A stretch of DNA of 64,000 nucleotides from Verrucomicrobiia bacterium (lineage in GTDB: Bacteria > Verrucomicrobiota > Verrucomicrobiia > Limisphaerales > Pedosphaeraceae), in NCBI GenBank assembly GCA_036268055.1, contig DATAUW010000027.1, forward strand, positions 1 through 64,000, in the 5' to 3' direction. The notes under the pieces are model-generated. The model saw nothing but the letters and a program-made list of their open reading frames with translations, did no database searches and was not told where the DNA came from. Every line of letters starts with the position of its first letter. Within the stretch, counting starts at the first letter, position 1. This document shows, in pieces, positions 1-64,000 of the stretch. A program made the position numbers and the translations under genes.

Positions 1-155
1 ATTTCCAGCGTCAGCATATTTGATCAAATACCTGCTGCGGAACTATTTGCACAACAAATCCCGCAAAACCATTCAAACAACTCTTATCCGGAAAACCAGA
101 AGTCATTCCAGTTCCAATAGATATAGCTGGACACTAGTGCGCGGCAGCGCAGCCG

Positions 156-945
156 TCCGAAGTCCCGCCGGGACGACAGAACTTAGCCCAGCCATTTATG
201 GCTGGGTTTGCATCCGTTCCAAACCAAGTCCCGCAGGGACGAAAGAATTTTCCTCTTGGAACCAAATCTCACCCACTCGCCCAACGCTTCTCATTAACCC
301 CCAACTTCAGTTGGGGGAATCCTCACCGAAACAACTCACCTCTATATCGAGCGAAGCGAGGCGAGCCCAGGCGAGCATCATCTTATCACCCCGCGCAAGT
401 CCACCCCCGTCAAAATTCCTCCACCAATTTGCCAGATGGGATTCTTTTAAACCACTCCCGACAATCTAGCGCATGGTAGGTCTGCGCTGCCGCTCCACCA
501 TCCGAAGTCCCGCCGGGACGACAGAACTTAGCCCAGCCATTTATGGCTGGGTTTGCATCCGTTCCAAACCAAGTCCCGCAGGGACGAAAGAATTTCCCTC
601 TTGGAACCAAACCTAACCCACTCGCCCAACGCTTCTCATTAACCCCCAACTTCAGTTGGGGGAAACCCGTCAAACAACTCACCTCTATATCGAGCGAAGC
701 GAGGCGAGCCCAGGCGAGCATCATCTTATCACCCCGCGCAAGTCCACCCCCGTGAAAATTCCTCCACCAATTTGCCAGACGAGATTCTTTTAAACCACTC
801 CCGACAATCTAGCGCACGGTAGGTCTGCGCTGCCGCTCCACCATCCGAAGTCCCGCAGGGACGACAGATCTTAGCCCAGCGATTTATTGCTGGGTTTGCC
901 TCCGTTCCAAACCAAGTCCCGGAGGGACGAAAGAAATCGCCAATC
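156..945. repeat. Composite palindromic repeat, two full copies and one partial
   Basis: Near-identical units start at 156, 501 and 844 (periods 345 and 343 bp); the third breaks off near 945. Each unit is a string of small palindromes: a GTCCCGC(C/A)GGGAC element, a CCAGCCAT/ATGGCTGG hairpin, a second GTCCCGCAGGGAC element, and a CCCCAACTTCAGTTGGGG hairpin. A tract rich in GCGAGC follows. The short open frames inside repeat from copy to copy and follow the palindromes, so I treat them as non-coding. The first 155 bases show no gene. Confidence 0.85.
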
Positions 946-1005
946 CACCAAAGGCTCTCCCGCGTTAACGCACCCCGCCCACCCACCGCACTCCGCACTC
1001 CGTCC

Positions 1006-1033
1006 CTCTCGCCCCGCGACCGCGGGGAGAGAG
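1006..1033. repeat. Intergenic hairpin downstream of the SGNH gene
   Basis: An inverted repeat with 13-nt arms (1006-1018 and 1021-1033, one mismatch) lies 30 bp beyond the stop of the minus-strand gene at 1063. A CCGCACT tandem motif precedes it near 987-1002. No T-run follows on either strand, so it is more likely a dispersed repeat than an intrinsic terminator. Confidence 0.5.
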
Positions 1034-1062
1034 CCGGAGAGAGGGGTTTCCCTCTTCAAATC

Positions 1063-1995
1063 TCACCGCTTCACCAAATCACGAATCTCTTTTTCCGTCT
1101 TCGCATACTTAACCTGAGCTTCCGCAAGCGGCAGCCCGATATTCATCCCCGGCCGTTTGTGGTGCGTGGAAGTCAGCCACGCATCCTTCATCATCGCCTG
1201 CCGCTGCTCAATCAACTTGAGCACTTCCCCGCCATGTGGATAATTCGCCACCATCTCGTCCGCACTTTTTGCGTCCGAAATATCGCGCGCCCCGAGATGC
1301 TCCAAAATCGCCTGCGCCATGATCCAATGCCCAAAAGAATCCGGATGAATGCCATCCTCGGCAAAGTGAAATTTCGGATCGGCAGCAACGTGAGTTTCAA
1401 ACACGTGATTCATCGGCCCGTGAACATCCACCACGTCCCAACCCGCCGCCGCGCGTTGCGCCAGCAGCCACGCCGAATACCGGTTGAGCACTTCATTATA
1501 ATCCTTGTTACGCCCGCGCCCGTCATAAATCGGCGGCGTCACATGAATGATTTTTGCCCCGGCCTTCGTCACTTCCTCGTGCAGCCACATCATGCCGTCT
1601 TTAAACTTTTGAAACCGCTGCTCATCGAACTTCATGTAAATGCCATCATTCATCCCATAACACGCAAAAACCAAATCAGGCTTCGTTTGTTCCAGCACCC
1701 GCGCCAGCCGCTCATGCAAATCGGGCCGCGGAAATTGTCCACCCGCGTGCCCCGGCTCGGACAAACCCGAGACCGTCTCACTCGGCAAACCAACATTGAT
1801 AAATTCCATCTCCCGATCGGGATAACGCGTAACGAAATAGGCTTCGATGTCGCTGACGTAGCGGCCGTCGTAAGTGATGCTGTCACCCAGGAAAAGAATG
1901 CGGTGAACGCCGGCGGGAATTACGGCCATTTCTGCGGCAAAAATCGGCGCGAAGGCTGGCCACAAAAGACAAAGAACGAGCGCAAGTTTTTTCAT
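1063..1995 (-). CDS. Secreted SGNH/GDSL-family hydrolase
   Basis: A 310-aa protein with an N-terminal signal peptide (MKK, hydrophobic stretch, AEM near residue 21-23). It has the SGNH blocks: GDSIT at 37-41 (nucleophile Ser39), a GMND block near residue 113, and a C-terminal DGIHPDSFGH block supplying Asp and His. The family hydrolyses esters, often acetyl groups on polysaccharides or carbohydrates in this phylum. It is likely periplasmic or extracellular. Substrate unknown. It stands alone, facing the upstream repeat region. Confidence 0.85.
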   Translation of the reverse strand: MKKLALVLCLLWPAFAPIFAAEMAVIPAGVHRILFLGDSITYDGRYVSDIEAYFVTRYPDREMEFINVGLPSETVSGLSEPGHAGGQFPRPDLHERLARVLEQTKPDLVFACYGMNDGIYMKFDEQRFQKFKDGMMWLHEEVTKAGAKIIHVTPPIYDGRGRNKDYNEVLNRYSAWLLAQRAAAGWDVVDVHGPMNHVFETHVAADPKFHFAEDGIHPDSFGHWIMAQAILEHLGARDISDAKSADEMVANYPHGGEVLKLIEQRQAMMKDAWLTSTHHKRPGMNIGLPLAEAQVKYAKTEKEIRDLVKR

Positions 1996-2035
1996 CGTGA
2001 TCGGCGAAAGAACGAATGGGTGGACGGAATCGAAA

Positions 2036-2284
2036 TCACAAACGGCTTTTGCCCGCGGCCTTTGCCGCCTTCCAGCGCGCCCGCGCCGCCGCCGCGATTT
2101 TTGCCCGTGCCGCTGCGCTCATACGGCGGCGTGACCCTGCCTTGGGACCTCTTTTACCGCCGGCCTTCGGCATCGCGCCGCCTAACAGCGCCTGCAATTC
2201 GGCGGTTAGTCCTTCAATTTTTTCGCGGATGCCGATGGCCCGCGTCAGTTGCGCAATCGTGGGATTTGCGAGAGATTTTTTCAT
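2036..2284 (-). CDS. Small basic Ala/Arg/Lys-rich protein
   Basis: 82 aa, starting at the ATG at 2284. The first half is a predicted helix; the C-terminal half is strongly basic, with GPKAGSRRR followed by an Ala/Arg/Lys-rich stretch ending in a Lys/Ala tail. Such tails bind nucleic acid non-specifically, and similar motifs close many small bacterial proteins, but I do not recognise a named family. A longer frame extends upstream to 2608, but it overlaps the start of the carboxypeptidase gene and reads unlike protein. Confidence 0.55.
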   Translation of the reverse strand: MKKSLANPTIAQLTRAIGIREKIEGLTAELQALLGGAMPKAGGKRGPKAGSRRRMSAAARAKIAAAARARWKAAKAAGKSRL

Positions 2285-2402
2285 AATATAAATTAATCTG
2301 TTACTCCACGGGCGAATTGTCAACGGCGGATGAACACCGAAAACGCCCCGTTCATTGAGCGCGCTTGACGTTATCGCGGGCGGCAGCCAACATCCAGCAC
2401 TC

Positions 2403-3971
2403 ATGAAGACCAAAAGGAATCTCATCCTGCTCGCCATGATCACCCTCATGGCTCTATCCCGTCCGCCGCAACTGCGTGCCGATGACGACAAAGATTCAAC
2501 GTCCAAATCCGCGCCCAAAAAAGACGACGCCAAATCCGACAAGAGCGATTCAAAAGATGACCTCTCCGTAACGACGAATTCCATCACCATCAACGGCGCC
2601 ACCATCACCTACCGCGCCACCGCCGGGACGATGTTGATGAAGGACGAGGACGACAAGGCGCACGCCCGGATTTTTTTCATCGCCTACAACCGCCTCGATG
2701 GCAACACCAACGCCGCCGACCGTCCCGTCACGTTTTCCTTCAACGGCGGCCCCGGCTCTTCCTCCGTCTGGTTGCACCTGGGCGCGATCGGCCCGCGCCG
2801 CGTTTTCCTGAAAGAAGACGGCGGCCTGCCCGCGCCCCCGTTTCATCTCGTGGACAATGAGAATTCCCTGCTCGACACTTCCGACCTCGTTTTCATTGAT
2901 CCCGTGAGCACCGGCTTCAGCCGTCCGGTGACCGGCGAAGATCCCAAAAAATATCATGGCGTGCAGGAAGACCTGGATTCCGTCGGCGATTTTATCCGCC
3001 TTTACACGACGCGTTACCAGCGCTGGGCCTCGCCAAAATTTCTTATCGGCGAAAGCTACGGGACCACCCGCGCCGCCGGTTTGTCCGGCTTCCTCGAAGA
3101 CCGTTACGGCATCTATTTAAACGGCATCATGCTTATCTCGTCCGTGCTGGATTTTCAAACGCTCAGTTTCGCCCCGGGAAATGATTTGCCTTACGCGCTC
3201 TTCCTGCCGACCGAAACCGCGACGGCCTGGTATCACAAAAAACTTCCCGCCGATTTGCAGGGCGACTTGAAAAAAGCGCTCGCCGAATCCGAACAGTTCG
3301 CGATGGGAGATTTTTCGCACGCGCTGATGCAAGGCGCCGCCCTTCCCGCCGCCGACCGCGCGCAAGTGATCAAGAACTTGTCCCGCTTCACCGGCTTGTC
3401 GGAAGATTACATTGACCGCGCCGACTTGCGCGTCCACGACCAGGAATTCATGAAGGAACTCTTGCGCGGCGAACGCCTCACCGTCGGTCGCTACGACAGC
3501 CGCCGCACCGGCCAGGACCGCGATTCTGTCGGCGACACCCCCGACTACGATCCCAGCTACTCCGCCGTGCTCGGCCCGTTCACGGCCACCTTGAACGACT
3601 ATGTGCGCACGGAACTAAAATTTAAAAGCGATCTCCCTTACGAAATTTTGACCGGCAAAGTTTCACCGTGGGATTTCGGCTCCGCGCGCAACCGCTACCT
3701 CGACGTCGCGGAAACTCTGCGCCAAGCCATCACGCACAATCCTTACCTGAAAGTTTTTGTTGCGAACGGCCGTTTTGATTTCGCCACTCCCTATCTCGCG
3801 ACGAAATACACTTTCGACCACATCGGCCTGCCTCCCAATCTCCGCACCAACGTAAGCATGGGATTCTACGACGCCGGCCACATGATGTACGTCAATCAAC
3901 CCTCGCTCACGCAACTCAAAAAAGACCTCACCGCTTTCATCAATTCTGCCAAGCCATCATCAACCAATTAA
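2403..3971 (+). CDS. Secreted serine carboxypeptidase, peptidase family S10
   Basis: 522 aa from the ATG at 2403, chosen because it opens directly into a signal peptide (MKTKRN, hydrophobic core, cut near RADD). Residues 25-55 are a charged Lys/Asp/Ser linker. The S10 signature follows: FNGGPGSSS at about 113-121, catalytic Ser218 in GESYG, an Asp in the DFATPY region near 457 and a His in the GHMMY segment near 497. S10 enzymes remove C-terminal residues from peptides, usually at acid pH. It is likely exported for peptide scavenging. Convergent with the next gene. Confidence 0.9.
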   Translation: MKTKRNLILLAMITLMALSRPPQLRADDDKDSTSKSAPKKDDAKSDKSDSKDDLSVTTNSITINGATITYRATAGTMLMKDEDDKAHARIFFIAYNRLDGNTNAADRPVTFSFNGGPGSSSVWLHLGAIGPRRVFLKEDGGLPAPPFHLVDNENSLLDTSDLVFIDPVSTGFSRPVTGEDPKKYHGVQEDLDSVGDFIRLYTTRYQRWASPKFLIGESYGTTRAAGLSGFLEDRYGIYLNGIMLISSVLDFQTLSFAPGNDLPYALFLPTETATAWYHKKLPADLQGDLKKALAESEQFAMGDFSHALMQGAALPAADRAQVIKNLSRFTGLSEDYIDRADLRVHDQEFMKELLRGERLTVGRYDSRRTGQDRDSVGDTPDYDPSYSAVLGPFTATLNDYVRTELKFKSDLPYEILTGKVSPWDFGSARNRYLDVAETLRQAITHNPYLKVFVANGRFDFATPYLATKYTFDHIGLPPNLRTNVSMGFYDAGHMMYVNQPSLTQLKKDLTAFINSAKPSSTN

Positions 3972-3990
3972 AACGGCTAAAAACGGAAAA

Positions 3991-6762
3991 CTATTTCGCC
4001 GCCCGCATTGACAGGGATTTGATATAGAGAATGATGGACTGGATCTGCGCGTCCGTCAGGACGCCTTCGTATGAAGGCATCAACACCTCAGATTTTTGAT
4101 AGCCATCCACAATCTTGGCCTGCGGTTTCAAAATGGATTCGCGAATGTAAGCCTCATCAGCGACTTCTGGTGCGCCGGAGGCAAATTTACATTCCTTGCC
4201 GAACAGCCCAAGAAACGTCGGCCCCACGCGCCCCACCGTCACGCCATCAATCGAATGGCACGCCACACACCCCATTGCTTGATAACAATGCTGTCCTTCC
4301 GCCGCCGAAATAACTTCCTGCGCTTTGCCTTGCGGTATCTCCTGTGCAATATTCCAGTGCGTCCAATCCACTTCGGGAAAATCATATCGTTTCAAATCAA
4401 GGTCTTCCGATTCCTGCACCGTAAAATAAACATGACCGTCGAACGCTCCGCCCTTTTCATGTGCCAGGCGATAAGTCAAATCCATCTGGTTCACCTTTTT
4501 CATCTCCGGCACATAGAGAAATATTGATTTGCGATCCGCCGAAATCAGCGCGCCGCGAATCGGCATGAATTCCTGCCCCGCAGTATTATCCAGTTTATAA
4601 TGCCCCGAACCATAAGCAGACGTGCGGCGATAATTCCATCGCTCAAGGGTGAAGTTGCCCAGATTGGTCGCGGAAACAGAATCAAGCGGTTCAGCAAACT
4701 GCACGAGCAGTCCGTCTTTTGCGCTTCGCGCGTTGGCCGGCTGGCTGCTGGGTTTCCCGGTGTAACGCAACCGCCCGATGCCCGCCCACTCCTTCGCATC
4801 CGAACCCCAAATTCTAAAACCCGCGAGATACAAATCTCCGTCGCTGGGCCCAAGTTCGCCCTTGAGCAATGGAAAATCCACCGGCACATCAAGCTCAGAC
4901 ACCGCGCCTTGCGTGGGTTGCGAATTCGAATCGAAAAACGCCACCAGCAGCCGCGGATGAAAATAATCGAGTTGAATCAATCGGCCGTCGAGCGCGCCCA
5001 ACTTATCGCCGCTCGCCCAGACCTGGCCGGAAGTGCTTTGCGCTGAGCGATACGGAATCCAGCACACCGGCTCGGTCACACTTTGTTTCGGCGGCTGAAC
5101 TTTTGTGGATGGCAGGAAGCCGTAAAATTTTCCCGGGCGCAGCCAGAGAATCGGCGACGTCGGAATCCAGTTTCCCTGCTGGTCGCTCGCCGTGAGCAAA
5201 TCCAGTTCGCGATTGTATCCCAGGTAAGGCCCGCGCAACCCGCGCGCCACCACTTCTGCCGAGCGCCCGTCCGGCGCGACCTTGAGCACCGACGCATTAT
5301 GGATGCCCATGAATTGCCCCTGCTGGCCGCCCTCGGCGATGTAAATGCCACCGTCTTTTGCCACGATCGAATCCATCGCGAAATCGCGCGTCTCCGCCGA
5401 TTGCGCGAAACAGTTCGCAAAATTTTCGTAGTAATCAATTTCGCCATCGCCATTCAAGTCGCGCAGGCAAACAATTCCATTGCGCGTGAACACGTATAAA
5501 TTTCCGTCCCGAAAATGAATGCTCTGCGGCTCATGCAATCCCGACGCGATGCGCCGCCACGTCAGCGTGGACAGATCTTTGGTAATTCCGCTCACCTGCC
5601 ACACGTCGCCATCAAACGTCACGACTGCTGCGCGTCCATCGGGATAAAAACAAAGTGATGATGGACGCACAAGCCGATGCCACGGATTTTCCGTCGGCAA
5701 CGTCAAACGGTCTATCACGTAGGCATTGGTATCGCCAGCTATCACTCCATGAGTAACGACCGTTTCGGGCCAGCGCGCGGAACCGCCTTTGGCAAAATCC
5801 GGCATGGAAAATTTTTCCTTCGATTGAGCTTTTTTCGAAAATTCGACGCAGATCTTTTGCTCAGTCGTGTTCGGTGAAATGGTTAATATAAATACCGTTC
5901 CACCGCCGCGCCGCACTGTGTTGACGACAACTCCCGCGGCAGATTTTTCCGTAGTAGCACTTTCCGCATCCGGCCGTGCATAAATTTCAAGTCCCTGCAG
6001 AAATGTATCCCCGCCAGTGACGTTCGGCCCAAAGCTGCCTTCAATCACGCGAAACCTATCATACGGTTCCGAGTAATCCGCGAGTGCGATCTGGATGGAT
6101 TGAGAGTGCGGCGCAATCTGGAAATTTCGCGTGTACCCGCCGCTTGACGAATCGCCGATGGCGGTCAAAAATTCATGCACCGAAATTCCGCCCACAGTGT
6201 AATGCAAAACCGCCTTATCACCCACCGTATAAACCCCTTCCCAACGCCCAATCGAAGCCTCAATCGGCCCGCGTCCCAGTTCGCCCGGGTCCAACCCCAC
6301 CGCGCGCGGATCCTTGAAAGTCAGCTTCCCATTGGCGATACCCGGATAAAAACCCAATGCGGAAAAAGCATCGCCGACTGGCCGGTTCAGGATCGCCTGG
6401 CCAATATCATTTTTCTTGCCGAGATTCACGTATGAAATCGGCGCCATGCTGGCAAATTGCAGGCCGTCTCCGTGCCAGACATACGCGAGCCGCAAGAGGT
6501 CGGTATCGAAACAAGCATAAGTGTGGTTGCCCAGCGAAAGCACAATGCCGCGCACGGTGAGATTATTTGTCAGCGTGAGATTTGGAACCGCGCGCGCGTC
6601 AACGATGGCTTCGAGATACGGAAAATCCGGTTCCCAGAACGTCCCGGCTTTCGGTTCCTCCGCCCGCGCGCAAAAAACAAAAACGCAGAGCAGCCATATC
6701 ATTCCCGCGCGAAGCTTAAATTTCACTGGCAACCTTTGACCCGCAATCGAGCTTATTTCCAT
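3991..6762 (-). CDS. Large secreted protein with C-terminal cytochrome c domain (DUF6797-like)
   Basis: About 923 aa from the ATG at 6762; a TTG at 6771 is less likely. A membrane-spanning or signal segment lies in the first 40 residues. The middle has a beta-propeller-like region with DGR/DGD/DGEI repeats resembling glucose/sorbosone dehydrogenase-type proteins. The C-terminus is a class I cytochrome c domain: GCVACHS haem-binding CxxCH, then a Met-containing segment (VLMPSYEGVL) that probably gives the sixth ligand. This domain order is common in Planctomycetes and Verrucomicrobia. Probable role: periplasmic oxidation of a carbohydrate or related compound; substrate unknown. Confidence 0.75.
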   Translation of the reverse strand: MEISSIAGQRLPVKFKLRAGMIWLLCVFVFCARAEEPKAGTFWEPDFPYLEAIVDARAVPNLTLTNNLTVRGIVLSLGNHTYACFDTDLLRLAYVWHGDGLQFASMAPISYVNLGKKNDIGQAILNRPVGDAFSALGFYPGIANGKLTFKDPRAVGLDPGELGRGPIEASIGRWEGVYTVGDKAVLHYTVGGISVHEFLTAIGDSSSGGYTRNFQIAPHSQSIQIALADYSEPYDRFRVIEGSFGPNVTGGDTFLQGLEIYARPDAESATTEKSAAGVVVNTVRRGGGTVFILTISPNTTEQKICVEFSKKAQSKEKFSMPDFAKGGSARWPETVVTHGVIAGDTNAYVIDRLTLPTENPWHRLVRPSSLCFYPDGRAAVVTFDGDVWQVSGITKDLSTLTWRRIASGLHEPQSIHFRDGNLYVFTRNGIVCLRDLNGDGEIDYYENFANCFAQSAETRDFAMDSIVAKDGGIYIAEGGQQGQFMGIHNASVLKVAPDGRSAEVVARGLRGPYLGYNRELDLLTASDQQGNWIPTSPILWLRPGKFYGFLPSTKVQPPKQSVTEPVCWIPYRSAQSTSGQVWASGDKLGALDGRLIQLDYFHPRLLVAFFDSNSQPTQGAVSELDVPVDFPLLKGELGPSDGDLYLAGFRIWGSDAKEWAGIGRLRYTGKPSSQPANARSAKDGLLVQFAEPLDSVSATNLGNFTLERWNYRRTSAYGSGHYKLDNTAGQEFMPIRGALISADRKSIFLYVPEMKKVNQMDLTYRLAHEKGGAFDGHVYFTVQESEDLDLKRYDFPEVDWTHWNIAQEIPQGKAQEVISAAEGQHCYQAMGCVACHSIDGVTVGRVGPTFLGLFGKECKFASGAPEVADEAYIRESILKPQAKIVDGYQKSEVLMPSYEGVLTDAQIQSIILYIKSLSMRAAK

Positions 6763-6894
6763 GTTCAACAAATAGAGATTCGCTCAACTGTAATGGAAGC
6801 GAGGACAAAAACAAGACTGGTTTATAATTATAAATCACCTTGACGGATGTCACTCCGGTAGCGCACTTTTGCGATTCTTAACTTTTTTATCCAG

Positions 6895-8172
6895 ATGATG
6901 CCGCAAATCGAGCCGCACACGACCTCTTCCCCGGTCAACGCCGCGTTGACCCGCGCCCAATGGCTCGTGCTGATGGCCGCATTTTTCGGCTGGTTCTTTG
7001 ACGGCTGCGAGATCGGGCTTTTCCCATTGATCGGCCGGCCAGCGTTGCAAAATATCCTCGGCTCAACCGCAGGCGGCGATGGCTTGATCGGCCAATGGAT
7101 CGGCATCATCACCGCGTGTTTTCTCGTGGGCGCGGCGCTGGGTGGCGTCGCGTTTGGCTGGCTGGGCGATCGCATCGGACGCGTCCGCGCGATGTCGCTG
7201 AGCATTCTCACTTATTCCATCGTCACCGGTCTGGGATATTTTGCGCAAACGCCGTGGCAGCTTGGCGCGGTGCGGTTCGCCTCAGCCTTGGGCATGGGCG
7301 GCCAATGGTCGCTCGGCGTCGCGCTGGTGATGGAATGCTGGCCGGAGAAAAAACGCCCGTGGCTGGCGGGCATAATGGGCGTCGGCTCGAACGCCGGCAT
7401 GCTGCTCGTGGGCGTGGCCGGTCAACTCCATCCGGTGACGGCAAATTCATGGCGCTGGCTCATGCTGTTGGGCGCATTGCCGGCGTTGCTGGTTTTTTTC
7501 ATCATGATCGGCGTGCCGGAATCCACGCGCTGGATCGCAACCACCGATGCCAAACGCGTCAATCCGTTGCGCGAAATTTTTTCACCAGGTTTGCGCAAAG
7601 TGACTTTGCTGGGAATGACCTTCGCCGCGATTGCGCTGATCGGAACCTGGGGCTCCGTTCAATGGTTGCCGACCTGGGCGGATCAACTCGTGGGCAAAAA
7701 CAATCCGGCGGCGAAGGCGCACACGCAAGTCCTACTCTCATTCGGCGCGATTGCCGGCGCGTGGATCGCGCCGTGGCTCGGCTCAAAATTTGGGCGCCGC
7801 TGGGCTTATTTTGTACTGTGTTTTTTGTCGGTCGTGTCGTGCGCCGTTTTGTTTCGGGGCGTAACGGAATTCAATGCGCTGTTTCTGGTAATGGCGTTCG
7901 TGGTGGGAGCGATCACGGCGGCGTTCTACAGTTGGTTCCCGCTTTATTTTCCCGAATTATTTCCAACGCGGGTCCGCGCGACTGGGCAGGGTTTTTGTTA
8001 TAACTTTGGACGCATCCTCGCCGCCGCCGGCGCGCTGACGCAGGGACAACTGGTCAATTATTTTCATGGCAGTTACGCGCAAGCCGGTTCCATCGTCACG
8101 CTGATTTATCTTTTGGGAATGGTGCTGATCTGGTTCGCGCCGGAAACTAAAGGCAAAACTTTGCCTACCTAA
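6895..8172 (+). CDS. MFS transporter (sugar/acid symporter type)
   Basis: 425 aa with about twelve hydrophobic segments. The motif between TM2 and TM3 (GWLGDRIGRVRAM) is the signature MFS loop, and a second appears at SKFGRRWAY. It ends APETKGKTLPT, matching the PETKG signature of the sugar-porter or aromatic-acid/H+ symporter branch. It lies 9 bp upstream of an enolase-superfamily enzyme on the same strand, so a shared uptake-and-catabolism operon for a sugar acid is likely. Two ATGs in tandem (6895, 6898) are both possible starts. Confidence 0.85.
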   Translation: MMPQIEPHTTSSPVNAALTRAQWLVLMAAFFGWFFDGCEIGLFPLIGRPALQNILGSTAGGDGLIGQWIGIITACFLVGAALGGVAFGWLGDRIGRVRAMSLSILTYSIVTGLGYFAQTPWQLGAVRFASALGMGGQWSLGVALVMECWPEKKRPWLAGIMGVGSNAGMLLVGVAGQLHPVTANSWRWLMLLGALPALLVFFIMIGVPESTRWIATTDAKRVNPLREIFSPGLRKVTLLGMTFAAIALIGTWGSVQWLPTWADQLVGKNNPAAKAHTQVLLSFGAIAGAWIAPWLGSKFGRRWAYFVLCFLSVVSCAVLFRGVTEFNALFLVMAFVVGAITAAFYSWFPLYFPELFPTRVRATGQGFCYNFGRILAAAGALTQGQLVNYFHGSYAQAGSIVTLIYLLGMVLIWFAPETKGKTLPT

Positions 8173-8181
8173 AATTTTGCC

Positions 8182-9579
8182 GTGAACCACAAAACTGACA
8201 TCCGCGCCGTCGAGACCGCGCTCTATTTTCTTCCCGTCAAAACCCGCGTGCCGCTCAAGTTCGGTACTGAGACGCTCGAAGAAGTGACCTGCGCGCGCGT
8301 GCGCGTCGTCGTGACCGACCGCAACGGCAAAACCGCTGCCGGTTGGGGTGAAACGCCGTTGAGCGTGCAATGGGTTTGGCCGAGTCCCCTGCCCTATGCC
8401 GAACGCCTTTCCACATTGAAAAACTTTTGTATCTCGCTCGCCGAAGCAATCGCGAGCTTTGATTTTTCGGGGCATCCACTCGAAGTGGGAATCGAATTTC
8501 AAGAAAGCGTCCTGCGCGAACTATTGCAAAAAACCAATCAGTCGCGCGCCCGTGATGCCGCCATGCCTTGGCTGGCCGCGCTCGTGTGTTTATCGGCATT
8601 CGATCTGGCATTGCACGACGCGTTCGGGCAGTTGCATCAACGCCTGGTCTTCTCCACTTTGAATGCCGAATTTCTGAATCATGATCTCGGCAAATTTCTC
8701 GATCCCGCTACTGAAAAAGTTTCTTTCGCGAAAAAATATCCTGAAAATTTTCTTCTGTCGAAAAGGCGCGAGCAGCTCGCGGCATGGCATTTGGTGGGTG
8801 GTCTGGATCCATTGACCGCCGCCGATTTAACCGGCGCTGAACCAAACGATGGCTATCCGGTTTTGCTCGCGGATTGGATTCGCACCGACGGACTCACCTG
8901 CTTAAAGGTCAAACTGCGCGGCAACGACGCGCTATGGGATTTCACCCGGCTCGCTAAGGTTGGAAAAATTGGTTTGGCCAATGGCGCGCAGTGGTTCACC
9001 GCGGACTTTAATTGCACCGTGCGCGAACCGGATTATGTGAATGAAATTTTGGATCGCCTGCAAAAAGACGAACCACAATGTCATGCGCGCATCCTCTACG
9101 TCGAGCAACCATTTCCTTACGAGTTGGAACACGACCGCATTGATGTGCGAAGCGTCGCCGCCCGCAAGCCGCTCTTCCTCGACGAAAGTGCGCATGATTG
9201 GCGCATGGTAAGATTAGGCCGCGAATTGGGCTGGACCGGCGTGGCGTTGAAAACTTGCAAGACACTCAGTGGTGCTTTGCTGGCGGCCTGCTGGGCGCAA
9301 GCGCACGGCATGTCGCTCATGGTGCAGGACCTCACCAATCCCATGCTCGCGCAGATTCCACACGTTCTCCTCGCGGCACATGTCAACACCATCATGGGCG
9401 TCGAAACCAACGGCATGCAATTCTACCCGGAAGCCTCAACGCCCGAAGCCGCGGTGCATCCGGGAATTTATCGGCGTCGCAATGGCGAAGTGAACCTGGC
9501 CAGTATTCACGGCGCGGGATTTGGTTATCGGCTCGACGAGATCAAGCGCATGCTTCCCGAACCCGTTGCGCGGTTTTGA
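8182..9579 (+). CDS. Enolase-superfamily enzyme (mandelate racemase / muconate lactonizing group)
   Basis: 465 aa starting with GTG at 8182. It has an N-terminal capping domain and a C-terminal barrel. Expected catalytic elements are visible: a Lys pair in CLKVKLRG, metal ligands in FTADFN, YVEQPF and FLDESAHD, and a Lys in GVALKTCKTLSG. The family abstracts a proton alpha to a carboxylate (racemases, cycloisomerases, sugar-acid dehydratases). The preceding MFS gene suggests its substrate is imported by that transporter. Exact reaction not assignable. Its stop lies 4 bp from the stop of the converging glucan synthase gene. Confidence 0.8.
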   Translation: MNHKTDIRAVETALYFLPVKTRVPLKFGTETLEEVTCARVRVVVTDRNGKTAAGWGETPLSVQWVWPSPLPYAERLSTLKNFCISLAEAIASFDFSGHPLEVGIEFQESVLRELLQKTNQSRARDAAMPWLAALVCLSAFDLALHDAFGQLHQRLVFSTLNAEFLNHDLGKFLDPATEKVSFAKKYPENFLLSKRREQLAAWHLVGGLDPLTAADLTGAEPNDGYPVLLADWIRTDGLTCLKVKLRGNDALWDFTRLAKVGKIGLANGAQWFTADFNCTVREPDYVNEILDRLQKDEPQCHARILYVEQPFPYELEHDRIDVRSVAARKPLFLDESAHDWRMVRLGRELGWTGVALKTCKTLSGALLAACWAQAHGMSLMVQDLTNPMLAQIPHVLLAAHVNTIMGVETNGMQFYPEASTPEAAVHPGIYRRRNGEVNLASIHGAGFGYRLDEIKRMLPEPVARF

Positions 9580-9583
9580 TGGA

Positions 9584-12500
9584 TCAATGTGCCGTGGCAA
9601 AATCAGGTTCGGATTTTTCCGCGTGCGAAATATCCACCGGCGGCGCGTTGCTCGCTTTAATGTTGACCTGATGTTCCCGCCGGTCGTCCACCAATGGAAG
9701 TGTGCCACCTTCGACACGTTGTCCATCCACCGTTACTTGTGCGCCTTCTTCCAACATCTCTGAAGCTTGTTCAACCGAGATGTGATACATCGTTTCGCGA
9801 TAGCGATAATGCACTTTGAAAGTGCGCCAATTCCCCGGCAAGCGCGGCTGCACACGCAGTTGTTTGCCCTCAAGGGTGATGCCCAGCAGCGATTCAATCA
9901 CGAGCCGATACATCCAGCCCGCGGAACCGGTGTACCACGTCCAACCGCCGCGCCCGACATACGGGTTTACCGCATAGACATCCGCGGCGACCACGTAAGG
10001 CTCGACTTTGTAAGTCGCCACTTGCGCCGGAGTGCGCGCGTGATTGATCGGGTTGAGCAGCGAAAATAAATCCCACGCCAAATCCGCTTCGCCTAGTTTC
10101 GCAAACGCCATCACCGTCCAGATCGCCGCATGCGTGTACTGGCCGCCGTTTTCGCGAACGCCCGGCACGTACCCCTTGATGTAACCCGGGTTGTCTTTCG
10201 ATTTGTCGAACGGCGGATCGAACAGTTGGATAAGCCTCGCATCGCGTCGGACCAGTCTTTTCTCCACCGCGCGCATGGCGATGCGCGAGCGCTCGGGATC
10301 GCCCGCGCCCGTGATGACCGACCAACTCTGCGGCAGCGAATCAATCTGGCATTCTGTGTTTGTTTGGGAACCGACAGGCTCGCCATTGTCAAAATACGCG
10401 CGGCGATACCATTGGCCGTCCCACGCGTTTTCCTCGATATTCTGGCGAAGCATTTGCGCCTGATTGAGACAGCGCGCGACGAACGCCGTGTCGCCACGGC
10501 TCCGCGCAATTTCAGCAAACTCAACTAAAATTTCGTACAGAAAAAACGCGAGCCAGACACTTTCGCCCCGTCCATGTTCGCCGATCAGGTTAAAACCATC
10601 GTTCCAATCGCCGCAGCCGATGAGCGGTAATCCATGCGCGCCGAACTTGAGGCCATTCTCGATCGCGCGGACGCAATGATCATAGATCGTGGCGGATTCC
10701 TCGGAGCGCGTGGGCAGGTCGTAATAACTTTCCTCCTCGGGCTTAAGCGCGCGACCTTCGATGAAGTTGACTTTTTCATCCAGCACGCCCGTGTCGTTAA
10801 GCGCATTGACATAACGGCACGTCGCGTACGGCAGCCAAAGATAATCGTCCGAAAAATGCGTGCGCACGCCGCGGCCGGAAGGCGGATGCCACCAATGCTG
10901 CACGTCGCCCTGGCGAAATTGATGCGCCGCGGCGAGCAGAATTTGATCGCGCAAACGCCCCGGCTCGGAATGCACCAGAGCCATCGCATCCTGAAGTTGA
11001 TCGCGAAAGCCGAATGCGCCGCCGGACTGATAAAACCCGGTGCGACCCCACAAACGCGCGCTCAGCGTTTGATACATGAGCCAGCCGTTGGCGAGGAAGT
11101 TGGTCGAAAGGTCGGGAGTCTCGATTTGCACAGAGCCGAGCGTGCGCTGCCATTCGGCGCGGACTTCGTCAAGGGCCTGGCGTCCGGCGTCGGGTTTGCG
11201 AAAACGCTGAATGACGGAACGCGCTTCAAAAAGATCGCGTCCCGCGCCGAGGCGGAAAGTGATTTCGCGCTCGTTCTTCGCCGGCAAATCAAGGCGCACT
11301 TGCAATGCCGCGCATGGGTCCAGGCCCGCGCCGGTTTTTCCCGACAGCCGGGTTTTTCTCAGGGCGGCGGGATTGGCAAGCGAACCGTTGCGCCCGATGA
11401 ATTCGCGCCGGTCCCCGGTCAGGCCGCGTCCGGCATAATTAATATCCACAAATACGACGCGGTCGGTGAATTCAGTGTTGTAACGATTGCGCGCGACGAG
11501 CGCACCGGTTTCGGAATCAAGTTCGGTCTGCACGTGCAGAAGCGACTTCGAGCGCAGGTCACCGAGCACCCATTCCCAATAACCAAAAACTGAAAGATGG
11601 CGCGGACGGTCGGAAAGATTGCGCAGTTTGACCGTGGTAAATTTTACCGGCGCATCCTTCGCGACATAGACCCACGTCTCCGATGCGATGCCGTTTTCAA
11701 TATGCTCAAAAACCGTGTAGCCGAATCCATGCCGAACCGAATAAGGCGTGCTGCCGCGCGCGGGCAATGGAGTCGGCGACCAAAACTCGCCGGTTTCATC
11801 ATCGCGAATATAAAAAGCTTCGCCGGAAATGTCCGTCACCGGATCATTGTTCCAGGGCGTAAGACGAAATTCGTGGCTGTTTTCAAGCCAGGTGTACGAA
11901 CTGCCCGTCTCCGAGACAAGCGTGCCGAAACGTGGATTAGCCAACACATTCACCCACGGCGCAGGCGTCATGAAATTAGCCGCGCCGCTTTCCGCAACCG
12001 GTTTATCCGCACGTCGCATTGAAAATTTCCACGGTGAAGGATTTTTGCGCGGGGCGTTTGTCACCGGCGCGCCGACGAGATTAATAATATATTCCCGGCC
12101 GTCGGAGGCGAAACCACCGAGGCCATTAAAGTAAACCAAATCCTGTTGCGGCAACAAAACCGCCGGATCGCGATGGCGCGCAGGTGCGGTTTCAAGATCA
12201 GGAATTTCAGTTTCGCGCACGTCACGCCGTTGAAGCTGTTCGTCCAGCGTGCCTTTCTCATCCGTCAAAATAATGCGGGCGGCTGATTGCATGAGGATGC
12301 GATCTTCGGCGGGAATTTGTTCGAGGCGTTTGATAAAAATACCACCGGGCTTGTCGAGCAACTGGGCTTCGCTGCTGGAAGAAACCAGGCCGACAATGGT
12401 GTCCTGCAAGGATTGACGATAGACGGATGAGTCTTCATTGAGGATGACCAACTCAACCGGCAGTCCTTTCAATCGCCAATAGGCATGCGCCTGGACCATG

Positions 12501-15500
12501 CGGCGCACCAGGTCCATCTTTTGCGGATCGGTAATGCGCAGGAGCACGATCGGCGCATCGCCGGAAACGCCATAACTCCACAAGCCGCTTTGCCCCCGGC
12601 GATTGCTGACGAGCACGTTCGTCGGCGCGCGCCGCGCGGAATTGGCATACACCAGCGCCCCGGCCATGCGCGCATAAAGTTGCGCGTCGGCTTCGGTGGC
12701 ATCAATCTGCCGCAAGCTGACCTGGCTATGGGTCCACGCAAGATCGAAAAGCCGGTCCGTCATGCGCGGGTTGTGATACTTCTCGATTTGCGTCAGCGCG
12801 GTTTCGCGATTCTCAGTGATGCCCATCACAATTTCTATCTGAACGCTTTCCTGCGCGGGAATCGTCACGACGCGGCGGATGGACACAATCGGGTCGAGCA
12901 CCGAGCCGACGCTGTTCGAAAGCGGTGCGATTTCCTGCATCGCGGCGGGAAAATTCAGGTTGCGCCCGCGCCCCGTGAATTTTGCGCGATCGGTTTCGTA
13001 AGTCACTTCACCGGCGTCGCCGCCGGTCACGGCGACAAGATGAAACATCCACGGCGGACGCTCGCCCTCGGCGCGCGCGCGTCGCGTGCACAGCAACGCC
13101 GGATGCGTGGGAATATATTCCGTTTGCACGAACAGATTGCCGAACGCGGGATGCGCGGCGTCCGCGGCGGCTGGAGCGAGCACCACTTCCGCGTACGTGG
13201 TGAGTTCAATCGTGCGCGGAATATTGGAATGGTTCGTGAGCGTGATGCGGCGCAATTCAACATCGTCCTCGGGCGAAATGCTGATTTCAACGTGACTCTC
13301 GAACACGCCGTGACGCTGTTTAAATTCCGCGCGCGCCTGTGTAAAAATGGCCTCGTAGAGTTTTCCCAATTCACGCGCGGGCTGGTAGGTCATGGACCAA
13401 AACTCGCCGGACGTGACATCGCGCAAGTAACAAAAACTTCCCCAGCAATCGCGCGTGGCATCCTCGCGCCAGCGAGTGATGGCAAGGTTTTGCCAGCGGC
13501 TGTAGCCACCGCCGGAATTGCTAATGACCACATGATAACGGCCATTGGAAAGCAGGTGAACTTCGGGCGTGGGCGTATTCGGCGTGGTGAAGACGCGCAT
13601 GACGCCTTCGCCTTCGTTCAACAAACCGCGCGCTTCGGCGAATTCAACATCATCTGACGAAAGCGTGGTGACGGTCTTGGGCACGCGCTCCTGCAATAAC
13701 AATTCGCTCGCCTTGAACGGCGGATGCGCAAGAAAGCGCCGCTGCATCGGGCGGTCAAGCAGCAAAAACGCGAATGACAACAAACTCATGCCCTGGTGAT
13801 GCACCATGAACGAGCGGATGGTGACGCTGGTTTCATTGGGCGGCAAACGCGATGGCGTAAAATCAATCGCCTCGTAAAAACCGTATTCGCCCATGCGCCC
13901 CTCGGCGGCGAGACGCTCGAGATTTTCACAAGCCGCCCTCGGGTCCACCATGAGCGCCATTACCGATGCGTAGGGCGCGACCACCAGATCTTCAGCCAGC
14001 CCGCGCTTGAAACCAAGCCCCGGAATGCCGAAGGCGCGATACTGATAATTCAATTCAAGATCGGTCAAATTGTAGCCGGATTCGGAAAAGCCCCAGGCCG
14101 TGCCGCGCGTGCGGCCATAATCAATCTGCGCATCCACCGCGGCGCGATAGGTCCGGTCAATCAGCGTGTTGTCATAGGTGGGCATAACGAGCAGCGGCAT
14201 GAGATACTCGAACATCGAACCGCTCCACGAGACGAGCACCGGCTCGCCTTTCGAGCACGCCAGCAAGCGGCCCAGCGTGAACCAATGGCGTTGCGGCACC
14301 TGGCCTTGTGCGATCGCGACGTAACTGCCGAGACGCGCTTCGGACGCCAGCAAATCGTAAAAGCTTGGATCGCGCCGGCGTTCGGTGACGTTATAACCGA
14401 TGGTGAAAAGCTCGCGCGTCGTGTCGAAAAGAAAACTGACATCCATGTTCGCGAGACCGGTAATGCGGCGCGAAAGCTCTTCCAGTTCGCGAAGGCGGGC
14501 CTCGGCCCGTTGCGCGCCCTCCTGCACGGCGAGGAATAAATCATTCCGCCACAATTCGGATTTATCTTCGCCCGTGCCATTATGCGCAAAGGCCGGCAAG
14601 TCCGCCAGTGTGTGGCCAAACGATTCCACGATTTCCGCGAACTCGCTCAGCGTCTGGATTTTTTGCAGGCGGTCAAGTTGCTCACTGAGCGGCGAAGGCG
14701 CTTCCGGTTCCCAATCCAGTCCATTCGGCGGGCGAACGCGGGCAGTGCCGAGCTGATTTTTCAGCGCTTCCAGGCTTGGCAGCCACGGCGCGAGAAACAG
14801 CAAATCGTCCAGGTGGCCCTTGCTGTCGCGCGCAAATGCCTGCGTCCACGACTTCACTTCGTCCGTTTGATTTTCAAAAGCGCCGGCAAGTTGAGGCGCT
14901 TCATTCACCAGGCGTTGGAGCAATGCGTATGCAGTGGAAAGGTCTGAAGGCGGATTCTCCAGGTCGCGTTCGATGGCCGACATTTGCGGAGTTTCGCCCC
15001 CGACTTCGCGCAACAAACCAAGCGTATCGCGCAAGCCGGCAAAAACTTGTTTGCTGAGGATGGGACCATCGCTCAATTCCGCGAGGCCGGAACTCAGAAT
15101 GAAAAGGTGCCCGGCCAGATTGCCGCTATCCACCGTTGAAATATAATTTGGCAGCAGCGGCTTGAGCGTCCGGGTGTCGTACCAATTATAAAAATGACCG
15201 CGATAACGCTCCATGCGTTCCAGCGTGGCAAGAGTTTTCTGCGTGCGATCCATCAACGTGCCGGCGGCGATGTAACCGAAATCGTACGCGGTCAGATTCG
15301 CCAGCAGGGCAAGGCCAATGTTTGTCGGCGAAGTGCGGCAGGCGATGGCCGGTTTCGGGTGCTCCTGAAAGTTGTCTGGCGGCAGCCAGTTCTCTTGCTC
15401 AGTGATGAACGTCTCAAAGTACCGCCAGGTGCGTCGCGCGCTGCGGCGGAGAAAAGAATTTTGTTCGGCCGTCAATTCCGGTTTGAGATGAACAATCGGC

Positions 15501-18500
15501 TGGCTGATCCACCACGCGATGGCGGGCGCGGCCAACCAGAGCAAAAGAAACGGAGCCGCGTTAAAAAGTTGATCGGGTTGAGTAAAGACCAGCGCCAGCA
15601 ATGCCGCGAACGCGATGGCGGGAGCGATCCACATGGTTGCGTAAAAACTTTGGAGGTCCGTGCGGGCGTTGCGCTCGGCGTCGCTGGAAGTCTGCCATTG
15701 CAACAGGCGTTTGCGGGTGAAGAGCAGCCGCGCCAGCGTGCGGCAAATAGCGTCCAGGCTGACGAAGGCATCGTAAGGCAAAAACGCCAGCGTGAGCGCA
15801 AGCTGGCCCACCTGTTTCGCGAAGGATTTTCCGGTCGTCCGAAAGTGCATGAGCCACGGCCATTCGGAAGGCTTGCGCACGAATTCGGCCAGGACGGGCA
15901 GCAACCCCGGCAAAACGATGATGCCCAGGACGAGCAGCGAACCCGCGCTGCCGAATTGAGGCACAAAAATCCACGAGAAGAGCAGCAGCAAAGCGAGCGC
16001 GGCGGGGACCAGGCTCCGGCGAAGGTTATCGAAAATCTTCCATTGCGAAAGGCTCGTGAGCGGGTTCGCGATGTTTCGCGCGTCGGGACCGGGAACGCGC
16101 GGCAAGAGCCATTGGGCGATTTGCCAGTCACCGCGAATCCAGCGGTGGCGGCGATTGATGTCGGCATTGTAACGCGACGGATGTTCTTCGTAAAATTCGA
16201 CGTCGCTGATCAAAGCCGAGCGCGCGTGCAAGGATTCAATCAGGTCGTGGCTAAGAATCGTGTTCTCAGGAAAGCGTCCGTGAACGGCGCGCTCAAAAGC
16301 GTCCACATCATAAATACCTTTGCCGATAAACGAACCCTCGCCAAAAACGTCCTGATACACATCCGACACTTCGCGCGTGTAGGGATCAATGCCCGCATCG
16401 CCGGCGAACAGGCGCACAAACCATGAGCGGCTCGCGCTGGGCAAACTCACGCCGACTCGCGGTTGCAGGATGCTGTAGCCTTCGGAAACGATGCCCGTTT
16501 CGGAATTGAACTGTGGACGATTCAGCGGATGCGCGATGGTGCCGACGAGTTGCCAGGCGGCATCGCGGGGAAGTTGAGTATCGGTATCCAGCGTGATGAC
16601 GAACTTGACGCTGTTCAGGAGCGAAGTATCGCCCACGATTTTGGAGAATGAACTTGGCGCGCCGCCTCGAAGAATGGCGTTGAAATCAGCAAGCTTGCCG
16701 CGCTTGCGTTCATAACCCATCCAGACTTTTTCCGATTCGTTCCACTGGCGCGGACGATGGAACAGGAAAAAAATATTCGGGCGGTCCGACTCATATTTCT
16801 TATTTAATATGTTGATGCCCTCGCTGGCCTGTTCGAGCAAAGCGGCATCGTTGGGCGTCGTCTCGGCGGGAGAATCGCGGAAGTCGGTAAGCAGCGCGAA
16901 GTAAAGATTGTTATCGCGATTGGCGAGGTAATGGATTTCAACCGTCTCCAGCAAACGATCAATGCCGGTCGCGCTGTCGAGCATGGTGGGCACGACGACC
17001 ATCGTGCGGCATTGCGCGGTGATGCCTTTGGAAAAGTCCAGCCGCGGCAATCGCTGGGGCTTGACGAGGCAAGTGGACAGCCAGTTCATCAGCGAAACCG
17101 CCATCTGGCTCATGCAAAGCAGCGTGGCCAGCGCGAGGAAAACCAATTCGCCGCCGTGGATGCCGAGGTTCCGCGCGTGGCGGCCGATGAGGATGGTCGC
17201 CGGAACCATGATGATCGCCATGCCACCGGCATAAAAGGAGAGCGGAAATTTGCGGATGGTTTTATCCATCAATGCGCGCCACGGCCAGGAAACTCCGGCG
17301 GATTTTTCGAGCACTTGCTGGCCCTTATCAATCAGGAAATACCCGACGTGCGCCGTGCGATCCGCCGAGCTTTTCTCGCTCGAGTTTTGTTCGGCGAGTT
17401 CAATAGCTTTCCACGCGACATCGTTCTCGGAAATTTTGCTGAAACGCGCGATTTGCTCGACGGCGTGGCGATAGCGGTCGCGTGTGGCAAAATCCATCGT
17501 TTTGTAAACACGGGCCGGGTCGTTGCACAGCGTCTGGTCCACTAGGCTCAGGCTCTCGACAAAATCGCGCCAGTCAGTCGCTCCGATGAACCGCAGGCTC
17601 GCGATGGTATGACTGATGGAAACCTGGTCGGCCGCTTGATTCTGGCTTTCGGCCAGGATGCGTTGCTCGACCGAAAACCCGTTTTCGGCGAGGCGTTGCT
17701 CAAGCCAGTTGCGGGCGAAATGCACGGCGGGATCGAGCCGGGCGATGCGTTGGCAAAATTCCGCGACGAACGCGCTGGAGAGTGGAAGCTTCGCGCGGGC
17801 CATGTCCGCGATGACGACAATGAGATTGGAAGGATCCGTTTCGGCGACGGTTTGCAGGCGATCTGCCCAATAATCAGCGAGGTCGCGATCCTGCCGGTCA
17901 GCTTTCAAATGAACCGTGATGCGGCGAAGATTCTCGATGAGGCCCAGGCGCAGCATGATCGGAACCGCCCACAGTTCGCCAAGATTCAGCGGCGTGACGG
18001 TTTGATAGGCCCCGACAAAGGCGCTAAGATGCTCGACATCAATTTGCGCGTCCACGTGCGCGATCAATTCCAGCACCAGATCAAATACTCTCGGCAGTCC
18101 GGCGGACGCGCCGCTGGAAAGCCGGGGCAATTCGCGGCTGTAACCCCGCGGCAAATGGCGCCGCGCCATCTGGATCTGTTCCTCGATCAGATAAAAATTG
18201 TCGAGCAGCCATTCCGCCGCCGGCGTGACCCGGCGTTGTTTGTCCACAGTCAGCGTGGTGCGATTGAAGGCTTGAAGAATTTTCTCGTTGGCGTCAAGAC
18301 GGCGCAGCAACCGATTGGAACCTTCTTTGACGCCCAACTTATGTTGTTCGGCCGTATTTTTGCCGTGATGAATAAGTTGTTCGACCGTGAAAAGTTCGGC
18401 GCGCAAAGGACCTTCCGCAGAGTCCATGTGAGATGGAAACCACTTGGCAATCTTTGCGAGCCACTTTTCCGGGTTCGACCGTCGTTCAAAAGCGTCATTA

Positions 18501-18505
18501 ACCAT
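9584..18505 (-). CDS. ndvB: Cyclic beta-glucan synthase (NdvB/Cgs-like, GT84 + GH94)
   Basis: About 2,973 aa from the ATG at 18505; a TTG at 18595 or an internal ATG near 18427 are alternatives, since similarity to the family seems to begin at LRAELF. Order: N-terminal cytoplasmic region, TM segments, a processive glycosyltransferase domain (LDTDTQLP, then the RRHRWIRGDW motif), more TM segments, a glucoamylase-like middle, and two GH94-type phosphorylase-like modules, the last with GCGDWNDG. Family role: initiates, elongates and cyclises periplasmic beta-1,2-glucan. The length matches rhizobial NdvB. Many antisense open frames inside are shadows. Confidence 0.88.
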   Translation of the reverse strand: MVNDAFERRSNPEKWLAKIAKWFPSHMDSAEGPLRAELFTVEQLIHHGKNTAEQHKLGVKEGSNRLLRRLDANEKILQAFNRTTLTVDKQRRVTPAAEWLLDNFYLIEEQIQMARRHLPRGYSRELPRLSSGASAGLPRVFDLVLELIAHVDAQIDVEHLSAFVGAYQTVTPLNLGELWAVPIMLRLGLIENLRRITVHLKADRQDRDLADYWADRLQTVAETDPSNLIVVIADMARAKLPLSSAFVAEFCQRIARLDPAVHFARNWLEQRLAENGFSVEQRILAESQNQAADQVSISHTIASLRFIGATDWRDFVESLSLVDQTLCNDPARVYKTMDFATRDRYRHAVEQIARFSKISENDVAWKAIELAEQNSSEKSSADRTAHVGYFLIDKGQQVLEKSAGVSWPWRALMDKTIRKFPLSFYAGGMAIIMVPATILIGRHARNLGIHGGELVFLALATLLCMSQMAVSLMNWLSTCLVKPQRLPRLDFSKGITAQCRTMVVVPTMLDSATGIDRLLETVEIHYLANRDNNLYFALLTDFRDSPAETTPNDAALLEQASEGINILNKKYESDRPNIFFLFHRPRQWNESEKVWMGYERKRGKLADFNAILRGGAPSSFSKIVGDTSLLNSVKFVITLDTDTQLPRDAAWQLVGTIAHPLNRPQFNSETGIVSEGYSILQPRVGVSLPSASRSWFVRLFAGDAGIDPYTREVSDVYQDVFGEGSFIGKGIYDVDAFERAVHGRFPENTILSHDLIESLHARSALISDVEFYEEHPSRYNADINRRHRWIRGDWQIAQWLLPRVPGPDARNIANPLTSLSQWKIFDNLRRSLVPAALALLLLFSWIFVPQFGSAGSLLVLGIIVLPGLLPVLAEFVRKPSEWPWLMHFRTTGKSFAKQVGQLALTLAFLPYDAFVSLDAICRTLARLLFTRKRLLQWQTSSDAERNARTDLQSFYATMWIAPAIAFAALLALVFTQPDQLFNAAPFLLLWLAAPAIAWWISQPIVHLKPELTAEQNSFLRRSARRTWRYFETFITEQENWLPPDNFQEHPKPAIACRTSPTNIGLALLANLTAYDFGYIAAGTLMDRTQKTLATLERMERYRGHFYNWYDTRTLKPLLPNYISTVDSGNLAGHLFILSSGLAELSDGPILSKQVFAGLRDTLGLLREVGGETPQMSAIERDLENPPSDLSTAYALLQRLVNEAPQLAGAFENQTDEVKSWTQAFARDSKGHLDDLLFLAPWLPSLEALKNQLGTARVRPPNGLDWEPEAPSPLSEQLDRLQKIQTLSEFAEIVESFGHTLADLPAFAHNGTGEDKSELWRNDLFLAVQEGAQRAEARLRELEELSRRITGLANMDVSFLFDTTRELFTIGYNVTERRRDPSFYDLLASEARLGSYVAIAQGQVPQRHWFTLGRLLACSKGEPVLVSWSGSMFEYLMPLLVMPTYDNTLIDRTYRAAVDAQIDYGRTRGTAWGFSESGYNLTDLELNYQYRAFGIPGLGFKRGLAEDLVVAPYASVMALMVDPRAACENLERLAAEGRMGEYGFYEAIDFTPSRLPPNETSVTIRSFMVHHQGMSLLSFAFLLLDRPMQRRFLAHPPFKASELLLQERVPKTVTTLSSDDVEFAEARGLLNEGEGVMRVFTTPNTPTPEVHLLSNGRYHVVISNSGGGYSRWQNLAITRWREDATRDCWGSFCYLRDVTSGEFWSMTYQPARELGKLYEAIFTQARAEFKQRHGVFESHVEISISPEDDVELRRITLTNHSNIPRTIELTTYAEVVLAPAAADAAHPAFGNLFVQTEYIPTHPALLCTRRARAEGERPPWMFHLVAVTGGDAGEVTYETDRAKFTGRGRNLNFPAAMQEIAPLSNSVGSVLDPIVSIRRVVTIPAQESVQIEIVMGITENRETALTQIEKYHNPRMTDRLFDLAWTHSQVSLRQIDATEADAQLYARMAGALVYANSARRAPTNVLVSNRRGQSGLWSYGVSGDAPIVLLRITDPQKMDLVRRMVQAHAYWRLKGLPVELVILNEDSSVYRQSLQDTIVGLVSSSSEAQLLDKPGGIFIKRLEQIPAEDRILMQSAARIILTDEKGTLDEQLQRRDVRETEIPDLETAPARHRDPAVLLPQQDLVYFNGLGGFASDGREYIINLVGAPVTNAPRKNPSPWKFSMRRADKPVAESGAANFMTPAPWVNVLANPRFGTLVSETGSSYTWLENSHEFRLTPWNNDPVTDISGEAFYIRDDETGEFWSPTPLPARGSTPYSVRHGFGYTVFEHIENGIASETWVYVAKDAPVKFTTVKLRNLSDRPRHLSVFGYWEWVLGDLRSKSLLHVQTELDSETGALVARNRYNTEFTDRVVFVDINYAGRGLTGDRREFIGRNGSLANPAALRKTRLSGKTGAGLDPCAALQVRLDLPAKNEREITFRLGAGRDLFEARSVIQRFRKPDAGRQALDEVRAEWQRTLGSVQIETPDLSTNFLANGWLMYQTLSARLWGRTGFYQSGGAFGFRDQLQDAMALVHSEPGRLRDQILLAAAHQFRQGDVQHWWHPPSGRGVRTHFSDDYLWLPYATCRYVNALNDTGVLDEKVNFIEGRALKPEEESYYDLPTRSEESATIYDHCVRAIENGLKFGAHGLPLIGCGDWNDGFNLIGEHGRGESVWLAFFLYEILVEFAEIARSRGDTAFVARCLNQAQMLRQNIEENAWDGQWYRRAYFDNGEPVGSQTNTECQIDSLPQSWSVITGAGDPERSRIAMRAVEKRLVRRDARLIQLFDPPFDKSKDNPGYIKGYVPGVRENGGQYTHAAIWTVMAFAKLGEADLAWDLFSLLNPINHARTPAQVATYKVEPYVVAADVYAVNPYVGRGGWTWYTGSAGWMYRLVIESLLGITLEGKQLRVQPRLPGNWRTFKVHYRYRETMYHISVEQASEMLEEGAQVTVDGQRVEGGTLPLVDDRREHQVNIKASNAPPVDISHAEKSEPDFATAH

Positions 18506-18864
18506 AGAAGAACTGCTTCGGCAACCTTCCCGCTGGCCGTGGTTCTTGTTAAGCACAGAAATTGCCAAGGTTGGAGAACGTGGCCGATGACGCAAAAGCT
18601 AGTGTTTTGCAATGATTTAACCTCATTTCAGAAACGGAAGAGTCATCGGGATTTTGCAATTTGCAATAACAGGCAGGTGATTAATTGCAAATTGTGACAA
18701 AACAGGCCTCCATTTGGCGCAAAAAAATTCGCAACCTATTGAATTCCAAATGAACAGCGGATTTCTTAAGGACGGTATGTTTCTAGCGAAGCTTTTTACG
18801 GAAACAAACAGGCAGCCGTCACTCGACATAGTTACGAACGCCACCAACCGACTTGATTAAAAAT
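18506..18864. other. Divergent intergenic region between glucan synthase and sigma factor
   Basis: No gene seen. It must hold promoters for both divergent genes. It is more AT-rich than its flanks, with repeated TTTGCAAT/ATTGCAAA-like words near 18605-18695 that could be regulatory. No clear -10/-35 pair can be assigned with confidence. Confidence 0.4.
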
Positions 18865-19845
18865 ATGCCGATCGAATACGCCATAGATTTCAAACGCGCC
18901 AAAGTTCCCTACCCTAAACCTTTGCCGGTTTCGAATTTAATCAACGCCGCTTCCGCTCTCGACACAGCGGAAGACACGAGCCCCGTCGAGACTCACACCG
19001 AACGGCAAAAGTATGACGGCAACACGGCATTTAGACTGTATCTGCGCGAGGTCGGCCAAACAAAATTGTTAACACCGGAGGAAGAAGTAAAATTAGCCTT
19101 GCGCATCAAAAAAGGCGACAAGCGCGCGCGCGAACAAATGATCAAGGCGAATCTGCGCCTCGTCGTGAAGATTGCCCGCGGCTACGAAGGTTGCGGCATG
19201 CCGTTGCTGGACTTGATCAGCGAAGGCAATGTCGGCCTGATGCGCGCGGTCGAGCGCTTCGATCCCAACAAGGGCGCCAAACTTTCGACTTACAGCACCT
19301 GGTGGATCAAGCACGCCATCAAGCGCGCGCTCGCCAATCAGTCCAAAACGATCCGCCTGCCAGTGCACGTCGTCGAAAAGATTTTCCGCATGCGCCAGGC
19401 GACGACGGAATTACAAAGCGTCCTTGGCCGCGAACCGACCGATCAGGAGCTGGCGGACGAACTGGGTTACAGCGCGAAGAAAATTGCACAATATCGTCTC
19501 GCGTCCAATCAGCCGGCCTCGCTCGAAGCGCCGCTGGGCGACGAACGGGATTCCAAGCGCATCGCCGATACGGTCAGCGATGAAAATGCGTTTTCACCCT
19601 ATCAACATCTTGAGGAAAAGACTAATACCAGCATGGTCCGCGAATTGATTTCAAAACTTGCCCCGCGCGAATTGGAAATCCTGCGGCACCGGTTCGGCCT
19701 GGATGGCGAACCCGAAAAAACTCTGGACGAGATGGGCCAAAAATTCGGCCTTACCCGTGAACGCATTCGCCAATTACAAAATGGCGCCCTCCTGAAACTC
19801 CGCAAGAGTGTGGAGAAGCTTGAGATGTTCGGCGTGGCTGCCTAA
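18865..19845 (+). CDS. Sigma-70 family RNA polymerase sigma factor (primary-like, RpoD/RpoS group)
   Basis: 326 aa from the ATG at 18865; an in-frame TTG at 18853 is weaker. It lacks the long region 1.1 of RpoD. Region 1.2 is at about 52-85 (YLREVGQ). Region 2 has the DLISEGNVGLMRAVERFD and TWWIKHAI segments that bind core enzyme and melt the -10 element. Region 3 follows. Region 4 ends with a helix-turn-helix (GLTRERIRQLQNGAL) reading the -35 box. It is either the principal sigma of a lineage with a short N-terminus or a group 2 stationary/stress sigma. A strong terminator follows. Confidence 0.9.
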   Translation: MPIEYAIDFKRAKVPYPKPLPVSNLINAASALDTAEDTSPVETHTERQKYDGNTAFRLYLREVGQTKLLTPEEEVKLALRIKKGDKRAREQMIKANLRLVVKIARGYEGCGMPLLDLISEGNVGLMRAVERFDPNKGAKLSTYSTWWIKHAIKRALANQSKTIRLPVHVVEKIFRMRQATTELQSVLGREPTDQELADELGYSAKKIAQYRLASNQPASLEAPLGDERDSKRIADTVSDENAFSPYQHLEEKTNTSMVRELISKLAPRELEILRHRFGLDGEPEKTLDEMGQKFGLTRERIRQLQNGALLKLRKSVEKLEMFGVAA

Positions 19846-19868
19846 ACGGGCAGAATTAATTTAGGCAT

Positions 19869-19900
19869 TAAATCCGTGGCTTACTTCAGCCACGGATTTA
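19869..19900. terminator. Intrinsic terminator-like hairpin after the sigma gene
   Basis: A perfect 13-bp stem (19869-19881 with 19888-19900) has a 6-nt loop and lies 23 bp after the sigma factor stop. A T-containing tail follows on the + strand and an A/T-rich tail precedes it, so it may also serve the converging minus-strand gene. Confidence 0.75.
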
Positions 19901-20009
19901 ATTTGTACCGATCCCCCATTCTCCACCATGTCGAACGTACATAAAAAAACCATCTGCCGGGCGAAGTTTTGATTCGCTCGGCAGACGGCGTCGCCCGGTT
20001 TTGGCGCTT

Positions 20010-20483
20010 TCAGCGTGTCGTGATCGCCGGGGTGGCTGTGCTCGCTTTGCGGCGGCGCAGGATCCGGCGCGGTGTTTTCAACCAGGCGTAGTGACAGTCT
20101 TCGCAATAATATTTGTGCTTCATCACGTGCAGGGCGACCAGGGCTTGGCGCGCCAGCGTGGGGATGATGTTCTTACGCGTCAGGTCAGGATATTGCACGC
20201 GAGATGAATCGCAGGACGGACAGCGCACAGCGTTGCGCATCACGTCGGCAGCCGGACGGCGGGCCAGGATCGTTTCAGCGCGCTCCAGCAACTGCGACGG
20301 CACTTGAACATGATAACCCGCCTTCGGTTCAACCATGAACCAATACCGTTGAAGATTGGTCTCATCCTTCACTTCAGCGGGCATGTCTTCTTGAAGCAGA
20401 ATGGACTTTAAACTTTCGGCATCCGCCTTGTCGTCGAACGTGGCGATCGTCAGGAAGTTATTCAAACTGGTTCCGGTTTTCAT
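20010..20483 (-). CDS. DUF2007-like protein with C-terminal zinc ribbon
   Basis: 157 aa. Residues 10-75 resemble the small 'putative signal transducing' DUF2007 domain (LTIATFDDKADAESLKSIL, then a beta-strand and helix). A zinc-ribbon follows: CPSC and, after about 40 residues, CEDC. The tail is basic (RRILRRRK). The combination is widespread in environmental bacteria with no established function. Another frame at 19861-20106 overlaps its 3' end and reads as a shadow. Confidence 0.65.
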   Translation of the reverse strand: MKTGTSLNNFLTIATFDDKADAESLKSILLQEDMPAEVKDETNLQRYWFMVEPKAGYHVQVPSQLLERAETILARRPAADVMRNAVRCPSCDSSRVQYPDLTRKNIIPTLARQALVALHVMKHKYYCEDCHYAWLKTPRRILRRRKASTATPAITTR

Positions 20484-20709
20484 ATTTTTACTTTCTTTTA
20501 AGGCCCGCGCATTTTGGCCGGCCCGGTTGCTGAATTATAATCAGCTTTGGATGTGCCAATCTCGTGGACATGTGAAATCCCCTTGATTTTGTTGGGTTTA
20601 GCCAGGACATCGGCCACCTGTTCCCGTTCGTCCAAACAATTTGCGCCGGAACTTGCCGCAATCTGCCGCGCCGCAATATTTCTCCGTTGTTTTAATTAAC
20701 CACAAAAAG

Positions 20710-20749
20710 AAAACATTCCTTTCTCGCTGTTGCGCAAAAGGAATGTTTT
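20710..20749 (-). terminator. Intrinsic terminator of the PRC-barrel/BON gene
   Basis: A 13-bp perfect stem (20710-20722 with 20737-20749) with a 14-nt loop lies 24 bp past the stop of the minus-strand gene at 20773. On the minus strand the stem is followed by a T-rich run. The arms themselves are T/A-rich, so it could act in both directions. Confidence 0.75.
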
Positions 20750-20772
20750 TAACAATTCGATGCCACCGGGAG

Positions 20773-22032
20773 TTATTGCGTTTGTCCCGTTGAATTTGAA
20801 AACGGCACATTGAGCGGCGTAGCGTGAACTTCTAATTGGTTATCCACTTTATCAGCCGATACCACCTTTGCCGCCGCTTCGCCGATCAAGCGCTTTTCCT
20901 CCGCCGTATCCACCGGACCGGACAATGTCACCTTGCCGTCCACGGTAACGATTTTAATATTCCTGGCGTCCGTTGAAACGATGCCGTTGTTGGTCATGAT
21001 GAACTCATGAATCTGGCGTGAGATTTCGTCATCCGACAGGTCGGGGCGGGGCGCGGGCTGCTGGTCGCGAGTGCGAACATTTTGCGCATTGAGATCCATA
21101 TCCCGCGTGAGAAAATAAGGCTGAACATGGTAGTTATCATATATGTCGCCAATGGACGCGGGTTCAAGCGCGTAACCCCATTCGGAGGCTTTGAAATGCG
21201 GCGATGCTCTGAATACTTCGCTGGAAGTTTCGAGGGCAAGACTCGTGTGGTCTGAATTCCAATGGAAAGCCGTAGGTGGCACTGCGCGAAAGGTTTCATC
21301 AATGCCAAGAAAACCGCCGGTGGCGAGCACTACTTCCACGATGCGACCGTCATGCAAATCGAGCACGTAATCATTGATCTTGCCCAGGCGTTCATCCAGG
21401 GAATTCATCGCTGTCGTGCCGGTCAAACGAGTCGCGCGCGCGATATATCCCAATTCCGGCAAGGGAGCCGGGCGATCCGATGAATAATAGTTTTCCACTC
21501 CATGAGTGGAGGCCGTGCCCAGCGCGGGTTGCTGGTCATGGACAAAATAAGGCGCCACTCCAAAACGCTGATAGGTTTCGCGAATCTCGACATATTGGGT
21601 CGCTTCGTTCCACTGCGATAAGTTGAACTCAGGCGAATTTCTCAGGACATTTGCATCGCCGTCGAAACGCAATGCCCCGCGTGTGCGGTCCGAGGCAAAA
21701 CTCGACGGCGGCACGGCGACAAGTTTTTGGTCCATTCCCAATGCGCCATTGGGAGCAATGATCACTTCGGCCACGCGGCCATTTTGCAGGTCCAACGCCA
21801 GTTCTTTCACCCGGCCAAGCTTTTGATCTTTTTCATCCACGATCTCGCGGCCGATGATTTCTTTGGCGCGCCGCAAATCACCAAGCGATTCCGTCGGAAC
21901 GCTGCGTTGAGCCGCCGCCACATCGCGATCACGCAATACCGGATCATTGGCATCCGCCTCATCCGTTCGCGCGGAAACGGTGGCGCAACAAAGCGCTGTG
22001 GCGCTTATAAAAATCAAAAGTTTTGTTCTCAC
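20773..22032 (-). CDS. Envelope protein with two PRC-barrel domains and a BON domain
   Basis: 419 aa with a signal peptide (MRTKLLIFISATALCCATVSA). Two PRC-barrel modules are visible (about 50-140, with GREIVDEKDQKLGRVKELA, and about 205-300, with GKINDYVLDLHDGRIVEVV). A C-terminal BON domain follows (about 340-410, KIVTVDGKVTLSGPV). BON domains bind membranes or lipids; PRC-barrels are small interaction folds. Similar proteins are linked to osmotic or envelope stress. It is transcribed alone, with its own terminator. Confidence 0.8.
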   Translation of the reverse strand: MRTKLLIFISATALCCATVSARTDEADANDPVLRDRDVAAAQRSVPTESLGDLRRAKEIIGREIVDEKDQKLGRVKELALDLQNGRVAEVIIAPNGALGMDQKLVAVPPSSFASDRTRGALRFDGDANVLRNSPEFNLSQWNEATQYVEIRETYQRFGVAPYFVHDQQPALGTASTHGVENYYSSDRPAPLPELGYIARATRLTGTTAMNSLDERLGKINDYVLDLHDGRIVEVVLATGGFLGIDETFRAVPPTAFHWNSDHTSLALETSSEVFRASPHFKASEWGYALEPASIGDIYDNYHVQPYFLTRDMDLNAQNVRTRDQQPAPRPDLSDDEISRQIHEFIMTNNGIVSTDARNIKIVTVDGKVTLSGPVDTAEEKRLIGEAAAKVVSADKVDNQLEVHATPLNVPFSNSTGQTQ

Positions 22033-22299
22033 GGCATGGCCTTTCTCAAGTGCGTTTGTTTAATTTCAAACCGCAGTATAATCGAAGCTTGGAGCATGCC
22101 CGCGAAGCGGATAAGCGGAGCGGGATGCAAACCAGCAAGTTACAATGAACCTGTCAAATTTCGTCTTCGGCAATTTGCAAAATGAAATTGCCCGCCGTGC
22201 AAGTTGCAGCCACGCCCCTCTCCTGTAGGACATTTACCGACGCGAAAATCAGTTGAAATAGACTTCCATCGCGCGCGCGGCGTTTGGTAATTTGACAAC

Positions 22300-23226
22300 G
22301 TGCAGATAGATAACGCAGTCCGGCCCTTGCCACTGCGCGCTTTACAAAATTGGCTGATTGAGAAGCGCGCCGGTCTGAACGTCTCTCGCCGCGCAACACA
22401 CCTCAAACTCCTCCTGCTGGTATTGATTCTCATCCCCTGTCTTTCTCACGGCCAGACATTGAAGCCGGAGGAAATTTATCAAAGAATTTTACCCACGGTG
22501 ATGACCTTGCACGTGCAGAATGCGCGCGGAGAAAATTATATTGGAACCGCTTTTCTTGCGTTGGATAAAAATGTGGCGGTCACGGCCTGGCACGTCGTCA
22601 GCGATGCCGCCAAGGTCACGGCTAAATTTTCTGACGGTCGCGTGGTGAATGTTCAGCAGTTGATTGACAAGGACGAGGAGCATGACATCGCCTTGATCCG
22701 GCTCGATGGCGCGAATCGTCCCGAGGCAACTTTATCGGTGGCAGACCCGGCGGTGGGTTCGCGAGCTTACGTCATCGGCGCGCCCAAAGGATTTGATTTC
22801 AGCATCACCGACGGATTGGTCAGCCAGCTCCAAACCATCCACGGTTCAGAGCAATATCAAGTCTCCTGCCCCATCTCCGGCGGCAATAGCGGCGGTCCGG
22901 TGGTCAATGAGCGCGGTGAAGTTTTGGGCGTGGCCGCCTGGACGCAAAAGGACGCACAGAACTTGAGTTTCGCCATTCCCGCGAGTTTTCTTACCCATCT
23001 CAATCCGCATCACACTCCGACGCCATGGAGCGCCGTCGCCGCTGCCAGTGGCAAAATCTCCTTGCTCTCCGCGCAATCTGTTAACACGAGCGAACCCCAG
23101 CGCGACATCGCCGATCTGAAACATTTCCTCAACAACTCCGCCGGCGAACGTGTCACCATCACCGTTACCAAAGGTGACGGTGAGAAAAAATTCGACGTCG
23201 TCCTGCCGAAAAATTTCGCCCGCTAA
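22300..23226 (+). CDS. Trypsin-like serine protease (S1C/HtrA-like, no clear PDZ)
   Basis: 308 aa from a GTG at 22300; a start slightly downstream, before the hydrophobic segment LKLLLLVLILIPCLSHG, is also possible. The catalytic triad is visible: His in VTAWHVV, Asp in DEEHDIALIRL, and Ser in GGNSGGPVV. The C-terminal 80 residues lack a recognisable full PDZ domain, though the last strand (TITVTKGDGEKKFDVVLP) is PDZ-like. It is secreted to the periplasm, probably in protein quality control. Confidence 0.85.
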   Translation: MQIDNAVRPLPLRALQNWLIEKRAGLNVSRRATHLKLLLLVLILIPCLSHGQTLKPEEIYQRILPTVMTLHVQNARGENYIGTAFLALDKNVAVTAWHVVSDAAKVTAKFSDGRVVNVQQLIDKDEEHDIALIRLDGANRPEATLSVADPAVGSRAYVIGAPKGFDFSITDGLVSQLQTIHGSEQYQVSCPISGGNSGGPVVNERGEVLGVAAWTQKDAQNLSFAIPASFLTHLNPHHTPTPWSAVAAASGKISLLSAQSVNTSEPQRDIADLKHFLNNSAGERVTITVTKGDGEKKFDVVLPKNFAR

Positions 23227-23247
23227 ATTGACGGAAGCGCAAGCCGC

Positions 23248-23547
23248 CTATTTGCGGCGTGCAATGCAGAATCCGAGCAAAGCCCCGACCGCAATCGCGA
23301 GCCCAACTGCTTGCATCGGTTTTTCCCGGATATACTCCGTCGTCTGTTTCGCCGCCTCGACCGCTTTTTCTTCGACGTAATCAATGGATTCCCGGGCATC
23401 GTCCAACAACTCGGACAATTTCCCGTGGGCTTCCGACACTTTGGAATCCGTGATGTGCGACGTCGCTGCGAGCAAAGACTTCGCATGCTCTTTCACCTTT
23501 TCGTGGTGATGCGCTCTGGAATGTGAAACCGTTGAATTTCTTTTCAT
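23248..23547 (-). CDS. DUF883-family (ElaB/YqjD-like) membrane-anchored protein
   Basis: 99 aa from the ATG at 23547. It has a long charged amphipathic helix (about 20-75) and one C-terminal glycine-rich TM segment followed by ARRK, the arrangement of ElaB/YqjD. Those proteins tether ribosomes or associate with the inner membrane in stationary phase. It converges on the protease gene with 21 bp between stops. Confidence 0.7.
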   Translation of the reverse strand: MKRNSTVSHSRAHHHEKVKEHAKSLLAATSHITDSKVSEAHGKLSELLDDARESIDYVEEKAVEAAKQTTEYIREKPMQAVGLAIAVGALLGFCIARRK

Positions 23548-23915
23548 GGTTTTTGATTTAGCAAACACTATGCCGGAAGATGTTTTTGAGTCCCTCGTTA
23601 GTTCAGACCCAATCAAATTCGCTCGCCGCTAAAATAATCGCGCGTTTCCATGAAAAAATGCCTCCATGAATGAGAATGACAATCCGTTAATTGAAATTAT
23701 TCCTTCTGAAGCGATGCCGATAATAGAAAGACCCTCGCGAATTGCATGAAGTTTCAATCTTGGTTCGCAGTATGCCTAAATGACCAACCGCGAAAACCCG
23801 GCCGCTGCGGGAGATATATTAACCAAAATGTAGCTGAGAGCTGAATTTTAAGTGCGATGAACAACAAAACGTGAATCGAAAAAATGGCGACCACCGGCAA
23901 CTTGATCGAATTCGA

Positions 23916-24116
23916 TCAAAACAGGCTCGTCATAAGCTGGACTCCGATAAATATAAAGCCGAGAATTAGAAAAACGCACTTTGCCACAAAAAATAAAAAC
24001 GCGGGCCGGTCCAGTTCGCGTGGCACTAATATTTCACCCTCGATCGAGCCGGTCGTTCTCCAGAGTTTTTCCTCCTCGCGCCGGATGAAATTTTTTAGAA
24101 CCAAAGCGCCGATCAT
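23916..24116 (-). CDS. Small single-pass membrane protein, uncertain
   Basis: A 66-aa frame from the ATG at 24116: a polar N-terminus, then a C-terminal hydrophobic segment (about residues 43-62). It begins 18 bp beyond the tRNA 3' end. A longer version would read back through the tRNA fragment and is not believable. It lies on the host side of the insertion. The 370 bp to its left (23548-23915) holds no gene that I can see. Confidence 0.35.
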   Translation of the reverse strand: MIGALVLKNFIRREEEKLWRTTGSIEGEILVPRELDRPAFLFFVAKCVFLILGFIFIGVQLMTSLF

Positions 24117-24133
24117 GCTTTGAAGATAGCGAA

Positions 24134-24167
24134 TGGCGGAGAGAGAGGGATTCGAACCCTCGGAAGG
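24134..24167 (-). tRNA. 3' fragment of a tRNA-Ser gene: element attachment site
   Basis: Read on the minus strand, these 34 nt form a T-arm (GAGGG / TTCGAAT / CCCTC), the 3' acceptor strand TCTCTCC, a G discriminator and an encoded CCA. The G73 and the acceptor sequence fit tRNA-Ser. Nothing upstream (24168 onward) resembles the long variable arm, anticodon or D arms, so it is a fragment. The integrase gene starts about 100 bp away. This is the left att site: the displaced 3' end left when an element restored the tRNA at its other end. Confidence 0.8.
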
Positions 24168-24270
24168 ATTATTACATGCTTTTTCGTTTCTTTTCATTCT
24201 TTTACATTGGCCTTTATTCGTATTTGTTTGCTTTGATTTTTTTCGGAAGGTACATTGAGGTACAGTCCAA

Positions 24271-25416
24271 ATGGCTAGCCTTTACAAACGAAGCAATTCT
24301 AAATTTTGGTGGTTGAAATTCCGCAATCCGGAGACGGATGCGATTGAACAAATCTCTACCGGCTTTAATACCGGCGATGCGCGGCAATATCTTAAAGCCG
24401 TCCAGATGCGGAACGAGTATGCCGTTAAAGAAACAAACTCCGCCAAGGCCAATGCCCTCAACCCGTTTTCCAAATGGGCTCCTGATTATATCAAAACCAC
24501 CCACGCCAATTCGCCGGGAACGCTCAAGCGTTATTTGAGCACTTGGAACCTTCTGGCGGCTTATTTTTCCGCACTGAAAATAACCGCACCGGCTCAGGTT
24601 CGCCGGTCGCATTGTTTGGAGTATGTGACGTGGCGTTCCGACGTTCGCCATTTGAACAATTCCCAAACCGAAAAGGGAAAGCACGTGGGCCGAAACACGA
24701 TCATTCTCGAATTGCGTGTGCTCCACAAAATCATGCAGGAGGCAGTTAACCGGGAGTTTATTATCGCCAATCCCGCGAGCCGGCTCGGACTGAAAAAAGA
24801 TCCCTCGCGCGTGAAAGACGAAATTTCTGACGAACAGTTTGCCTTGATCGAGGACGAAGTTAAACGCCGCCTGCGCACCGCCGACACGCCAAAACAAAAA
24901 TTGGTTGCCGATTACCTTTTCGTGTCCTGGGAAATCGCCCGGCTTCAAGGCATCCGCCTGAAGGAAACTCACATTCGCCTCGACCGTATTAACTTCGCTC
25001 ACGGCAGCCTGCCCATAAAAGCCAAAGGTAATAAATTTGAAGACGTTCCAATCAATCCCAACCTGCTTCCCTTTCTCCACCAGCTTAAAAAAGACGGCCG
25101 CACTTACACTTATGAGATGCCGAAACACCCGGCCCAGCCGTGGTTTAAAGTTTTCAAACGGTTGCGCAAACATTATCTGGGATTTGAAAACATCAGCTTC
25201 CACTCGACACGCGTGACTGCCATTACCCGGATGGAGCGCGCCGGAGTTCCCGAGACGGTGATGATGAAAGCGGTTACTCATGCGTCTCCAACCGTTCACC
25301 GGGTTTACCGCCGGATTGATCCGAAAGAGCTGGCGCCATATTGGAATGCTCTGAATGTGAAGAAACCCGGCGAGACTTCGGCTTCAAAAAATCCGAAGCA
25401 CGAAAATCAGGATTAG
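24271..25416 (+). CDS. Tyrosine recombinase (phage-type integrase)
   Basis: 381 aa. An N-terminal SAM-like DNA-binding region (about 65-175) is followed by the catalytic domain. Visible catalytic residues are Arg229 (GIRLKE), His311 and Arg314 (FHSTRVT), His337 (VTHAS) and the nucleophile Tyr346 (HRVYRR). It lies directly inside the tRNA-Ser att fragment, so it almost certainly integrates and, with a directionality factor, excises this element. Its 3' end overlaps the opposing small gene at 25274-25606. Confidence 0.92.
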   Translation: MASLYKRSNSKFWWLKFRNPETDAIEQISTGFNTGDARQYLKAVQMRNEYAVKETNSAKANALNPFSKWAPDYIKTTHANSPGTLKRYLSTWNLLAAYFSALKITAPAQVRRSHCLEYVTWRSDVRHLNNSQTEKGKHVGRNTIILELRVLHKIMQEAVNREFIIANPASRLGLKKDPSRVKDEISDEQFALIEDEVKRRLRTADTPKQKLVADYLFVSWEIARLQGIRLKETHIRLDRINFAHGSLPIKAKGNKFEDVPINPNLLPFLHQLKKDGRTYTYEMPKHPAQPWFKVFKRLRKHYLGFENISFHSTRVTAITRMERAGVPETVMMKAVTHASPTVHRVYRRIDPKELAPYWNALNVKKPGETSASKNPKHENQD

Positions 25417-25606
25417 CCTTGAGCCAGTCCCACCATGCTTTTTCGGTGGTGCGCGAACCATGGGAAAATTGAAAACCAGCCTTTTTTGCCGCAAAAATAT
25501 ACGTGTAACCGTAATGCACCTGCTTGGCAAGTTGCGTCATGTTATAAACAACTATCATTGGAGTTCCATCACCAGGCATTTTCTTTTTTTCTTTCAGAAG
25601 AGACAT
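25274..25606 (-). CDS. Small helix-turn-helix-type protein, candidate excisionase
   Basis: 110 aa. Residues about 22-75 (NMTQLAKQVHYGYTYIFAAK, then a W-rich segment) resemble a winged or simple HTH in which the first helix starts TQLAK. Its position, facing and overlapping the integrase by 143 bp, is typical of a directionality factor or repressor. The C-terminal 35 residues lie antisense to the integrase and are low complexity, so their reality is less sure. Confidence 0.5.
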   Translation of the reverse strand: MSLLKEKKKMPGDGTPMIVVYNMTQLAKQVHYGYTYIFAAKKAGFQFSHGSRTTEKAWWDWLKANPDFRASDFLKPKSRRVSSHSEHSNMAPALSDQSGGKPGERLETHE

Positions 25607-25658
25607 AACTATTTACATTTTTGACAATCAGGACAATGCACCGCACACTTCACAACTC

Positions 25659-25865
25659 ATGAAAAAGACCACCGCAAAAGAGATTTCCAAGAAACAGCCA
25701 GTGCCACCGGCCAAGCCTCACCGCTTTAACGTCTATGCCAGCGATGAAGGACTCGAACTGATCAACATTTGCATGAAGCACCGGCGCGTTGACAATCGGT
25801 CTTTCTATCTTTTACAACTCGTCCGAGAGGACTGGGAGCGCCGCGGCCGCCCTTCCGAGGGCTGA
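25659..25865 (+). CDS. Small DNA-binding-like protein, paralogue of the opposing gene
   Basis: 68 aa with a basic N-terminus and a C-terminal helical segment (MKHRRVDNRSFYLLQLVRED). That segment closely resembles a segment of the protein on the opposite strand at 25762-26109 (MKWRVMDNQQHFIAQLVREE). The shape suggests a ribbon-helix-helix-like or short helical DNA-binding protein. Function unknown. It shares a short divergent promoter region with the gene ending at 25274. Confidence 0.5.
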   Translation: MKKTTAKEISKKQPVPPAKPHRFNVYASDEGLELINICMKHRRVDNRSFYLLQLVREDWERRGRPSEG

Positions 25866-26109
25866 CTTTCAACACGGGCTTCGCGAAGGGGTCCGGCATT
25901 CCCCGCGCAATCTGGCGGTCGAATTCTTCTCGAACCAGTTGAGCGATGAAATGTTGTTGGTTGTCCATGACGCGCCACTTCATCAAAGAGCGCGCCACCT
26001 TTCCCATCTCGGGGTGCTCTCGGCCAAAGTGCAGCCTGGCGTTAAAACAAATTTTCGTTGTTCCACGTCCACGAACTTTAACTGCTGGTTCATCATCAGG
26101 GTAGATCAT
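25762..26109 (-). CDS. Small DNA-binding-like protein, last gene of a three-gene control operon
   Basis: 115 aa, with a central segment paralogous to the protein encoded at 25659-25865. The start overlaps the stop of the upstream gene by 4 bp (ATGA), implying translational coupling. The C-terminal 35 residues are antisense to the + strand gene and low in complexity. I infer a regulatory protein; family not recognised. Confidence 0.5.
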   Translation of the reverse strand: MIYPDDEPAVKVRGRGTTKICFNARLHFGREHPEMGKVARSLMKWRVMDNQQHFIAQLVREEFDRQIARGMPDPFAKPVLKVSPRKGGRGAPSPLGRVVKDRKTDCQRAGASCKC

Positions 26110-26348
26110 GATTTGGGTTTGATTGCAGGTTTCTTTTTCGATTTAATTGCCGCGCCGCTGTTTTTCAGCAACGCTAAAGCTTTGGTTTTGCCTATGGCCT
26201 CTGAACCGTAAAGGTGAATAGGACCGCGAGCCAATGAGGCATACTCAAGGCAAGCTAAAAGCCCCACTTGCTCAGGAAAAGCGCTTCCTCGACTTTTAAG
26301 CGACGGTTTGTCGCGGTGAGTTGAACAATTCGAACTATTTGCTTTCAT
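26106..26348 (-). CDS. Small hypothetical protein in the control operon
   Basis: 80 aa with a Lys-rich C-terminus (KSKKKPAIKPKS) and a short central hydrophobic stretch. It overlaps its upstream neighbour by 14 bp and its downstream neighbour by 4 bp, so it is probably co-translated. Not recognised. Confidence 0.45.
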   Translation of the reverse strand: MKANSSNCSTHRDKPSLKSRGSAFPEQVGLLACLEYASLARGPIHLYGSEAIGKTKALALLKNSGAAIKSKKKPAIKPKS

Positions 26349-26568
26349 GCGCTGTTAAGAGGTTCTCGTTTGTTTGCCCGGGTACTTCAGCCATTGCTTT
26401 GGGTTGTGGAATTTCTATTTCAAACTTATCAAGAAACTCTTTGACGGCTGTGCGCACGAGATACGATTCAGACCGATCACTTTTCAAAATATAAGTGTCC
26501 GCCCGCTTCCTCAGCGCTGGTTCAACTCGGCCCCTTATAACCTCAGTTTTTTTCTCATTTGTGCTCAT
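26335..26568 (-). CDS. Ribbon-helix-helix (RHH) type transcription regulator
   Basis: 77 aa from the ATG at 26568. The strand VIRGRVEPAL is followed by two helices (LRKRADTYIL and SESYLVRTAVKEFLD), the CopG/Arc-type RHH arrangement. It has the same plan as the two + strand proteins that start at 26677 and 26876. It lies divergent to them, with an inverted repeat in between, so auto- or cross-regulation is likely. Confidence 0.7.
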   Translation of the reverse strand: MSTNEKKTEVIRGRVEPALRKRADTYILKSDRSESYLVRTAVKEFLDKFEIEIPQPKAMAEVPGQTNENLLTAHESK

Positions 26569-26577
26569 GTGGTCTGT

Positions 26578-26597
26578 TGTGGCTCTTTTGTGCCACA
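26578..26597. promoter_or_regulatory. Candidate operator between divergent RHH genes
   Basis: A perfect inverted repeat, TGTGGC - 8 nt - GCCACA, sits 10 bp upstream of the minus-strand RHH start and 80 bp upstream of the + strand one. Two further GTGCTACA words follow near 26647-26665. RHH proteins bind such short repeated sites as dimers of dimers. Assignment as operator is inference. Confidence 0.5.
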
Positions 26598-26676
26598 TTC
26601 GGTTACAGTCGTCAACGGGTATTTTTAAAAACTTTTACTTGCCTTTGTGCTACACCGTGCTACAAGTGGCGGCGAA

Positions 26677-26886
26677 ATGTCTAAAGCGAACAAAACAGCA
26701 ATGATAAGAGCACGTTGCACAACAACGCTCAAAGGTGATATTGCGTGGGCAGCACAAGTTGAAAGCCTGGACGAGGCCGACATCGTTCGCAAAGCCACAG
26801 CCGAATATGTGCTCCGGCTTCGGCACCGCCTTAATCCGCCTGTTCCTTTTCCGTCATCCCCAGCACCTCTAGCCAATGCCGCCTGA
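26677..26886 (+). CDS. RHH-type DNA-binding protein
   Basis: 69 aa from the ATG at 26677, preceded by a GGCG-type weak ribosome site. It reads MIRARCTTTLKGDIAWAA, then helix 2 (EADIVRKATAEYVLRL). This is the same strand-helix-helix plan as the flanking paralogues. It overlaps the next gene by 11 bp. Confidence 0.6.
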   Translation: MSKANKTAMIRARCTTTLKGDIAWAAQVESLDEADIVRKATAEYVLRLRHRLNPPVPFPSSPAPLANAA

Positions 26887-27304
26887 TGACTCAATAGCCG
26901 ACCGGAATTATACGGAAATTCTGCGAGGGCGCTGCACGAGCGAATTAAAGACTCGGGTTATTTTGTTTTGCGGTAAAAAGGGAATGAGCGAAGCAACACT
27001 CATCCGGCTTGCAGTCATTGAATTTTTAGATAGGCAAGAACAGGGATATTCATCTCAAACTTTATTGCTCAATCAGTCCTCGTCGCTTTCAGAAAAGGTT
27101 GAAAGGCTGACGCCTCCGGTCAACGAAACCGTTTCTTATCGTAGTTCTAAGAGCAAGCCGAAATCATTTCACAAAAATCGGCGACCGATCCCCGCTCCTA
27201 GCCGCAGTTCCGAAAAGGACATTGATCGCAAAGCCTTGGAGATAATAAAGCGGAGGCAGCATTCAACTGGCGAACCTTCTCCAAATACAGAGCCAGAGAA
27301 GTGA
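26876..27304 (+). CDS. RHH-type DNA-binding protein with long basic tail
   Basis: 142 aa. An N-terminal RHH-like unit (ILRGRCTSELKTRVILF then EATLIRLAVIEFLDR, about residues 14-55) is followed by a polar, Ser/Pro/Lys-rich tail. It is the third member of a local paralogous trio. The 3' end overlaps an opposing short gene at 27198-27377. Possible partition or copy-control regulator; inference only. Confidence 0.55.
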   Translation: MPPDDSIADRNYTEILRGRCTSELKTRVILFCGKKGMSEATLIRLAVIEFLDRQEQGYSSQTLLLNQSSSLSEKVERLTPPVNETVSYRSSKSKPKSFHKNRRPIPAPSRSSEKDIDRKALEIIKRRQHSTGEPSPNTEPEK

Positions 27305-27377
27305 GCAAGTCATCTACAATCTTGGCTTGGTCTCTTGGGGGCAACTTCATCAAGTATTCGAAAAGCTCGTCCTTCAT
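27198..27377 (-). CDS. Very short protein with C-terminal Cys cluster
   Basis: 59 aa on the minus strand. A Leu-rich helical N-terminus (MKDELFEYLMKLPPRDQAK) leads to a C-terminus with three cysteines in CDQCPFRNCG. Its ATG overlaps the stop of the upstream frame at 27374 (ATGA), which favours a real two-gene unit. It is antisense to the tail of the RHH gene. Uncertain. Confidence 0.35.
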   Translation of the reverse strand: MKDELFEYLMKLPPRDQAKIVDDLLTSLALYLEKVRQLNAASALLSPRLCDQCPFRNCG

Positions 27378-27553
27378 TGGTTGCTTTTGCGGTCAACGCT
27401 CAAAAGGCGCGGACCAATTACACTCCCACCAGGCACCGCGAAGCGCCTTCCCGAGAATGAAACCGGCCGCGCCCAATCGAGCGCGTTACCAGTTCGTCTC
27501 GGGATCACAAAATTCGCGGTTTTGGTGAGCCGAACAGTTACGCTAAAAGACAT
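27374..27553 (-). CDS. Short hypothetical protein upstream of the Cys-cluster protein
   Basis: 59 aa from the ATG at 27553. It begins with a beta-rich MSFSVTVRLTKTANFVIP and is basic overall. It ends in an ATGA overlap with the next small gene. A + strand frame covers the same bases (27327-27578), but it has no ATG start and no neighbour coupling. Weakly supported. Confidence 0.3.
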   Translation of the reverse strand: MSFSVTVRLTKTANFVIPRRTGNALDWARPVSFSGRRFAVPGGSVIGPRLLSVDRKSNQ

Positions 27554-27666
27554 TTTCAATTTAACAGCCCCGTTATGAGACACAATCTCCAAAAAATCGA
27601 AGGGCTGTAATCTGATTCAGCATGTTATGTTCCTGATTTTTAACATTTTTTGAATTCAGTCCATTT

Positions 27667-27954
27667 ATGCGAATTAAAACTTGCACGAAATGTGGCGCAG
27701 CCAATGTTCCCGCGCAAACGTGGTGCGGATGCGGCACCAAACTTCCCGATCAGGCGATTCAAGATCCTGCCGTTCGGTGCCCGCAATGCCTTTCGACTCA
27801 AATCGCCGCCGGCCAAAAGGGATTTGGGGCAGGCAAGGCCGTCGCCGGGGCGGTCCTCCTCGGTCCGTTAGGCTTGCTTGGCGGGCTCGTGGGGAGCGGT
27901 AAAATAAAACTTACGTGTCTGAAATGCGGTCACGTTTTTCTCCCTGGGGCATAA
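27667..27954 (+). CDS. Zinc-ribbon protein with glycine-rich hydrophobic segment
   Basis: 95 aa. Two Cys pairs near the N-terminus (CTKCG and CGCG) are followed by CPQC and then CLKC, with a Gly/Ala/Leu-rich hydrophobic segment (about 55-77) in between. It resembles small zinc-ribbon membrane proteins in which a ribbon is split by a glycine-zipper hairpin. Stand-alone; function unknown. Preceded by an AT-rich region that probably holds its promoter. Confidence 0.6.
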   Translation: MRIKTCTKCGAANVPAQTWCGCGTKLPDQAIQDPAVRCPQCLSTQIAAGQKGFGAGKAVAGAVLLGPLGLLGGLVGSGKIKLTCLKCGHVFLPGA

Positions 27955-28065
27955 TGGTATCGCCGCAACCTCACTCCGGCGATCGTTTATTTCCAGCCGC
28001 CTCACTCGTTCACTTGTGAATTGGCTCCTTGAAGATAAGCCATTTGCGCTAAATGCCGCGCTATT

Positions 28066-28457
28066 GTTACCTTTCAGTTTTGGTGTTACCTTTTGATGTA
28101 ACTACGCAGGCTATTAATTATCAATAGGATGTCTATTTTTGTTACCTTGTTACCCGCGTTACCCGGTTACAACCACACCCTATTGGAATCCGTAACCTCA
28201 CCTCACCTCACCTCACCTGATCACGTTCCGGCGAAAAAGGAAATTGGATGCGGGTGAGGTGAGGTGAGGTGAGGCCATCTTCATACGTATAGGCATATTA
28301 TTGGGTAACAAGGGTAACAAGGTAACGCGGTTACAATTAAAGCAAACCGCTTTATATATATATTATTTATTTTAAAGTACTTATAAATAAATAATAAATA
28401 GTTTAGCGGTGGCATAATCGTGTTACCCGCGTGTTACCTTTTAAAAAGCCGGGTAAC
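28066..28457. other. Origin-like region: GTTACC motifs, large inverted repeat, AT-rich tract
   Basis: GTTACC (or its complement) occurs at 28066, 28085, 28141, 28149, 28158, 28304, 28313, 28321, 28422, 28433 and 28452, with near-copies at 28165 and 28329. The left cluster is inverted relative to the right one. Between them lies a perfect 22-bp inverted repeat of CCTCA units (28196-28217) and GGTGA units (28253-28274). An AT-only-like tract follows at about 28350-28400. Iterons, dyad and AT-rich DNA are the standard parts of a plasmid or phage origin. No gene is visible here. Confidence 0.6.
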
Positions 28458-28936
28458 ACGCCCCCGCGCCCCAGCCATCGCCGGATCATCCCTTTTGGAA
28501 TGTGGTAGCTTCGTGCGCAGCCTTCCCGCGCCCGCGCCCACTCCGTCCGCGCGGCCATCCCCTTCGGTTATGTGGTGCATCCAAGTTCCGGCATCGTCAT
28601 CCGCGTCCACCTTCCTGGAAGCACCCGCCCGCATCGCCAGATCGCCGGCTGCGCGCGCGTGGTTAGCACCTGCACAGACTTATAAAAAAGCCTCATAAAA
28701 GTTAAAAATCATACCCCCCATTTGGCTGGTATGGCTTGTTTTATATAGATTTTGACCGGTCACCATCTGGCCAAGCAGGCGTGGTTTTCTCCGCGCTCCG
28801 CAAACCTAGAAAAACGCGCACGCAAACTACCTAGTCTGCGGCTTAGGTCGCAAACTAGGCGAGTCAGAGTCATTCGTGTTGTTGTGCTGGCATCTTACCA
28901 GCACCACGAGCGACGAAATCAAACGCAAGCAAACAT
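28458..28936. other. Non-coding leader before the 611-aa gene
   Basis: No gene that I believe. Short open frames on both strands here are G+C-driven and lack protein character. Near 28821-28859 there is a repeated CGCAAACTA word and an inverted CCTAGT/ACTAGG pair about 70-115 bp upstream of the next gene, possible binding sites. Confidence 0.35.
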
Positions 28937-30772
28937 ATGTCAAAGCAAACACTCCTCATTGGATACCCAACCGCCGGTGACCGCTGGAACTGGACAGGCC
29001 ACATGACCGGAATTCTTCAACGCACCCAACAGCGGGGCGCGGGGCCGGTACTCGCACCCGGCGCAACCGCCAAATGGACACCAGAATTGTTAGCCGGGCG
29101 CGTCCATCTACAAGTTGGCGCCGCCGATGGCGGCGATATAACAGGGCGCGGCAATGCGCGTCTCAAGCGTTCTCGTGCCGTGGGCGCGGGCATGGATGCA
29201 GAGTCAAGGCGGGCATCCGCCCGCGAATCATGGCTCGCCGCATCCGACCTTGCGAGCCGCGCCCAAGCGATTGCGCCCATGGGCACGGACGTTGCGCTCT
29301 TGCCCGCCGACCAATGGCGCGAGCTGCTCGATGTCGAGGAGGAGCTACGCGAGACTCGCGCCCGCCGCGCGGCCATCATGGAGAGCATTGCGAGCGACAA
29401 TGACGAGGGTCAACGCATCCTCAATCTCGCGGGCGGACGTGGGTGGGGCGACGGTCGCCGCATGGTAACCCTACAATGCTCCGGCATGGCCGCCCGCGCC
29501 GCCCGTCACATCAAGGCCCGGCGCGGCGTTGCGCCGTCGGACACATCGCTCGCCGATGCCGCCGCCGCCGCCGCCGCTGTCATGTGGTACGAATGGCGAT
29601 GCTACTCGGCTCTCTGTGGCGACGTGTGGAACGAAACCACCATGCGCCACCTAGCAACCTTCGGCTGGCGGGCAGCCTTCCGCTGCCTGACCTCGCATCA
29701 AGCGGCGGGGCGCACTGGCGACCGCGCCGGTCAATCACTCGCCCTGGGCGGCGGGACAATGCTCGCCCTGGACGACGCCAGCGACGTGGCTGAGACACTG
29801 ACCGCGGTCGCGCCCGTCGTGCTGCCACACGCCACCGCCGCCACCTGCCCCGTCTGCGCCATCCGGACAGCCATCGCCGCCGCTGATGTCACCACCCTCG
29901 CCGGTCGCCGGGCAATCGCCACGCGGTTCGGTGGCGACATCCTGCGCCGGTACGAGGCCGGTCTCCTCACCTGCGCCGGTCACGCACTGTCCGCCGCCGA
30001 TGTCGCCGCGCTTAAGTCGTGGGCGCGGGACCGCGCGACAGTCTTTATCGCTCCTCCCCGCACCGAGGAGGAGCGGGACGCGCAATCCCGCCGCGATGTC
30101 CTGCGCTGGATTCGTTCCGTTCTCCGGGTTGCGGCCAAAGGCCGCACCGGCGCAGCCGAGCGGGCGCGGTTCTCCGTGCTCGCGAGGCTCGTCCACGGTC
30201 GCGACATCGCCACCGCCGCTCGCGGCGCGGGCTTTGCGTCGGGCCGCGCCGCGCTCGAATCCTTCCGCGCCGGTCAAGTGTGGCCGCGCCTTCGCGCGGC
30301 GATTACTGACCGGCTAACGCGCCGGGACAAGAGTCTGATGATGGCCCGGGCGCGGGCCGTCAAGGCCGCAATGGCCGCGATGGCCGCGCAACGCGCCGCG
30401 CGGGCGGGATGTGGCAAATCAGCTCAGCGAGCCTCCGTCGCCCGCATCGTGTCACTCGTGAGCGGCGCGGTCTCCGCGCACTACTCAACCGCCCTGCGCG
30501 GTGATGTCCCCGCCGCGCTCGCCGGAAAGGTCACACTCACGTTGCCCGCCAGTCGCCGGGCCGTGGTCACCAGTGGCCGCGCCGGGCGCGGGGCCGTGCA
30601 TCCCCTCGCCGCTGACTGGTCACGCGCCACCACCGCACGCGGCGAGGCCGTTGCCGTCGCTCGCGCCGCCCGCGCGGCTCTCCGCCAGTCGCACGCTGCC
30701 CGCCTCGCGGATTGGGATGCTGGCACACGCGGTCTGCGCTCAGGCTGGCTGTCCGGTCACGCCCCGGCCTGA
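28937..30772 (+). CDS. 611-aa protein of unknown function, very G+C-rich
   Basis: Not recognised. It is rich in Ala and Arg, with conserved-looking Trp/Cys/His segments (MWYEWRCYSALCGDVW at about 216; CPVCAIRTA and CAGHALS in the middle, which could bind metal). Near 420-455 the stretch RDIATAARGAGFASGRAALE resembles a helix-turn-helix. The coding DNA is far richer in G+C than its neighbours. It is the first gene after the origin-like region, so a replication initiator or iteron-binding protein is possible, but that rests on position alone. Confidence 0.6.
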   Translation: MSKQTLLIGYPTAGDRWNWTGHMTGILQRTQQRGAGPVLAPGATAKWTPELLAGRVHLQVGAADGGDITGRGNARLKRSRAVGAGMDAESRRASARESWLAASDLASRAQAIAPMGTDVALLPADQWRELLDVEEELRETRARRAAIMESIASDNDEGQRILNLAGGRGWGDGRRMVTLQCSGMAARAARHIKARRGVAPSDTSLADAAAAAAAVMWYEWRCYSALCGDVWNETTMRHLATFGWRAAFRCLTSHQAAGRTGDRAGQSLALGGGTMLALDDASDVAETLTAVAPVVLPHATAATCPVCAIRTAIAAADVTTLAGRRAIATRFGGDILRRYEAGLLTCAGHALSAADVAALKSWARDRATVFIAPPRTEEERDAQSRRDVLRWIRSVLRVAAKGRTGAAERARFSVLARLVHGRDIATAARGAGFASGRAALESFRAGQVWPRLRAAITDRLTRRDKSLMMARARAVKAAMAAMAAQRAARAGCGKSAQRASVARIVSLVSGAVSAHYSTALRGDVPAALAGKVTLTLPASRRAVVTSGRAGRGAVHPLAADWSRATTARGEAVAVARAARAALRQSHAARLADWDAGTRGLRSGWLSGHAPA

Positions 30773-30900
30773 GTCTGTCAATCCCTCCCTCACGCCCGCG
30801 CACGGCTCGCCCTGCGCGGTTTTTTCGCGCCCGCGCAACACCCAGCGCGGCGCGGCAACTCCCCTCCCAGCCATCGCCACCCGTCGCGGCATCGCGACCG

Positions 30901-31165
30901 CGAGCCTGCGCGAGTCAATCTCACTCTATGCAGTTCGGTTGACTCCCCCATGGAGACAACCACCCAGCCATACGCCACCGTTGTTTTGCGCGACTCGCTC
31001 GCGAGCCTGCGCACGTCAATCTTAACCTATGGCAGTTTGTCTCATCCGCGCTTTGGAAGCGCGTGAGACTGAAACGCACGCGCCATGTTCGCGTCCCCAG
31101 TCACTCCGGCCCGGAGTGGTTGCGGGCGCGGGCAAGTCTGCGCGAGTCAATCTTAATTAATGAAA
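30901..31165. repeat. Three imperfect direct repeats plus a palindrome
   Basis: A 30-35 bp sequence around TGCGCGAGTCAATCT recurs at 30901-30935, 31002-31038 and 31132-31165, each followed by an AT-rich CTATG/TAATG segment. Between copies 2 and 3 is a 17-bp palindrome (31102-31118, CACTCCGG-C-CCGGAGTG) that recurs at 32929-32944. The whole stretch 30773-31295 has no gene. It may be a second repeat cluster for replication or partition control. Confidence 0.55.
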
Positions 31166-31295
31166 GCAAGTTAAAGAATTTCCGCGCGGTTCAAGCGGGC
31201 GTCGGTTGCCCGTTTGCATCGCCCGGCGCGGTCGCAGTCCTACCCCACTCCCCACTCCTGCGCGGGTCGTTCCGCGCAGACGTGGTAAGTGATTT

Positions 31296-31493
31296 ATGAC
31301 AGAAACCCAAGCACTCGAAACCCTCGCGTGCGTCAAATTCATGCTCGGTAGAAACTACAAAGCAAAAATTCGGCGCGCATGGGAAACGGGCAATTACAGT
31401 GCCGACAGTCTTGAAGAATGGCAGGGAGACCTGCAACGCATTCGCAATACTTTCGGCCCGTCATGGCTCGTCCAAGCCCAACCACCACGCTAA
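31296..31493 (+). CDS. Small hypothetical protein
   Basis: 65 aa, acidic-basic mix, predicted helical (ETQALETLACVKFMLGR then SLEEWQGDLQRIRNTFG). Not recognised. It follows the repeat cluster and is followed by two hairpins. Confidence 0.5.
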   Translation: MTETQALETLACVKFMLGRNYKAKIRRAWETGNYSADSLEEWQGDLQRIRNTFGPSWLVQAQPPR

Positions 31494-31499
31494 AGCACG

Positions 31500-31574
31500 A
31501 TTGCCGGCATCCCCGGCAATCCTCTTTGTCGTGAACTTTTAGAGCATCGTTCCCCGCGACAGTCAGACTGTCGC
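31500..31574 (+). promoter_or_regulatory. Two hairpins between small gene and 294-aa gene
   Basis: An 8-bp stem (31500-31507 with 31513-31520) right after the 65-aa gene is followed by CCTCTTTG and may be a weak terminator. A second perfect inverted repeat, GCGACAGT - CAG - ACTGTCGC (31556-31574), has no T-run and looks like a protein-binding site upstream of the next gene. Confidence 0.4.
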
Positions 31575-31714
31575 CGTGGCCCGGTGTTGCAAACACCTTT
31601 CCGGAAATGTTTCCCCGGATTCCCTTTCCCTGGACATCTCAACTCCGTTGAAATGCCGCGGGGAAACCCACGGGCGCGGGTCAAAGCCCAACATCGCAGT
31701 TACACTGGAAACAT

Positions 31715-32599
31715 ATGTTAAGCAAACTCCCGATTGACTCCATCCGCAAAATGCTGGTGGAAGAACAAGACAAACTCGCACGCGAAGTCGGCAAACTCGA
31801 AACCCACGCCAAAAGCGCTACAGACGCGCATAAGCAGGGTTTCCCGATGGCCGGCAAAGTGATTTGCGTTATTGAAGAACGCCTGAACGAACTGAAATCA
31901 GATCGGAATCCAGACGGCTCTCCCAAGAAACGCCTTATCGCTTCCAACACCCCGCTCGCGAAATACTGGGAGACAGTGACGAAAGTAAATGGCAAGAGCG
32001 TCAAGCTCAACAACCATGCCCTTTCGTGTGCGGTGGCATTCGGAACCTACGTCCGCTCCGAACTCATTACGGAACCGGACTATGATAAGTGCGTCGCAAG
32101 CTGGCTGGAAAAGGCCGCCAGCATTTCCACGGAACTCGGTGGTGCCATTGACCACCCCGCGGTGATGCAGGCCGCGGAAGTCTTGCGCGACCGTCCCAAG
32201 GACGGCGCCAAAGCACTCCAGAACATTCTGGACTCCGTGAAAGACCCGAAACCCCTGACCGTCGAACAAGCCCAAAAGCAACTCGACAAAATCATGGAAA
32301 GCGGGCTCCTGAGCACCGTCATCTCCGCCGTCGGCGCGCAAATCGCCCATACGGTGGACGAAGAAGAAGGGCGCAACGCCTACTTCGGCATGCTTACGGC
32401 GCACGACATGTTCGCCGTCAACATGGATGGCGACAAACGCCGTTTCGACGACGACAAGCTCGATGCCTGGACACGCGCTTATCAAACCTCGCAAAACTCC
32501 GAATCCACCCTCCCCGAACGCGCCGCCGCTTCGGTTGTCATCCACAACCTGACAAGCAAGCTCGAATCGGACGCTGTCCCCATGCAGCAAGCGGCCTAA
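31715..32599 (+). CDS. 294-aa hypothetical protein, first gene of the rightward block
   Basis: A mostly alpha-helical soluble protein with a charged N-terminal helix (SIRKMLVEEQDKLAREVGKL). No signal peptide, TM segment or recognised motif. The gene has its own strong terminator (32613-32648), so it is probably a single-gene unit that may be well expressed. Function unknown. Confidence 0.7.
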   Translation: MLSKLPIDSIRKMLVEEQDKLAREVGKLETHAKSATDAHKQGFPMAGKVICVIEERLNELKSDRNPDGSPKKRLIASNTPLAKYWETVTKVNGKSVKLNNHALSCAVAFGTYVRSELITEPDYDKCVASWLEKAASISTELGGAIDHPAVMQAAEVLRDRPKDGAKALQNILDSVKDPKPLTVEQAQKQLDKIMESGLLSTVISAVGAQIAHTVDEEEGRNAYFGMLTAHDMFAVNMDGDKRRFDDDKLDAWTRAYQTSQNSESTLPERAAASVVIHNLTSKLESDAVPMQQAA

Positions 32600-32612
32600 A
32601 CCGCCCCTCATC

Positions 32613-32648
32613 AAAAGCCCGGACGCCTAAAAGCGTTCGGGCTTTTTT
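32613..32648 (+). terminator. Strong intrinsic terminator
   Basis: A 14-nt arm (AAAAGCCCGGACGC) pairs with GCGTTCGGGCTTTT, with a G-T pair in the stem and a run of six T's. It lies 14 bp after the stop of the 294-aa gene. Confidence 0.9.
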
Positions 32649-32689
32649 CGTTTTCCCATGCGGTCTTTGACAACCGCTTGCCTCTGCTT

Positions 32690-32726
32690 AAAGGCCGGGT
32701 CGCCACACGTGCGACCCGGCCTTTTT
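32690..32726 (+). terminator. Second strong intrinsic terminator
   Basis: A perfect stem AAAGGCCGGGTCGC / GCGACCCGGCCTTT with a 7-nt loop and a T-run, about 40 bp after the first terminator. No gene lies between them, so it may be a tandem stop or end a small untranslated RNA. From here to 33008 I see no gene; a second copy of the 17-bp CACTCCGG palindrome is at 32929-32944. Confidence 0.85.
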
Positions 32727-33008
32727 TATTTGCCCATTTCCGGCCGTATAAAAACACGCCGGAAAACTCTCCATAAAAATGATCGGCGCAATCTATCCGC
32801 GTCCATTTTCCCCTATACCGGCCATTTCAATTTCACCGGGAAACGTGAAAATCGGCAACTTTCTCTTTTTGTCAAACTGAACCATAATGCTTGACCCCTC
32901 ACGCACGAAAACCGCCGCCGCGTAAAACCACTCCGGCCCGGAGTAACTCAATTTCCCCTTTCTCCTAAAGTGGCTGCACCACCAAGTGCCAAACAAACAT
33001 CTTGAAGT

Positions 33009-33287
33009 ATGCCTATTGTGTGTTTATCGTGTGTTGTTATGGACACGGCATTAGGCCATTGGTTTTGCCTCCGGTGCAGCAAGCCCGTTGAGTTAAACCA
33101 GGACCGTCCGCAAAATTGCTGCGCTGAATGCAGCAGCCCCCTCGTCGAGTTCCACCCACCCACCCAACCGCGAAACGCAGAAACCCCGCGTACTCCTTCC
33201 CCATCTGAATCCGCCGGTACCGGCGGCCGCCTCGCCCCCGAACGCGCCCACACCCTTTTCAATAAACTCCGCGAATCAATCTCCTGA
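33009..33287 (+). CDS. Small zinc-ribbon protein
   Basis: 92 aa from 33009, or 82 aa from the ATG at 33039. A ribbon is formed by CLRC and, 14 residues later, CAEC; a third Cys (NCC) is adjacent. A Pro/Ser/Thr-rich linker and a short helix follow. The first 10 codons of the longer form coincide with a repeated TTGTGTGTT element, so the shorter start may be the true one. Confidence 0.5.
   Translation: MPIVCLSCVVMDTALGHWFCLRCSKPVELNQDRPQNCCAECSSPLVEFHPPTQPRNAETPRTPSPSESAGTGGRLAPERAHTLFNKLRESIS
33016..33046 (+). promoter_or_regulatory. Repeated TTGTGTGTT element, copy 1
   Basis: TTGTGTGTT - 2 nt - TCGTGTGTT - GTTATGGACAC. An almost identical element is at 39489-39518 upstream of dnaN. The half-repeats are 11 bp apart, one helical turn, as in a tandem protein-binding site or a phage-type promoter. 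It overlaps the 5' end of the zinc-ribbon gene. Confidence 0.45.
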
Positions 33288-33296
33288 AAGGCAACG

Positions 33297-33689
33297 ATGA
33301 AACGCATCCTCCTTTTGTGCCTGGCACTAATAGCCGCGCAAAACACCCGAGCAAATTCCATCGCGAGAAATGTTCCATCCCTGATTCCGCACTCCGCACT
33401 CCGCACTCCGCATTCCTTCCCAGTCTCAGCCTACTGCCATTGCGCCAAATGCTGCGGACGCGCCAATCAACCTGCGGCGGATGGCCACATGCCCATAGCC
33501 GGCGTCACCATCGCCGGCCCGCGCAACATCCCGCTCGGCACCCGCGTTTACATCCAGGGCCTCGGCGTGCGCGTCGTCACCGACCGCCTCGCCCACCGCT
33601 TTGACAACCGGTTTGACATCTTCATGCCCGACCACCAAACCGCCCAACATTTCGGCCTCCAAAAACTCACCATCACCATTTTGAAATGA
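33297..33689 (+). CDS. Secreted 3D-domain (RlpA/MltA-like double-psi barrel) protein
   Basis: 130 aa with a signal peptide (MKRILLLCLALIAAQNTRANS). The 3D domain follows: a GTRVYIQG strand and the three Asp residues in VTDRLAHRFDNRFDIFMPD. Upstream in the mature protein is a Cys cluster (YCHCAKCCG). 3D domains are found in murein-active enzymes (MltA, YuiC), so it may act in cell-wall remodelling or phage lysis. A GAAAGG ribosome site precedes the start. A CCGCACT tandem repeat is embedded in its codons for SALRTPHS. Confidence 0.75.
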   Translation: MKRILLLCLALIAAQNTRANSIARNVPSLIPHSALRTPHSFPVSAYCHCAKCCGRANQPAADGHMPIAGVTIAGPRNIPLGTRVYIQGLGVRVVTDRLAHRFDNRFDIFMPDHQTAQHFGLQKLTITILK

Positions 33690-33916
33690 ACGCTAAAATG
33701 CTGAAACATCATATCGCAGAGTATAATGGCAAAGCCGTCGTCATTGATTACGTCGTAAATCGCAAGCGCGAATTCTCCGTGGCCTGCATGAGGGTTCGCG
33801 ACAATATTTCCGTTGGAGCAACCGGCATCGTCATTACTCCCAAGGGAGAACGCTTCCTCATCAGCCGTGAGACCAAATTGGCGGTTCCGATCATAACTCC
33901 TGCTTGCGCCGCATGA
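33686..33916 (+). CDS. Small hypothetical beta-rich protein
   Basis: 76 aa; alternating hydrophobic strands (KAVVIDYVVNRKREFSVACM). It overlaps both neighbours by 4 bp (ATGA), so it is part of a coupled operon. Not recognised. Confidence 0.5.
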   Translation: MNAKMLKHHIAEYNGKAVVIDYVVNRKREFSVACMRVRDNISVGATGIVITPKGERFLISRETKLAVPIITPACAA

Positions 33917-34020
33917 GCACCGAACAATTCCATTTCTCCAAAAAAGGATTCGTGCTCGGCGCACTGGCGGCCATCGCGGTCGTCACCCTGGCCGCGCTCA
34001 TCACCATCTGGCTTTGCTGA
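33913..34020 (+). CDS. 35-aa single-pass membrane peptide
   Basis: A short polar N-terminus, then a hydrophobic helix (GALAAIAVVTLAALITIWLC). It starts in an ATGA overlap with the preceding gene and ends 1 bp before the next start. Size and context suggest a small phage- or plasmid-type membrane peptide; function unknown. Confidence 0.45.
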   Translation: MSTEQFHFSKKGFVLGALAAIAVVTLAALITIWLC

Positions 34021-34021
34021 T

Positions 34022-34192
34022 ATGAAACGCCTCGCCCGCCTCAACCGCGAAGAAGACCGGAACTTCTGCGCCTCGTTTGAATTTTATTACAACAACGTCC
34101 GCAAAGATTCGAACCGCGCTTGCAACTACGCCTGGCGTCTGCTGCAAAAACAATTTCCCCGACTCAAAAAATACCAAGGAGCTTATCCATGA
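34022..34192 (+). CDS. Small basic hypothetical protein
   Basis: 56 aa, rich in Arg, Lys and aromatic residues (FCASFEFYYNNVRKDSNRAC). It overlaps the next start by 4 bp. The tight packing favours a real gene. Not recognised. Confidence 0.45.
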   Translation: MKRLARLNREEDRNFCASFEFYYNNVRKDSNRACNYAWRLLQKQFPRLKKYQGAYP

Positions 34193-35085
34193 ATGCAAAC
34201 CTCCGTTTCCGCTATAACCTCACCCCGGCCGAGCCCGGCAAACTCTGTGTCCTCCTGCCCACGCTCGATGCCTTTGAACAACTGGTCCACGGGCAACGCA
34301 CCGGCTTCGGCGCCGCCGTGAATACCGATGTCCGGCTCAACAGCGCGCAGATCCGCGTGTTCGAGACCGAACACAAAGTCGTGGTGGACCTCATTGACTG
34401 CCTCATGGTCAAGGCCGCCTACTGGCAAAACATTGCCGCGCAATATCCCGCGAAAACCCTCGACGAAATCGAAATCCTGCTGGGCGAACGGCCGCCCGAA
34501 CTCGCGCCCATGTCTCCCAGTGATTATCCCGTCGAAGATTTTACCCGCGTCCGCTGCGTCCTGCGCAATGCCGCCGCCGCACGACTGCTTTCCGATCAGG
34601 AAATCATCCTCGCCGTTCAAAAAGCCATCGCTGAATATCGCGATACCGACGAGGAAAAACCCGCCACGCTCTTCACCACCAGCCCGCACAACGCCCAGCG
34701 CCTCTCGCTCCGCGGCCCAACCTGCGGTCACGCCGCCAACGATCTATTCACGCTCCAGGACGAACACGAATTCAGCCAAATCACAATGACCGGCGCCGAA
34801 CTCGAGGATCTCCTGCTCAAATGGTTCCTCTATCGCCGCGTCAAACAACCCGCCGCCACCTTTGACGAATCCACCCAAAACGAAGATTGGCAAATAGACG
34901 TCGCCCGCGAACTCAACCTCCTCCTCGAAAAAGTCCGCGCGTTCAATGCCACCGCCGCGAACAACGCCCCGATCAATCAAATCGCATTCCACTGCGCCCT
35001 CAGCAGCCTGGTCCGCCGCGTCGCCGAATTTGAGAGCATCGAAGTCGTTGAACCCGTCGCCGCCGGCGAAGCTACCGAAGCATGA
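34189..35085 (+). CDS. 298-aa hypothetical protein
   Basis: Starts at the ATG at 34189, with a 4-bp overlap and an AAGGAG ribosome site 10 bp upstream. Soluble and mostly helical; the middle has a Cys/His-containing segment (RGPTCGHAAND). No recognised domain. It is the largest gene of the small-protein cluster and is conserved-looking by codon use. Confidence 0.6.
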   Translation: MNANLRFRYNLTPAEPGKLCVLLPTLDAFEQLVHGQRTGFGAAVNTDVRLNSAQIRVFETEHKVVVDLIDCLMVKAAYWQNIAAQYPAKTLDEIEILLGERPPELAPMSPSDYPVEDFTRVRCVLRNAAAARLLSDQEIILAVQKAIAEYRDTDEEKPATLFTTSPHNAQRLSLRGPTCGHAANDLFTLQDEHEFSQITMTGAELEDLLLKWFLYRRVKQPAATFDESTQNEDWQIDVARELNLLLEKVRAFNATAANNAPINQIAFHCALSSLVRRVAEFESIEVVEPVAAGEATEA

Positions 35086-35258
35086 AACCCGTCCCGCAAC
35101 GCCTTCAGGAACCGTGCTCTTGGGGGAAAAACCATTGCTGGGCGTTGAATGATCGGTGCGTGAAATGCGGAAAACAAAAAATCACCGGCCGGCAGCGCAT
35201 GGCGGCATTCCGCCTCCGCCTCTCACGACCCGACCATTGTTTTGATTTCAGTATATGA
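35082..35258 (+). CDS. Small Cys-containing basic protein
   Basis: 58 aa with four Cys residues (CSW, HCW, CVKC) and a basic middle (KQKITGRQRMAAFRLRLSR); a small metal-binding or DNA-binding protein is plausible. ATGA overlaps at both ends. Confidence 0.45.
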   Translation: MKPVPQRLQEPCSWGKNHCWALNDRCVKCGKQKITGRQRMAAFRLRLSRPDHCFDFSI

Positions 35259-35413
35259 GCCGTCCGAAAAAATTATCCGTTTTTCGCCACCCGCACTTTT
35301 GGCCGATGGTCATCTGCATTGCCGTCCACCTCGCATTGATCATCCACACCATCTGGGTGCTCTATCAGTACTCCATCGGCAACATTTCTCCGACCCCGCC
35401 CTACAACGTATAA
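35255..35413 (+). CDS. 52-aa single-pass membrane protein
   Basis: A basic N-terminus followed by a TM helix (FWPMVICIAVHLALIIHTIW). Last gene of the coupled cluster; a terminator lies 80 bp downstream. Function unknown. Confidence 0.45.
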   Translation: MSRPKKLSVFRHPHFWPMVICIAVHLALIIHTIWVLYQYSIGNISPTPPYNV

Positions 35414-35492
35414 CCGATCATGTTCGCCAAACGCCGCGCCCAATTCCGCGAGAAAGAGCCGTAGCGCCGCCGCTCGCAAGGATTAAAAGCTT

Positions 35493-35524
35493 AGCCCCGT
35501 CCGGGAAATCGGACGGGGCTTTTT
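35493..35524 (+). terminator. Intrinsic terminator of the small-protein cluster
   Basis: A perfect 11-bp stem AGCCCCGTCCG / CGGACGGGGCT with a 6-nt loop, followed by TTTTT. It separates the small-gene cluster from the SRAP gene. Confidence 0.9.
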
Positions 35525-35572
35525 GTTGCCTTGGACACCCTTTGACCTTCCCAACTGTGCTACAGTCTGGGC

Positions 35573-36295
35573 ATGTGCGGACGTTATAGCGTGGGAGACC
35601 GGGGCGAAATCACCATTGCTGGTATTTATCATGATTTTACCTTTGAAACCCGCTATAACGCCGCGCCCAAAAATTCCCTGCCCGTCATCCTGTTTGAAAA
35701 TAATGCCGTCACGTCCAAGCCGATGCAATGGGGTTGGGAACGCCCCAACAAACCGCTCCTCATCAATGCCCGGGCGGAAACCGCGCTGAAGTTTTTCCGC
35801 AAACCTTGTCTCGAAACCCGTTGCCTTATCCCCGCCAACGGTTTCTACGAATGGAAAGACAAATTGCCCTGGCGCTTTGTGATGCGGGATGACGAAACTT
35901 TTTATCTCGCCGGCATTTATCAGAAAATCATTTCCCCCGCGCACGCTGAAATGGAAATGGATCTTACCGACTCGCCACCCGCAAGCTGCGTCATCGAACA
36001 ATTCTGCATCATCACCTGCAACGCCAATCCGCTCGTCGCGCGCGTCCACGACCGCATGCCCGTCATCCTCAGTCCCAGCCATTATTCCACCTGGCTTAAA
36101 GGCCAGCAATTTTCCTCCATCACCCCCGGCCAATGGCCGCGTGGCTTCGGCAACATCGCCCCCACCACCGACCTCGTTGACATCCTGCAAAGCGCGCTCG
36201 TTCCGTCTCCCGCCGCCAATATGCACTCCTACCGCGTCGGCCAGCTCGTGAACCATTGGAAGAACGATTCTCCCGACTGCTGGAAACCGGTCTGA
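35573..36295 (+). CDS. SRAP domain protein (HMCES/YedK family)
   Basis: 240 aa. It starts MCGRY, with catalytic Cys2 exposed after Met removal. Other signatures are NARAE (65-69), GFYEWK (Glu93) and HDRMP (about 160). SRAP proteins form a covalent thiazolidine link to abasic sites in single-stranded DNA and protect them during replication. Many phages and plasmids carry one. Its position after a terminator suggests its own promoter. First of several DNA-maintenance genes. Confidence 0.92.
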   Translation: MCGRYSVGDRGEITIAGIYHDFTFETRYNAAPKNSLPVILFENNAVTSKPMQWGWERPNKPLLINARAETALKFFRKPCLETRCLIPANGFYEWKDKLPWRFVMRDDETFYLAGIYQKIISPAHAEMEMDLTDSPPASCVIEQFCIITCNANPLVARVHDRMPVILSPSHYSTWLKGQQFSSITPGQWPRGFGNIAPTTDLVDILQSALVPSPAANMHSYRVGQLVNHWKNDSPDCWKPV

Positions 36296-36332
36296 TTCCA
36301 GCTTTCCTTCGCCGATAAACAAAAACTCCGCA

Positions 36333-36364
36333 CGGTCCACCAATGGGCCGTCGTGCCCTCACGA
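36333..36364 (+). repeat. 32-bp direct repeat, copy 1
   Basis: CGGTCC(A/C)CCAATGGGCCG then TCGTGCCCTCACGA, identical at 31 of 32 positions to 37355-37386. It contains a GGGC/GCCC inverted pair. Each copy lies directly upstream of a gene start (2 and 26 bp), so it may be a shared promoter, operator or leader element. The ATG inside each copy begins a false extended frame (MGRRALT). Confidence 0.65.
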
Positions 36365-36366
36365 TT

Positions 36367-36885
36367 ATGCAAACCTGCTTTGCCTTTGAATCTTCATCCG
36401 TCGCACCGCACAAATTCCCCGCGCAACCCCACGAATGGAAAGTCATCTCTCTGCGTGAATGCCCAACGCCGGAAGATTTGCTGCTTTGCGAGAATCCAAA
36501 GCCTGCCGCCACCTACTGGCGGACGCACGTCACCCAAGCTCCGAATTACAATCCTGAAGTCGAATGTTTCGTCGTCCTGATCTTGAATACCCGCCGCCGC
36601 ATCAAAGGCCATTACCTCGTCGCTACGGGAACCATGGACACCTTGCTCGTCCACGCGCGCGAAGTCTTTCGCGTCGCCATCATGACCAGCGCTGCCGCCA
36701 TTATTCTCTGCCACAATCATCCCAGTGGCGATCCAGGTCCGTCGGAAGGAGATATCAAAGTCACCCGGGACATGGTGCGCGCCGGTCAACTGCTTAAAAT
36801 CGAAGTCGAAGACCACATCATCATCGGCGCCGGCCGCCACTGTTCCCTTCGCGAACTCGGTTACATTTCCCCCTCAACCAAATAA
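36367..36885 (+). CDS. RadC-like JAMM/JAB domain protein
   Basis: 172 aa from the ATG at 36367. The JAMM motif is clear: ILCHNHPSGDPGPSEGD gives H-x-H and the distal Ser/Asp of the zinc site. RadC-type proteins are common on mobile elements and often annotated as DNA repair, though their enzymatic role is not settled. JAMM enzymes in other systems are isopeptidases. With a PRTRC cassette 4 kb downstream that lacks its usual JAB gene (protein A) in this window, this could take that role; inference. Confidence 0.85.
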   Translation: MQTCFAFESSSVAPHKFPAQPHEWKVISLRECPTPEDLLLCENPKPAATYWRTHVTQAPNYNPEVECFVVLILNTRRRIKGHYLVATGTMDTLLVHAREVFRVAIMTSAAAIILCHNHPSGDPGPSEGDIKVTRDMVRAGQLLKIEVEDHIIIGAGRHCSLRELGYISPSTK

Positions 36886-36893
36886 ATAAAATC

Positions 36894-37349
36894 ATGCCAC
36901 GCTTCAATCCTCTGCGCCCCAACGCGCCCGTCAAACCCCAACGCCCTCAGCCATTGCCCAAGGGCGATATTCCACGGCCGCCCGTCATCTCGCACTCTCC
37001 TACGCTCACCGAGAACAACGCCAAGGACGGCCTCGAACTGCGTTTCCCCACGCGGCCCGATGAACCCACCCTCGCCGCCTTCCATCGCACCGCCGAACTT
37101 CCCGCCGCGCACCAATGGCATTGGCATCGCAAATTAAAATATTGGTATGCCCGCCGCAACGACGTCACCCGCAAATTCGCCGAACAACTCATCTCCGGCA
37201 ATCCACCCGGGCCAGCGCCAGTGCCCAACGTCGTGAAAGTAAATTTCGACGAACAACCCGCCAGCCAGGTCGCCAAATCCATTCCCATCAATCCGCCTGC
37301 ACCCGGCCAACTACCCGCCTGGCGCACCCGTTTCCTCCGCAACGCATAG
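36894..37349 (+). CDS. Hypothetical protein with a plasmid-type W-rich domain
   Basis: 151 aa. Proline-rich flanks surround a core (about 44-100) that reads GLELRFPTRPDEP, then WHWHRKLKYWYARR and KFAEQL. This resembles a small domain found in large polyvalent proteins of conjugative plasmids and phages, but I cannot name it with certainty. 8 bp downstream of the RadC-like gene. Confidence 0.55.
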   Translation: MPRFNPLRPNAPVKPQRPQPLPKGDIPRPPVISHSPTLTENNAKDGLELRFPTRPDEPTLAAFHRTAELPAAHQWHWHRKLKYWYARRNDVTRKFAEQLISGNPPGPAPVPNVVKVNFDEQPASQVAKSIPINPPAPGQLPAWRTRFLRNA

Positions 37350-37354
37350 CCAAT

Positions 37355-37386
37355 CGGTCCCCCAATGGGCCGTCGTGCCCTCACGA
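37355..37386 (+). repeat. 32-bp direct repeat, copy 2
   Basis: Second copy of the element at 36333-36364, one mismatch. It lies 26 bp upstream of the serine recombinase start and may control it. Confidence 0.65.
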
Positions 37387-37412
37387 CTCTGCGCAGTTCA
37401 ATCCTTCATTGT

Positions 37413-38240
37413 ATGACAACTAATTCTCCGCCCGCCGCCATTTGCCTGGGCTATATCCGCGTGTCCACCGATCGTCAGGAACTTTCGGTGGACGCCCAAA
37501 GCGAAACCATCCGCCGGTACAGCACCGCGTATCAGTTGCCCGAACCCATCATCTTCGCGGAAGCGAACGCCAGCGGCGCTTCCGTCTTTGCCGAACGCAA
37601 GGAAGGCAAGCGTCTCGTCGCCGTCGCTCACGAAGCGCTCGCCGCCAATCGTTCGGTCACCATGATCATCCCGAAGGTGGACCGGCTCGGTCGCGATACC
37701 ATTGACGTTTCCCAAACCGTGAAGCTGTTTCACTCGCTCAAGGTCCGCATGGTGTTCCTCGATATCGGTTGCGATACCACCACGCCCATGGGCATGGCCT
37801 TCCTTCAGATCGCCGCCATTTTTGCCCAGCTTGAACTCGCCCGCATCCACGAACGCATCGCCGCCGGCTTCGAGGAAAAACGCTCCAAAGGCGAACTGTG
37901 CGGCACTGTGCCGTATGGCTGGGACGCCGTCGAAACCGGCGAAGCTCGCCCCAAAGGCAAACACACCGTCAACATCCGCAAGCTCGTGGACAATCTCGAA
38001 GAGCAAAAATGGATCCTCTACATGGTCCAGCTTCGCAACGCCGGCTGGGGCTATCACAGCATCGCGAAAAACCTCAATGCCCACAACGTCCCCACCAAAC
38101 ATGGCCGGGGCGACATCATCAAATACAAAGGCGAAACCCGCTTCAACACCGGCAAATGGCAATCCGGCAACGTCGCCAAAATCATCAACTCCAAAACTGT
38201 AAAAGACTGGCTCGCCACTCGCGTAGCCGTCGCCGCCTGA
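37413..38240 (+). CDS. Serine recombinase (resolvase/invertase family)
   Basis: 275 aa from the ATG at 37413. Catalytic Ser18 is in GYIRVSTDRQ; the Arg-rich active-site stretch KVDRLGRDT and the E-helix (QLELARIHERIAAGFEEKR) follow. The C-terminus has a recombinase-type DNA-binding extension (GWGYHSIAKNLNAHNVPT) but is shorter than in large serine integrases. Likely resolves dimers or inverts DNA of this element. It is the second recombinase type in the window. Confidence 0.9.
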   Translation: MTTNSPPAAICLGYIRVSTDRQELSVDAQSETIRRYSTAYQLPEPIIFAEANASGASVFAERKEGKRLVAVAHEALAANRSVTMIIPKVDRLGRDTIDVSQTVKLFHSLKVRMVFLDIGCDTTTPMGMAFLQIAAIFAQLELARIHERIAAGFEEKRSKGELCGTVPYGWDAVETGEARPKGKHTVNIRKLVDNLEEQKWILYMVQLRNAGWGYHSIAKNLNAHNVPTKHGRGDIIKYKGETRFNTGKWQSGNVAKIINSKTVKDWLATRVAVAA

Positions 38241-38267
38241 TTTTAATTCCACACTCCGCATTGAATT

Positions 38268-38888
38268 ATGCTTCCCACCCGATATATCCCCAAGTCGCCC
38301 GCCGATTTCATCGGCGATGCCAAAACTGTTTCCCTGCAACTCGGCCGCGTCGCCACCGATGCCAAAGCCCACGCCAACGCGCCCATCAAAGTCCTGTTCA
38401 ATGGCGAGCCCGGCATCGGCAAAAGTGCCGTGTCGCGCTATTTGATCACCCTGCTCGGCGCGAACCCTTCCGATAAATGGTCCTACAAAAAATATAACGG
38501 CACTCAAATCAAACTCGAGACCGTGGAAGAAATCGCCCGCGACTTGCACTATTGCGATATCTACGGCGCATACCGCATCATTTGGATCGAGGAAGCCGAC
38601 ATGATTCCCGCCGTGGCCCAGGTTCGGTTCCTCACCCTGCTCGACGATCTGCCCGATGGCGCCGCCGTCATCTGCACCAGCAACTGCAAGGTGGACGAAT
38701 TCAAAAAGCGTTTTCAAACCCGCTTCAAAATTTATGAAATGGCTCCCCCGCTGGAACACGAAGTCCAAGGCCTGCTGCGCAAGTTTTTAACCGACGAGCG
38801 CACCATCACCCACATCGCCTTTGGCGCCGCCGGCAATGTGCGTGCCGCGCTCATTGATGCCGAAAGCGCCTTGCAGGCCGCCGCTTAA
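38268..38888 (+). CDS. Minimal clamp-loader-like AAA+ ATPase
   Basis: 206 aa. Walker A GEPGIGKS (46-53), Walker B IIWIEEAD (104-111), sensor 1 TSN near 130, and a C-terminal lid (about 165-205) with a NVRAALIDAE sensor 2-type Arg. It resembles the ATPase domains of DnaX or replication factor C small subunits. It is much shorter than DnaX or RFC and lacks the collar domain, so it is either a specialised loader or a regulator. It lies just upstream of a sliding-clamp gene. Confidence 0.8.
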   Translation: MLPTRYIPKSPADFIGDAKTVSLQLGRVATDAKAHANAPIKVLFNGEPGIGKSAVSRYLITLLGANPSDKWSYKKYNGTQIKLETVEEIARDLHYCDIYGAYRIIWIEEADMIPAVAQVRFLTLLDDLPDGAAVICTSNCKVDEFKKRFQTRFKIYEMAPPLEHEVQGLLRKFLTDERTITHIAFGAAGNVRAALIDAESALQAAA

Positions 38889-39101
38889 ATGATTATGTTC
38901 TGCCGCATGTCTGATGCGCCATCCATCGCCCAACTGCGGCAGAACGTCGTCCAACTCGAACGCCAGCTTGAACAAATCATCAAACGTGGCGAAGGCAGCG
39001 GTGAACCCGATCACGAATCCCTCCAACGCACCCGCCGCGAACTCGAAGAAGCCCGTCAGTCCGTGACTGATTGGCACATCTCCCACGACGGCCGCAATTA
39101 A
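38889..39101 (+). CDS. Small coiled-coil protein
   Basis: 70 aa from the ATG directly after the preceding stop; an alternative start is at 38907. It has two heptad-like helices (IAQLRQNVVQLERQLEQIIK and LQRTRRELEEARQSV). It may be a partner of the ATPase. Not recognised. Confidence 0.5.
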   Translation: MIMFCRMSDAPSIAQLRQNVVQLERQLEQIIKRGEGSGEPDHESLQRTRRELEEARQSVTDWHISHDGRN

Positions 39102-39112
39102 AAAAAACGATT

Positions 39113-39388
39113 ATGGCAAAACCAAAAGCAATAACCACGGGAGCCGCCTACATTAAAGTAAATTATCTCCTGGAAGATTGGGGGCAATTTAAGGGCGATA
39201 CCTTTAACATCCGCGTGATGGATGAAAAACGGTTGCTAACTCCACGGCAAAAAATTTCCTTGCTCAAGGCAGCAATCAAAAAATTCGAACAGCGGTTCCC
39301 GGATCACGAAATGCAAAAACCTGATTACGTTCCTGGGTTCATTGCCGAAACTAAAGGCGACGGTGTAATCTGGTTTTCCCGCGCATAA
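39113..39388 (+). CDS. Small hypothetical protein
   Basis: 91 aa from the ATG at 39113. It has a conserved-looking C-terminus (PDYVPGFIAETKGDGVIWF), seemingly a small soluble domain. No recognised family. Ends the transcription unit before the terminator. Confidence 0.5.
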   Translation: MAKPKAITTGAAYIKVNYLLEDWGQFKGDTFNIRVMDEKRLLTPRQKISLLKAAIKKFEQRFPDHEMQKPDYVPGFIAETKGDGVIWFSRA

Positions 39389-39435
39389 TTCCGCACTCCG
39401 CATTCCGCACTGACACTCTTCCAGTAACTGCCTCC

Positions 39436-39465
39436 GGCCCGCACGCCGTTCGTGCGGGCCTTTTT
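39436..39465 (+). terminator. Intrinsic terminator upstream of dnaN
   Basis: GGCCCGCAC pairs with GTGCGGGCC across a short loop; TTTTT follows. It closes the unit begun at the RadC-like or SRAP gene. Confidence 0.9.
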
Positions 39466-39488
39466 GATTTCTAGAAATAAAGCTTGCC

Positions 39489-39518
39489 TTGTGTGTTCGT
39501 CGTGTGTTTTATAGACAC
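39489..39518 (+). promoter_or_regulatory. Repeated TTGTGTGTT element, copy 2, before dnaN
   Basis: TTGTGTGTT - CG - TCGTGTGTT - TTATAGACAC, matching 33016-33046. A TATAGA-like -10 hexamer at its end and a TTGTGT/TTGCCT -35-like word make a promoter possible. The dnaN start is about 120 bp downstream. It follows directly after a terminator, as a promoter would. Confidence 0.5.
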
Positions 39519-39636
39519 CCGATGGACACACGTCCAGCGCGCCGCGCTAACCCCGTTTTCTTTCTTTTCAGTACCCGTCTAGCCCAAAACTTTTCGCCGT
39601 GTGGCGGAAATCTCCCACCCCAACCGCAATCCGCAT

Positions 39637-40797
39637 ATGATGAAAATAAGTCTCCCGCGTCAGGAGCTGACCAAAGCCCTGAACATCGTCCGCAGCGCCA
39701 CCACCAAAAATGGTTCGCTGCCCATCCTTGCCAACGTCTGTTTGCGCGCCCAGGGCAAAAGCCTGGAACTGCGCGCCACGGATAACGACATCTCCATCAG
39801 CACACGCATCCCCGTGGACGTTGAGGAAACCGGCTCCTGCACCGTCAACGCCGCCATGCTCTACAACCTCGTCAACAGCTTCAGCGGCGATCAACCCGTC
39901 GAACTGATTGAACTCACGCACGATTTGAAAATCGAGTGCGGCCAGTCGCGCTACAAACTCGGTTCCATGCCCGCCAAGGACATGCCGCCGGTACCCAAGC
40001 TCGATGATTCGCGCGAATTCCAACTCACCCAGCACATCTTCCACAGCCTCTTGCTCGCCACCGCTTACTGCCAGGGCGCGGATGAAGCGCGCGCCATGCT
40101 CCAGGGTTCTCTCGTGCGGCTCAACGGCAGCCTCACCGTCGCCGCGTGCGATGGCAAACGCCTCGCCGTCGAGTCCGTTCCGTTGCCCGAGGGGGTCGCC
40201 GGCGCAAAAGCCGATTTCATTCTCCCGCAAAAGGCCGTCAAGGAATTGCTTCGCCTGCTCTCCACCAAAAAACCGGGGGAAAATGAAACCGCTCTTACCG
40301 TCACCGCCGGCATCGGCAAAAACGCCGCGCACTTTCAAATCGGCGAAACCCTCTTGAGCAGCAAACTCATGGAAGGCAAATATCCGCCTTACGAAAACAT
40401 CATCCCCAAGGAACTGGGCGAGGGCATCCCCATCAATCGCCACCTGCTGTTAAGCACGCTCCAGCGCGTCAACTTCGTGACGGACCTTTGCACCCTCGAA
40501 TTCGAAAAACAAAATCTCACCGTCCGCGGGCGCGGGAAAGACATTCCCGGTGAAGCCGTCGAATCCTTGCTCATTCCCGAAACCAAATCGCTCACCGTCA
40601 ATTTCAATCTCCCCTTTCTGATCGAGGCGCTATCGGCCGTGGATGACGATGAAGTGCGCCTCTATTGCATCGGAGAATTCAAGCCCGCCGTCATCAAAGT
40701 CGCCAGCCGTCAATGGCTTTCCCTCACCGCCGCCATCACCCCGCCCAGCAAAAAGTCGGAAGAGAAACCCGCCGAAAAAAAATCTGAAAGCAAATAA
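39637..40797 (+). CDS. dnaN: DNA polymerase III beta subunit (sliding clamp)
   Basis: 386 aa from the ATG at 39637. N-terminal MMKISLPRQELTKALNIVRSA, then the three-domain clamp pattern (LPILANVCL; DGKRLAVE; and KYPPYENIIP). A Lys/Glu-rich tail follows the third domain. Bacterial clamps ring DNA and hold polymerase. A second copy on a mobile element is unusual. It may be recruited by the element to redirect host polymerase, together with the clamp-loader-like ATPase upstream. Confidence 0.93.
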   Translation: MMKISLPRQELTKALNIVRSATTKNGSLPILANVCLRAQGKSLELRATDNDISISTRIPVDVEETGSCTVNAAMLYNLVNSFSGDQPVELIELTHDLKIECGQSRYKLGSMPAKDMPPVPKLDDSREFQLTQHIFHSLLLATAYCQGADEARAMLQGSLVRLNGSLTVAACDGKRLAVESVPLPEGVAGAKADFILPQKAVKELLRLLSTKKPGENETALTVTAGIGKNAAHFQIGETLLSSKLMEGKYPPYENIIPKELGEGIPINRHLLLSTLQRVNFVTDLCTLEFEKQNLTVRGRGKDIPGEAVESLLIPETKSLTVNFNLPFLIEALSAVDDDEVRLYCIGEFKPAVIKVASRQWLSLTAAITPPSKKSEEKPAEKKSESK

Positions 40798-40823
40798 CTC
40801 AATTCCCTAACCGCCAATAAATC

Positions 40824-41321
40824 ATGTTCAAAGAACTCACTCCAATATTGAAAAAGGGCGATACCCTCGTCCTCCACATCACGCGCGAAAACGAAACCCA
40901 GTTCCGCGTGAACGTCACCCCCAAGCTGTTCACCATGGACGGCCAGCACGGTGAAGATCGCAAAGCCCTGAGCCAGCCGCTCACCATGGTCGGCACGGTC
41001 GAGGAATTGGATTCCCCGGAATTCGCCGCCACGCTCGAACGCTTCCAGGTGTCCACCGTCGGCCTGCGCAACACCATCGCCGACGTCGAGGCCGCGCACC
41101 AGCACGCCAAGACCTCCAAGCTCGCCCCTAAATCCAAGCCTAAAGCCGCCGCGACCACCGCCGCCGCGTCCGATGCATCCGCTGAAGGCGAAGGCGAAGG
41201 CGAAGGCGAAGGCGAAGGCGAAGGCGAAGGCGAGGACGAACCCGCAGAGAAAAAGGAACAGCCAAAACCTGCTCCCAAAGATAAATCAGCCGAAGCAGCC
41301 ACCAGCGACCTCGGCATCTAA
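40824..41321 (+). CDS. PRTRC system protein E
   Basis: 165 aa. The first 90 residues (MFKELTPILKKGDTLVLHIT, then LSQPLTMVGTVEELDSPEF) match the PRTRC E family as I know it. A disordered tail contains eight Glu-Gly dipeptides coded by a GAAGGC hexamer run, then a Lys/Pro/Ala segment. E is the first gene of the cassette. Its function is unknown; the family occurs only in this plasmid-type cassette. Confidence 0.85.
   Translation: MFKELTPILKKGDTLVLHITRENETQFRVNVTPKLFTMDGQHGEDRKALSQPLTMVGTVEELDSPEFAATLERFQVSTVGLRNTIADVEAAHQHAKTSKLAPKSKPKAAATTAAASDASAEGEGEGEGEGEGEGEGEDEPAEKKEQPKPAPKDKSAEAATSDLGI
41184..41231 (+). repeat. GAAGGC hexamer, eight tandem copies
   Basis: Eight perfect copies of GAAGGC encode (Glu-Gly)8 in PRTRC E. 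Because the unit is 6 bp, copy-number change would lengthen the linker without shifting the frame. Confidence 0.9.
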
Positions 41322-41359
41322 TCCATTTTCAAACCACAACCCAATAAGAAAAATAATCT

Positions 41360-41569
41360 ATGCCCCTCGAAGCCTCCAACATCGCTCGGAAATTCGTTTA
41401 TAAAGGAACTGAACTCGCGGACCCCAACCCGGTCATCAGCGTCGAGCAAGCCCGCGACATCCTAAGCACCGACCACCCCGAACTCGCCACCGCCGCGATT
41501 GACGGACCGGTGATGAAAGGAAATGTCCAGACTTACACCTTCATCGTCTCCGCCGGCACCAAGGGATAA
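41360..41569 (+). CDS. PRTRC system protein C (ubiquitin-like)
   Basis: 69 aa. FVYKGTELADPNP, then HPELATAAIDGP and a C-terminal VSAGTKG match the PRTRC C family. I recall that it is treated as a prokaryotic ubiquitin-like (Prok_Ub) protein, a short beta-grasp fold. The last residue is Gly69, as needed for adenylation by an E1 without processing. Position: after E, before F. Confidence 0.85.
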   Translation: MPLEASNIARKFVYKGTELADPNPVISVEQARDILSTDHPELATAAIDGPVMKGNVQTYTFIVSAGTKG

Positions 41570-41571
41570 TC

Positions 41572-41823
41572 ATGCCGCGCCGTAAATCGTCGCCGCGCGC
41601 GCGCCGGAAAACCTCCGGTCGCGCGCGAGTCAAATCACCCGCGCTTTCCCTTCACGAGAAAATTGCCATCGCCGCCCAGGAGCAAGGCGGAGAAACCATT
41701 CCTCCCCTTCCCATCAACAATCCGAAATTCACGGTATGCAGCAAAGCTCTACACAAACTCGCCCGGACGACTCACGGATTCCGTTTCGCCATGCCGTCAT
41801 CGCTCCTTGCGCCACCGCTTTAG
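41572..41823 (+). CDS. Small basic protein between PRTRC C and F
   Basis: 83 aa, starting with a very basic stretch (MPRRKSSPRARRKTSGRARV). The frame overlaps the start of the F gene by 88 bp, so either this gene is real and F starts inside it, or F starts further downstream. Not recognised. It may bind nucleic acid. Confidence 0.4.
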   Translation: MPRRKSSPRARRKTSGRARVKSPALSLHEKIAIAAQEQGGETIPPLPINNPKFTVCSKALHKLARTTHGFRFAMPSSLLAPPL

Positions 41824-42875
41824 CCCTCCCGGACCTTTCTGCCTGCTTGCCCAGCTTCAAAGTTGAAGGCAGCAAACAAAGCCTCGCCCAGTTTGCCGAA
41901 GGGCTAGCGGATGCAAACGTCCTGCAGGACCGCCACTGGACCGGCCACATTGGGAATTCTTGCGCCCGCGCGCTCGCCGAACTTTGCGATACCGCGCGTC
42001 CGGATCCGCTCGTCAAACTCAAACTGCATTTTACCGACGATGCCTCTGAACTCGGGTCATTCCATGATTTCGATTATCGGAAAAACAATGCACCGGAGAA
42101 TGTCGGCGTCATTTTTCTGACTCTCGACATGGAGTCAACCTACATCAAACTCATCGGCCCTACACTACGCGAATTGGAAGCTGCGCTGCCCCGGCTCGGT
42201 CAAACGGTTCTTAGTACCCTCGACGAAGGTCTCCACAATTCCTGCCGGGGCATGACACCGCGTAGCGCTTATGGCTGGTGTCAATCTGCCTATTGGCGCG
42301 GAGAAATGGACGAGTCCGATTTTATGGACGAGATCCGTGGTAACTATCCGCCTGGAACCAGCGATGCCGACATACGTAAAGACTATAACATTTACACAAA
42401 GGCGGAGTTTGATAAAGCCATTCCCGGCTGGGCTGGGAGCGGTGCTATCAAACCATTTTCCTACCGTGCGCTTCTCGCCCAGCGCATCAAGCACCCGCGC
42501 CACAAAAATATCGTCATTGCCACACGCGCGCTGATGAAAGGACTTGAAACCCTAAGCCGCCGCTCCAAGTCATGGAAGCTTTCATCCGACTTCGATCGCT
42601 TTGAACATTTGGAATGGGAAGTTTGCCCGTTCCTTTTGAACTGGAACAAATACGACAATCAGGGCGGGGGCGATCCCATGTGTCAAATCTGGGACGACGT
42701 CATAAACCCAATGTTTGAAGCCGGCGAATCGTCCATGGAAATCAACGCCGCATTCGCCTGGTGGGACAAACCATCCATCGAACGCGCCGTCGTTCGCCTC
42801 CGCAATTATCTCCACATCATGCAACTCACTGAAAATCTCATCAAATTGATCGGAAAGGACAACTATGCGCGTTGA
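41736..42875 (+). CDS. PRTRC system protein F
   Basis: 379 aa. The central segment (PRLGQTVLSTLDEGLHNSCR then TPRSAYGWCQSAYWRGEMDE) matches the F family pattern. No known catalytic motif. A later start is possible, since the first 90 bp overlap the preceding small frame. It overlaps the B gene by 11 bp. Confidence 0.8.
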   Translation: MQQSSTQTRPDDSRIPFRHAVIAPCATALALPDLSACLPSFKVEGSKQSLAQFAEGLADANVLQDRHWTGHIGNSCARALAELCDTARPDPLVKLKLHFTDDASELGSFHDFDYRKNNAPENVGVIFLTLDMESTYIKLIGPTLRELEAALPRLGQTVLSTLDEGLHNSCRGMTPRSAYGWCQSAYWRGEMDESDFMDEIRGNYPPGTSDADIRKDYNIYTKAEFDKAIPGWAGSGAIKPFSYRALLAQRIKHPRHKNIVIATRALMKGLETLSRRSKSWKLSSDFDRFEHLEWEVCPFLLNWNKYDNQGGGDPMCQIWDDVINPMFEAGESSMEINAAFAWWDKPSIERAVVRLRNYLHIMQLTENLIKLIGKDNYAR

Positions 42876-43602
42876 AGCCAAATTCGGAAATGCCGAGCGC
42901 AACTTTCACCTTGCCCACGCCGTTCTCATTTACGAGGAGCAGGGTTCTTCCAGCGCCGCCGCCGCTTCTATCCATGAAGTGGATCTTGTGCATGGGCGGC
43001 CCGTTCTCAAAGCTGGCCAGCCGGTCACCGTTGCCGGTGTGGAAGCACTGGCCGAATCCCTCGGTCGAAAGCTCGAGAACCATCTTCTCCCCGAGCGCAT
43101 CCTGAGCATTAGCCTTTCGCAGATGACGTGGTGGTGCCCGGCGCGCCGCCGCCGCATCTGGTTCAAGCCATCGGGGAGCGATAAGGACGTCAACGAAGGA
43201 TTGCGCAAACTCAACGGACGATTCGTCATGCATCCGCCACTCTTTTTCGCGGCAAACCGCGGCCTCCGCGTCTTTGCGCTCGCAGAAAACAAACGTCCTG
43301 TCGCTGACACTCCGCTTTACGTGGCTCCCTATTATAATTGCGATGCCAACGGCTCGCTCTGCAAAGGGTCCGCCCACTTTCCGGACATTGCCACACCGTC
43401 GCTCATCGAAAAATTCGAAGCCGGATTTTTCGACTCCGCCTTTTCCCATTCCAACTACGGCCACAAACTCACCCGCCATCCTGATTCACACCTCGGTCTT
43501 TGGCGTGAAATGCAGACCGCGAAAGTTTTCCCGCGCAAATATCTCCAGCCCTACAACAGCACCAAGCTCGGTTCATGGCTCAAGCATCAAACCAATCTAT
43601 GA
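42865..43602 (+). CDS. PRTRC system protein B (E2-like)
   Basis: 245 aa. HLAHAVLIYEEQ, MTWWCPARRRRIWF, then LRVFALAENKRP and PYYNCDANGSLCKGSA match the B family, which I recall is grouped with prokaryotic E2-like (UBC-fold) proteins. Cys166 in GSLCKG lies where UBC enzymes keep the catalytic Cys after a PxN/Gly segment. It would carry the activated C protein. It overlaps the ThiF gene by 4 bp. Confidence 0.88.
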   Translation: MRVEAKFGNAERNFHLAHAVLIYEEQGSSSAAAASIHEVDLVHGRPVLKAGQPVTVAGVEALAESLGRKLENHLLPERILSISLSQMTWWCPARRRRIWFKPSGSDKDVNEGLRKLNGRFVMHPPLFFAANRGLRVFALAENKRPVADTPLYVAPYYNCDANGSLCKGSAHFPDIATPSLIEKFEAGFFDSAFSHSNYGHKLTRHPDSHLGLWREMQTAKVFPRKYLQPYNSTKLGSWLKHQTNL

Positions 43603-44366
43603 TTCCTCATAAACTCCACAAAGATTTGGTCGGCGCGCAGGTGAGCATTGACTTGGTCGGTTGCGGAGGCAACGGCTCGCAAATGCTAAATGGCCTTGCC
43701 CGCATGCACATCGCCCTTCAATCCCTCGGCCATCCCGGCCTCAAAGTCATCGCGTTTGATGGCGATTCTGTTTCCGAAGCCAATGTCGGCCGCCAGCTTT
43801 TCAGCCCTTCGGACATCGGACAAAACAAAGCTTCCGTCCTGATTCATCGGCTGAATTGTTACTATGGTCTCGGCTGGACAGCCGTGCCCAGGATGTCGGA
43901 CGGCGGAACTTTGCAGCCGCACATCGTCATCGGCTGCGTGGATACCATCACCAGCCGCCGCGCGATCAGCCGCAACCACTTTCACTACTGGCTCGATTTA
44001 GGCAATCGCGATCGTACCGGCCAGGTCATCCTCGGCGCGCCCAAATGGTACCACAACAAAGGCGATCACACGCGCCCGCGCACCGTCCTCGAAATCTTTC
44101 CCGAACTCAACCGCGGCAAAGTCAAGGAGGACAACACCACGCCCAGTTGCAGCCTCGCCGCAGCATTGGAACGCCAGGACCTGTTCATCAACCAAAGCGT
44201 GGCCACGTGGGCTTTGCAACTCCTCTGGTCCTTCCTGCGCCATGGTGAAACCTATCATCAAGGCTATTTCATCAACCTCGAAACCGGCAACGTCCGCCCC
44301 ATTCTCGTCCCTCAACCACCACCCGGCAAAACGCTGGCTGAAATCTTTGGCGGAAAACCCGCATAA
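43599..44366 (+). CDS. PRTRC system ThiF-family E1-like protein
   Basis: 255 aa from the ATG at 43599. Rossmann start VSIDLVGCGGNGSQM binds ATP; Asp54 in AFDGDSVSEANVGRQ and the distal Asp in GCVDTITSRRAI complete the ThiF/MoeB pattern. Cys184 in TPSCSL is a candidate thioester Cys. E1-like enzymes adenylate the C-terminal Gly of beta-grasp proteins. Together with C and B it makes a compact conjugation set. Confidence 0.92.
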   Translation: MIPHKLHKDLVGAQVSIDLVGCGGNGSQMLNGLARMHIALQSLGHPGLKVIAFDGDSVSEANVGRQLFSPSDIGQNKASVLIHRLNCYYGLGWTAVPRMSDGGTLQPHIVIGCVDTITSRRAISRNHFHYWLDLGNRDRTGQVILGAPKWYHNKGDHTRPRTVLEIFPELNRGKVKEDNTTPSCSLAAALERQDLFINQSVATWALQLLWSFLRHGETYHQGYFINLETGNVRPILVPQPPPGKTLAEIFGGKPA

Positions 44367-44370
44367 AACT

Positions 44371-44694
44371 ATGAGCACCTCCAAACCTTATGCCGCCACC
44401 GTCTTTCCATGGCTGCGCGCTAACCTTGGTAAAAACTGCCTTGGCGTCCTCACCGGCACGGATGCCCGGGCGCTCCAGGCCGCCGTCCAAATCGCTGAAC
44501 TTTACGCGTACGATCGGCGGCCGCAAGTCGCGGTCGCTTTCGGCACCGTTGTAAAATCCATGCAACCACAGGCGCGCGAACTCGCCTACCACGCCATCGC
44601 CCATCCGCGCGATTGGACCGACCGCGAAACCATGTGGGTCGAAGCCGGCCTCGACAAAATTCCAAATTCCCGCCGCTGCAAATTTGAATCCTGA
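44371..44694 (+). CDS. Hypothetical protein downstream of PRTRC
   Basis: 107 aa. Small, mixed alpha/beta; a DARALQAAVQIAELYAY helix then HPRDWTDRETMWVEAGL. Not recognised. Starts 5 bp after the ThiF stop, so co-transcribed with the cassette. Confidence 0.5.
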   Translation: MSTSKPYAATVFPWLRANLGKNCLGVLTGTDARALQAAVQIAELYAYDRRPQVAVAFGTVVKSMQPQARELAYHAIAHPRDWTDRETMWVEAGLDKIPNSRRCKFES

Positions 44695-44697
44695 TTT

Positions 44698-45123
44698 ATG
44701 AAACCAACCGATTTCGTTGACCAATCCCATATCGAACCCACCGTCCCGCTGCTTGTGGATGTCGCGACCGCCAACGGTCTCGACCGTGTCAGCCTTGTCC
44801 GTCGCGCTCTGCCATTCGAGTCTAAGGCCACCGGCGTCGCGGTCGTCATGATCGGTTCCAAGGCGCTCCGCGAAGTTGGTCCATTCCTGCACAGTCACGT
44901 TGCGAAACTTCCACTGAATCAAAGCGAGCGCTTCCTGATCACCCTGGAGACTCCCGTGCGCAGGATTTTCGAAGCCATGCACGAACATCACCAGACTTGG
45001 TCCTACACCAGTCTCACGTTCAAAAATCTCAAAGTTGTCCTCCTCCTCGTCGTGGGCGAATCCGTTACCGAGGAATTCGCCGCCGCCCTCACCCGCCTCG
45101 GCTGCACCACCAACCTCAAATGA
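44698..45123 (+). CDS. Hypothetical protein downstream of PRTRC
   Basis: 141 aa. It has a hydrophobic beta strand segment (LKVVLLLVVGE) and a TP/FE-rich middle. It overlaps the radical SAM gene by 4 bp. No family recognised; no JAMM motif, so it is not the missing PRTRC A. Confidence 0.5.
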   Translation: MKPTDFVDQSHIEPTVPLLVDVATANGLDRVSLVRRALPFESKATGVAVVMIGSKALREVGPFLHSHVAKLPLNQSERFLITLETPVRRIFEAMHEHHQTWSYTSLTFKNLKVVLLLVVGESVTEEFAAALTRLGCTTNLK

Positions 45124-46112
45124 TCACCAAAATCTGGAACCGCCCCGCGACCATCGAGCCGAACAACTTCAAGTTCAAGTCGCTCTCGAACTGGTCCTAC
45201 AACATCGCCGTCGGTTGCGAGCATGCCTGCCGTTTTTGCTACGTGCCCGAAGTCTCCACCAACCGCATGGCCGGCAAACTCGAAACCTACGGCGTCACCG
45301 ATCCCGACGCGCAATGGGGCGAATACGTCTTCCCGCGCACGTGGGATAAATCGGTTTTCCTCAACTCGCTCCACAAGGCCCAGGAAACCCCGGTGGACCA
45401 GCTCGCGCCCGACGGCAATCGCGCCGTCATGCTCTGCACCACCACCGACCCGTATCAAGTCCTCCCCAAAGACATGCAGGCGCAGCGCCGCACGCTCGTG
45501 CGCGAAGCCCTCCGCGAAATCCTCGATGGATCCACGCTCAACGTCCGCATCCTCACCCGCTCGCCCCTCGCGCGCGAAGACTTTGACCTGTTCAAATGCT
45601 TTGGCAAACGCCTCCTGTTCGGCATGTCGATTCCCACGCTGGACAATCGCCTCGCCAAAATTTACGAACCCAAAGCCCCCGCGCCAACTCAACGCCTCGC
45701 AACGCTCCGCGCCGCCAAGGAACTTGGCCTTCACGTTTTCGTCGCCGTCGCACCCGTCTATCCCGATTGCGACATGGTGGATATGTCCCGCACGCTGAAA
45801 GCCGTCAAAGAACTCGACCCCGTGACCATCTTCATGGAGCCGATCAACATCCGCGCCGACAACGTGAAACGCATCGAGGCCCATGCTCAAAGCCTCGGCG
45901 CGAAAATAAATACCGAAGTCTTCGCCACGCGCGAATTGTGGAAGCGCTACGCCCAAGAGCAACTCGGCGCATTTCAATCCCTCGCGCAAGTGTATCACGG
46001 CATTCCCGACAACGTCCTGCACCTCTGGCCTGATAAATCGCTCGCGACCGGTCACTGGGACAAATCGTGGTTCGAAATCCACTGGTCCAAAATCTCCGCC
46101 TGGCCGAAATGA
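45120..46112 (+). CDS. Radical SAM protein, spore photoproduct lyase-like
   Basis: 330 aa. The iron-sulfur cluster motif CEHACRFC (Cys33, 37, 40; CxxxCxxC) sits after VG, as in the SPL family. An SAM-binding region follows (MLCTTTDPYQ, RILTRSPLARED). Close relatives act on DNA or nucleotide substrates, but I cannot tell if it repairs thymine dimers. It overlaps both neighbours by 4 bp. A phage-/plasmid-type SPL family protein is the best call. Confidence 0.85.
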   Translation: MITKIWNRPATIEPNNFKFKSLSNWSYNIAVGCEHACRFCYVPEVSTNRMAGKLETYGVTDPDAQWGEYVFPRTWDKSVFLNSLHKAQETPVDQLAPDGNRAVMLCTTTDPYQVLPKDMQAQRRTLVREALREILDGSTLNVRILTRSPLAREDFDLFKCFGKRLLFGMSIPTLDNRLAKIYEPKAPAPTQRLATLRAAKELGLHVFVAVAPVYPDCDMVDMSRTLKAVKELDPVTIFMEPINIRADNVKRIEAHAQSLGAKINTEVFATRELWKRYAQEQLGAFQSLAQVYHGIPDNVLHLWPDKSLATGHWDKSWFEIHWSKISAWPK

Positions 46113-46462
46113 AACCATTCTTTACTCAATCCGTCATCCCGGGTACGAGCGCGGTCTTTGCGGTGCTGCCAGAATGGGCCGCGCCGATCGGCTATCTCTA
46201 CTACCGCATAGTAATGGGAAATTATATTGAAATCCTCCATTGCTACGTTCATCCGACAATGCGGCGGCGGGGATATCTCACAAAAATGTTTCTCGCCCTT
46301 CGCGGCGGCTATCCCGATTCGACTTTTATCACCCAGCAAGGCACCGAGCAAAGTGAACCATGGCTCCGCAAAATGTCCTTTGAACAACGCACCGATGGCT
46401 GGTGGTTGCCACCCATCGTCCGGCCCGAAAAAGAACTCCCCCTCGACAATTATGAAATCTAA
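46109..46462 (+). CDS. GNAT-like acetyltransferase, small
   Basis: 117 aa from the ATG at 46109. The segment IEILHCYVHPTMRRRGYLTKMF matches the acetyl-CoA-binding loop (R/Q-x-x-G-x) of GNAT enzymes. It is shorter than usual GNATs, and its C-terminus overlaps the next start by 11 bp. Substrate unknown. Confidence 0.6.
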   Translation: MKPFFTQSVIPGTSAVFAVLPEWAAPIGYLYYRIVMGNYIEILHCYVHPTMRRRGYLTKMFLALRGGYPDSTFITQQGTEQSEPWLRKMSFEQRTDGWWLPPIVRPEKELPLDNYEI

Positions 46463-47492
46463 ACGCTCACAATCCCCCGCGCTCGCCCACGTCATGCACG
46501 TGTCGCATAACGCTCCCCGCCAATCGCACCGACGCTTCAATAACGCACTCTATTCCGCATTAAGAAACTCCGTTCGCAGCGGAATGCGCTTTGATGAGAA
46601 CGATATTCAATATCTCAGCGCCCATGCTCGCATGCATTATTGGCTTTGCTATGAGGAAGGCACCTATGCCCTGGCCTGCGGTGGCGAAAGCGGCTCCTAC
46701 AATCTTTCCGCCGCCATCGCCTTTGAAAAGTATTTTGGACGTGTTCCCTGGCTCTGGGCGGAAAAAACCAAAACTCCCGAACGATTGGCCATCGGCAGTC
46801 AATTCACGTGGCAAGGGCATCTGGTTTCCGTGACCAGTTTCAACGACGGTAAAAAATCCCTCATCGCCTGCACCGTTCAGCACGAAGAACAAACCGTCAG
46901 TGGCCGCCGCTTTCGCATCACCCACGACGAGCTGATGGCCAAGCGCAAGGAATACGACGACCTTCGCAGCGTTTTTGAAAAACGTATCTCTGCCGCCCGG
47001 GAATTGTTGCAGCTTGACGAAATCCAAATCGCTATCGGTGCTTCTGGAACCACCAGTGATGTTTGGCGTCATTTCGATCTCGATATTCTGCGGGATCTCA
47101 TCAAGAGGAAACACGACGCCATTAGCCGCACGATGGACGACAAAGATTTTGTCGCTTTTGAGGCTAATCGGCAAGCCGCCATCGAAAATAATCTCGATCG
47201 CTGGATCGCGGGCGAAGACATACGGCAGCACTTCTCCACCATTCGCATCCGCATCAATGGCCAGCGCCTTGAAGTTAGTAACGGCAACAGCGTCGCGCTT
47301 GCTGCCGCGCGCAAAGCTTTGAGTTTCGCCGCTAAGTTCCGCAAAAAAGCTTGGAAAGCTCAGCACGGCCGGGGAACCAAAGTGGAGAACTTTGAATTCA
47401 AAGAGATCCACCCCACCAACGGCGTCACCATCGGCTGCACCGTTTTCCCGTGGTCAGAGATCGAGCGCTTCAAAACTCTCCTCTCAAAATAA
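46452..47492 (+). CDS. 346-aa hypothetical protein
   Basis: Starts at the ATG at 46452, a short overlap with the GNAT-like gene; a longer in-frame extension upstream (to 46227) lies in the other gene and is not believed. It has an N-terminal basic segment, a helical coiled-coil middle (about 160-220) and a basic KKAWKAQHGRGTK stretch. Not recognised. Confidence 0.55.
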   Translation: MKSKRSQSPALAHVMHVSHNAPRQSHRRFNNALYSALRNSVRSGMRFDENDIQYLSAHARMHYWLCYEEGTYALACGGESGSYNLSAAIAFEKYFGRVPWLWAEKTKTPERLAIGSQFTWQGHLVSVTSFNDGKKSLIACTVQHEEQTVSGRRFRITHDELMAKRKEYDDLRSVFEKRISAARELLQLDEIQIAIGASGTTSDVWRHFDLDILRDLIKRKHDAISRTMDDKDFVAFEANRQAAIENNLDRWIAGEDIRQHFSTIRIRINGQRLEVSNGNSVALAAARKALSFAAKFRKKAWKAQHGRGTKVENFEFKEIHPTNGVTIGCTVFPWSEIERFKTLLSK

Positions 47493-47494
47493 TC

Positions 47495-47833
47495 ATGCGC
47501 ACAACACCCAGCCGCATCCAACTCCGCCGCACCAAAGGCTGGCGCATGCCGCCCAACACCGTGAAGGTGGACCGCACCACACCTTGGGGAAATCCCCATC
47601 GCGTCGTTCCCGCAGATCCGCTCGCCGGACCATTAACGACCATGATGGACGCCTGGCATATGTGCACCACGCCCGAGGCCGCCGTGAACCGTTTTCGTAT
47701 CCAGATTGAGCATGACCCGGAGTTCCGGGTGCGCATCCGCCGCGAACTCCGCGGCAAAAATCTCGCCTGCTGGTGCAAGCCTGGCGCGCCCTGCCACGCC
47801 GACGTCCTCCTCAAGATTGCCAACTCCAAATGA
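47495..47833 (+). CDS. DUF4326-family small protein
   Basis: 112 aa from the ATG at 47495. RTKGWRMPPNTVKVDRTTPW then GNPHR, a middle helix, and LACWCKPGAPCHADVLL match DUF4326, a small family common in phages and plasmids. The CWCKxxxxCHAD end is diagnostic. Function unknown. Start of a coupled group with the next gene (4-bp overlap). Confidence 0.8.
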   Translation: MRTTPSRIQLRRTKGWRMPPNTVKVDRTTPWGNPHRVVPADPLAGPLTTMMDAWHMCTTPEAAVNRFRIQIEHDPEFRVRIRRELRGKNLACWCKPGAPCHADVLLKIANSK

Positions 47834-48027
47834 ATAAAACCGCTCCTAAAGTTCCGGTCGAAAAACAACGTCTTTACCGCGCTCGCGCCAAAGCGAAAAA
47901 GGACCAAATCAAACATTTGTGCGGCCGCCTCGATCACGAGATCCAAATGGGTGAATCCCTGAAAAGCTCCGAGTGGCTCACCAAAGCCGCCGCCACCCGC
48001 GAAGAACTCCGCCAACTCGATCATTGA
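47830..48027 (+). CDS. Small charged helical protein
   Basis: 65 aa; rich in Lys and Arg with a helix (YRARAKAKKDQIKHL). Starts in an ATGA overlap with the DUF4326 gene and directly abuts the ASCH gene. Not recognised. Confidence 0.45.
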   Translation: MNKTAPKVPVEKQRLYRARAKAKKDQIKHLCGRLDHEIQMGESLKSSEWLTKAAATREELRQLDH

Positions 48028-48465
48028 ATGAAACTCGCTCCCGGAACGTATCGCTGCATCAGCGTGTGGCAACCATGGGCCTGGGCCATCTTCCACGGCA
48101 AAGGCATTGAGAACCGCCGCCGCCCATTCCGCTATCGCGGCCGCCTGCTCATCCACGCCAGCAAAACCACCCGGGACGTCGCCAGCGTTCTCGAGCTGCT
48201 CAATGTCCGCCACAAGCTCGCCGTCCCGGATGACCTCGCCTTCGGCGCCATCATTGGCATGGTGGAAGTTTTTGACTGCAAATATTCCGCTGTTGAATCC
48301 CCCTGCGGCTGGGGCGTGGCCGATGCCTTCCACTGGCATCTCCGCGATCAACAACTCCTCGACGAGCCCATCCCGTTCACCGGCCGCCAAGGCGTCTTTT
48401 TCTATCACCATCCTTTCTCTCCCATCCTGGACGCAAACGGCAACCCAAAACCACTCGAACTATGA
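48028..48465 (+). CDS. ASCH domain protein
   Basis: 145 aa. ISVWQPWAWAIFHGKGIENR and RGRLLIHASKT, then GAIIGMVEVFDC, match the ASCH/PUA-like fold. The family binds or processes RNA or modified nucleosides; some members act as nucleases or deacetylases of modified cytidine. Overlaps the next gene by 4 bp. Confidence 0.85.
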   Translation: MKLAPGTYRCISVWQPWAWAIFHGKGIENRRRPFRYRGRLLIHASKTTRDVASVLELLNVRHKLAVPDDLAFGAIIGMVEVFDCKYSAVESPCGWGVADAFHWHLRDQQLLDEPIPFTGRQGVFFYHHPFSPILDANGNPKPLEL

Positions 48466-48791
48466 ATAAAAAAGAACTGCGTTATGTGGAACGCCAAACC
48501 TTTCGCCAAGAGCCCGACACCTACGACGGAAAGAACTCGAATCTCCATCGCCCACGTTGGATGACCTCGTATCCCAAGGAGGGAGATTCTGAAGACGGAG
48601 AGGTTCTTAAACTCGAACTAGACGCAAGACAAATGCCCCCTGGAAGCCGTGTAACCATCGAAGTTCCTTGCTGCCCGAAATGCGGCGATCCAGCCGACAT
48701 GAATTTTGACTGGCGCAAACGCTATCGCAAGTGGCCCAACTGCCGATGCGGTTTTTCATGGAGAAAATGGGTCGAAGAAAATTTCAGCTAA
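48462..48791 (+). CDS. Small protein with C-terminal zinc-binding Cys pairs
   Basis: 109 aa. CPKCGD (about 71) and CRCGF (about 95) form a zinc ribbon, with a W-rich segment between. The N-terminal half has no clear fold. Likely nucleic-acid-binding. Not recognised. Confidence 0.5.
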   Translation: MNKKELRYVERQTFRQEPDTYDGKNSNLHRPRWMTSYPKEGDSEDGEVLKLELDARQMPPGSRVTIEVPCCPKCGDPADMNFDWRKRYRKWPNCRCGFSWRKWVEENFS

Positions 48792-48797
48792 TTTTTT

Positions 48798-50537
48798 ATG
48801 CAAAAAACCAACATCAACCCCGCCATCTATCAGCAATTCCTGGAGAGCGCCTCGAACGCCGGCGACAAAGGCCAAGCCCAATACTTCACGCCGGTTCCGT
48901 GGGCGCAAGCTCTCGCCATTCCGCTCCCGCGTTTTCGCCCTGTCCTGCTCGACCTGAATTGCGGCAGCGGCCATCTCCTGCGCGGCGCCGCCCGCGGCAG
49001 CACCAATCATCTCCTCGGTTGCGACATTGACCCGTGCGAAGATACCAGCGGCGCCATTTCCCTCCAACGCATCACCGGCGATCTTGCCCTGCTTCATCCC
49101 CTCGCGCGCGCCATTGATTTTTGCGCCGATTGCATTGTCCTCAATCCTCCCTGGGATTTGCATCTCTACCGCTCGCGACTGAAATTGCTCACCACCAGCG
49201 AACTCCCTGCCGTGCGCGCCGCCTTCGCCAATCACGATGGCCGTTGCGGCCGCGATACCATAGACAGCACGGTTGCCACTCTCTGCATCGCGCTCGACCT
49301 CTTGAGCCGTTGCGGTGAAGGCCTGCTCATCGGCAACGAATCCACCCTCCAACGCCTCATCCTCAGCCCCAACGCCCCGCACGCCGCCCTTGCCGAACAC
49401 ATCTGGGCTCACCTTGCCATCGAGGGAAACATCTGCACCAGCACCTCTCAGAATCGCCCGTCGGCGCTTGCCGACCCGCAGTCCGCATTTCAGACCGGCG
49501 TCATCTACTTCGCGCGCGACCACAGCAGCGGCCTGCCGCCGTCCAGCTCCCCGCTCCTGCGCTCCATCCCGCCGGCGCCATTGGCCGACCTGCACTCCGC
49601 GACCCTCGTTTGCGAAACCTTGCAGCGCGACCGCCTTCAGCTCCGCGACGGCCACGAAATAAAATCGTACAATCACCGCGTCGAAATCACTACGTCCAAA
49701 TGGATCGCCGTGCGTGACGAATGGGAACGCCTCTATCCCACCGAGCGCACCGGCAATTTCATCCGCTACAATCTCTGGCTCACCGCCAACGGCCTCATCG
49801 CCACCAATGTTTCGCTCTTCGATACCGCCAGTTCGCGCGTCCTCGCCGAACAAGCCAACGCGCTTTTTGAACTCAACGGCAAACACCCGATGGAACTCGT
49901 CATCCAGCGCGCCCATCGCCGCGCGTTGGAACAAGCCGCCTTCGGCAACATCTGGCGCGTGGATCCCAAGTTGCAATCCGCTGTGCGCGAGGCCATCGAG
50001 CAATACAGCATTTGCCGCGCACCGCTCTACGAACTTTCCCCCATCCAGCGCCTTGGCTACCTCGACGAACAGGACCACGTCCTCTGCGAACACACCTTGC
50101 GCCTCACGCCCGGCCAAAATAATTCTCCCGCCGTGTTCCTCGCCGACCGCCAATACAAACTCCGCAGCGCCACGATCCAGGTCCAGCGCAGCGGCACAAA
50201 AACCAATCTCATCGGCCTGCTCGACGACGTGCAATGGAACGGACAGGAACTTGCGTTTTTTATCACCGACGAGCACGGCGTCGAACGCGTCTTCATGGAA
50301 GGCCGTTTGCGCGACGCCACCGTGAAGCTCAGCCTCGCCAATCAGTCCGACAAACCCTTGCGCGGCGATGAACTCGCCACCAGCGGCGAGCCCTCCGATT
50401 GTCCGATTGACTTTACCCTCCAGGAACTCGTCAGCCATTTCCTCATTCCCGATGTCCCCGACGTCGCCCGCGTGAATCCCGAAGCCTACCAAAACAACCT
50501 CAAACTCCTCGATGAAATCGAACAACTGACGGTGTGA
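48798..50537 (+). CDS. Large N6-adenine-type DNA methyltransferase-like protein
   Basis: 579 aa. QYFTPVPWAQALA precedes SAM motif I (LDLNCGSGHL, 51-60). Motif IV is NPPW at 116-119. This is the order of a gamma-class N6-adenine methyltransferase. The C-terminal 400 residues have no clear restriction domain and probably hold target recognition. No partner nuclease is seen. It begins the MTase-helicase-MTase block and may serve DNA modification of this element. Confidence 0.85.
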   Translation: MQKTNINPAIYQQFLESASNAGDKGQAQYFTPVPWAQALAIPLPRFRPVLLDLNCGSGHLLRGAARGSTNHLLGCDIDPCEDTSGAISLQRITGDLALLHPLARAIDFCADCIVLNPPWDLHLYRSRLKLLTTSELPAVRAAFANHDGRCGRDTIDSTVATLCIALDLLSRCGEGLLIGNESTLQRLILSPNAPHAALAEHIWAHLAIEGNICTSTSQNRPSALADPQSAFQTGVIYFARDHSSGLPPSSSPLLRSIPPAPLADLHSATLVCETLQRDRLQLRDGHEIKSYNHRVEITTSKWIAVRDEWERLYPTERTGNFIRYNLWLTANGLIATNVSLFDTASSRVLAEQANALFELNGKHPMELVIQRAHRRALEQAAFGNIWRVDPKLQSAVREAIEQYSICRAPLYELSPIQRLGYLDEQDHVLCEHTLRLTPGQNNSPAVFLADRQYKLRSATIQVQRSGTKTNLIGLLDDVQWNGQELAFFITDEHGVERVFMEGRLRDATVKLSLANQSDKPLRGDELATSGEPSDCPIDFTLQELVSHFLIPDVPDVARVNPEAYQNNLKLLDEIEQLTV

Positions 50538-50553
50538 GCCGCCGCCCAACTAA

Positions 50554-50775
50554 ATGAACCCAACCTATACTCCCGGTGATTTCCTCCAATCCTACGGCCG
50601 CATTCGCCGCTTAAGCCGCAGTCCGCAAATGCGGCGGACCCAACGCAAAGCCGACCAATGCTTCAAAAACCTTTGCCGCATCGGCCACCGCAAAACCATC
50701 AAGGCCCGTCGTCGCGCCGTTTACTGGATCACCGAATATTCGCGCTGGAGCGAAAAACAATTCAACCAAAAATGA
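50554..50775 (+). CDS. Small Arg-rich protein
   Basis: 73 aa, very basic (RRLSRSPQMRRTQRKAD; KARRRAVYW). DNA- or RNA-binding is plausible. ATGA overlap with the next gene. Not recognised. Confidence 0.45.
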   Translation: MNPTYTPGDFLQSYGRIRRLSRSPQMRRTQRKADQCFKNLCRIGHRKTIKARRRAVYWITEYSRWSEKQFNQK

Positions 50776-51020
50776 AATCTCAAAAACTCATTGATTGGTT
50801 TATAAACCTGTTTGTCTTGGCGGTCCTTATCTTCGCCGTTTACACCATCATCGCGAATTGGAACTCCGCCATCCCTTTCGAGGACCAGCGCCGCTTCGAT
50901 AAATTAAAAGAAGCCCTCACGCTCGAAATCGTCATGCAATCCGCGCTCGCCGCAGAAATTGATTCCACCACCAAAGACCTCGCAACCATCAGCAACCGCC
51001 TCAACCACGCATCAAAATGA
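50772..51020 (+). CDS. Single-pass membrane protein
   Basis: 82 aa from the ATG at 50772. A TM helix (WFINLFVLAVLIFAVYTII) is followed by a helical charged tail. 4-bp overlaps on both sides couple it to the helicase gene. Spanin- or holin-like size, but no match I can name. Confidence 0.5.
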   Translation: MKSQKLIDWFINLFVLAVLIFAVYTIIANWNSAIPFEDQRRFDKLKEALTLEIVMQSALAAEIDSTTKDLATISNRLNHASK

Positions 51021-53254
51021 AATTCCGCCACTACCAGCGTGAAGATTATTCCCGCATGGCCATCCCTGACTCCGGCGCCATCTGCGCTCAGGACGCCGGG
51101 CTCGGCAAAGGCATCTGGGCCTATGTCTATCCCCTGCTCAAAGTCGGCTTGCTCCGCGATGCCGCCGGCGTTCCCGTCAAACCTGTCTGCCCCAGGGAAC
51201 CCGTCCTGCTCGTCGCCAGTGGTGATCTGCACACGCAAATCCTCGAGGAAGGCCGCGATAAATTTAAAGTCCGCCCCACCCTGCTCGACAGCCAACAAAC
51301 TTTCCTGCGCCTCTCTTCGCTCGATCCCCGCACCGGCCGCCGCACCCTCCCGCCCGGCTATTATCTCACCACCTACACCGAACTCACGCGCAATGGCGTC
51401 ATCCCCTTCCCCAAGTTCAACCACGCCGATCCCTCCGCCGCCTGCGCCGCGCTCAACGTCACCGAGCGCGAAATCGAAGATTATTTCACCAGCCGCGTCA
51501 CCCGCCTCGCGAAATGTTACGAACTGCTCGAGATCCGTCCCAACACCCCCGACGAAACCGCCGCCCATCTCCACGCCCAATGGCTCACCCTGCGCAAAGA
51601 ATATATCCGCAACGAACAACGCTGCAAAGATCTCGATGACGCTTACTACGACCTCAAGAACTTCATCGCCGCTCGTCCCGCCAGGGAATTCAACGATCTC
51701 GATCCCGCCCAACAGCGCTTCCTCAAGGCCCGGCTCGCCCGGGACGCACACGAGGCCGCCTCGCAAAACGTGGACCGCTTTCGCGATGACGAAACCACCG
51801 GTCGCACCGTCAAATGCGTTTACTCCCCCAGCCTCGCCGATTTGTGTTGCGACACCTTTGCCGTTCTCGTCGGCGATGAAGCCGTGAAAATCAAAAGCGC
51901 CACCAGCCACATCGGCATCGGCTTCCGCCAGATCAATGCGCGCCACCGCATGATCATGACCGCCACCCCCATCAAAAATCGTTTGCCCGATATTTTCTTC
52001 CTCGCCCACACCGCCGCCGGCGGCCACTACGCCGCGCATCCGCGCTTTCCTTTCGGTCGCGACGGCCAGGAGGATTTCGCCGGCGAATTCTCCATCACCG
52101 AACGCAACCTCAGCCGTGAACAGGAAAAAGGCGGCCGCTTCGTCCGCCGCACCCCGCAAGTCTGCAACATCCATCGCCTTTGGAAATTGCTGGCTCCCCT
52201 CATCTGCCGCCGCCGCTTTGAGGACTGCGGTGAAGACGTCGTCAAACAAGTCCGCCACGTCATCCGCGTTCCCATGGGCCTGCATCAAGCCGCCGCCTAC
52301 AAGTTCCACATTGACGCAAAATATTTGGATATCAATGGCCGCGAAGCCATCGGCGCGCGCCTTCAGGCCCTGCGCATCTGCGCCGCCAATCCCGCCAGCG
52401 CGCTCCTAAAACGCCCGGAGTCCGACAAGGACCGCACGCCCGGCCAGCCCGCCAGTCCGCACGCCTACATTCCCAAAGTTGCCGCCACCCTCACACTCAT
52501 CGCCCAGATCCTCGAGCGCGGCGAGCAAGTCGTCATCTTCAGCGCCTTCCATGATTCGCTCGACTGTCTTAGCGCGCGCCTCCACGAAGCCGGCATCCGT
52601 CACGTCGTCCTGGATAGCCGCGTCAGCCCCGCCAAACGCGGAGTCGCCGCCGCTCAGTTCAAACGCGGTCCCGCGGGCGCGATCCCCGTGATGCTCGCCG
52701 GCGTCGAATCCATGAGTGAAGGCCACAGCTTCAACCTCTGCAACAACGCCATCCTCCTCGCCTATAGCTGGGCGTGGGACAAATTTCTTCAGGCCATCAA
52801 GCGCATCCTCCGCCTCACGTCCACCAAGGACGTCAATGTGTATTCCCTCCTGTGCGATGGCACGATTGACCGCCGTCTCGAAGGCAACATCATGGAAAAG
52901 CAGGACGCCACCGAACTCGTCCTCGACGGCCACCTGCTCGGCGAAGATCCCCACGAAGTCAACCTCGCCGAACTCCTCCAAAGCGCGCGCGCCGACTTCG
53001 CCCACATGCAGTCGTCACTGATTGACGAACGGGACCTCGTCAAAGAATGGCCCACCCTCCGCACGCGCCTCGCCGCCGCCATGCGCGCCTGGAATAACGA
53101 ACCCGCCGCCGAAACCATCATCCCTCTCGAATGTCCTTCCACGCCCATGCTCCTGACAAATGGTAGCGCGGATTTGCCCATCGTACTCCCCGACCATCGC
53201 TCGTCGGCGCCTGCCGACTTCGACGATCTGCCGCTCTGGCAGCAAGCCGCATGA
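51017..53254 (+). CDS. SNF2-like superfamily 2 helicase
   Basis: 745 aa. Motif I is AGLGKG (27-32) with Lys31 but Gly where Thr/Ser is normal. Motif II is DEAVK near 295; motif III is TATPIKN; motif VI is QAIKRILRL. The C-terminal RecA domain follows (EQVVIFSAFHDSLD). The 200 residues between motif I and II contain a helical insertion (about 150-260). Probably an ATP-driven DNA translocase; the altered Walker A may reduce activity. It overlaps both neighbours by 4 bp. Confidence 0.85.
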   Translation: MKFRHYQREDYSRMAIPDSGAICAQDAGLGKGIWAYVYPLLKVGLLRDAAGVPVKPVCPREPVLLVASGDLHTQILEEGRDKFKVRPTLLDSQQTFLRLSSLDPRTGRRTLPPGYYLTTYTELTRNGVIPFPKFNHADPSAACAALNVTEREIEDYFTSRVTRLAKCYELLEIRPNTPDETAAHLHAQWLTLRKEYIRNEQRCKDLDDAYYDLKNFIAARPAREFNDLDPAQQRFLKARLARDAHEAASQNVDRFRDDETTGRTVKCVYSPSLADLCCDTFAVLVGDEAVKIKSATSHIGIGFRQINARHRMIMTATPIKNRLPDIFFLAHTAAGGHYAAHPRFPFGRDGQEDFAGEFSITERNLSREQEKGGRFVRRTPQVCNIHRLWKLLAPLICRRRFEDCGEDVVKQVRHVIRVPMGLHQAAAYKFHIDAKYLDINGREAIGARLQALRICAANPASALLKRPESDKDRTPGQPASPHAYIPKVAATLTLIAQILERGEQVVIFSAFHDSLDCLSARLHEAGIRHVVLDSRVSPAKRGVAAAQFKRGPAGAIPVMLAGVESMSEGHSFNLCNNAILLAYSWAWDKFLQAIKRILRLTSTKDVNVYSLLCDGTIDRRLEGNIMEKQDATELVLDGHLLGEDPHEVNLAELLQSARADFAHMQSSLIDERDLVKEWPTLRTRLAAAMRAWNNEPAAETIIPLECPSTPMLLTNGSADLPIVLPDHRSSAPADFDDLPLWQQAA

Positions 53255-54027
53255 AAAAATCACCCCCGCCATCCGACTTTCGCAAGCTGCTCGATAGCCT
53301 CGATCATCGGCACAACCCGCATAAAGTTTTCTCCGCGTTCACTCGCTTTGCCGCCTGCGCCTTGGCCATGCAAACCCGTGAGCCCGAATACTTCGAGGAA
53401 ATGAAACAGTGGCAAAAAGATGACATGTCCATTTTTGCCACCGCACTTGGGGCGCTGGTAATGGACATGGAAGCCCACCCGTTTGAAGACCTGCTCGGCG
53501 GCTATTACATGGAACAAGCCCTCTCCAAAAAAGGCCAGCAATGGAATGGCGAATTCCACACGCCCCCTTCAATCTGCGAATTAATGGCCCGCATGACGCT
53601 CAGCGACCTGGAAAAGTTTCCGGCCGACCAAAATATCACCATCTGCGAACCCGCGTGCGGCGCCGGCGCCATGATTCTCGCCATCGGCAAAGTCTGCGAT
53701 CCCGCGATGCTCCGCCGCCTGCGCGTCACCGCCATTGATATCAACCCCATCGCCTGCGATATGTGCTTCATCAACACCACGCTTTGGGGCATTCCCACCC
53801 GCGTCATCCACGGCAACACCATCAGCAACGAAATGTGGAAAGCCTGGTCCAACATCCACTACATCATGCCCTGGCTGCCGCTGGCCCTGCGCATCAAATC
53901 GCCGGAGGCTCAAGCCCAAGGCCAGCCTCCAACCATCGAAGAGACGCAAGCCATCGCCACCCACGTCGCCGAACATCCCGTGGATCCGTTGTATGCCTCC
54001 CTCCCGCTTTGGGAACAAGCCGCTTAA
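53251..54027 (+). CDS. Short N6-DNA methylase-like protein (HsdM type, no motif IV seen)
   Basis: 258 aa. GEFHTPPSICELMARM (100-115) and SAM motif I CEPACGAGA (132-140) match Type I HsdM-like enzymes. After HGNTISNEMW, where NPPY/F is expected, I find none. This short form is known from plasmid-borne proteins and may be inactive or act with another protein. It overlaps the helicase stop by 4 bp. Confidence 0.8.
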   Translation: MKKSPPPSDFRKLLDSLDHRHNPHKVFSAFTRFAACALAMQTREPEYFEEMKQWQKDDMSIFATALGALVMDMEAHPFEDLLGGYYMEQALSKKGQQWNGEFHTPPSICELMARMTLSDLEKFPADQNITICEPACGAGAMILAIGKVCDPAMLRRLRVTAIDINPIACDMCFINTTLWGIPTRVIHGNTISNEMWKAWSNIHYIMPWLPLALRIKSPEAQAQGQPPTIEETQAIATHVAEHPVDPLYASLPLWEQAA

Positions 54028-54029
54028 TC

Positions 54030-54239
54030 ATGAAAAAAATCATCGCAAACTTCCTCTACTTCGGCCTCTGGATTTCGGGGGTGCTCACTGTAATTATTCT
54101 CGGATACCAAACCGTGACCGACATGCTCCGAGATCTCGGTGCGGTTCACGCCTTCATAGCTTTCGCCTGCGCGGGAGGCGTCATCTTCATCGGCGCGGGT
54201 CTTTTCTTTGCCTTCCTCTGGGCCGACAAACACCGCTAA
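54030..54239 (+). CDS. Two-TM small membrane protein
   Basis: 69 aa from the ATG at 54030. Two hydrophobic helices (about 8-28 and 40-63) joined by a short loop. Holin-like layout but not recognised; part of the same operon. Confidence 0.5.
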   Translation: MKKIIANFLYFGLWISGVLTVIILGYQTVTDMLRDLGAVHAFIAFACAGGVIFIGAGLFFAFLWADKHR

Positions 54240-54243
54240 AACC

Positions 54244-54645
54244 ATGTTCAAAAATCAAAATCTTAAACTCCTTTGCGCCGCGCTCATCCTCACCGGCTGC
54301 ACGACATCCCCAGCGCCCTCATCCACGACTCCCATTCCAAAAACATTGCCTGCGGTGGCATCACCGCCGCCACTACCGCCAGCGCCCACTCTGATGTTCA
54401 TTCCATTCGTAACCGAGCCCGCCACCAACGCGCCAGCGCCCGCACAACCACTCACCCTCACCCTCAGCATCCTCATGACCGTCGTGCCCTGCGCCACCGG
54501 CCACAATGTTTTCCTGCTCTCCTCCACCGATCTCGTCACCTGGACGCCCTACTTGCAATTCGATTACCCGGCCAACGGCACCAACTTCCAACTCCGCACC
54601 AACTTTACCGGGCAGCGAATGTTTTTTCGCGCCGGCTCAAACTAA
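54244..54645 (+). CDS. Small putative lipoprotein
   Basis: 133 aa from the ATG at 54244. A signal sequence (LLCAALILTGC) ends in a lipobox with Cys19, followed by a Pro/Ala/Thr-rich linker and a beta-rich C-terminal domain (TDLVTWTPYLQFDYPANG) that resembles secreted Verrucomicrobia 'LTWTP' repeats. Probably anchored in the outer or inner membrane. Confidence 0.6.
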   Translation: MFKNQNLKLLCAALILTGCTTSPAPSSTTPIPKTLPAVASPPPLPPAPTLMFIPFVTEPATNAPAPAQPLTLTLSILMTVVPCATGHNVFLLSSTDLVTWTPYLQFDYPANGTNFQLRTNFTGQRMFFRAGSN

Positions 54646-54661
54646 CTCAAAACTTAAACCC

Positions 54662-54982
54662 ATGAAAAATCTAACCACCATTTCCATCCTCACCCTCCTC
54701 GCCGCTGGCGATCTTGGCCTCGTATTGACAAACTCCTACCTGCGCGAACAAAACAACGTCATCGCCAAGTCCGCCGCCATGCGCCTGGGCGATCCCATCG
54801 TCGTGATTCAATTAGGCGGGTTAAGCATGACCAACGGACTTGGCCCGACCGTGCCCAACACCCAGATGATCATTACCAATTTAGATGGCGGTTATTACCA
54901 CGGCCCGACCGACCTCCAACCCGAACCGACCGCCGACCCCGGCTCCGCCACCCTCAACTACCGCGACCCGCACAAAAGCTAA
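54662..54982 (+). CDS. Small secreted protein
   Basis: 106 aa from the ATG at 54662. The N-terminus is signal-like (TTISILTLLAAGDLGLVLT). The rest is polar with a GG/NG-rich middle. Not recognised. Follows the lipoprotein by 16 bp. Confidence 0.45.
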   Translation: MKNLTTISILTLLAAGDLGLVLTNSYLREQNNVIAKSAAMRLGDPIVVIQLGGLSMTNGLGPTVPNTQMIITNLDGGYYHGPTDLQPEPTADPGSATLNYRDPHKS

Positions 54983-54989
54983 ATTCGTT

Positions 54990-55262
54990 ATGCCCGATCA
55001 CGCGACCGAACCTTGGGAAAAGCACCCCGAGCAAATCGCCGATGGCAGCCTAGAAGCCGGGCTCATCTGCCTGCGCGCCTGGGTGAAACCCCATCAAACC
55101 ATGACCCATCGTGACATCGCCAAAGTCTGTGGCGTCTCCCGCGGAACCATCTTCAACATCGAACATACCGCCGTTAAAAAACTGCGCCACGCCATGCGCA
55201 AACAACTCCGCCAAACCTACGGAGAATTTTTCCACCCCGGCAACACTCACGAATCCGTATGA
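54990..55262 (+). CDS. Sigma region-4-like HTH protein
   Basis: 90 aa from the ATG at 54990. Residues about 40-75 (HRDIAKVCGVSRGTIFNIEH then KKLRHAMRK) form a helix-turn-helix like sigma-70 region 4. Probably a DNA-binding regulator of this operon or of late genes. ATGA overlap with the next gene. Confidence 0.65.
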   Translation: MPDHATEPWEKHPEQIADGSLEAGLICLRAWVKPHQTMTHRDIAKVCGVSRGTIFNIEHTAVKKLRHAMRKQLRQTYGEFFHPGNTHESV

Positions 55263-55654
55263 CTTACGACAATCAACGTCTGACCTTGGCTCAGCTCTTA
55301 CCTAACATTTTTGCCATACGCCGATACAGCAATGGCACGTATCAAATAATCAAACGTGGAGGTACCCAATTCGAAGGGCCAGTTCCAACCTTTGACCCTT
55401 TGAGCTTCGAAGCCATACACCAGATTGAGGCGCTTCTGCTGGATGTGTCCGCCATCGAAGTAAAGCGTTCCTACGTCAACCATCTCATGAACATCGTGGG
55501 CGTTTCTCCCAACATGAACGGCAAATGGTCTTTCATCCAGGATTTTGCGCTCATTCACGCCACCAAATTTAACAAGGCGCAAGCCATGTTGCGCGCGTTC
55601 GGCCACTGGAAAGACTCTGAAACCACTGAACCATCTTTGGATTTTGAAATATAA
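55259..55654 (+). CDS. Hypothetical protein
   Basis: 131 aa. Soluble; a conserved-looking central YVNHLMNIVGVSPNMNGKW segment. Not recognised. Confidence 0.5.
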   Translation: MTYDNQRLTLAQLLPNIFAIRRYSNGTYQIIKRGGTQFEGPVPTFDPLSFEAIHQIEALLLDVSAIEVKRSYVNHLMNIVGVSPNMNGKWSFIQDFALIHATKFNKAQAMLRAFGHWKDSETTEPSLDFEI

Positions 55655-55660
55655 AACGCC

Positions 55661-55909
55661 ATGAGCACCACCCGCCAAACCCTCGAACAAATCATGACGG
55701 AAGCGGCCGCCAAGCTCGCCGAGCACGCCGACTCCGTTCTCATCATCGTCACCTATCGCGACGACGATGACGACATGGCCACCGCTGCCCTTTCCACCCG
55801 CAAGGGAAATGTCTTCGCCGCCACCGAATCCGCCCGCGACTTCCTGCGGCGCACCGACATCAAAAACGACTTCGCCCTCAGAAAATCCCTCGAAAATAAC
55901 GAGCCATGA
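55661..55909 (+). CDS. Small acidic hypothetical protein
   Basis: 82 aa. Beta-strand (SVLIIVTYRD) then an acidic run (DDDDD). 4-bp overlap with the next gene. Not recognised. Confidence 0.5.
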   Translation: MSTTRQTLEQIMTEAAAKLAEHADSVLIIVTYRDDDDDMATAALSTRKGNVFAATESARDFLRRTDIKNDFALRKSLENNEP

Positions 55910-56379
55910 AAACCACCGTCGCCTTCCTCCAAAACCAATGGTTCAAAGACCCAGAACGCGTGCGGAAAATGATCAAAGAAGATGGCGAAGAACTGCGTCT
56001 CCGGATCCTCGAGTACGCTCTGTTCGCTGGCTGCCTTACCGGGAGGCGTTTGAAGGCCGCCTTCGGCGAACTCTGCGACGAAATCCACTGGGAAGAAATC
56101 AGCCGCGAAATCGGTGGCCACGCAAGCTCGGTTTTTCCGCCTGATATGAAACACATTGGCGAAGTCCTAGCCACTCAACGTCCTCAAATCATTCTTATCT
56201 TTGGCAAGCACGCGGCCGCAGCTCTCGAACCAGCCATCCAAACTGCCCTGAGCGAAGGCGATTTAGAATGGCGTCCTCACTTAATCACCGGCCCACATCC
56301 CGCCGCCCGCCAAGTCAACACGATAGACGACCTCAACCGCATGCGCGATGACCTCGTCCGTCTCCTCAACCTGCATTGA
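55906..56379 (+). CDS. Uracil-DNA glycosylase-superfamily-like protein, uncertain
   Basis: 157 aa. PQIILIFGKHAAAAL followed by a GPHPAAR segment resembles the second half of UDG-family folds, where a G-x-H-P-S/A motif sits before a helix. The N-terminal GEAPG catalytic motif of UDG is not seen, so it may be a divergent or inactive relative. Last + strand gene of the long block. Confidence 0.4.
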   Translation: MKTTVAFLQNQWFKDPERVRKMIKEDGEELRLRILEYALFAGCLTGRRLKAAFGELCDEIHWEEISREIGGHASSVFPPDMKHIGEVLATQRPQIILIFGKHAAAALEPAIQTALSEGDLEWRPHLITGPHPAARQVNTIDDLNRMRDDLVRLLNLH

Positions 56380-56451
56380 CTCGCAAAGCCCGGCGTCATT
56401 TAGACCGCAAATGGTAGCGAGCCGGCTTTCTTTCCCCCAGTGGCAGCACCG

Positions 56452-59352
56452 CTAGGTGCCGGGCAAATAATTCGGCAAAATCTCCGAGAACCCAAAGCTC
56501 ACCTTGTAGATCTGCACGTTCTCGCCCACGCCCACGATCACCCCGTCCACCCGCGGCAAAAATCCATACGCCACGTCCAGCTCCTCCGGCTGCGGATAAC
56601 TGCCCCCGCTATTGTCCCCCGTCAGCAAGGCCCGCTGCTGGCGCGCCCACGCGATCGCCGTCGCCTTCGTCGCTGCTGACACTTCCCCGCGCACCTGACG
56701 GCTGCCCGGCTCCAACCCGCCGTCCTGGACGATGCTCACGCCGCCTGTCCCGTCCGGCGCTCGCGGGACCGATTGCGTGATCCAGCGTGTCCCGGAATAT
56801 TTCACGCTCTCCGTCACCTTCATCTCGAGCAAATTGCCGATGCCCGTGATCTTCGCCACATACCGCGCCTCGAAATCGTATTTGAGAAAAACATCGAGCG
56901 TGCTGTCCGACGTATATTCGCGGTCCACCCCGCTGCTGTCCGCCACCAGCGAACCCAGATTGAGCGTCGCCAATAGCGTGGCCACCGCCGCCGTGGCGGT
57001 CGCCACGTCCAGCGCATAGACCGTTCCCTGCACCCGCGATTCGCGTTGCAGTTGCAGATAATCGTTGGAAGTCGTCAGGCCGTAGCGATACGCCACCTTG
57101 CCTACCGCCTTCGGCACGAACGCGCTGAAACTGAAATCAAACCGGACATCCTGCGCCGCCGGGGAATTGCTGTCCGCGTTCGCCGTCAACGTCGCGTAGC
57201 GCAACGACTCGCCCGTGATGATCATCCCCGCATAAACCGACTTCACGGTGGATTCGTAAAGTCCCTTCGCCGCCAGATTCGTCGTCGCAATCACCGAGCC
57301 GCTCACGGACACCGCATCATTGCCGAACGTCTCCGTCGTCCAATCCGTGCTCATTTCCACGTACGCATTTCCCGCCGGCATGCGGCTCTGGTATTCGTAG
57401 GCAAAACTCAGCGAGACAAACTCGATGTTGTTCGCCGCCTGCGTCTGCCGCTGGTCCCACGTCACCTGGGAAGATTTGAGGAACGCCCCCGGCCCAAGCT
57501 GCGGCTCGCGGCCCAAACCCAGCGCCTGGGCCTTCACCAGCGCCGCCGTATAAGCCGCGTCCGCGGACGAACCGCCCGCCGAGACGGTCCCGGAATACGT
57601 CGTCATGATCATCCCGGATGTCACATCCTGCTTGCTCCCCTGCTGCAATTTGAAACCCAGGAGCGACGCCATCCGTTGCCGGTAACTCTCCGAAAAACTC
57701 AATTCAATGAACGTCGTCCCGTCCGCCGCTTCCAGCGAGGCAATCGTCGCCGTCTTGTCCCCGTTCGCAAACACCCGGCGCGATTTCTGGTTCGCTTCAA
57801 GCTGCTGGCTGATATTGAAACCGTAAAGCGTCAGGACCGATGTCCGCACCGTCCCGAGCTTCGCGATCGCCAGCGCTTCGTCCGGCGCGAGAATCGTCCC
57901 CGAGAAACCCAGCATCGTGTCCCCCGTCTCAATGTTCGTGGTCACATCGCTCACATAATCCGCCGTCGCATAGCCCGACTCATTCGGGAAGAGCGAATAG
58001 ATCATTGTGAAACTCCAATCAATCCCTGTCAGCGCCTGATTGATTTCCGCCTTCAAATTTTCCACGCGCCCGACCTGGCTGAACGCGCCGTAGGTCAGCG
58101 TGCCGTCGGCATTGTTCACCTCATTGAGCATCGCCGTTTGTTGCGCGATCAGCGCCGTGCGCAACGCCGTCAAAGTCAGCTTGGCATCGCCCAGCCACGT
58201 CCCGCTCGCCGTCACCCGGCCGCCCGCCATCGAGCGTTGCGACCGCAACTCATTGAACCGCCGCGCCGAATATTCCTGCGCAAAATGCACCGTGTTCCCG
58301 AACGGGATTTGTTTTTTATTTTTCGTCGCGACAAACGTCAGTTGAAGGTTGTCGCTGCGGAACCGCCGATACTCCACCGTGAACGATAGCTCGATGAACG
58401 CATTGCCATCGCCGTTCGCCTGCACCAGGTCCGCCTTGGAATCGTTCCGCAACTGCTGGCTCTGCACGTTGAAACCATACTGCGTCGTCGCCGCCGTGAT
58501 CACCGCCGCCAACTGCGTGCGCGCCGTCGCCTCGGTGAACGCCGTGATTTTGCCCGTCAACATCAGCCATTGCTCGCCCGTGTTCGCGTCGCGCTGCTCC
58601 GCCGAATATTCCACCGTGGCAAACGTCGCCTCCTTCGGAAACACCGTGTAGCTCGCCGTGAAGCTCCAGCCGATTTGATACTTCAGCTCGTCAATCTCAC
58701 TCGAGTATTCCTCCGGGCGCACCGTCCCGTTGAACACACTCCCCTGCGCGCCGAATTGCAACAGCCCATCCACCGAGCCGTTGAGCGCCGTGTCCATCGC
58801 CGCCTTTGCCGCCAGCAACGCCGTGCGCCGCTGGTCCAGCGCCAGCGTCGGATCGCCCAGCAAATAACCCGTCACGGTGAGCTTGCCCTTCACCACCTTG
58901 CGCTGCGAGTGATACGTCGAAAACCGGTCGGTATTGATCACCTGCGAAAACTTGCTCACATTGCCCAGCGTCAACACCGCCCCGCCGCCGGCATACGTTA
59001 GCGGCAAATTATTCGTCACCAGGTTTTGTTCGTAATAAAAAAACACCAGATTGAATTGCATCTGGTAAGTGCCCCATTCCTCCGGCAAATCGTTCGAGAC
59101 CTGCGTCACCGTCTGGTTGATATAATTCGTCCCGTTGTCCGTGTTCGTCCATTGCAACACCGCCTCCTGCGTCGCCAGCGCACTCATCAAAGCCTGCACC
59201 AGCGAATAATTGTCCCCGTACGATCGCTGAAACAAAGTCACTCCCACCTTCAGCGTCACCTTGACCCGTTGCCCATCCTCAATCTCGCGCTGTTGCGAAA
59301 TCGTGAACTCGCCCATGTTATGGATCGCAAACCCGTTATAAAATAATTGCAT
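56452..59352 (-). CDS. 966-aa tail protein with internal duplications
   Basis: Lies downstream of the tape measure gene on the minus strand, where distal-tail or baseplate proteins are usual. No named domain. Two clear repeats are seen (starts near residues 230 and 445): each has an SFT-YS-FP segment, TGEQWLM or TGDTMLG, then GFNVQSQQL or GFNISQQL and a FIELSF-Y-R end. A third, weaker copy follows. The beta-rich repeat is consistent with a phage tail structural protein. Confidence 0.65.
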   Translation of the reverse strand: MQLFYNGFAIHNMGEFTISQQREIEDGQRVKVTLKVGVTLFQRSYGDNYSLVQALMSALATQEAVLQWTNTDNGTNYINQTVTQVSNDLPEEWGTYQMQFNLVFFYYEQNLVTNNLPLTYAGGGAVLTLGNVSKFSQVINTDRFSTYHSQRKVVKGKLTVTGYLLGDPTLALDQRRTALLAAKAAMDTALNGSVDGLLQFGAQGSVFNGTVRPEEYSSEIDELKYQIGWSFTASYTVFPKEATFATVEYSAEQRDANTGEQWLMLTGKITAFTEATARTQLAAVITAATTQYGFNVQSQQLRNDSKADLVQANGDGNAFIELSFTVEYRRFRSDNLQLTFVATKNKKQIPFGNTVHFAQEYSARRFNELRSQRSMAGGRVTASGTWLGDAKLTLTALRTALIAQQTAMLNEVNNADGTLTYGAFSQVGRVENLKAEINQALTGIDWSFTMIYSLFPNESGYATADYVSDVTTNIETGDTMLGFSGTILAPDEALAIAKLGTVRTSVLTLYGFNISQQLEANQKSRRVFANGDKTATIASLEAADGTTFIELSFSESYRQRMASLLGFKLQQGSKQDVTSGMIMTTYSGTVSAGGSSADAAYTAALVKAQALGLGREPQLGPGAFLKSSQVTWDQRQTQAANNIEFVSLSFAYEYQSRMPAGNAYVEMSTDWTTETFGNDAVSVSGSVIATTNLAAKGLYESTVKSVYAGMIITGESLRYATLTANADSNSPAAQDVRFDFSFSAFVPKAVGKVAYRYGLTTSNDYLQLQRESRVQGTVYALDVATATAAVATLLATLNLGSLVADSSGVDREYTSDSTLDVFLKYDFEARYVAKITGIGNLLEMKVTESVKYSGTRWITQSVPRAPDGTGGVSIVQDGGLEPGSRQVRGEVSAATKATAIAWARQQRALLTGDNSGGSYPQPEELDVAYGFLPRVDGVIVGVGENVQIYKVSFGFSEILPNYLPGT

Positions 59353-59363
59353 AATTCAAATCG

Positions 59364-59585
59364 CTATCGAATCCAAAATCTTTTGCGCCCGTATGCCTTC
59401 CGATGTTTGATTTTGCTCCGCTCCACTTCCTCGCGCGAAACAATGTCCGACTGCCTCCCCGGCCGCAATTTGCTCGCGTCTCGCGTGAAATGTTTCCGCG
59501 GCTTTTCTTTCGTCGGCCACAGCAAAACCAGCAACACAGCCAGCAAAATCACCGCCGCAAATAATTGTTCAGGAATATCGTTCAT
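59364..59585 (-). CDS. Small membrane protein between tail genes
   Basis: 73 aa: an N-terminal TM helix (LFAAVILLAVLLVLLW) then a very basic tail (KHRKAYGRKRFWIR). Lies 11 bp and 2 bp from its tail-gene neighbours. Unknown. Confidence 0.55.
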   Translation of the reverse strand: MNDIPEQLFAAVILLAVLLVLLWPTKEKPRKHFTRDASKLRPGRQSDIVSREEVERSKIKHRKAYGRKRFWIR

Positions 59586-59587
59586 GC

Positions 59588-62500
59588 TTATCCGTAAACC
59601 GCACCCACGGAATGTCCCAAAGACTTGCCGATAAATCCCGCACCGCCGCCATTGCCGCCCGACTGCGCATTCTTCGGCGCGGATCCCGCCGGCGAACTCA
59701 CCGAACCGCCCGGAACCGGATGCGCCTTGCCCGCCGCAGCGGTCAACCGATCGAGCGCATCCGCCGCCGCCCCGGCACTCCCCGCGAGCTTGGAAACATT
59801 TGCCGCCGCCGCATCGTAAGTGCTCGTGTCCGGCAATACCTTTTGCAAACGCGCCGCCAACTCCCCGGCCGCCGTCGAGATTTGCGTCAGCGAATTGTCA
59901 AACGCCGGTTCCCCCGGTCGCTTGCCGCCGCGATTGCGCTCCGCCATCAAGTCCATCATCTGCGGATCGAACCGCGGATCCACCATCGAGAGATCCTTGC
60001 GCATGTCCGGCGAAAGCGCGAGAAATTGTCCCGGCGACATCTTGCCGCCCGTCCCCATGCTCAACGCCGCCAGCTTCCGCAACATCTCGGCGGGCCCAGC
60101 CGACAACAACGAATGCTCAAACTCTTTCCGCCGGTCCACGATCAACTGATTGATATCGCGCTCGATGCCGAAACTTCGGTTCCGCAATTCGATTTGCGTC
60201 TGGTAAAGCTGGTTCTGAAGTTCCAGTTCGCGCGCCACCGTGCTCACCGTCTGCGGCCCCTGCAGCATCTGGTTCAACCGCTGGCGAATCCCGTCGCGCC
60301 GATGCTGCAACTTCTGGGTTTCATCGCGCCCATAATCAAACGACGTCGTCTCGCGCCGACCTTCCTCCCGCCCAAACTGCGCCTGCGCCTGCGCCTCGAT
60401 GATCGCTTTGTTGCGGCGGATGGCATCAATTTCCGCTTGGTTTTTTTTATTCTGCTCTATATCGCCGCTCCTTTCTGCCTGACGGCGGGCGAATCCTAAA
60501 CCTTCCTGGCCGGGAACTTGATTCTGATTTAATGACTCGCGGGCTGCATTAATACTTTCAATGTCCGCCTTGGCTTGGCTGGCGGCGGCATCTTCTTTGG
60601 CGTCCTGCCCAAAGAAGTGTTGAATGGCCGCGCCCACTTTATCACCGCCGAACCCTTTTTCTTTTTCCGCCACCGCCAATCGCTGCCTGGCATCCTGCTC
60701 CTGCGCGTCGAGTTCTTTAAGCCGCTTCTCTTTCGCCGATTGGCCTGCGGTATCCGCCGCGTCCTCGGTATCAAGAAGCTGAATGTGTTTTTTTATCGCT
60801 TCGTTTTGCGCCTGCAAACTCGCCACCTTCAATGCTGATTTCTCAATCGGATTGTTCGCGTTTACCTGATCAAAGATCTCTGCCATGCTTTCCCAAAGCA
60901 ATTTCTGGGCTCGAATGGCCGATTGATATTTTTCATCATACTGGATCGCCTTTTCGTACGCGTCGCTCTGATCCATAAAGTTGCGAACTTTATTGCCGTT
61001 CAGCTCCTCTAACTGCGTTTGCTTTTCAACGATGCTTTTCGCTCGCGCATCATATCCAATTCTACCAAAGCTTCCCCTCTGCTTTGCCTGAAGACGTTCT
61101 ATCTCATCCGCCAGCGTCCGTTGCTGATTGGATAAAGAGACAAATTGTTTTTGCAGCTCCTCGCGACGGGCTGCGCCCAGCTTGTTTCGCTCGGCATCCA
61201 TCAGGTTTATCACGCCCCCGATGTCTCCTTGCTTGAGCAGTTCCGCAGTCTGCTTCCGAAACGTGTCTTGAAGCATTTGCTGTTTCTTTATATCCGGTTC
61301 ATACAAGCCGACCAGTTCGCTGGCTTGGGACAGATACTTTTTCTGATCCGCGGACTTCATCCCTTGAAATCCTTTTTCCGGACTGACCGCCCGCTGAATC
61401 GTTGCCAGTGCATCCGCCGCTTCGGCGTACGCGTTCGCCGCCGCACCCGCTTTTTGCGCCTCCTCGTTAAAACCTGCCAGCTTGGCTTCTGCTTTCTCGC
61501 TCGAAAGACCGATCATTTCCATGCCCTTGTTGAACGCATAAATCCCCGCGGCCGTCACTACCAGCGGTACAAACCAGGACTGCAACGCGATCAACCCTGC
61601 ACCCAACGCTCGGGTTACCCCGCCGATCGCCGTGGCCATCGCTCTCACTGGCGCGCTGGTAACCGCGGAAGACCGGCCAACGCGCATCGCCGCCTCGCTC
61701 CACGCGTATAGTTTGCTGTAAACCGGCTGACGCGTTGCGCCTATAATTCCCGTTTGCCGCGTCCCCACATTGGTTGCCAGCGCGCCGCCAACGGTATTCG
61801 CATAAAGCTGCATCATGGAACCGTTAAACTCTCCGAGCACTTGCCGGATGTGACCTTGACTTCGCCCCAGGAAACCGTCCCCTCCCTTCAAACCTGTTAG
61901 AATGGATTTCGCGGTGCCCGCCGCCAGCAAACCGCCGATCGCCGTCGTCAGCCAGCTTGCCGCCGGCGTGTTCGCCAGACTGAGCAAATTGTGGAATGCG
62001 GTTGCGGTGGCCGTCATCGCCTGCGCTGGGCCGTTACTGCCTTGAATTACTACGAATTTTTCCCATTCAGCCGTCAAACCTTTCAACTGATTTTTTAACG
62101 TCGCAACGATTTTGGCGTTCTCCTGTTCTGCCGTGTTCAAATGCAACTGCGCGTTCACCGCCAGAATCTGCGCCTTGATATATCCATCGAGCATCGCTTC
62201 CAACCGCGAGGACTGCGTCTTGCCGCCGACCGTGAACAACAAACTCTGCCGCTGAAGCTGGTTCAAATGCTGGTATTTGACGAACAGATCCGAGAGCAAG
62301 GCCGACATGCCTTTGATTTCCTCGCCGCCCGTGCTCGTCTCGAATTTGAAATTCTGCCGCAATTTTTTCTGAAGGTCAGGATTGCTCAGCGAGAGAATCA
62401 CGCTCTTCATCATATTGCCGATGTTCGATCCGCTCTGTCCCGTTCCGCCAATCGTCGCGCCGAGAATGCCCTGCAATTCCGCCAGTGGCAAACCCGCCTG

Positions 62501-63997
62501 CCGCGCCACCGCCGCCACGCGCGAAAGCCCTTGCAGCATGTCCTCGTTGGTCACGTTGTATGAATTGGAAATCTGGACGATCTGCCCCAGCTCACTCCGC
62601 AGGTCGCTGACATCCAGCCCATACGCCTGCATCACCGCCTGCATTTTTTCCGTGGCTTCCAGCGCGTCAATCTGCGCCACGTTCGCCGCCATGAGCGAGA
62701 CGCGCACCGCCTCGTTCACCTGCACCCGCGTCAGGCCCAGCCGCGACCACTGGATCGCCGCCTCCATCGCCTGCTCGGTCGAGGATCCATTCGCCGCCGC
62801 GAGCCCGATGATGTCCTCGGTCAGCGCCATCGCCGAACCGCCCACGCCTTTGAACACCTGGTCCAACCGTCCGACCTGCGGCCCGATGTCCACCAGCCGG
62901 CCCATGCTGTAAGTCACCAGCTCGAGACTTTTGTAAAGCACGCCCACGCTCGCCGCCCACGTCGCCACCTTGGCCGTGTTCTTGATAAAATCACTGGCCA
63001 GATAACCGCCCTCCTTGCGCGACTCGCTCATGGCCTTGGTGAGCCGTTCAATCTTCGCGCCCGCCTGGTCATACGTGACCGTCATGGTTTCTTTGCGCCC
63101 ATTGGTTTCCCGTTCACCCACCAACCGCCGCCCGCCGCCCGGCAATAAACTTTGCCGGTCCGAAATCTGCCGGCCACCTGTGCGCATGAAATCCGCCCAT
63201 GCCGAATCCGCGCCCTGATACGTCAGCGTTTTATACGCCGCCGCCTGCGCTTGCTGGCGGTTAAGGTTCGCTACCTTTTGCGCCTGCGCGGCGGCTTGGT
63301 TGGTACTGCGCTGGCCCGCCGCGAGAAACCGGTTATGATCGCGAATCCGTTTTTCATTCGCGCGCCGCTCCGCGTTCAACCGCGCTGCTTCCTCGGCCTC
63401 ACCCTTGGCGCGCGCCGCTGCCAGCGCCTTGCGAATCGCTCCCTGTTTTTTCAAGTCATCGCGCATCGCCTTTTGCGCAAGATCACTGCCGCGCCCCTCA
63501 AGTTTCGATGCCGCCCCACGCGTCCGCGAAACCACCGTGCCCAAACCCAGCGCTTCAAATTCCGTGGCGCGTTCGCTCGGCTCGTCCGCCGATCCAAATA
63601 TCCCGCCCAACTGCTGGGCCTGCTTCCGATGGATCGCCGCTATCTTTCGCGGGTCATTCGTTCCTGCAAGCAGGCCTTCCATCTCCGCGCGAATACCCGC
63701 GATCTCCTGTTGCAACTGTTGTTTCGCCGCGCGCGCCGGGCTGCTGATGCTCACCTGCTTGACCTGCTCAAGCTGCCCCTCCACTTCCTTGAAAATATTT
63801 TCCACCGTCTCGCCGGCGCCCTCGTAATTTTTCCGCGAAACCAATTTCGAATCGGCCGTTGTCACCGTCCGCTCCTCGATCAGCGCGCCATCTCCTTCCG
63901 AGAATTCGCCACCTTTTTTGCCACCCTTGCCACCGCGCCCACCGCCGCCACCATTCCCACCACCACCACCCGAAACCGAACCCGCCGGAATGTTCAC
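59588..63997 (-). CDS. Phage tail tape measure protein (TP901-type), 5'-partial
   Basis: At least 1,469 aa; the frame is open to the window edge and the GTG at 63997 need not be the start. It has a Gly-rich N-terminus, a long coiled-coil, then the TP901 core (about 350-650, with GVGGSAMALTEDIIGL, NEDMLQGLSRVAAVARQAGL). Hydrophobic segments follow (about 735-755 and 810-860), then a second coiled-coil. The tape measure fixes tail length and later enters the host membrane. Proof that this end of the element is phage-derived. Confidence 0.88.
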   Translation of the reverse strand: MNIPAGSVSGGGGGNGGGGGRGGKGGKKGGEFSEGDGALIEERTVTTADSKLVSRKNYEGAGETVENIFKEVEGQLEQVKQVSISSPARAAKQQLQQEIAGIRAEMEGLLAGTNDPRKIAAIHRKQAQQLGGIFGSADEPSERATEFEALGLGTVVSRTRGAASKLEGRGSDLAQKAMRDDLKKQGAIRKALAAARAKGEAEEAARLNAERRANEKRIRDHNRFLAAGQRSTNQAAAQAQKVANLNRQQAQAAAYKTLTYQGADSAWADFMRTGGRQISDRQSLLPGGGRRLVGERETNGRKETMTVTYDQAGAKIERLTKAMSESRKEGGYLASDFIKNTAKVATWAASVGVLYKSLELVTYSMGRLVDIGPQVGRLDQVFKGVGGSAMALTEDIIGLAAANGSSTEQAMEAAIQWSRLGLTRVQVNEAVRVSLMAANVAQIDALEATEKMQAVMQAYGLDVSDLRSELGQIVQISNSYNVTNEDMLQGLSRVAAVARQAGLPLAELQGILGATIGGTGQSGSNIGNMMKSVILSLSNPDLQKKLRQNFKFETSTGGEEIKGMSALLSDLFVKYQHLNQLQRQSLLFTVGGKTQSSRLEAMLDGYIKAQILAVNAQLHLNTAEQENAKIVATLKNQLKGLTAEWEKFVVIQGSNGPAQAMTATATAFHNLLSLANTPAASWLTTAIGGLLAAGTAKSILTGLKGGDGFLGRSQGHIRQVLGEFNGSMMQLYANTVGGALATNVGTRQTGIIGATRQPVYSKLYAWSEAAMRVGRSSAVTSAPVRAMATAIGGVTRALGAGLIALQSWFVPLVVTAAGIYAFNKGMEMIGLSSEKAEAKLAGFNEEAQKAGAAANAYAEAADALATIQRAVSPEKGFQGMKSADQKKYLSQASELVGLYEPDIKKQQMLQDTFRKQTAELLKQGDIGGVINLMDAERNKLGAARREELQKQFVSLSNQQRTLADEIERLQAKQRGSFGRIGYDARAKSIVEKQTQLEELNGNKVRNFMDQSDAYEKAIQYDEKYQSAIRAQKLLWESMAEIFDQVNANNPIEKSALKVASLQAQNEAIKKHIQLLDTEDAADTAGQSAKEKRLKELDAQEQDARQRLAVAEKEKGFGGDKVGAAIQHFFGQDAKEDAAASQAKADIESINAARESLNQNQVPGQEGLGFARRQAERSGDIEQNKKNQAEIDAIRRNKAIIEAQAQAQFGREEGRRETTSFDYGRDETQKLQHRRDGIRQRLNQMLQGPQTVSTVARELELQNQLYQTQIELRNRSFGIERDINQLIVDRRKEFEHSLLSAGPAEMLRKLAALSMGTGGKMSPGQFLALSPDMRKDLSMVDPRFDPQMMDLMAERNRGGKRPGEPAFDNSLTQISTAAGELAARLQKVLPDTSTYDAAAANVSKLAGSAGAAADALDRLTAAAGKAHPVPGGSVSSPAGSAPKNAQSGGNGGGAGFIGKSLGHSVGAVYG

Positions 63998-64000
63998 CCC

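Follow-up and report, generated by a model that had tools for sequence, protein, structure and literature searches.

A JAB-less PRTRC cassette on a mobile element of a Verrucomicrobiia bacterium is predicted to encode a ubiquitin-like conjugation pathway

Gene content of the cassette and its surroundings

The window, by which we mean the whole 64,000-nt stretch of contig DATAUW010000027.1 that was analysed, carries on its plus strand six genes in the order E, C, small ORF, F, B and ThiF. This order had been proposed in an earlier note and was borne out here, as all products but the small ORF exceeded their NCBIfam cut-offs (paired scores are given as bits/cut-off for NCBIfam (TIGR) and Pfam (PF) models). 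PRTRC E (40824..41321, 165 aa) matched TIGR03741 (55.9/37.95) and PF19556 (26.4/26), and its C-terminal half contains an acidic low-complexity EGEGEG stretch. The 69-aa PRTRC C, the Ub-like modifier (41360..41569), matched TIGR03738 (81.4/45.95) and Prok_Ub (69.8/25). It is followed by an unnamed small protein of 83 aa, here called S (41572..41823), which was assigned by a tail profile and by its position in other cassettes. The largely helical PRTRC F (41736..42875) matched TIGR03742 (61.9/58.4) and, marginally, alpha-hel2 (25.9/25); its ORF begins inside S, in a different frame, whereas the match to the family profile begins only at residue 28. The E2-like PRTRC B (42865..43602) and the E1-like PRTRC ThiF (43575..44366) matched TIGR03737 (178.9/131.45) and Prok-E2_D (110.4/25) and TIGR03736 (273.1/144.75) and Pfam ThiF (44.6/28.1), respectively.

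Directly upstream of E lies a gene for an element-borne DNA polymerase III sliding clamp, DnaN (39601..40797, plus strand; TIGR00663, 201.7/137.65). Further upstream on the same strand are genes for an AAA protein resembling the clamp-loader delta' subunit (38268..38888; PF00004, 23.2/21.2, with weak, below cut-off matches to holB models), a serine recombinase/resolvase indicative of a mobile-element context (37365..38240; PF00239, 103.1/23.3) and a RadC-type JAMM protein distinct from PRTRC A (36343..36885; PF04002, 123.6/22.1). A relative of the AAA protein (31% identical) is encoded beside the L021 cassette, one of those most closely related to that of the window.

Of 97 related genomes just 1, the bacterium's own, contained PRTRC_B. 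Across the phylum, 8 of the 387 genomes had PRTRC_C, its own included (7 above the cut-off); such patchy presence is expected for a mobile cassette. No PRTRC ParB exceeded the cut-off, the best match in the own genome (121 bits vs. a cut-off of 278.6) being on another contig, and none was found in the window with a profile made from annotated PRTRC ParB proteins. Scanning genome contigs with the single B sequence returned no relative. Among plasmids, 382 had a ThiF match, of which 141 are Pseudomonas records, and the cassettes occur on plasmids of several phyla. For comparative analyses we used a main set of 197 deduplicated cassettes, after 24 of 221 deduplicated loci were dropped because C or B was absent from the sequence available for the locus.

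In many relatives a JAB gene (PRTRC A) is located between B and ThiF. Here it was found neither in the window cassette nor elsewhere in the own genome (approximately 96% complete) by TIGR03735 or Prok-JAB; as a control, the same PRTRC_A search recovered the JAB in 4 of 4 known records. We class the set as a form without a JAB of the predicted PRTRC, or 'type 6d', Ub-like modification system, carried on a mobile element; 65 other cassettes of the main set are likewise JAB-less. Neither the absence of the JAB nor the counterparts of S in most relatives had been mentioned in the earlier note.

A possible substitution of the missing JAB by RadC was considered and rejected: RadC was near 3 of 51 JAB-less vs. 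14 of 113 JAB-bearing loci (L005 being placed among the JAB-less in these counts), with no pattern of compensation. A clamp gene was present beside 11 of the 66 JAB-less cassettes vs. 1 of the 131 with a JAB (11/67 vs. 1/130 before L005 was reclassed). The neighbouring clamp gene is the only hint toward a replication or partition protein as the target of modification, a target that the earlier note had proposed.

Conserved features of C, B and ThiF

The earlier note had described C as a 69-aa protein ending in Gly, B as an E2-like protein with Cys166 in a UBC-type context, and ThiF as an E1-like protein with an ATP site and a cysteine at position 184. C indeed ends with GTKG (codons at 41555-41566), the last residue being Gly69, and a tail Gly is kept in 196 of the 197 cassettes. 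The AlphaFold2 model of C had a pLDDT of 82.6 (below 50 for residues 67-69). Compared with VIA it gave a list of nearly all ubiquitin folds (ubiquitin and Ub-like domains) at low scores (Z of 4.8 or less), and with Foldseek the best match was the FAF1 UBL, also weak (E 0.2). C thus models like ubiquitin, though weakly, and the contrary outcome for its predicted beta-grasp fold was not seen.

In B, Cys166 (43360-43362) lies within PYYNCDANGSLCKGS, as had been claimed, and Asn158 (43336-43338) is placed 8 residues ahead of it; E2 enzymes have an Asn 8 residues ahead of the catalytic Cys. Across the 197 cassettes Cys166 is conserved in 195, Asn158 in 191 and His195 in 182, with both Cys166 and His195 present in the window, so a lack of Cys166 conservation across PRTRC B was not what we found. 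In L021 the position aligned with Cys166 is a Gln, and a Cys follows two residues later. The model of B had a pLDDT of 90.5, and E2 proteins took all of the top 25 places in the VIA comparison, at low Z (4.6 or less) with approximately 92-120 residues aligned, mostly within 73-227; Foldseek gave no significant match for B, the best (E 0.3) not being an E2. The E2-like assignment is therefore supported by the curated families and the near-invariant catalytic residues, and weakly by the E2-headed fold list. No solved structure of either C or B turned up when the PDB was searched by sequence.

The ATP-site residues of ThiF (G29, G31, G34, D62, N70, R73, K85 and D123) and its Cys192 (44148-44150) are present in all 197 cassettes. 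The number of the cysteine depends on the start codon: it is 184 when counted from the in-frame Met9 and 192 from the ATG at 43575, a matter of start-codon choice and not an error. The E1-like character of ThiF is supported by the TIGR03736 match and these residues, and its best PDB sequence matches were ubiquitin E1s (E 7e-6).

C is extended past its Gly only in cassettes with a JAB

C was extended past the Gly in 88 of the 131 JAB-bearing cassettes vs. 0 of the 66 JAB-less ones, all 66 of which end exactly in Gly. For this comparison L005, whose JAB lies past the start of its record and whose C has Ala as the last residue, was moved to the JAB-bearing class, giving 131 and 66; the sign test, the S-ORF, S-tail and fused-S counts and the first model test still treat it as JAB-less. 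Three JAB-less cassettes flagged as extended (L016, L219 and L235) reflect profile-end offsets, and their printed tails end in Gly. A wrongly joined neighbour as the source of the extension was rejected: many loci of varied origin have the extension in the reading frame of C. In whole records and genomes behind the 66 JAB-less cassettes PRTRC A was found in 0 of 40 (seven further genomes included, and L097 represented by L096, by its title from the same strain), in 0 of 31 and not in the own genome. Seven further loci of the phylum had neither an extension of C (0/7) nor PRTRC A in their genomes (0/7). In three of these seven (L258, L259 and L261) the last residue of C is Phe, Arg or Asn, so the Gly chemistry as drawn below cannot work there; L259 and L261 retain the cysteines of ThiF and B despite the altered tail, and L258 is without either gene.

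A tree of 117 rows required at least 11 changes of the extension, of which starred branches force 8, and at least 4 of the JAB, of which they force 3. A model with dependent evolution of extension and JAB was preferred over an independent one (LR 25.8, p 3.5e-5; one tree, midpoint root, rates at bounds), the p value having risen from 1.6e-6 once L005 was moved and six loci were added. A sign test restricted to independent pairs lacked power (median p values of 0.25 and 0.5, with L005 counted as JAB-less). Extensions of at least 30 residues fall into 15 unlinked sequence groups, all in JAB-bearing cassettes, and the Massilia cassette L079, which has no JAB within an otherwise JAB-bearing clade, encodes a C ending at Gly. 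A putative JAB loss of the window lineage within a JAB-bearing clade is on a starred branch in the first tree and not in the second. As the extension occurs only together with a JAB, the JAB probably matures C, and JAB-less cassettes would encode C ready-made.

A small protein gene recurs after C

The ATG of S lies 2 nt past the stop codon of C, and the protein ends with the tail FAMPSSLLAPPL. An S-type ORF follows C in most cassettes, as a separate ORF in 139 of 197, whereas of 5910 random intervals with this width 1715 (29%) start an ORF of 40-120 aa; we therefore rejected a chance ORF. No Pfam, NCBIfam or PHROGs family was found for S. A stop-anchored profile of the 12-residue tail, built without the window S, ranked it 1st of 918 window ORFs, and a full-length profile built likewise ranked it 7th of 1057 (E 1.7). 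Of 156 S candidates, 123 have an LP/PL-type pair among their final five residues, vs. 241 of 3120 internal control stretches. The dN/dS of S was 0.32-0.45 in six clusters, where the partial overlap of S with F also lowers dS. With their own cluster left out, full-length profiles placed the representative first in its locus for 9 of 34 clusters, leaving the S clusters partly unlinked (doubtful candidates L009, L111, L161 and L173 excluded), and tail profiles did so for 17 of 34, with some representatives far down the list. A clamp-binding motif in the S tail was also considered but is not claimed: a fitting Gln is present in L005, L087 and L165, and the window and many others are without it.

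S is fused to C in 28 cassettes, all JAB-bearing, as counted by a tail profile that includes the fused proteins (L043 and L207 being excluded in addition to the four doubtful candidates). Nineteen of the S proteins called fused fall into clusters that also hold separate S (12 in cluster 0 and 7 in cluster 4); those of L014, L015, L045/L048 and L099 did not come out on top with a profile built without them. S may be freed from the fused gene by cleavage, or alternative in-frame starts may be used. In eukaryotes, ubiquitin-ribosomal protein fusions combine a Ubl with an unrelated small protein, and a protease releases the Ubl after its Gly. The C-S fusions resemble these, but S is not ribosomal, the window genes are separate, and the cleavage is putative. 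Both S as a recurrent gene after C and the rule linking JAB and extension, with a window cassette that lacks the JAB, look new.

Discussion

We consider it somewhat probable (about 60%) that the JAB-less PRTRC set conjugates mature C via ThiF and B to a target protein. Sequence shows the families, the near-invariant catalytic residues and tail, the missing JAB, the link between extension and JAB, and the recurrent S. The reaction steps and their order, what E, F and S contribute, and the protein that is modified are inferred as follows. C would be translated already mature, with Gly69 terminal. ThiF would adenylate Gly69 and then hold C as a thioester on Cys192, from which C would be handed to Cys166 of B, and B would join it to an amine of the target protein, with E, F and S as likely adaptors. 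Without a JAB the mark would be either permanent or removed by an unrelated protease of the host or element.

A permanent mark would, by this reasoning, seem costly, and that consideration is one of those favouring a degenerating or non-catalytic remnant, in which C, B and ThiF form a binding complex, e.g. a scaffold for plasmid replication or partition, with no conjugation. So do the non-Gly tails in three of the seven further, JAB-less loci from the phylum, as well as the displaced Cys in L021. Yet a scaffold needs neither a C-terminal Gly nor the catalytic cysteines, and the JAB-less C proteins of the main set keep the one in 66 of 66 cases and the cysteines are near-invariant, so we regard a remnant as unlikely. 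ThiF/MoeB and ThiS share their first step with ubiquitin activation, and C could instead be a ThiS/MoaD-like sulfur carrier on which ThiF makes a C-terminal thiocarboxylate for thiolation of a small molecule or nucleic acid. A terminal Gly is required in both pathways, and ThiF matches ThiS adenylyltransferase models, weakly and below the cut-off; its best PDB matches, however, are ubiquitin E1s, a sulfur carrier leaves the E2-like B with its near-invariant N-x7-C and the JAB-extension link unaccounted for, and Pfam found no sulfurtransferase, thiamine or molybdopterin gene among 30 window ORFs. We hold this reading to be quite improbable.

The JAB-extension link itself could reflect shared ancestry, both traits being typical of Burkholderiales-type cassettes with no functional dependence. 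Sampling is heavy in that group, the sign test was underpowered, and the model test, with its weakened p value, has the limits given above. Against this stand at least 8 extension changes on starred branches, the 15 unlinked groups of long extensions in JAB-bearing cassettes only, and Massilia L079 with its C ending at Gly inside a JAB-bearing clade; ancestry alone seems a poor explanation, of slightly lower probability still. Finally, and with the least credence of all, S could be a hidden core partner that abuts or overlaps C, is under purifying selection and is often missing from gene lists. A C-S precursor would then sometimes be split by the JAB after the Gly, the separate genes of the window would make the JAB dispensable, and the conserved C-terminal peptide of S, together with the element's own clamp beside some JAB-less cassettes, would point to the replisome as the site of modification, as a bacterial counterpart of PCNA ubiquitin modification.

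The preferred reading, conjugation of C through ThiF and B, has a published precedent. The Ub/E1/E2 interpretation, JAB processing included, was predicted by Iyer, Burroughs and Aravind in 2006 as operon type 6d (Table 1 of PMC1779556), so the grouping of C as Ub-like and B as E2-like, which the earlier note had attributed to the family literature, has been in print since then. With PRTRC (TIGR03734-TIGR03742) and type 6d, as described in the sections of that paper on the operon, the window has in common the Ub-like C with a terminal Gly, the alpha-helical F, the E2-like B (Cys and downstream His), the E1-like ThiF, the gene order and the mobile-element setting. It also differs from them. These sections place a JAB adjacent wherever it is not fused to the E1, whereas the window has none beside the E1 gene or genome-wide; they describe no gene like S between C and F; and annotated plasmids carry ParB upstream of E, where the window has DnaN and no PRTRC ParB over the cut-off. 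No experimental test or biochemistry of the PRTRC pathway was found in searches of the open-licence literature. BilABCD and type II CBASS (PMC11354881, PMC10097602) share with PRTRC a Ubl or Ubl-like conjugation with E1, E2 and JAB-type enzymes; unlike PRTRC, as far as these searches show, they have been studied by experiment. BilC, the JAB-type enzyme of Bil, trims BilA and so exposes its Gly (PMC11354881), which is what PRTRC A may do to C; BilA has two Ubl domains and BilB its Cys in a CEHH motif, unlike the PRTRC proteins.

The rule that extensions of C occur only with a JAB gives comparative support to the 2006 prediction and offers a sharp test of it. A JAB-less cassette such as that of the window is the simplest version for reconstitution, although anyone working from annotated genes might overlook S. 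As cassettes are found on plasmids of several phyla, their function bears on plasmid persistence.

The cassette, its setting and its relatives

The genome bearing the window (G000:C27:1-64000) comprises 5.1 Mb in 41 contigs, with a completeness of 96.21%. On the plus strand of the window, from 36 to 46 kb, lie in order genes for RadC, a resolvase, an AAA protein like the clamp-loader delta' subunit and DnaN, followed by the PRTRC cassette E-C-S-F-B-ThiF (40824-44366). An earlier note had read this gene set and order from the sequence, and both were confirmed; the genes share the plus strand, with short gaps or overlaps between them. PRTRC_B was found in one of 97 related genomes, the window's own, and ARAGORN detected no tRNA in the 64-kb window. 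A 38-nt direct repeat (92%; 36333-36370 and 37355-37392) covers the start codon of each of two ORFs, RadC and resolvase, and through it both proteins begin with MGRRALT. Upstream there is an SRAP (HMCES/YedK-type) gene (35573-36292), noteworthy near the element's own clamp and clamp-loader-like genes.

For comparison, profiles made from annotated genes and the window's own genes, rebuilt once, were used to scan 16 annotated plasmid stretches, 10 further annotated records, the best 80 of 209 genome contigs and, from IMG/VR, the best 80 of 111 loci plus 7, 19 and 31, partly the same contigs. ThiF was matched in 242 loci, 221 once duplicates were removed, and 197 of these 221 also had C and B; being drawn from best-match lists, they sample the relatives unevenly. 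Seven more loci of the phylum, beyond the 197, formed a further set. Among named contigs, within the best 80 of 209 genome-contig loci, the closest ThiF matches were L019 (Verrucomicrobia subdivision 3), L020 (labelled Peregrinibacteria) and L021 (Spartobacteria), which suggests that the host belongs to Verrucomicrobiota. Genes with counterparts in both L021 and the window are those for the AAA protein, C, B and ThiF, the one at 44407-44691 (54% identity), and those for a 579-aa protein and an SNF2 helicase, so the two appear to be elements of one kind. The 7.3-kb contig L020, whose ThiF is 54% identical to that of the window, is possibly a mis-binned Verrucomicrobiota contig. Two neighbouring PRTRC ThiF genes (3848-4546 and 6562-7260) were seen in Deinococcus proteolyticus (L007).

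JAB and the C-terminus of C

The protease gene PRTRC A (JAB, TIGR03735) was present in 131 cassettes and missing from 66; the latter count is not 67 because a positive control revealed PRTRC A of L005, on the Pelobacter plasmid pPRO1, 1.6 kb beyond the point where its circular record starts. PRTRC A was absent from the whole records or genomes of all 66 JAB-less cassettes (12 plasmids, 21 genomes, 31 IMG/VR records, which may be fragments, and the window's own genome). C extends 1-100 residues past the conserved Gly in 88 of the 131 cassettes with JAB and in 0 of the 66 without it. JAB-less C proteins ended exactly at Gly in 66/66 cases, three apparent extensions being identified from the printed tails as profile-end offsets.

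On a 117-row tree of ThiF and B, with six of the seven further phylum loci included, the extension requires a minimum of 11 changes (8 forced by starred branches) and JAB 4 (3 forced). A model in which JAB and extension are dependent was better than an independent one (LR 25.8, 4 df, p 3.5e-5), and dependence of extension gain alone on JAB gave LR 15.9 (p 6.8e-5), both obtained on one tree with a midpoint root and rates at bounds; LR was 32.3 when L005 was still scored as JAB-less. For a sign test of JAB vs. extension on independent pairs the sample was too small to discriminate.

PRTRC A was not found in the genomes of the seven further phylum loci, and C lacked an extension in all seven. Its last residue was Gly in four of them, Phe in L258, Arg in L259 and Asn in L261. 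The B cysteine was retained in 6/7, i.e., wherever B is present in the stretch; L259 and L261 keep the B and ThiF cysteines despite the non-Gly end of C, and the L258 stretch contains neither gene. The non-Gly ends therefore point to either altered chemistry or a decaying pathway at some of these loci.

The isolate record of Burkholderia phage BgVeeders33 (L188) contains a PRTRC cassette that has JAB and an extended C, and many of L099-L157 are such cassettes on IMG/VR contigs of 35-60 kb, so phages, too, may be carriers.

The small gene S

Directly past the C stop, a separate ORF of 40-120 codons was found in 139/197 cassettes vs. 29% by chance, most commonly starting -3 or +3 to +6 nt relative to the C end; S often overlaps F. 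The C-terminus of S tends to a proline/hydrophobic peptide, as in PPSDALPPLP (L020), PPPGLRLAPLG (L214), LLPPSAPLLF (L158) and FAMPSSLLAPPL (window). With the S call set at the 99th percentile of tail scores over all ORFs or higher, using a profile that contains the scored proteins and counting L005 as having JAB, cassettes with JAB had S as a separate gene in 79 cases and as an in-frame fusion to the C Gly in 28; for JAB-less cassettes the figures were 41 separate and 0 fused. The remaining 49 had a lower tail score or no such ORF under this rule; in several, an S-like tail is visible if the post-C stretch is read without the start rule. Nineteen fused S proteins fall into sequence clusters that also contain separate ones (12 beside 46 in one, 7 beside 3 in another), and on the first tree a minimum of 8 changes is needed to account for the fused form. 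Purifying selection on S was detected in six clusters, and S matched no Pfam, NCBIfam (10 proteins, nothing near the cut-off) or PHROGs family.

A tail profile built without the window S (41572-41823, plus strand) ranked it first among 918 ORFs, and full-length profiles alone would not have recovered it; its putative identity rests on position and tail. In three-frame translations past C, S-like tails were recognized by eye in at least five of the seven further loci, among them FLPPLL (L259), VLPPIM (L261) and CLPALIF (L257). In the incomplete PLSDB gene table, an S counterpart is missing from L003, L005 and L008, and L018 lists a hypothetical protein.

A second, different C extension (..AHVCPLLDEEIVFVGALF..; L022, 3472-3654) forms one cluster of 35 members, all with JAB; it had no Pfam or NCBIfam match, and S was separate where checked. 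Extensions other than fused S, e.g., the ACPLLDEEV kind of Paraburkholderia, occur in cassettes with JAB only, are distinct from S in sequence and leave S separate.

Catalytic residues and structure models

ThiF residues C192, D62, N70, R73, K85, D123 and R128 were present in 197/197 cassettes, as were all but one of the four GxGGxG glycines (the remaining one in 196/197). In B, C166 was found in 195, N158 in 191 and H195 in 182 of the 197; the C166 exceptions are L235, with a displaced alignment, and L021, with Cys two residues further on. Gly closes the ubiquitin-like part of C in 196/197, L005 having Ala.

The model of C (48-row alignment, pLDDT 82.6) had strands and a helix in beta-grasp order and a low-confidence tail. 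Its first seven Foldseek matches were five ubiquitin or ubiquitin-like proteins and two PB1 domains (E 0.2-0.6), and VIA matches were nearly all ubiquitin folds (Z up to 4.8). The B model (75-row alignment, pLDDT 90.5) had no significant Foldseek match; the first 25 VIA rows were E2 entries (Z up to 4.6), mainly over model residues 73-227. These Z values would not carry the argument on their own.

Clamp genes near the cassette

From 4 kb upstream of C to 5 kb beyond the ThiF start, with some stretches cut by contig ends, a clamp gene was found near 11 JAB-less cassettes (of 67; 66 with L005 moved) vs. 1 of 130 (131) with JAB (Fisher p 3.4e-5 for the 67/130 split, uncorrected for kinship). A P. 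putida megaplasmid stretch has dnaN near the cassette, and a Leptolyngbya stretch has holA and a clamp match. This neighbourhood suggests a tie with replication rather than a modified clamp.

Relation to the published prediction

In operon type 6d as described by Iyer and co-workers (2006; PMC1779556), the small Ub-like protein has a C-terminal glycine that is highly conserved, and it is joined by a helical protein, an E2-like protein carrying a conserved Cys with a His downstream, a JAB protein and a protein resembling E1. Their account predicts conjugation, assigns JAB to processing and removal alike, and states that where E1 and JAB are unfused the JAB gene is immediately adjacent in every case; among the species codes in its type-6d table row, Cnec, Rmet and Ppro were read as Cupriavidus and Pelobacter species. 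An excerpt of PMC7466150 calls PRTRC a partition system. The matching word in PMC6436695 is a plasmid name, pRtrCIAT. Among the papers searched that mention PRTRC, the one that also speaks of ubiquitin is an unrelated modelling study.

The Ub-like conjugation pathway proposed in the earlier note is plausible and is strengthened by the catalytic residues over 197 cassettes and by the JAB-extension rule, although its core idea was already in print in 2006 (PMC1779556). Within the open-licence literature searched, three findings are new: a cassette state without JAB, the rule linking JAB to C extension, and gene S. On a plain reading of the sequences, JAB would trim C, and a C made without JAB would have to be encoded mature; the window cassette would represent this latter state, with a mature-encoded C and no JAB.
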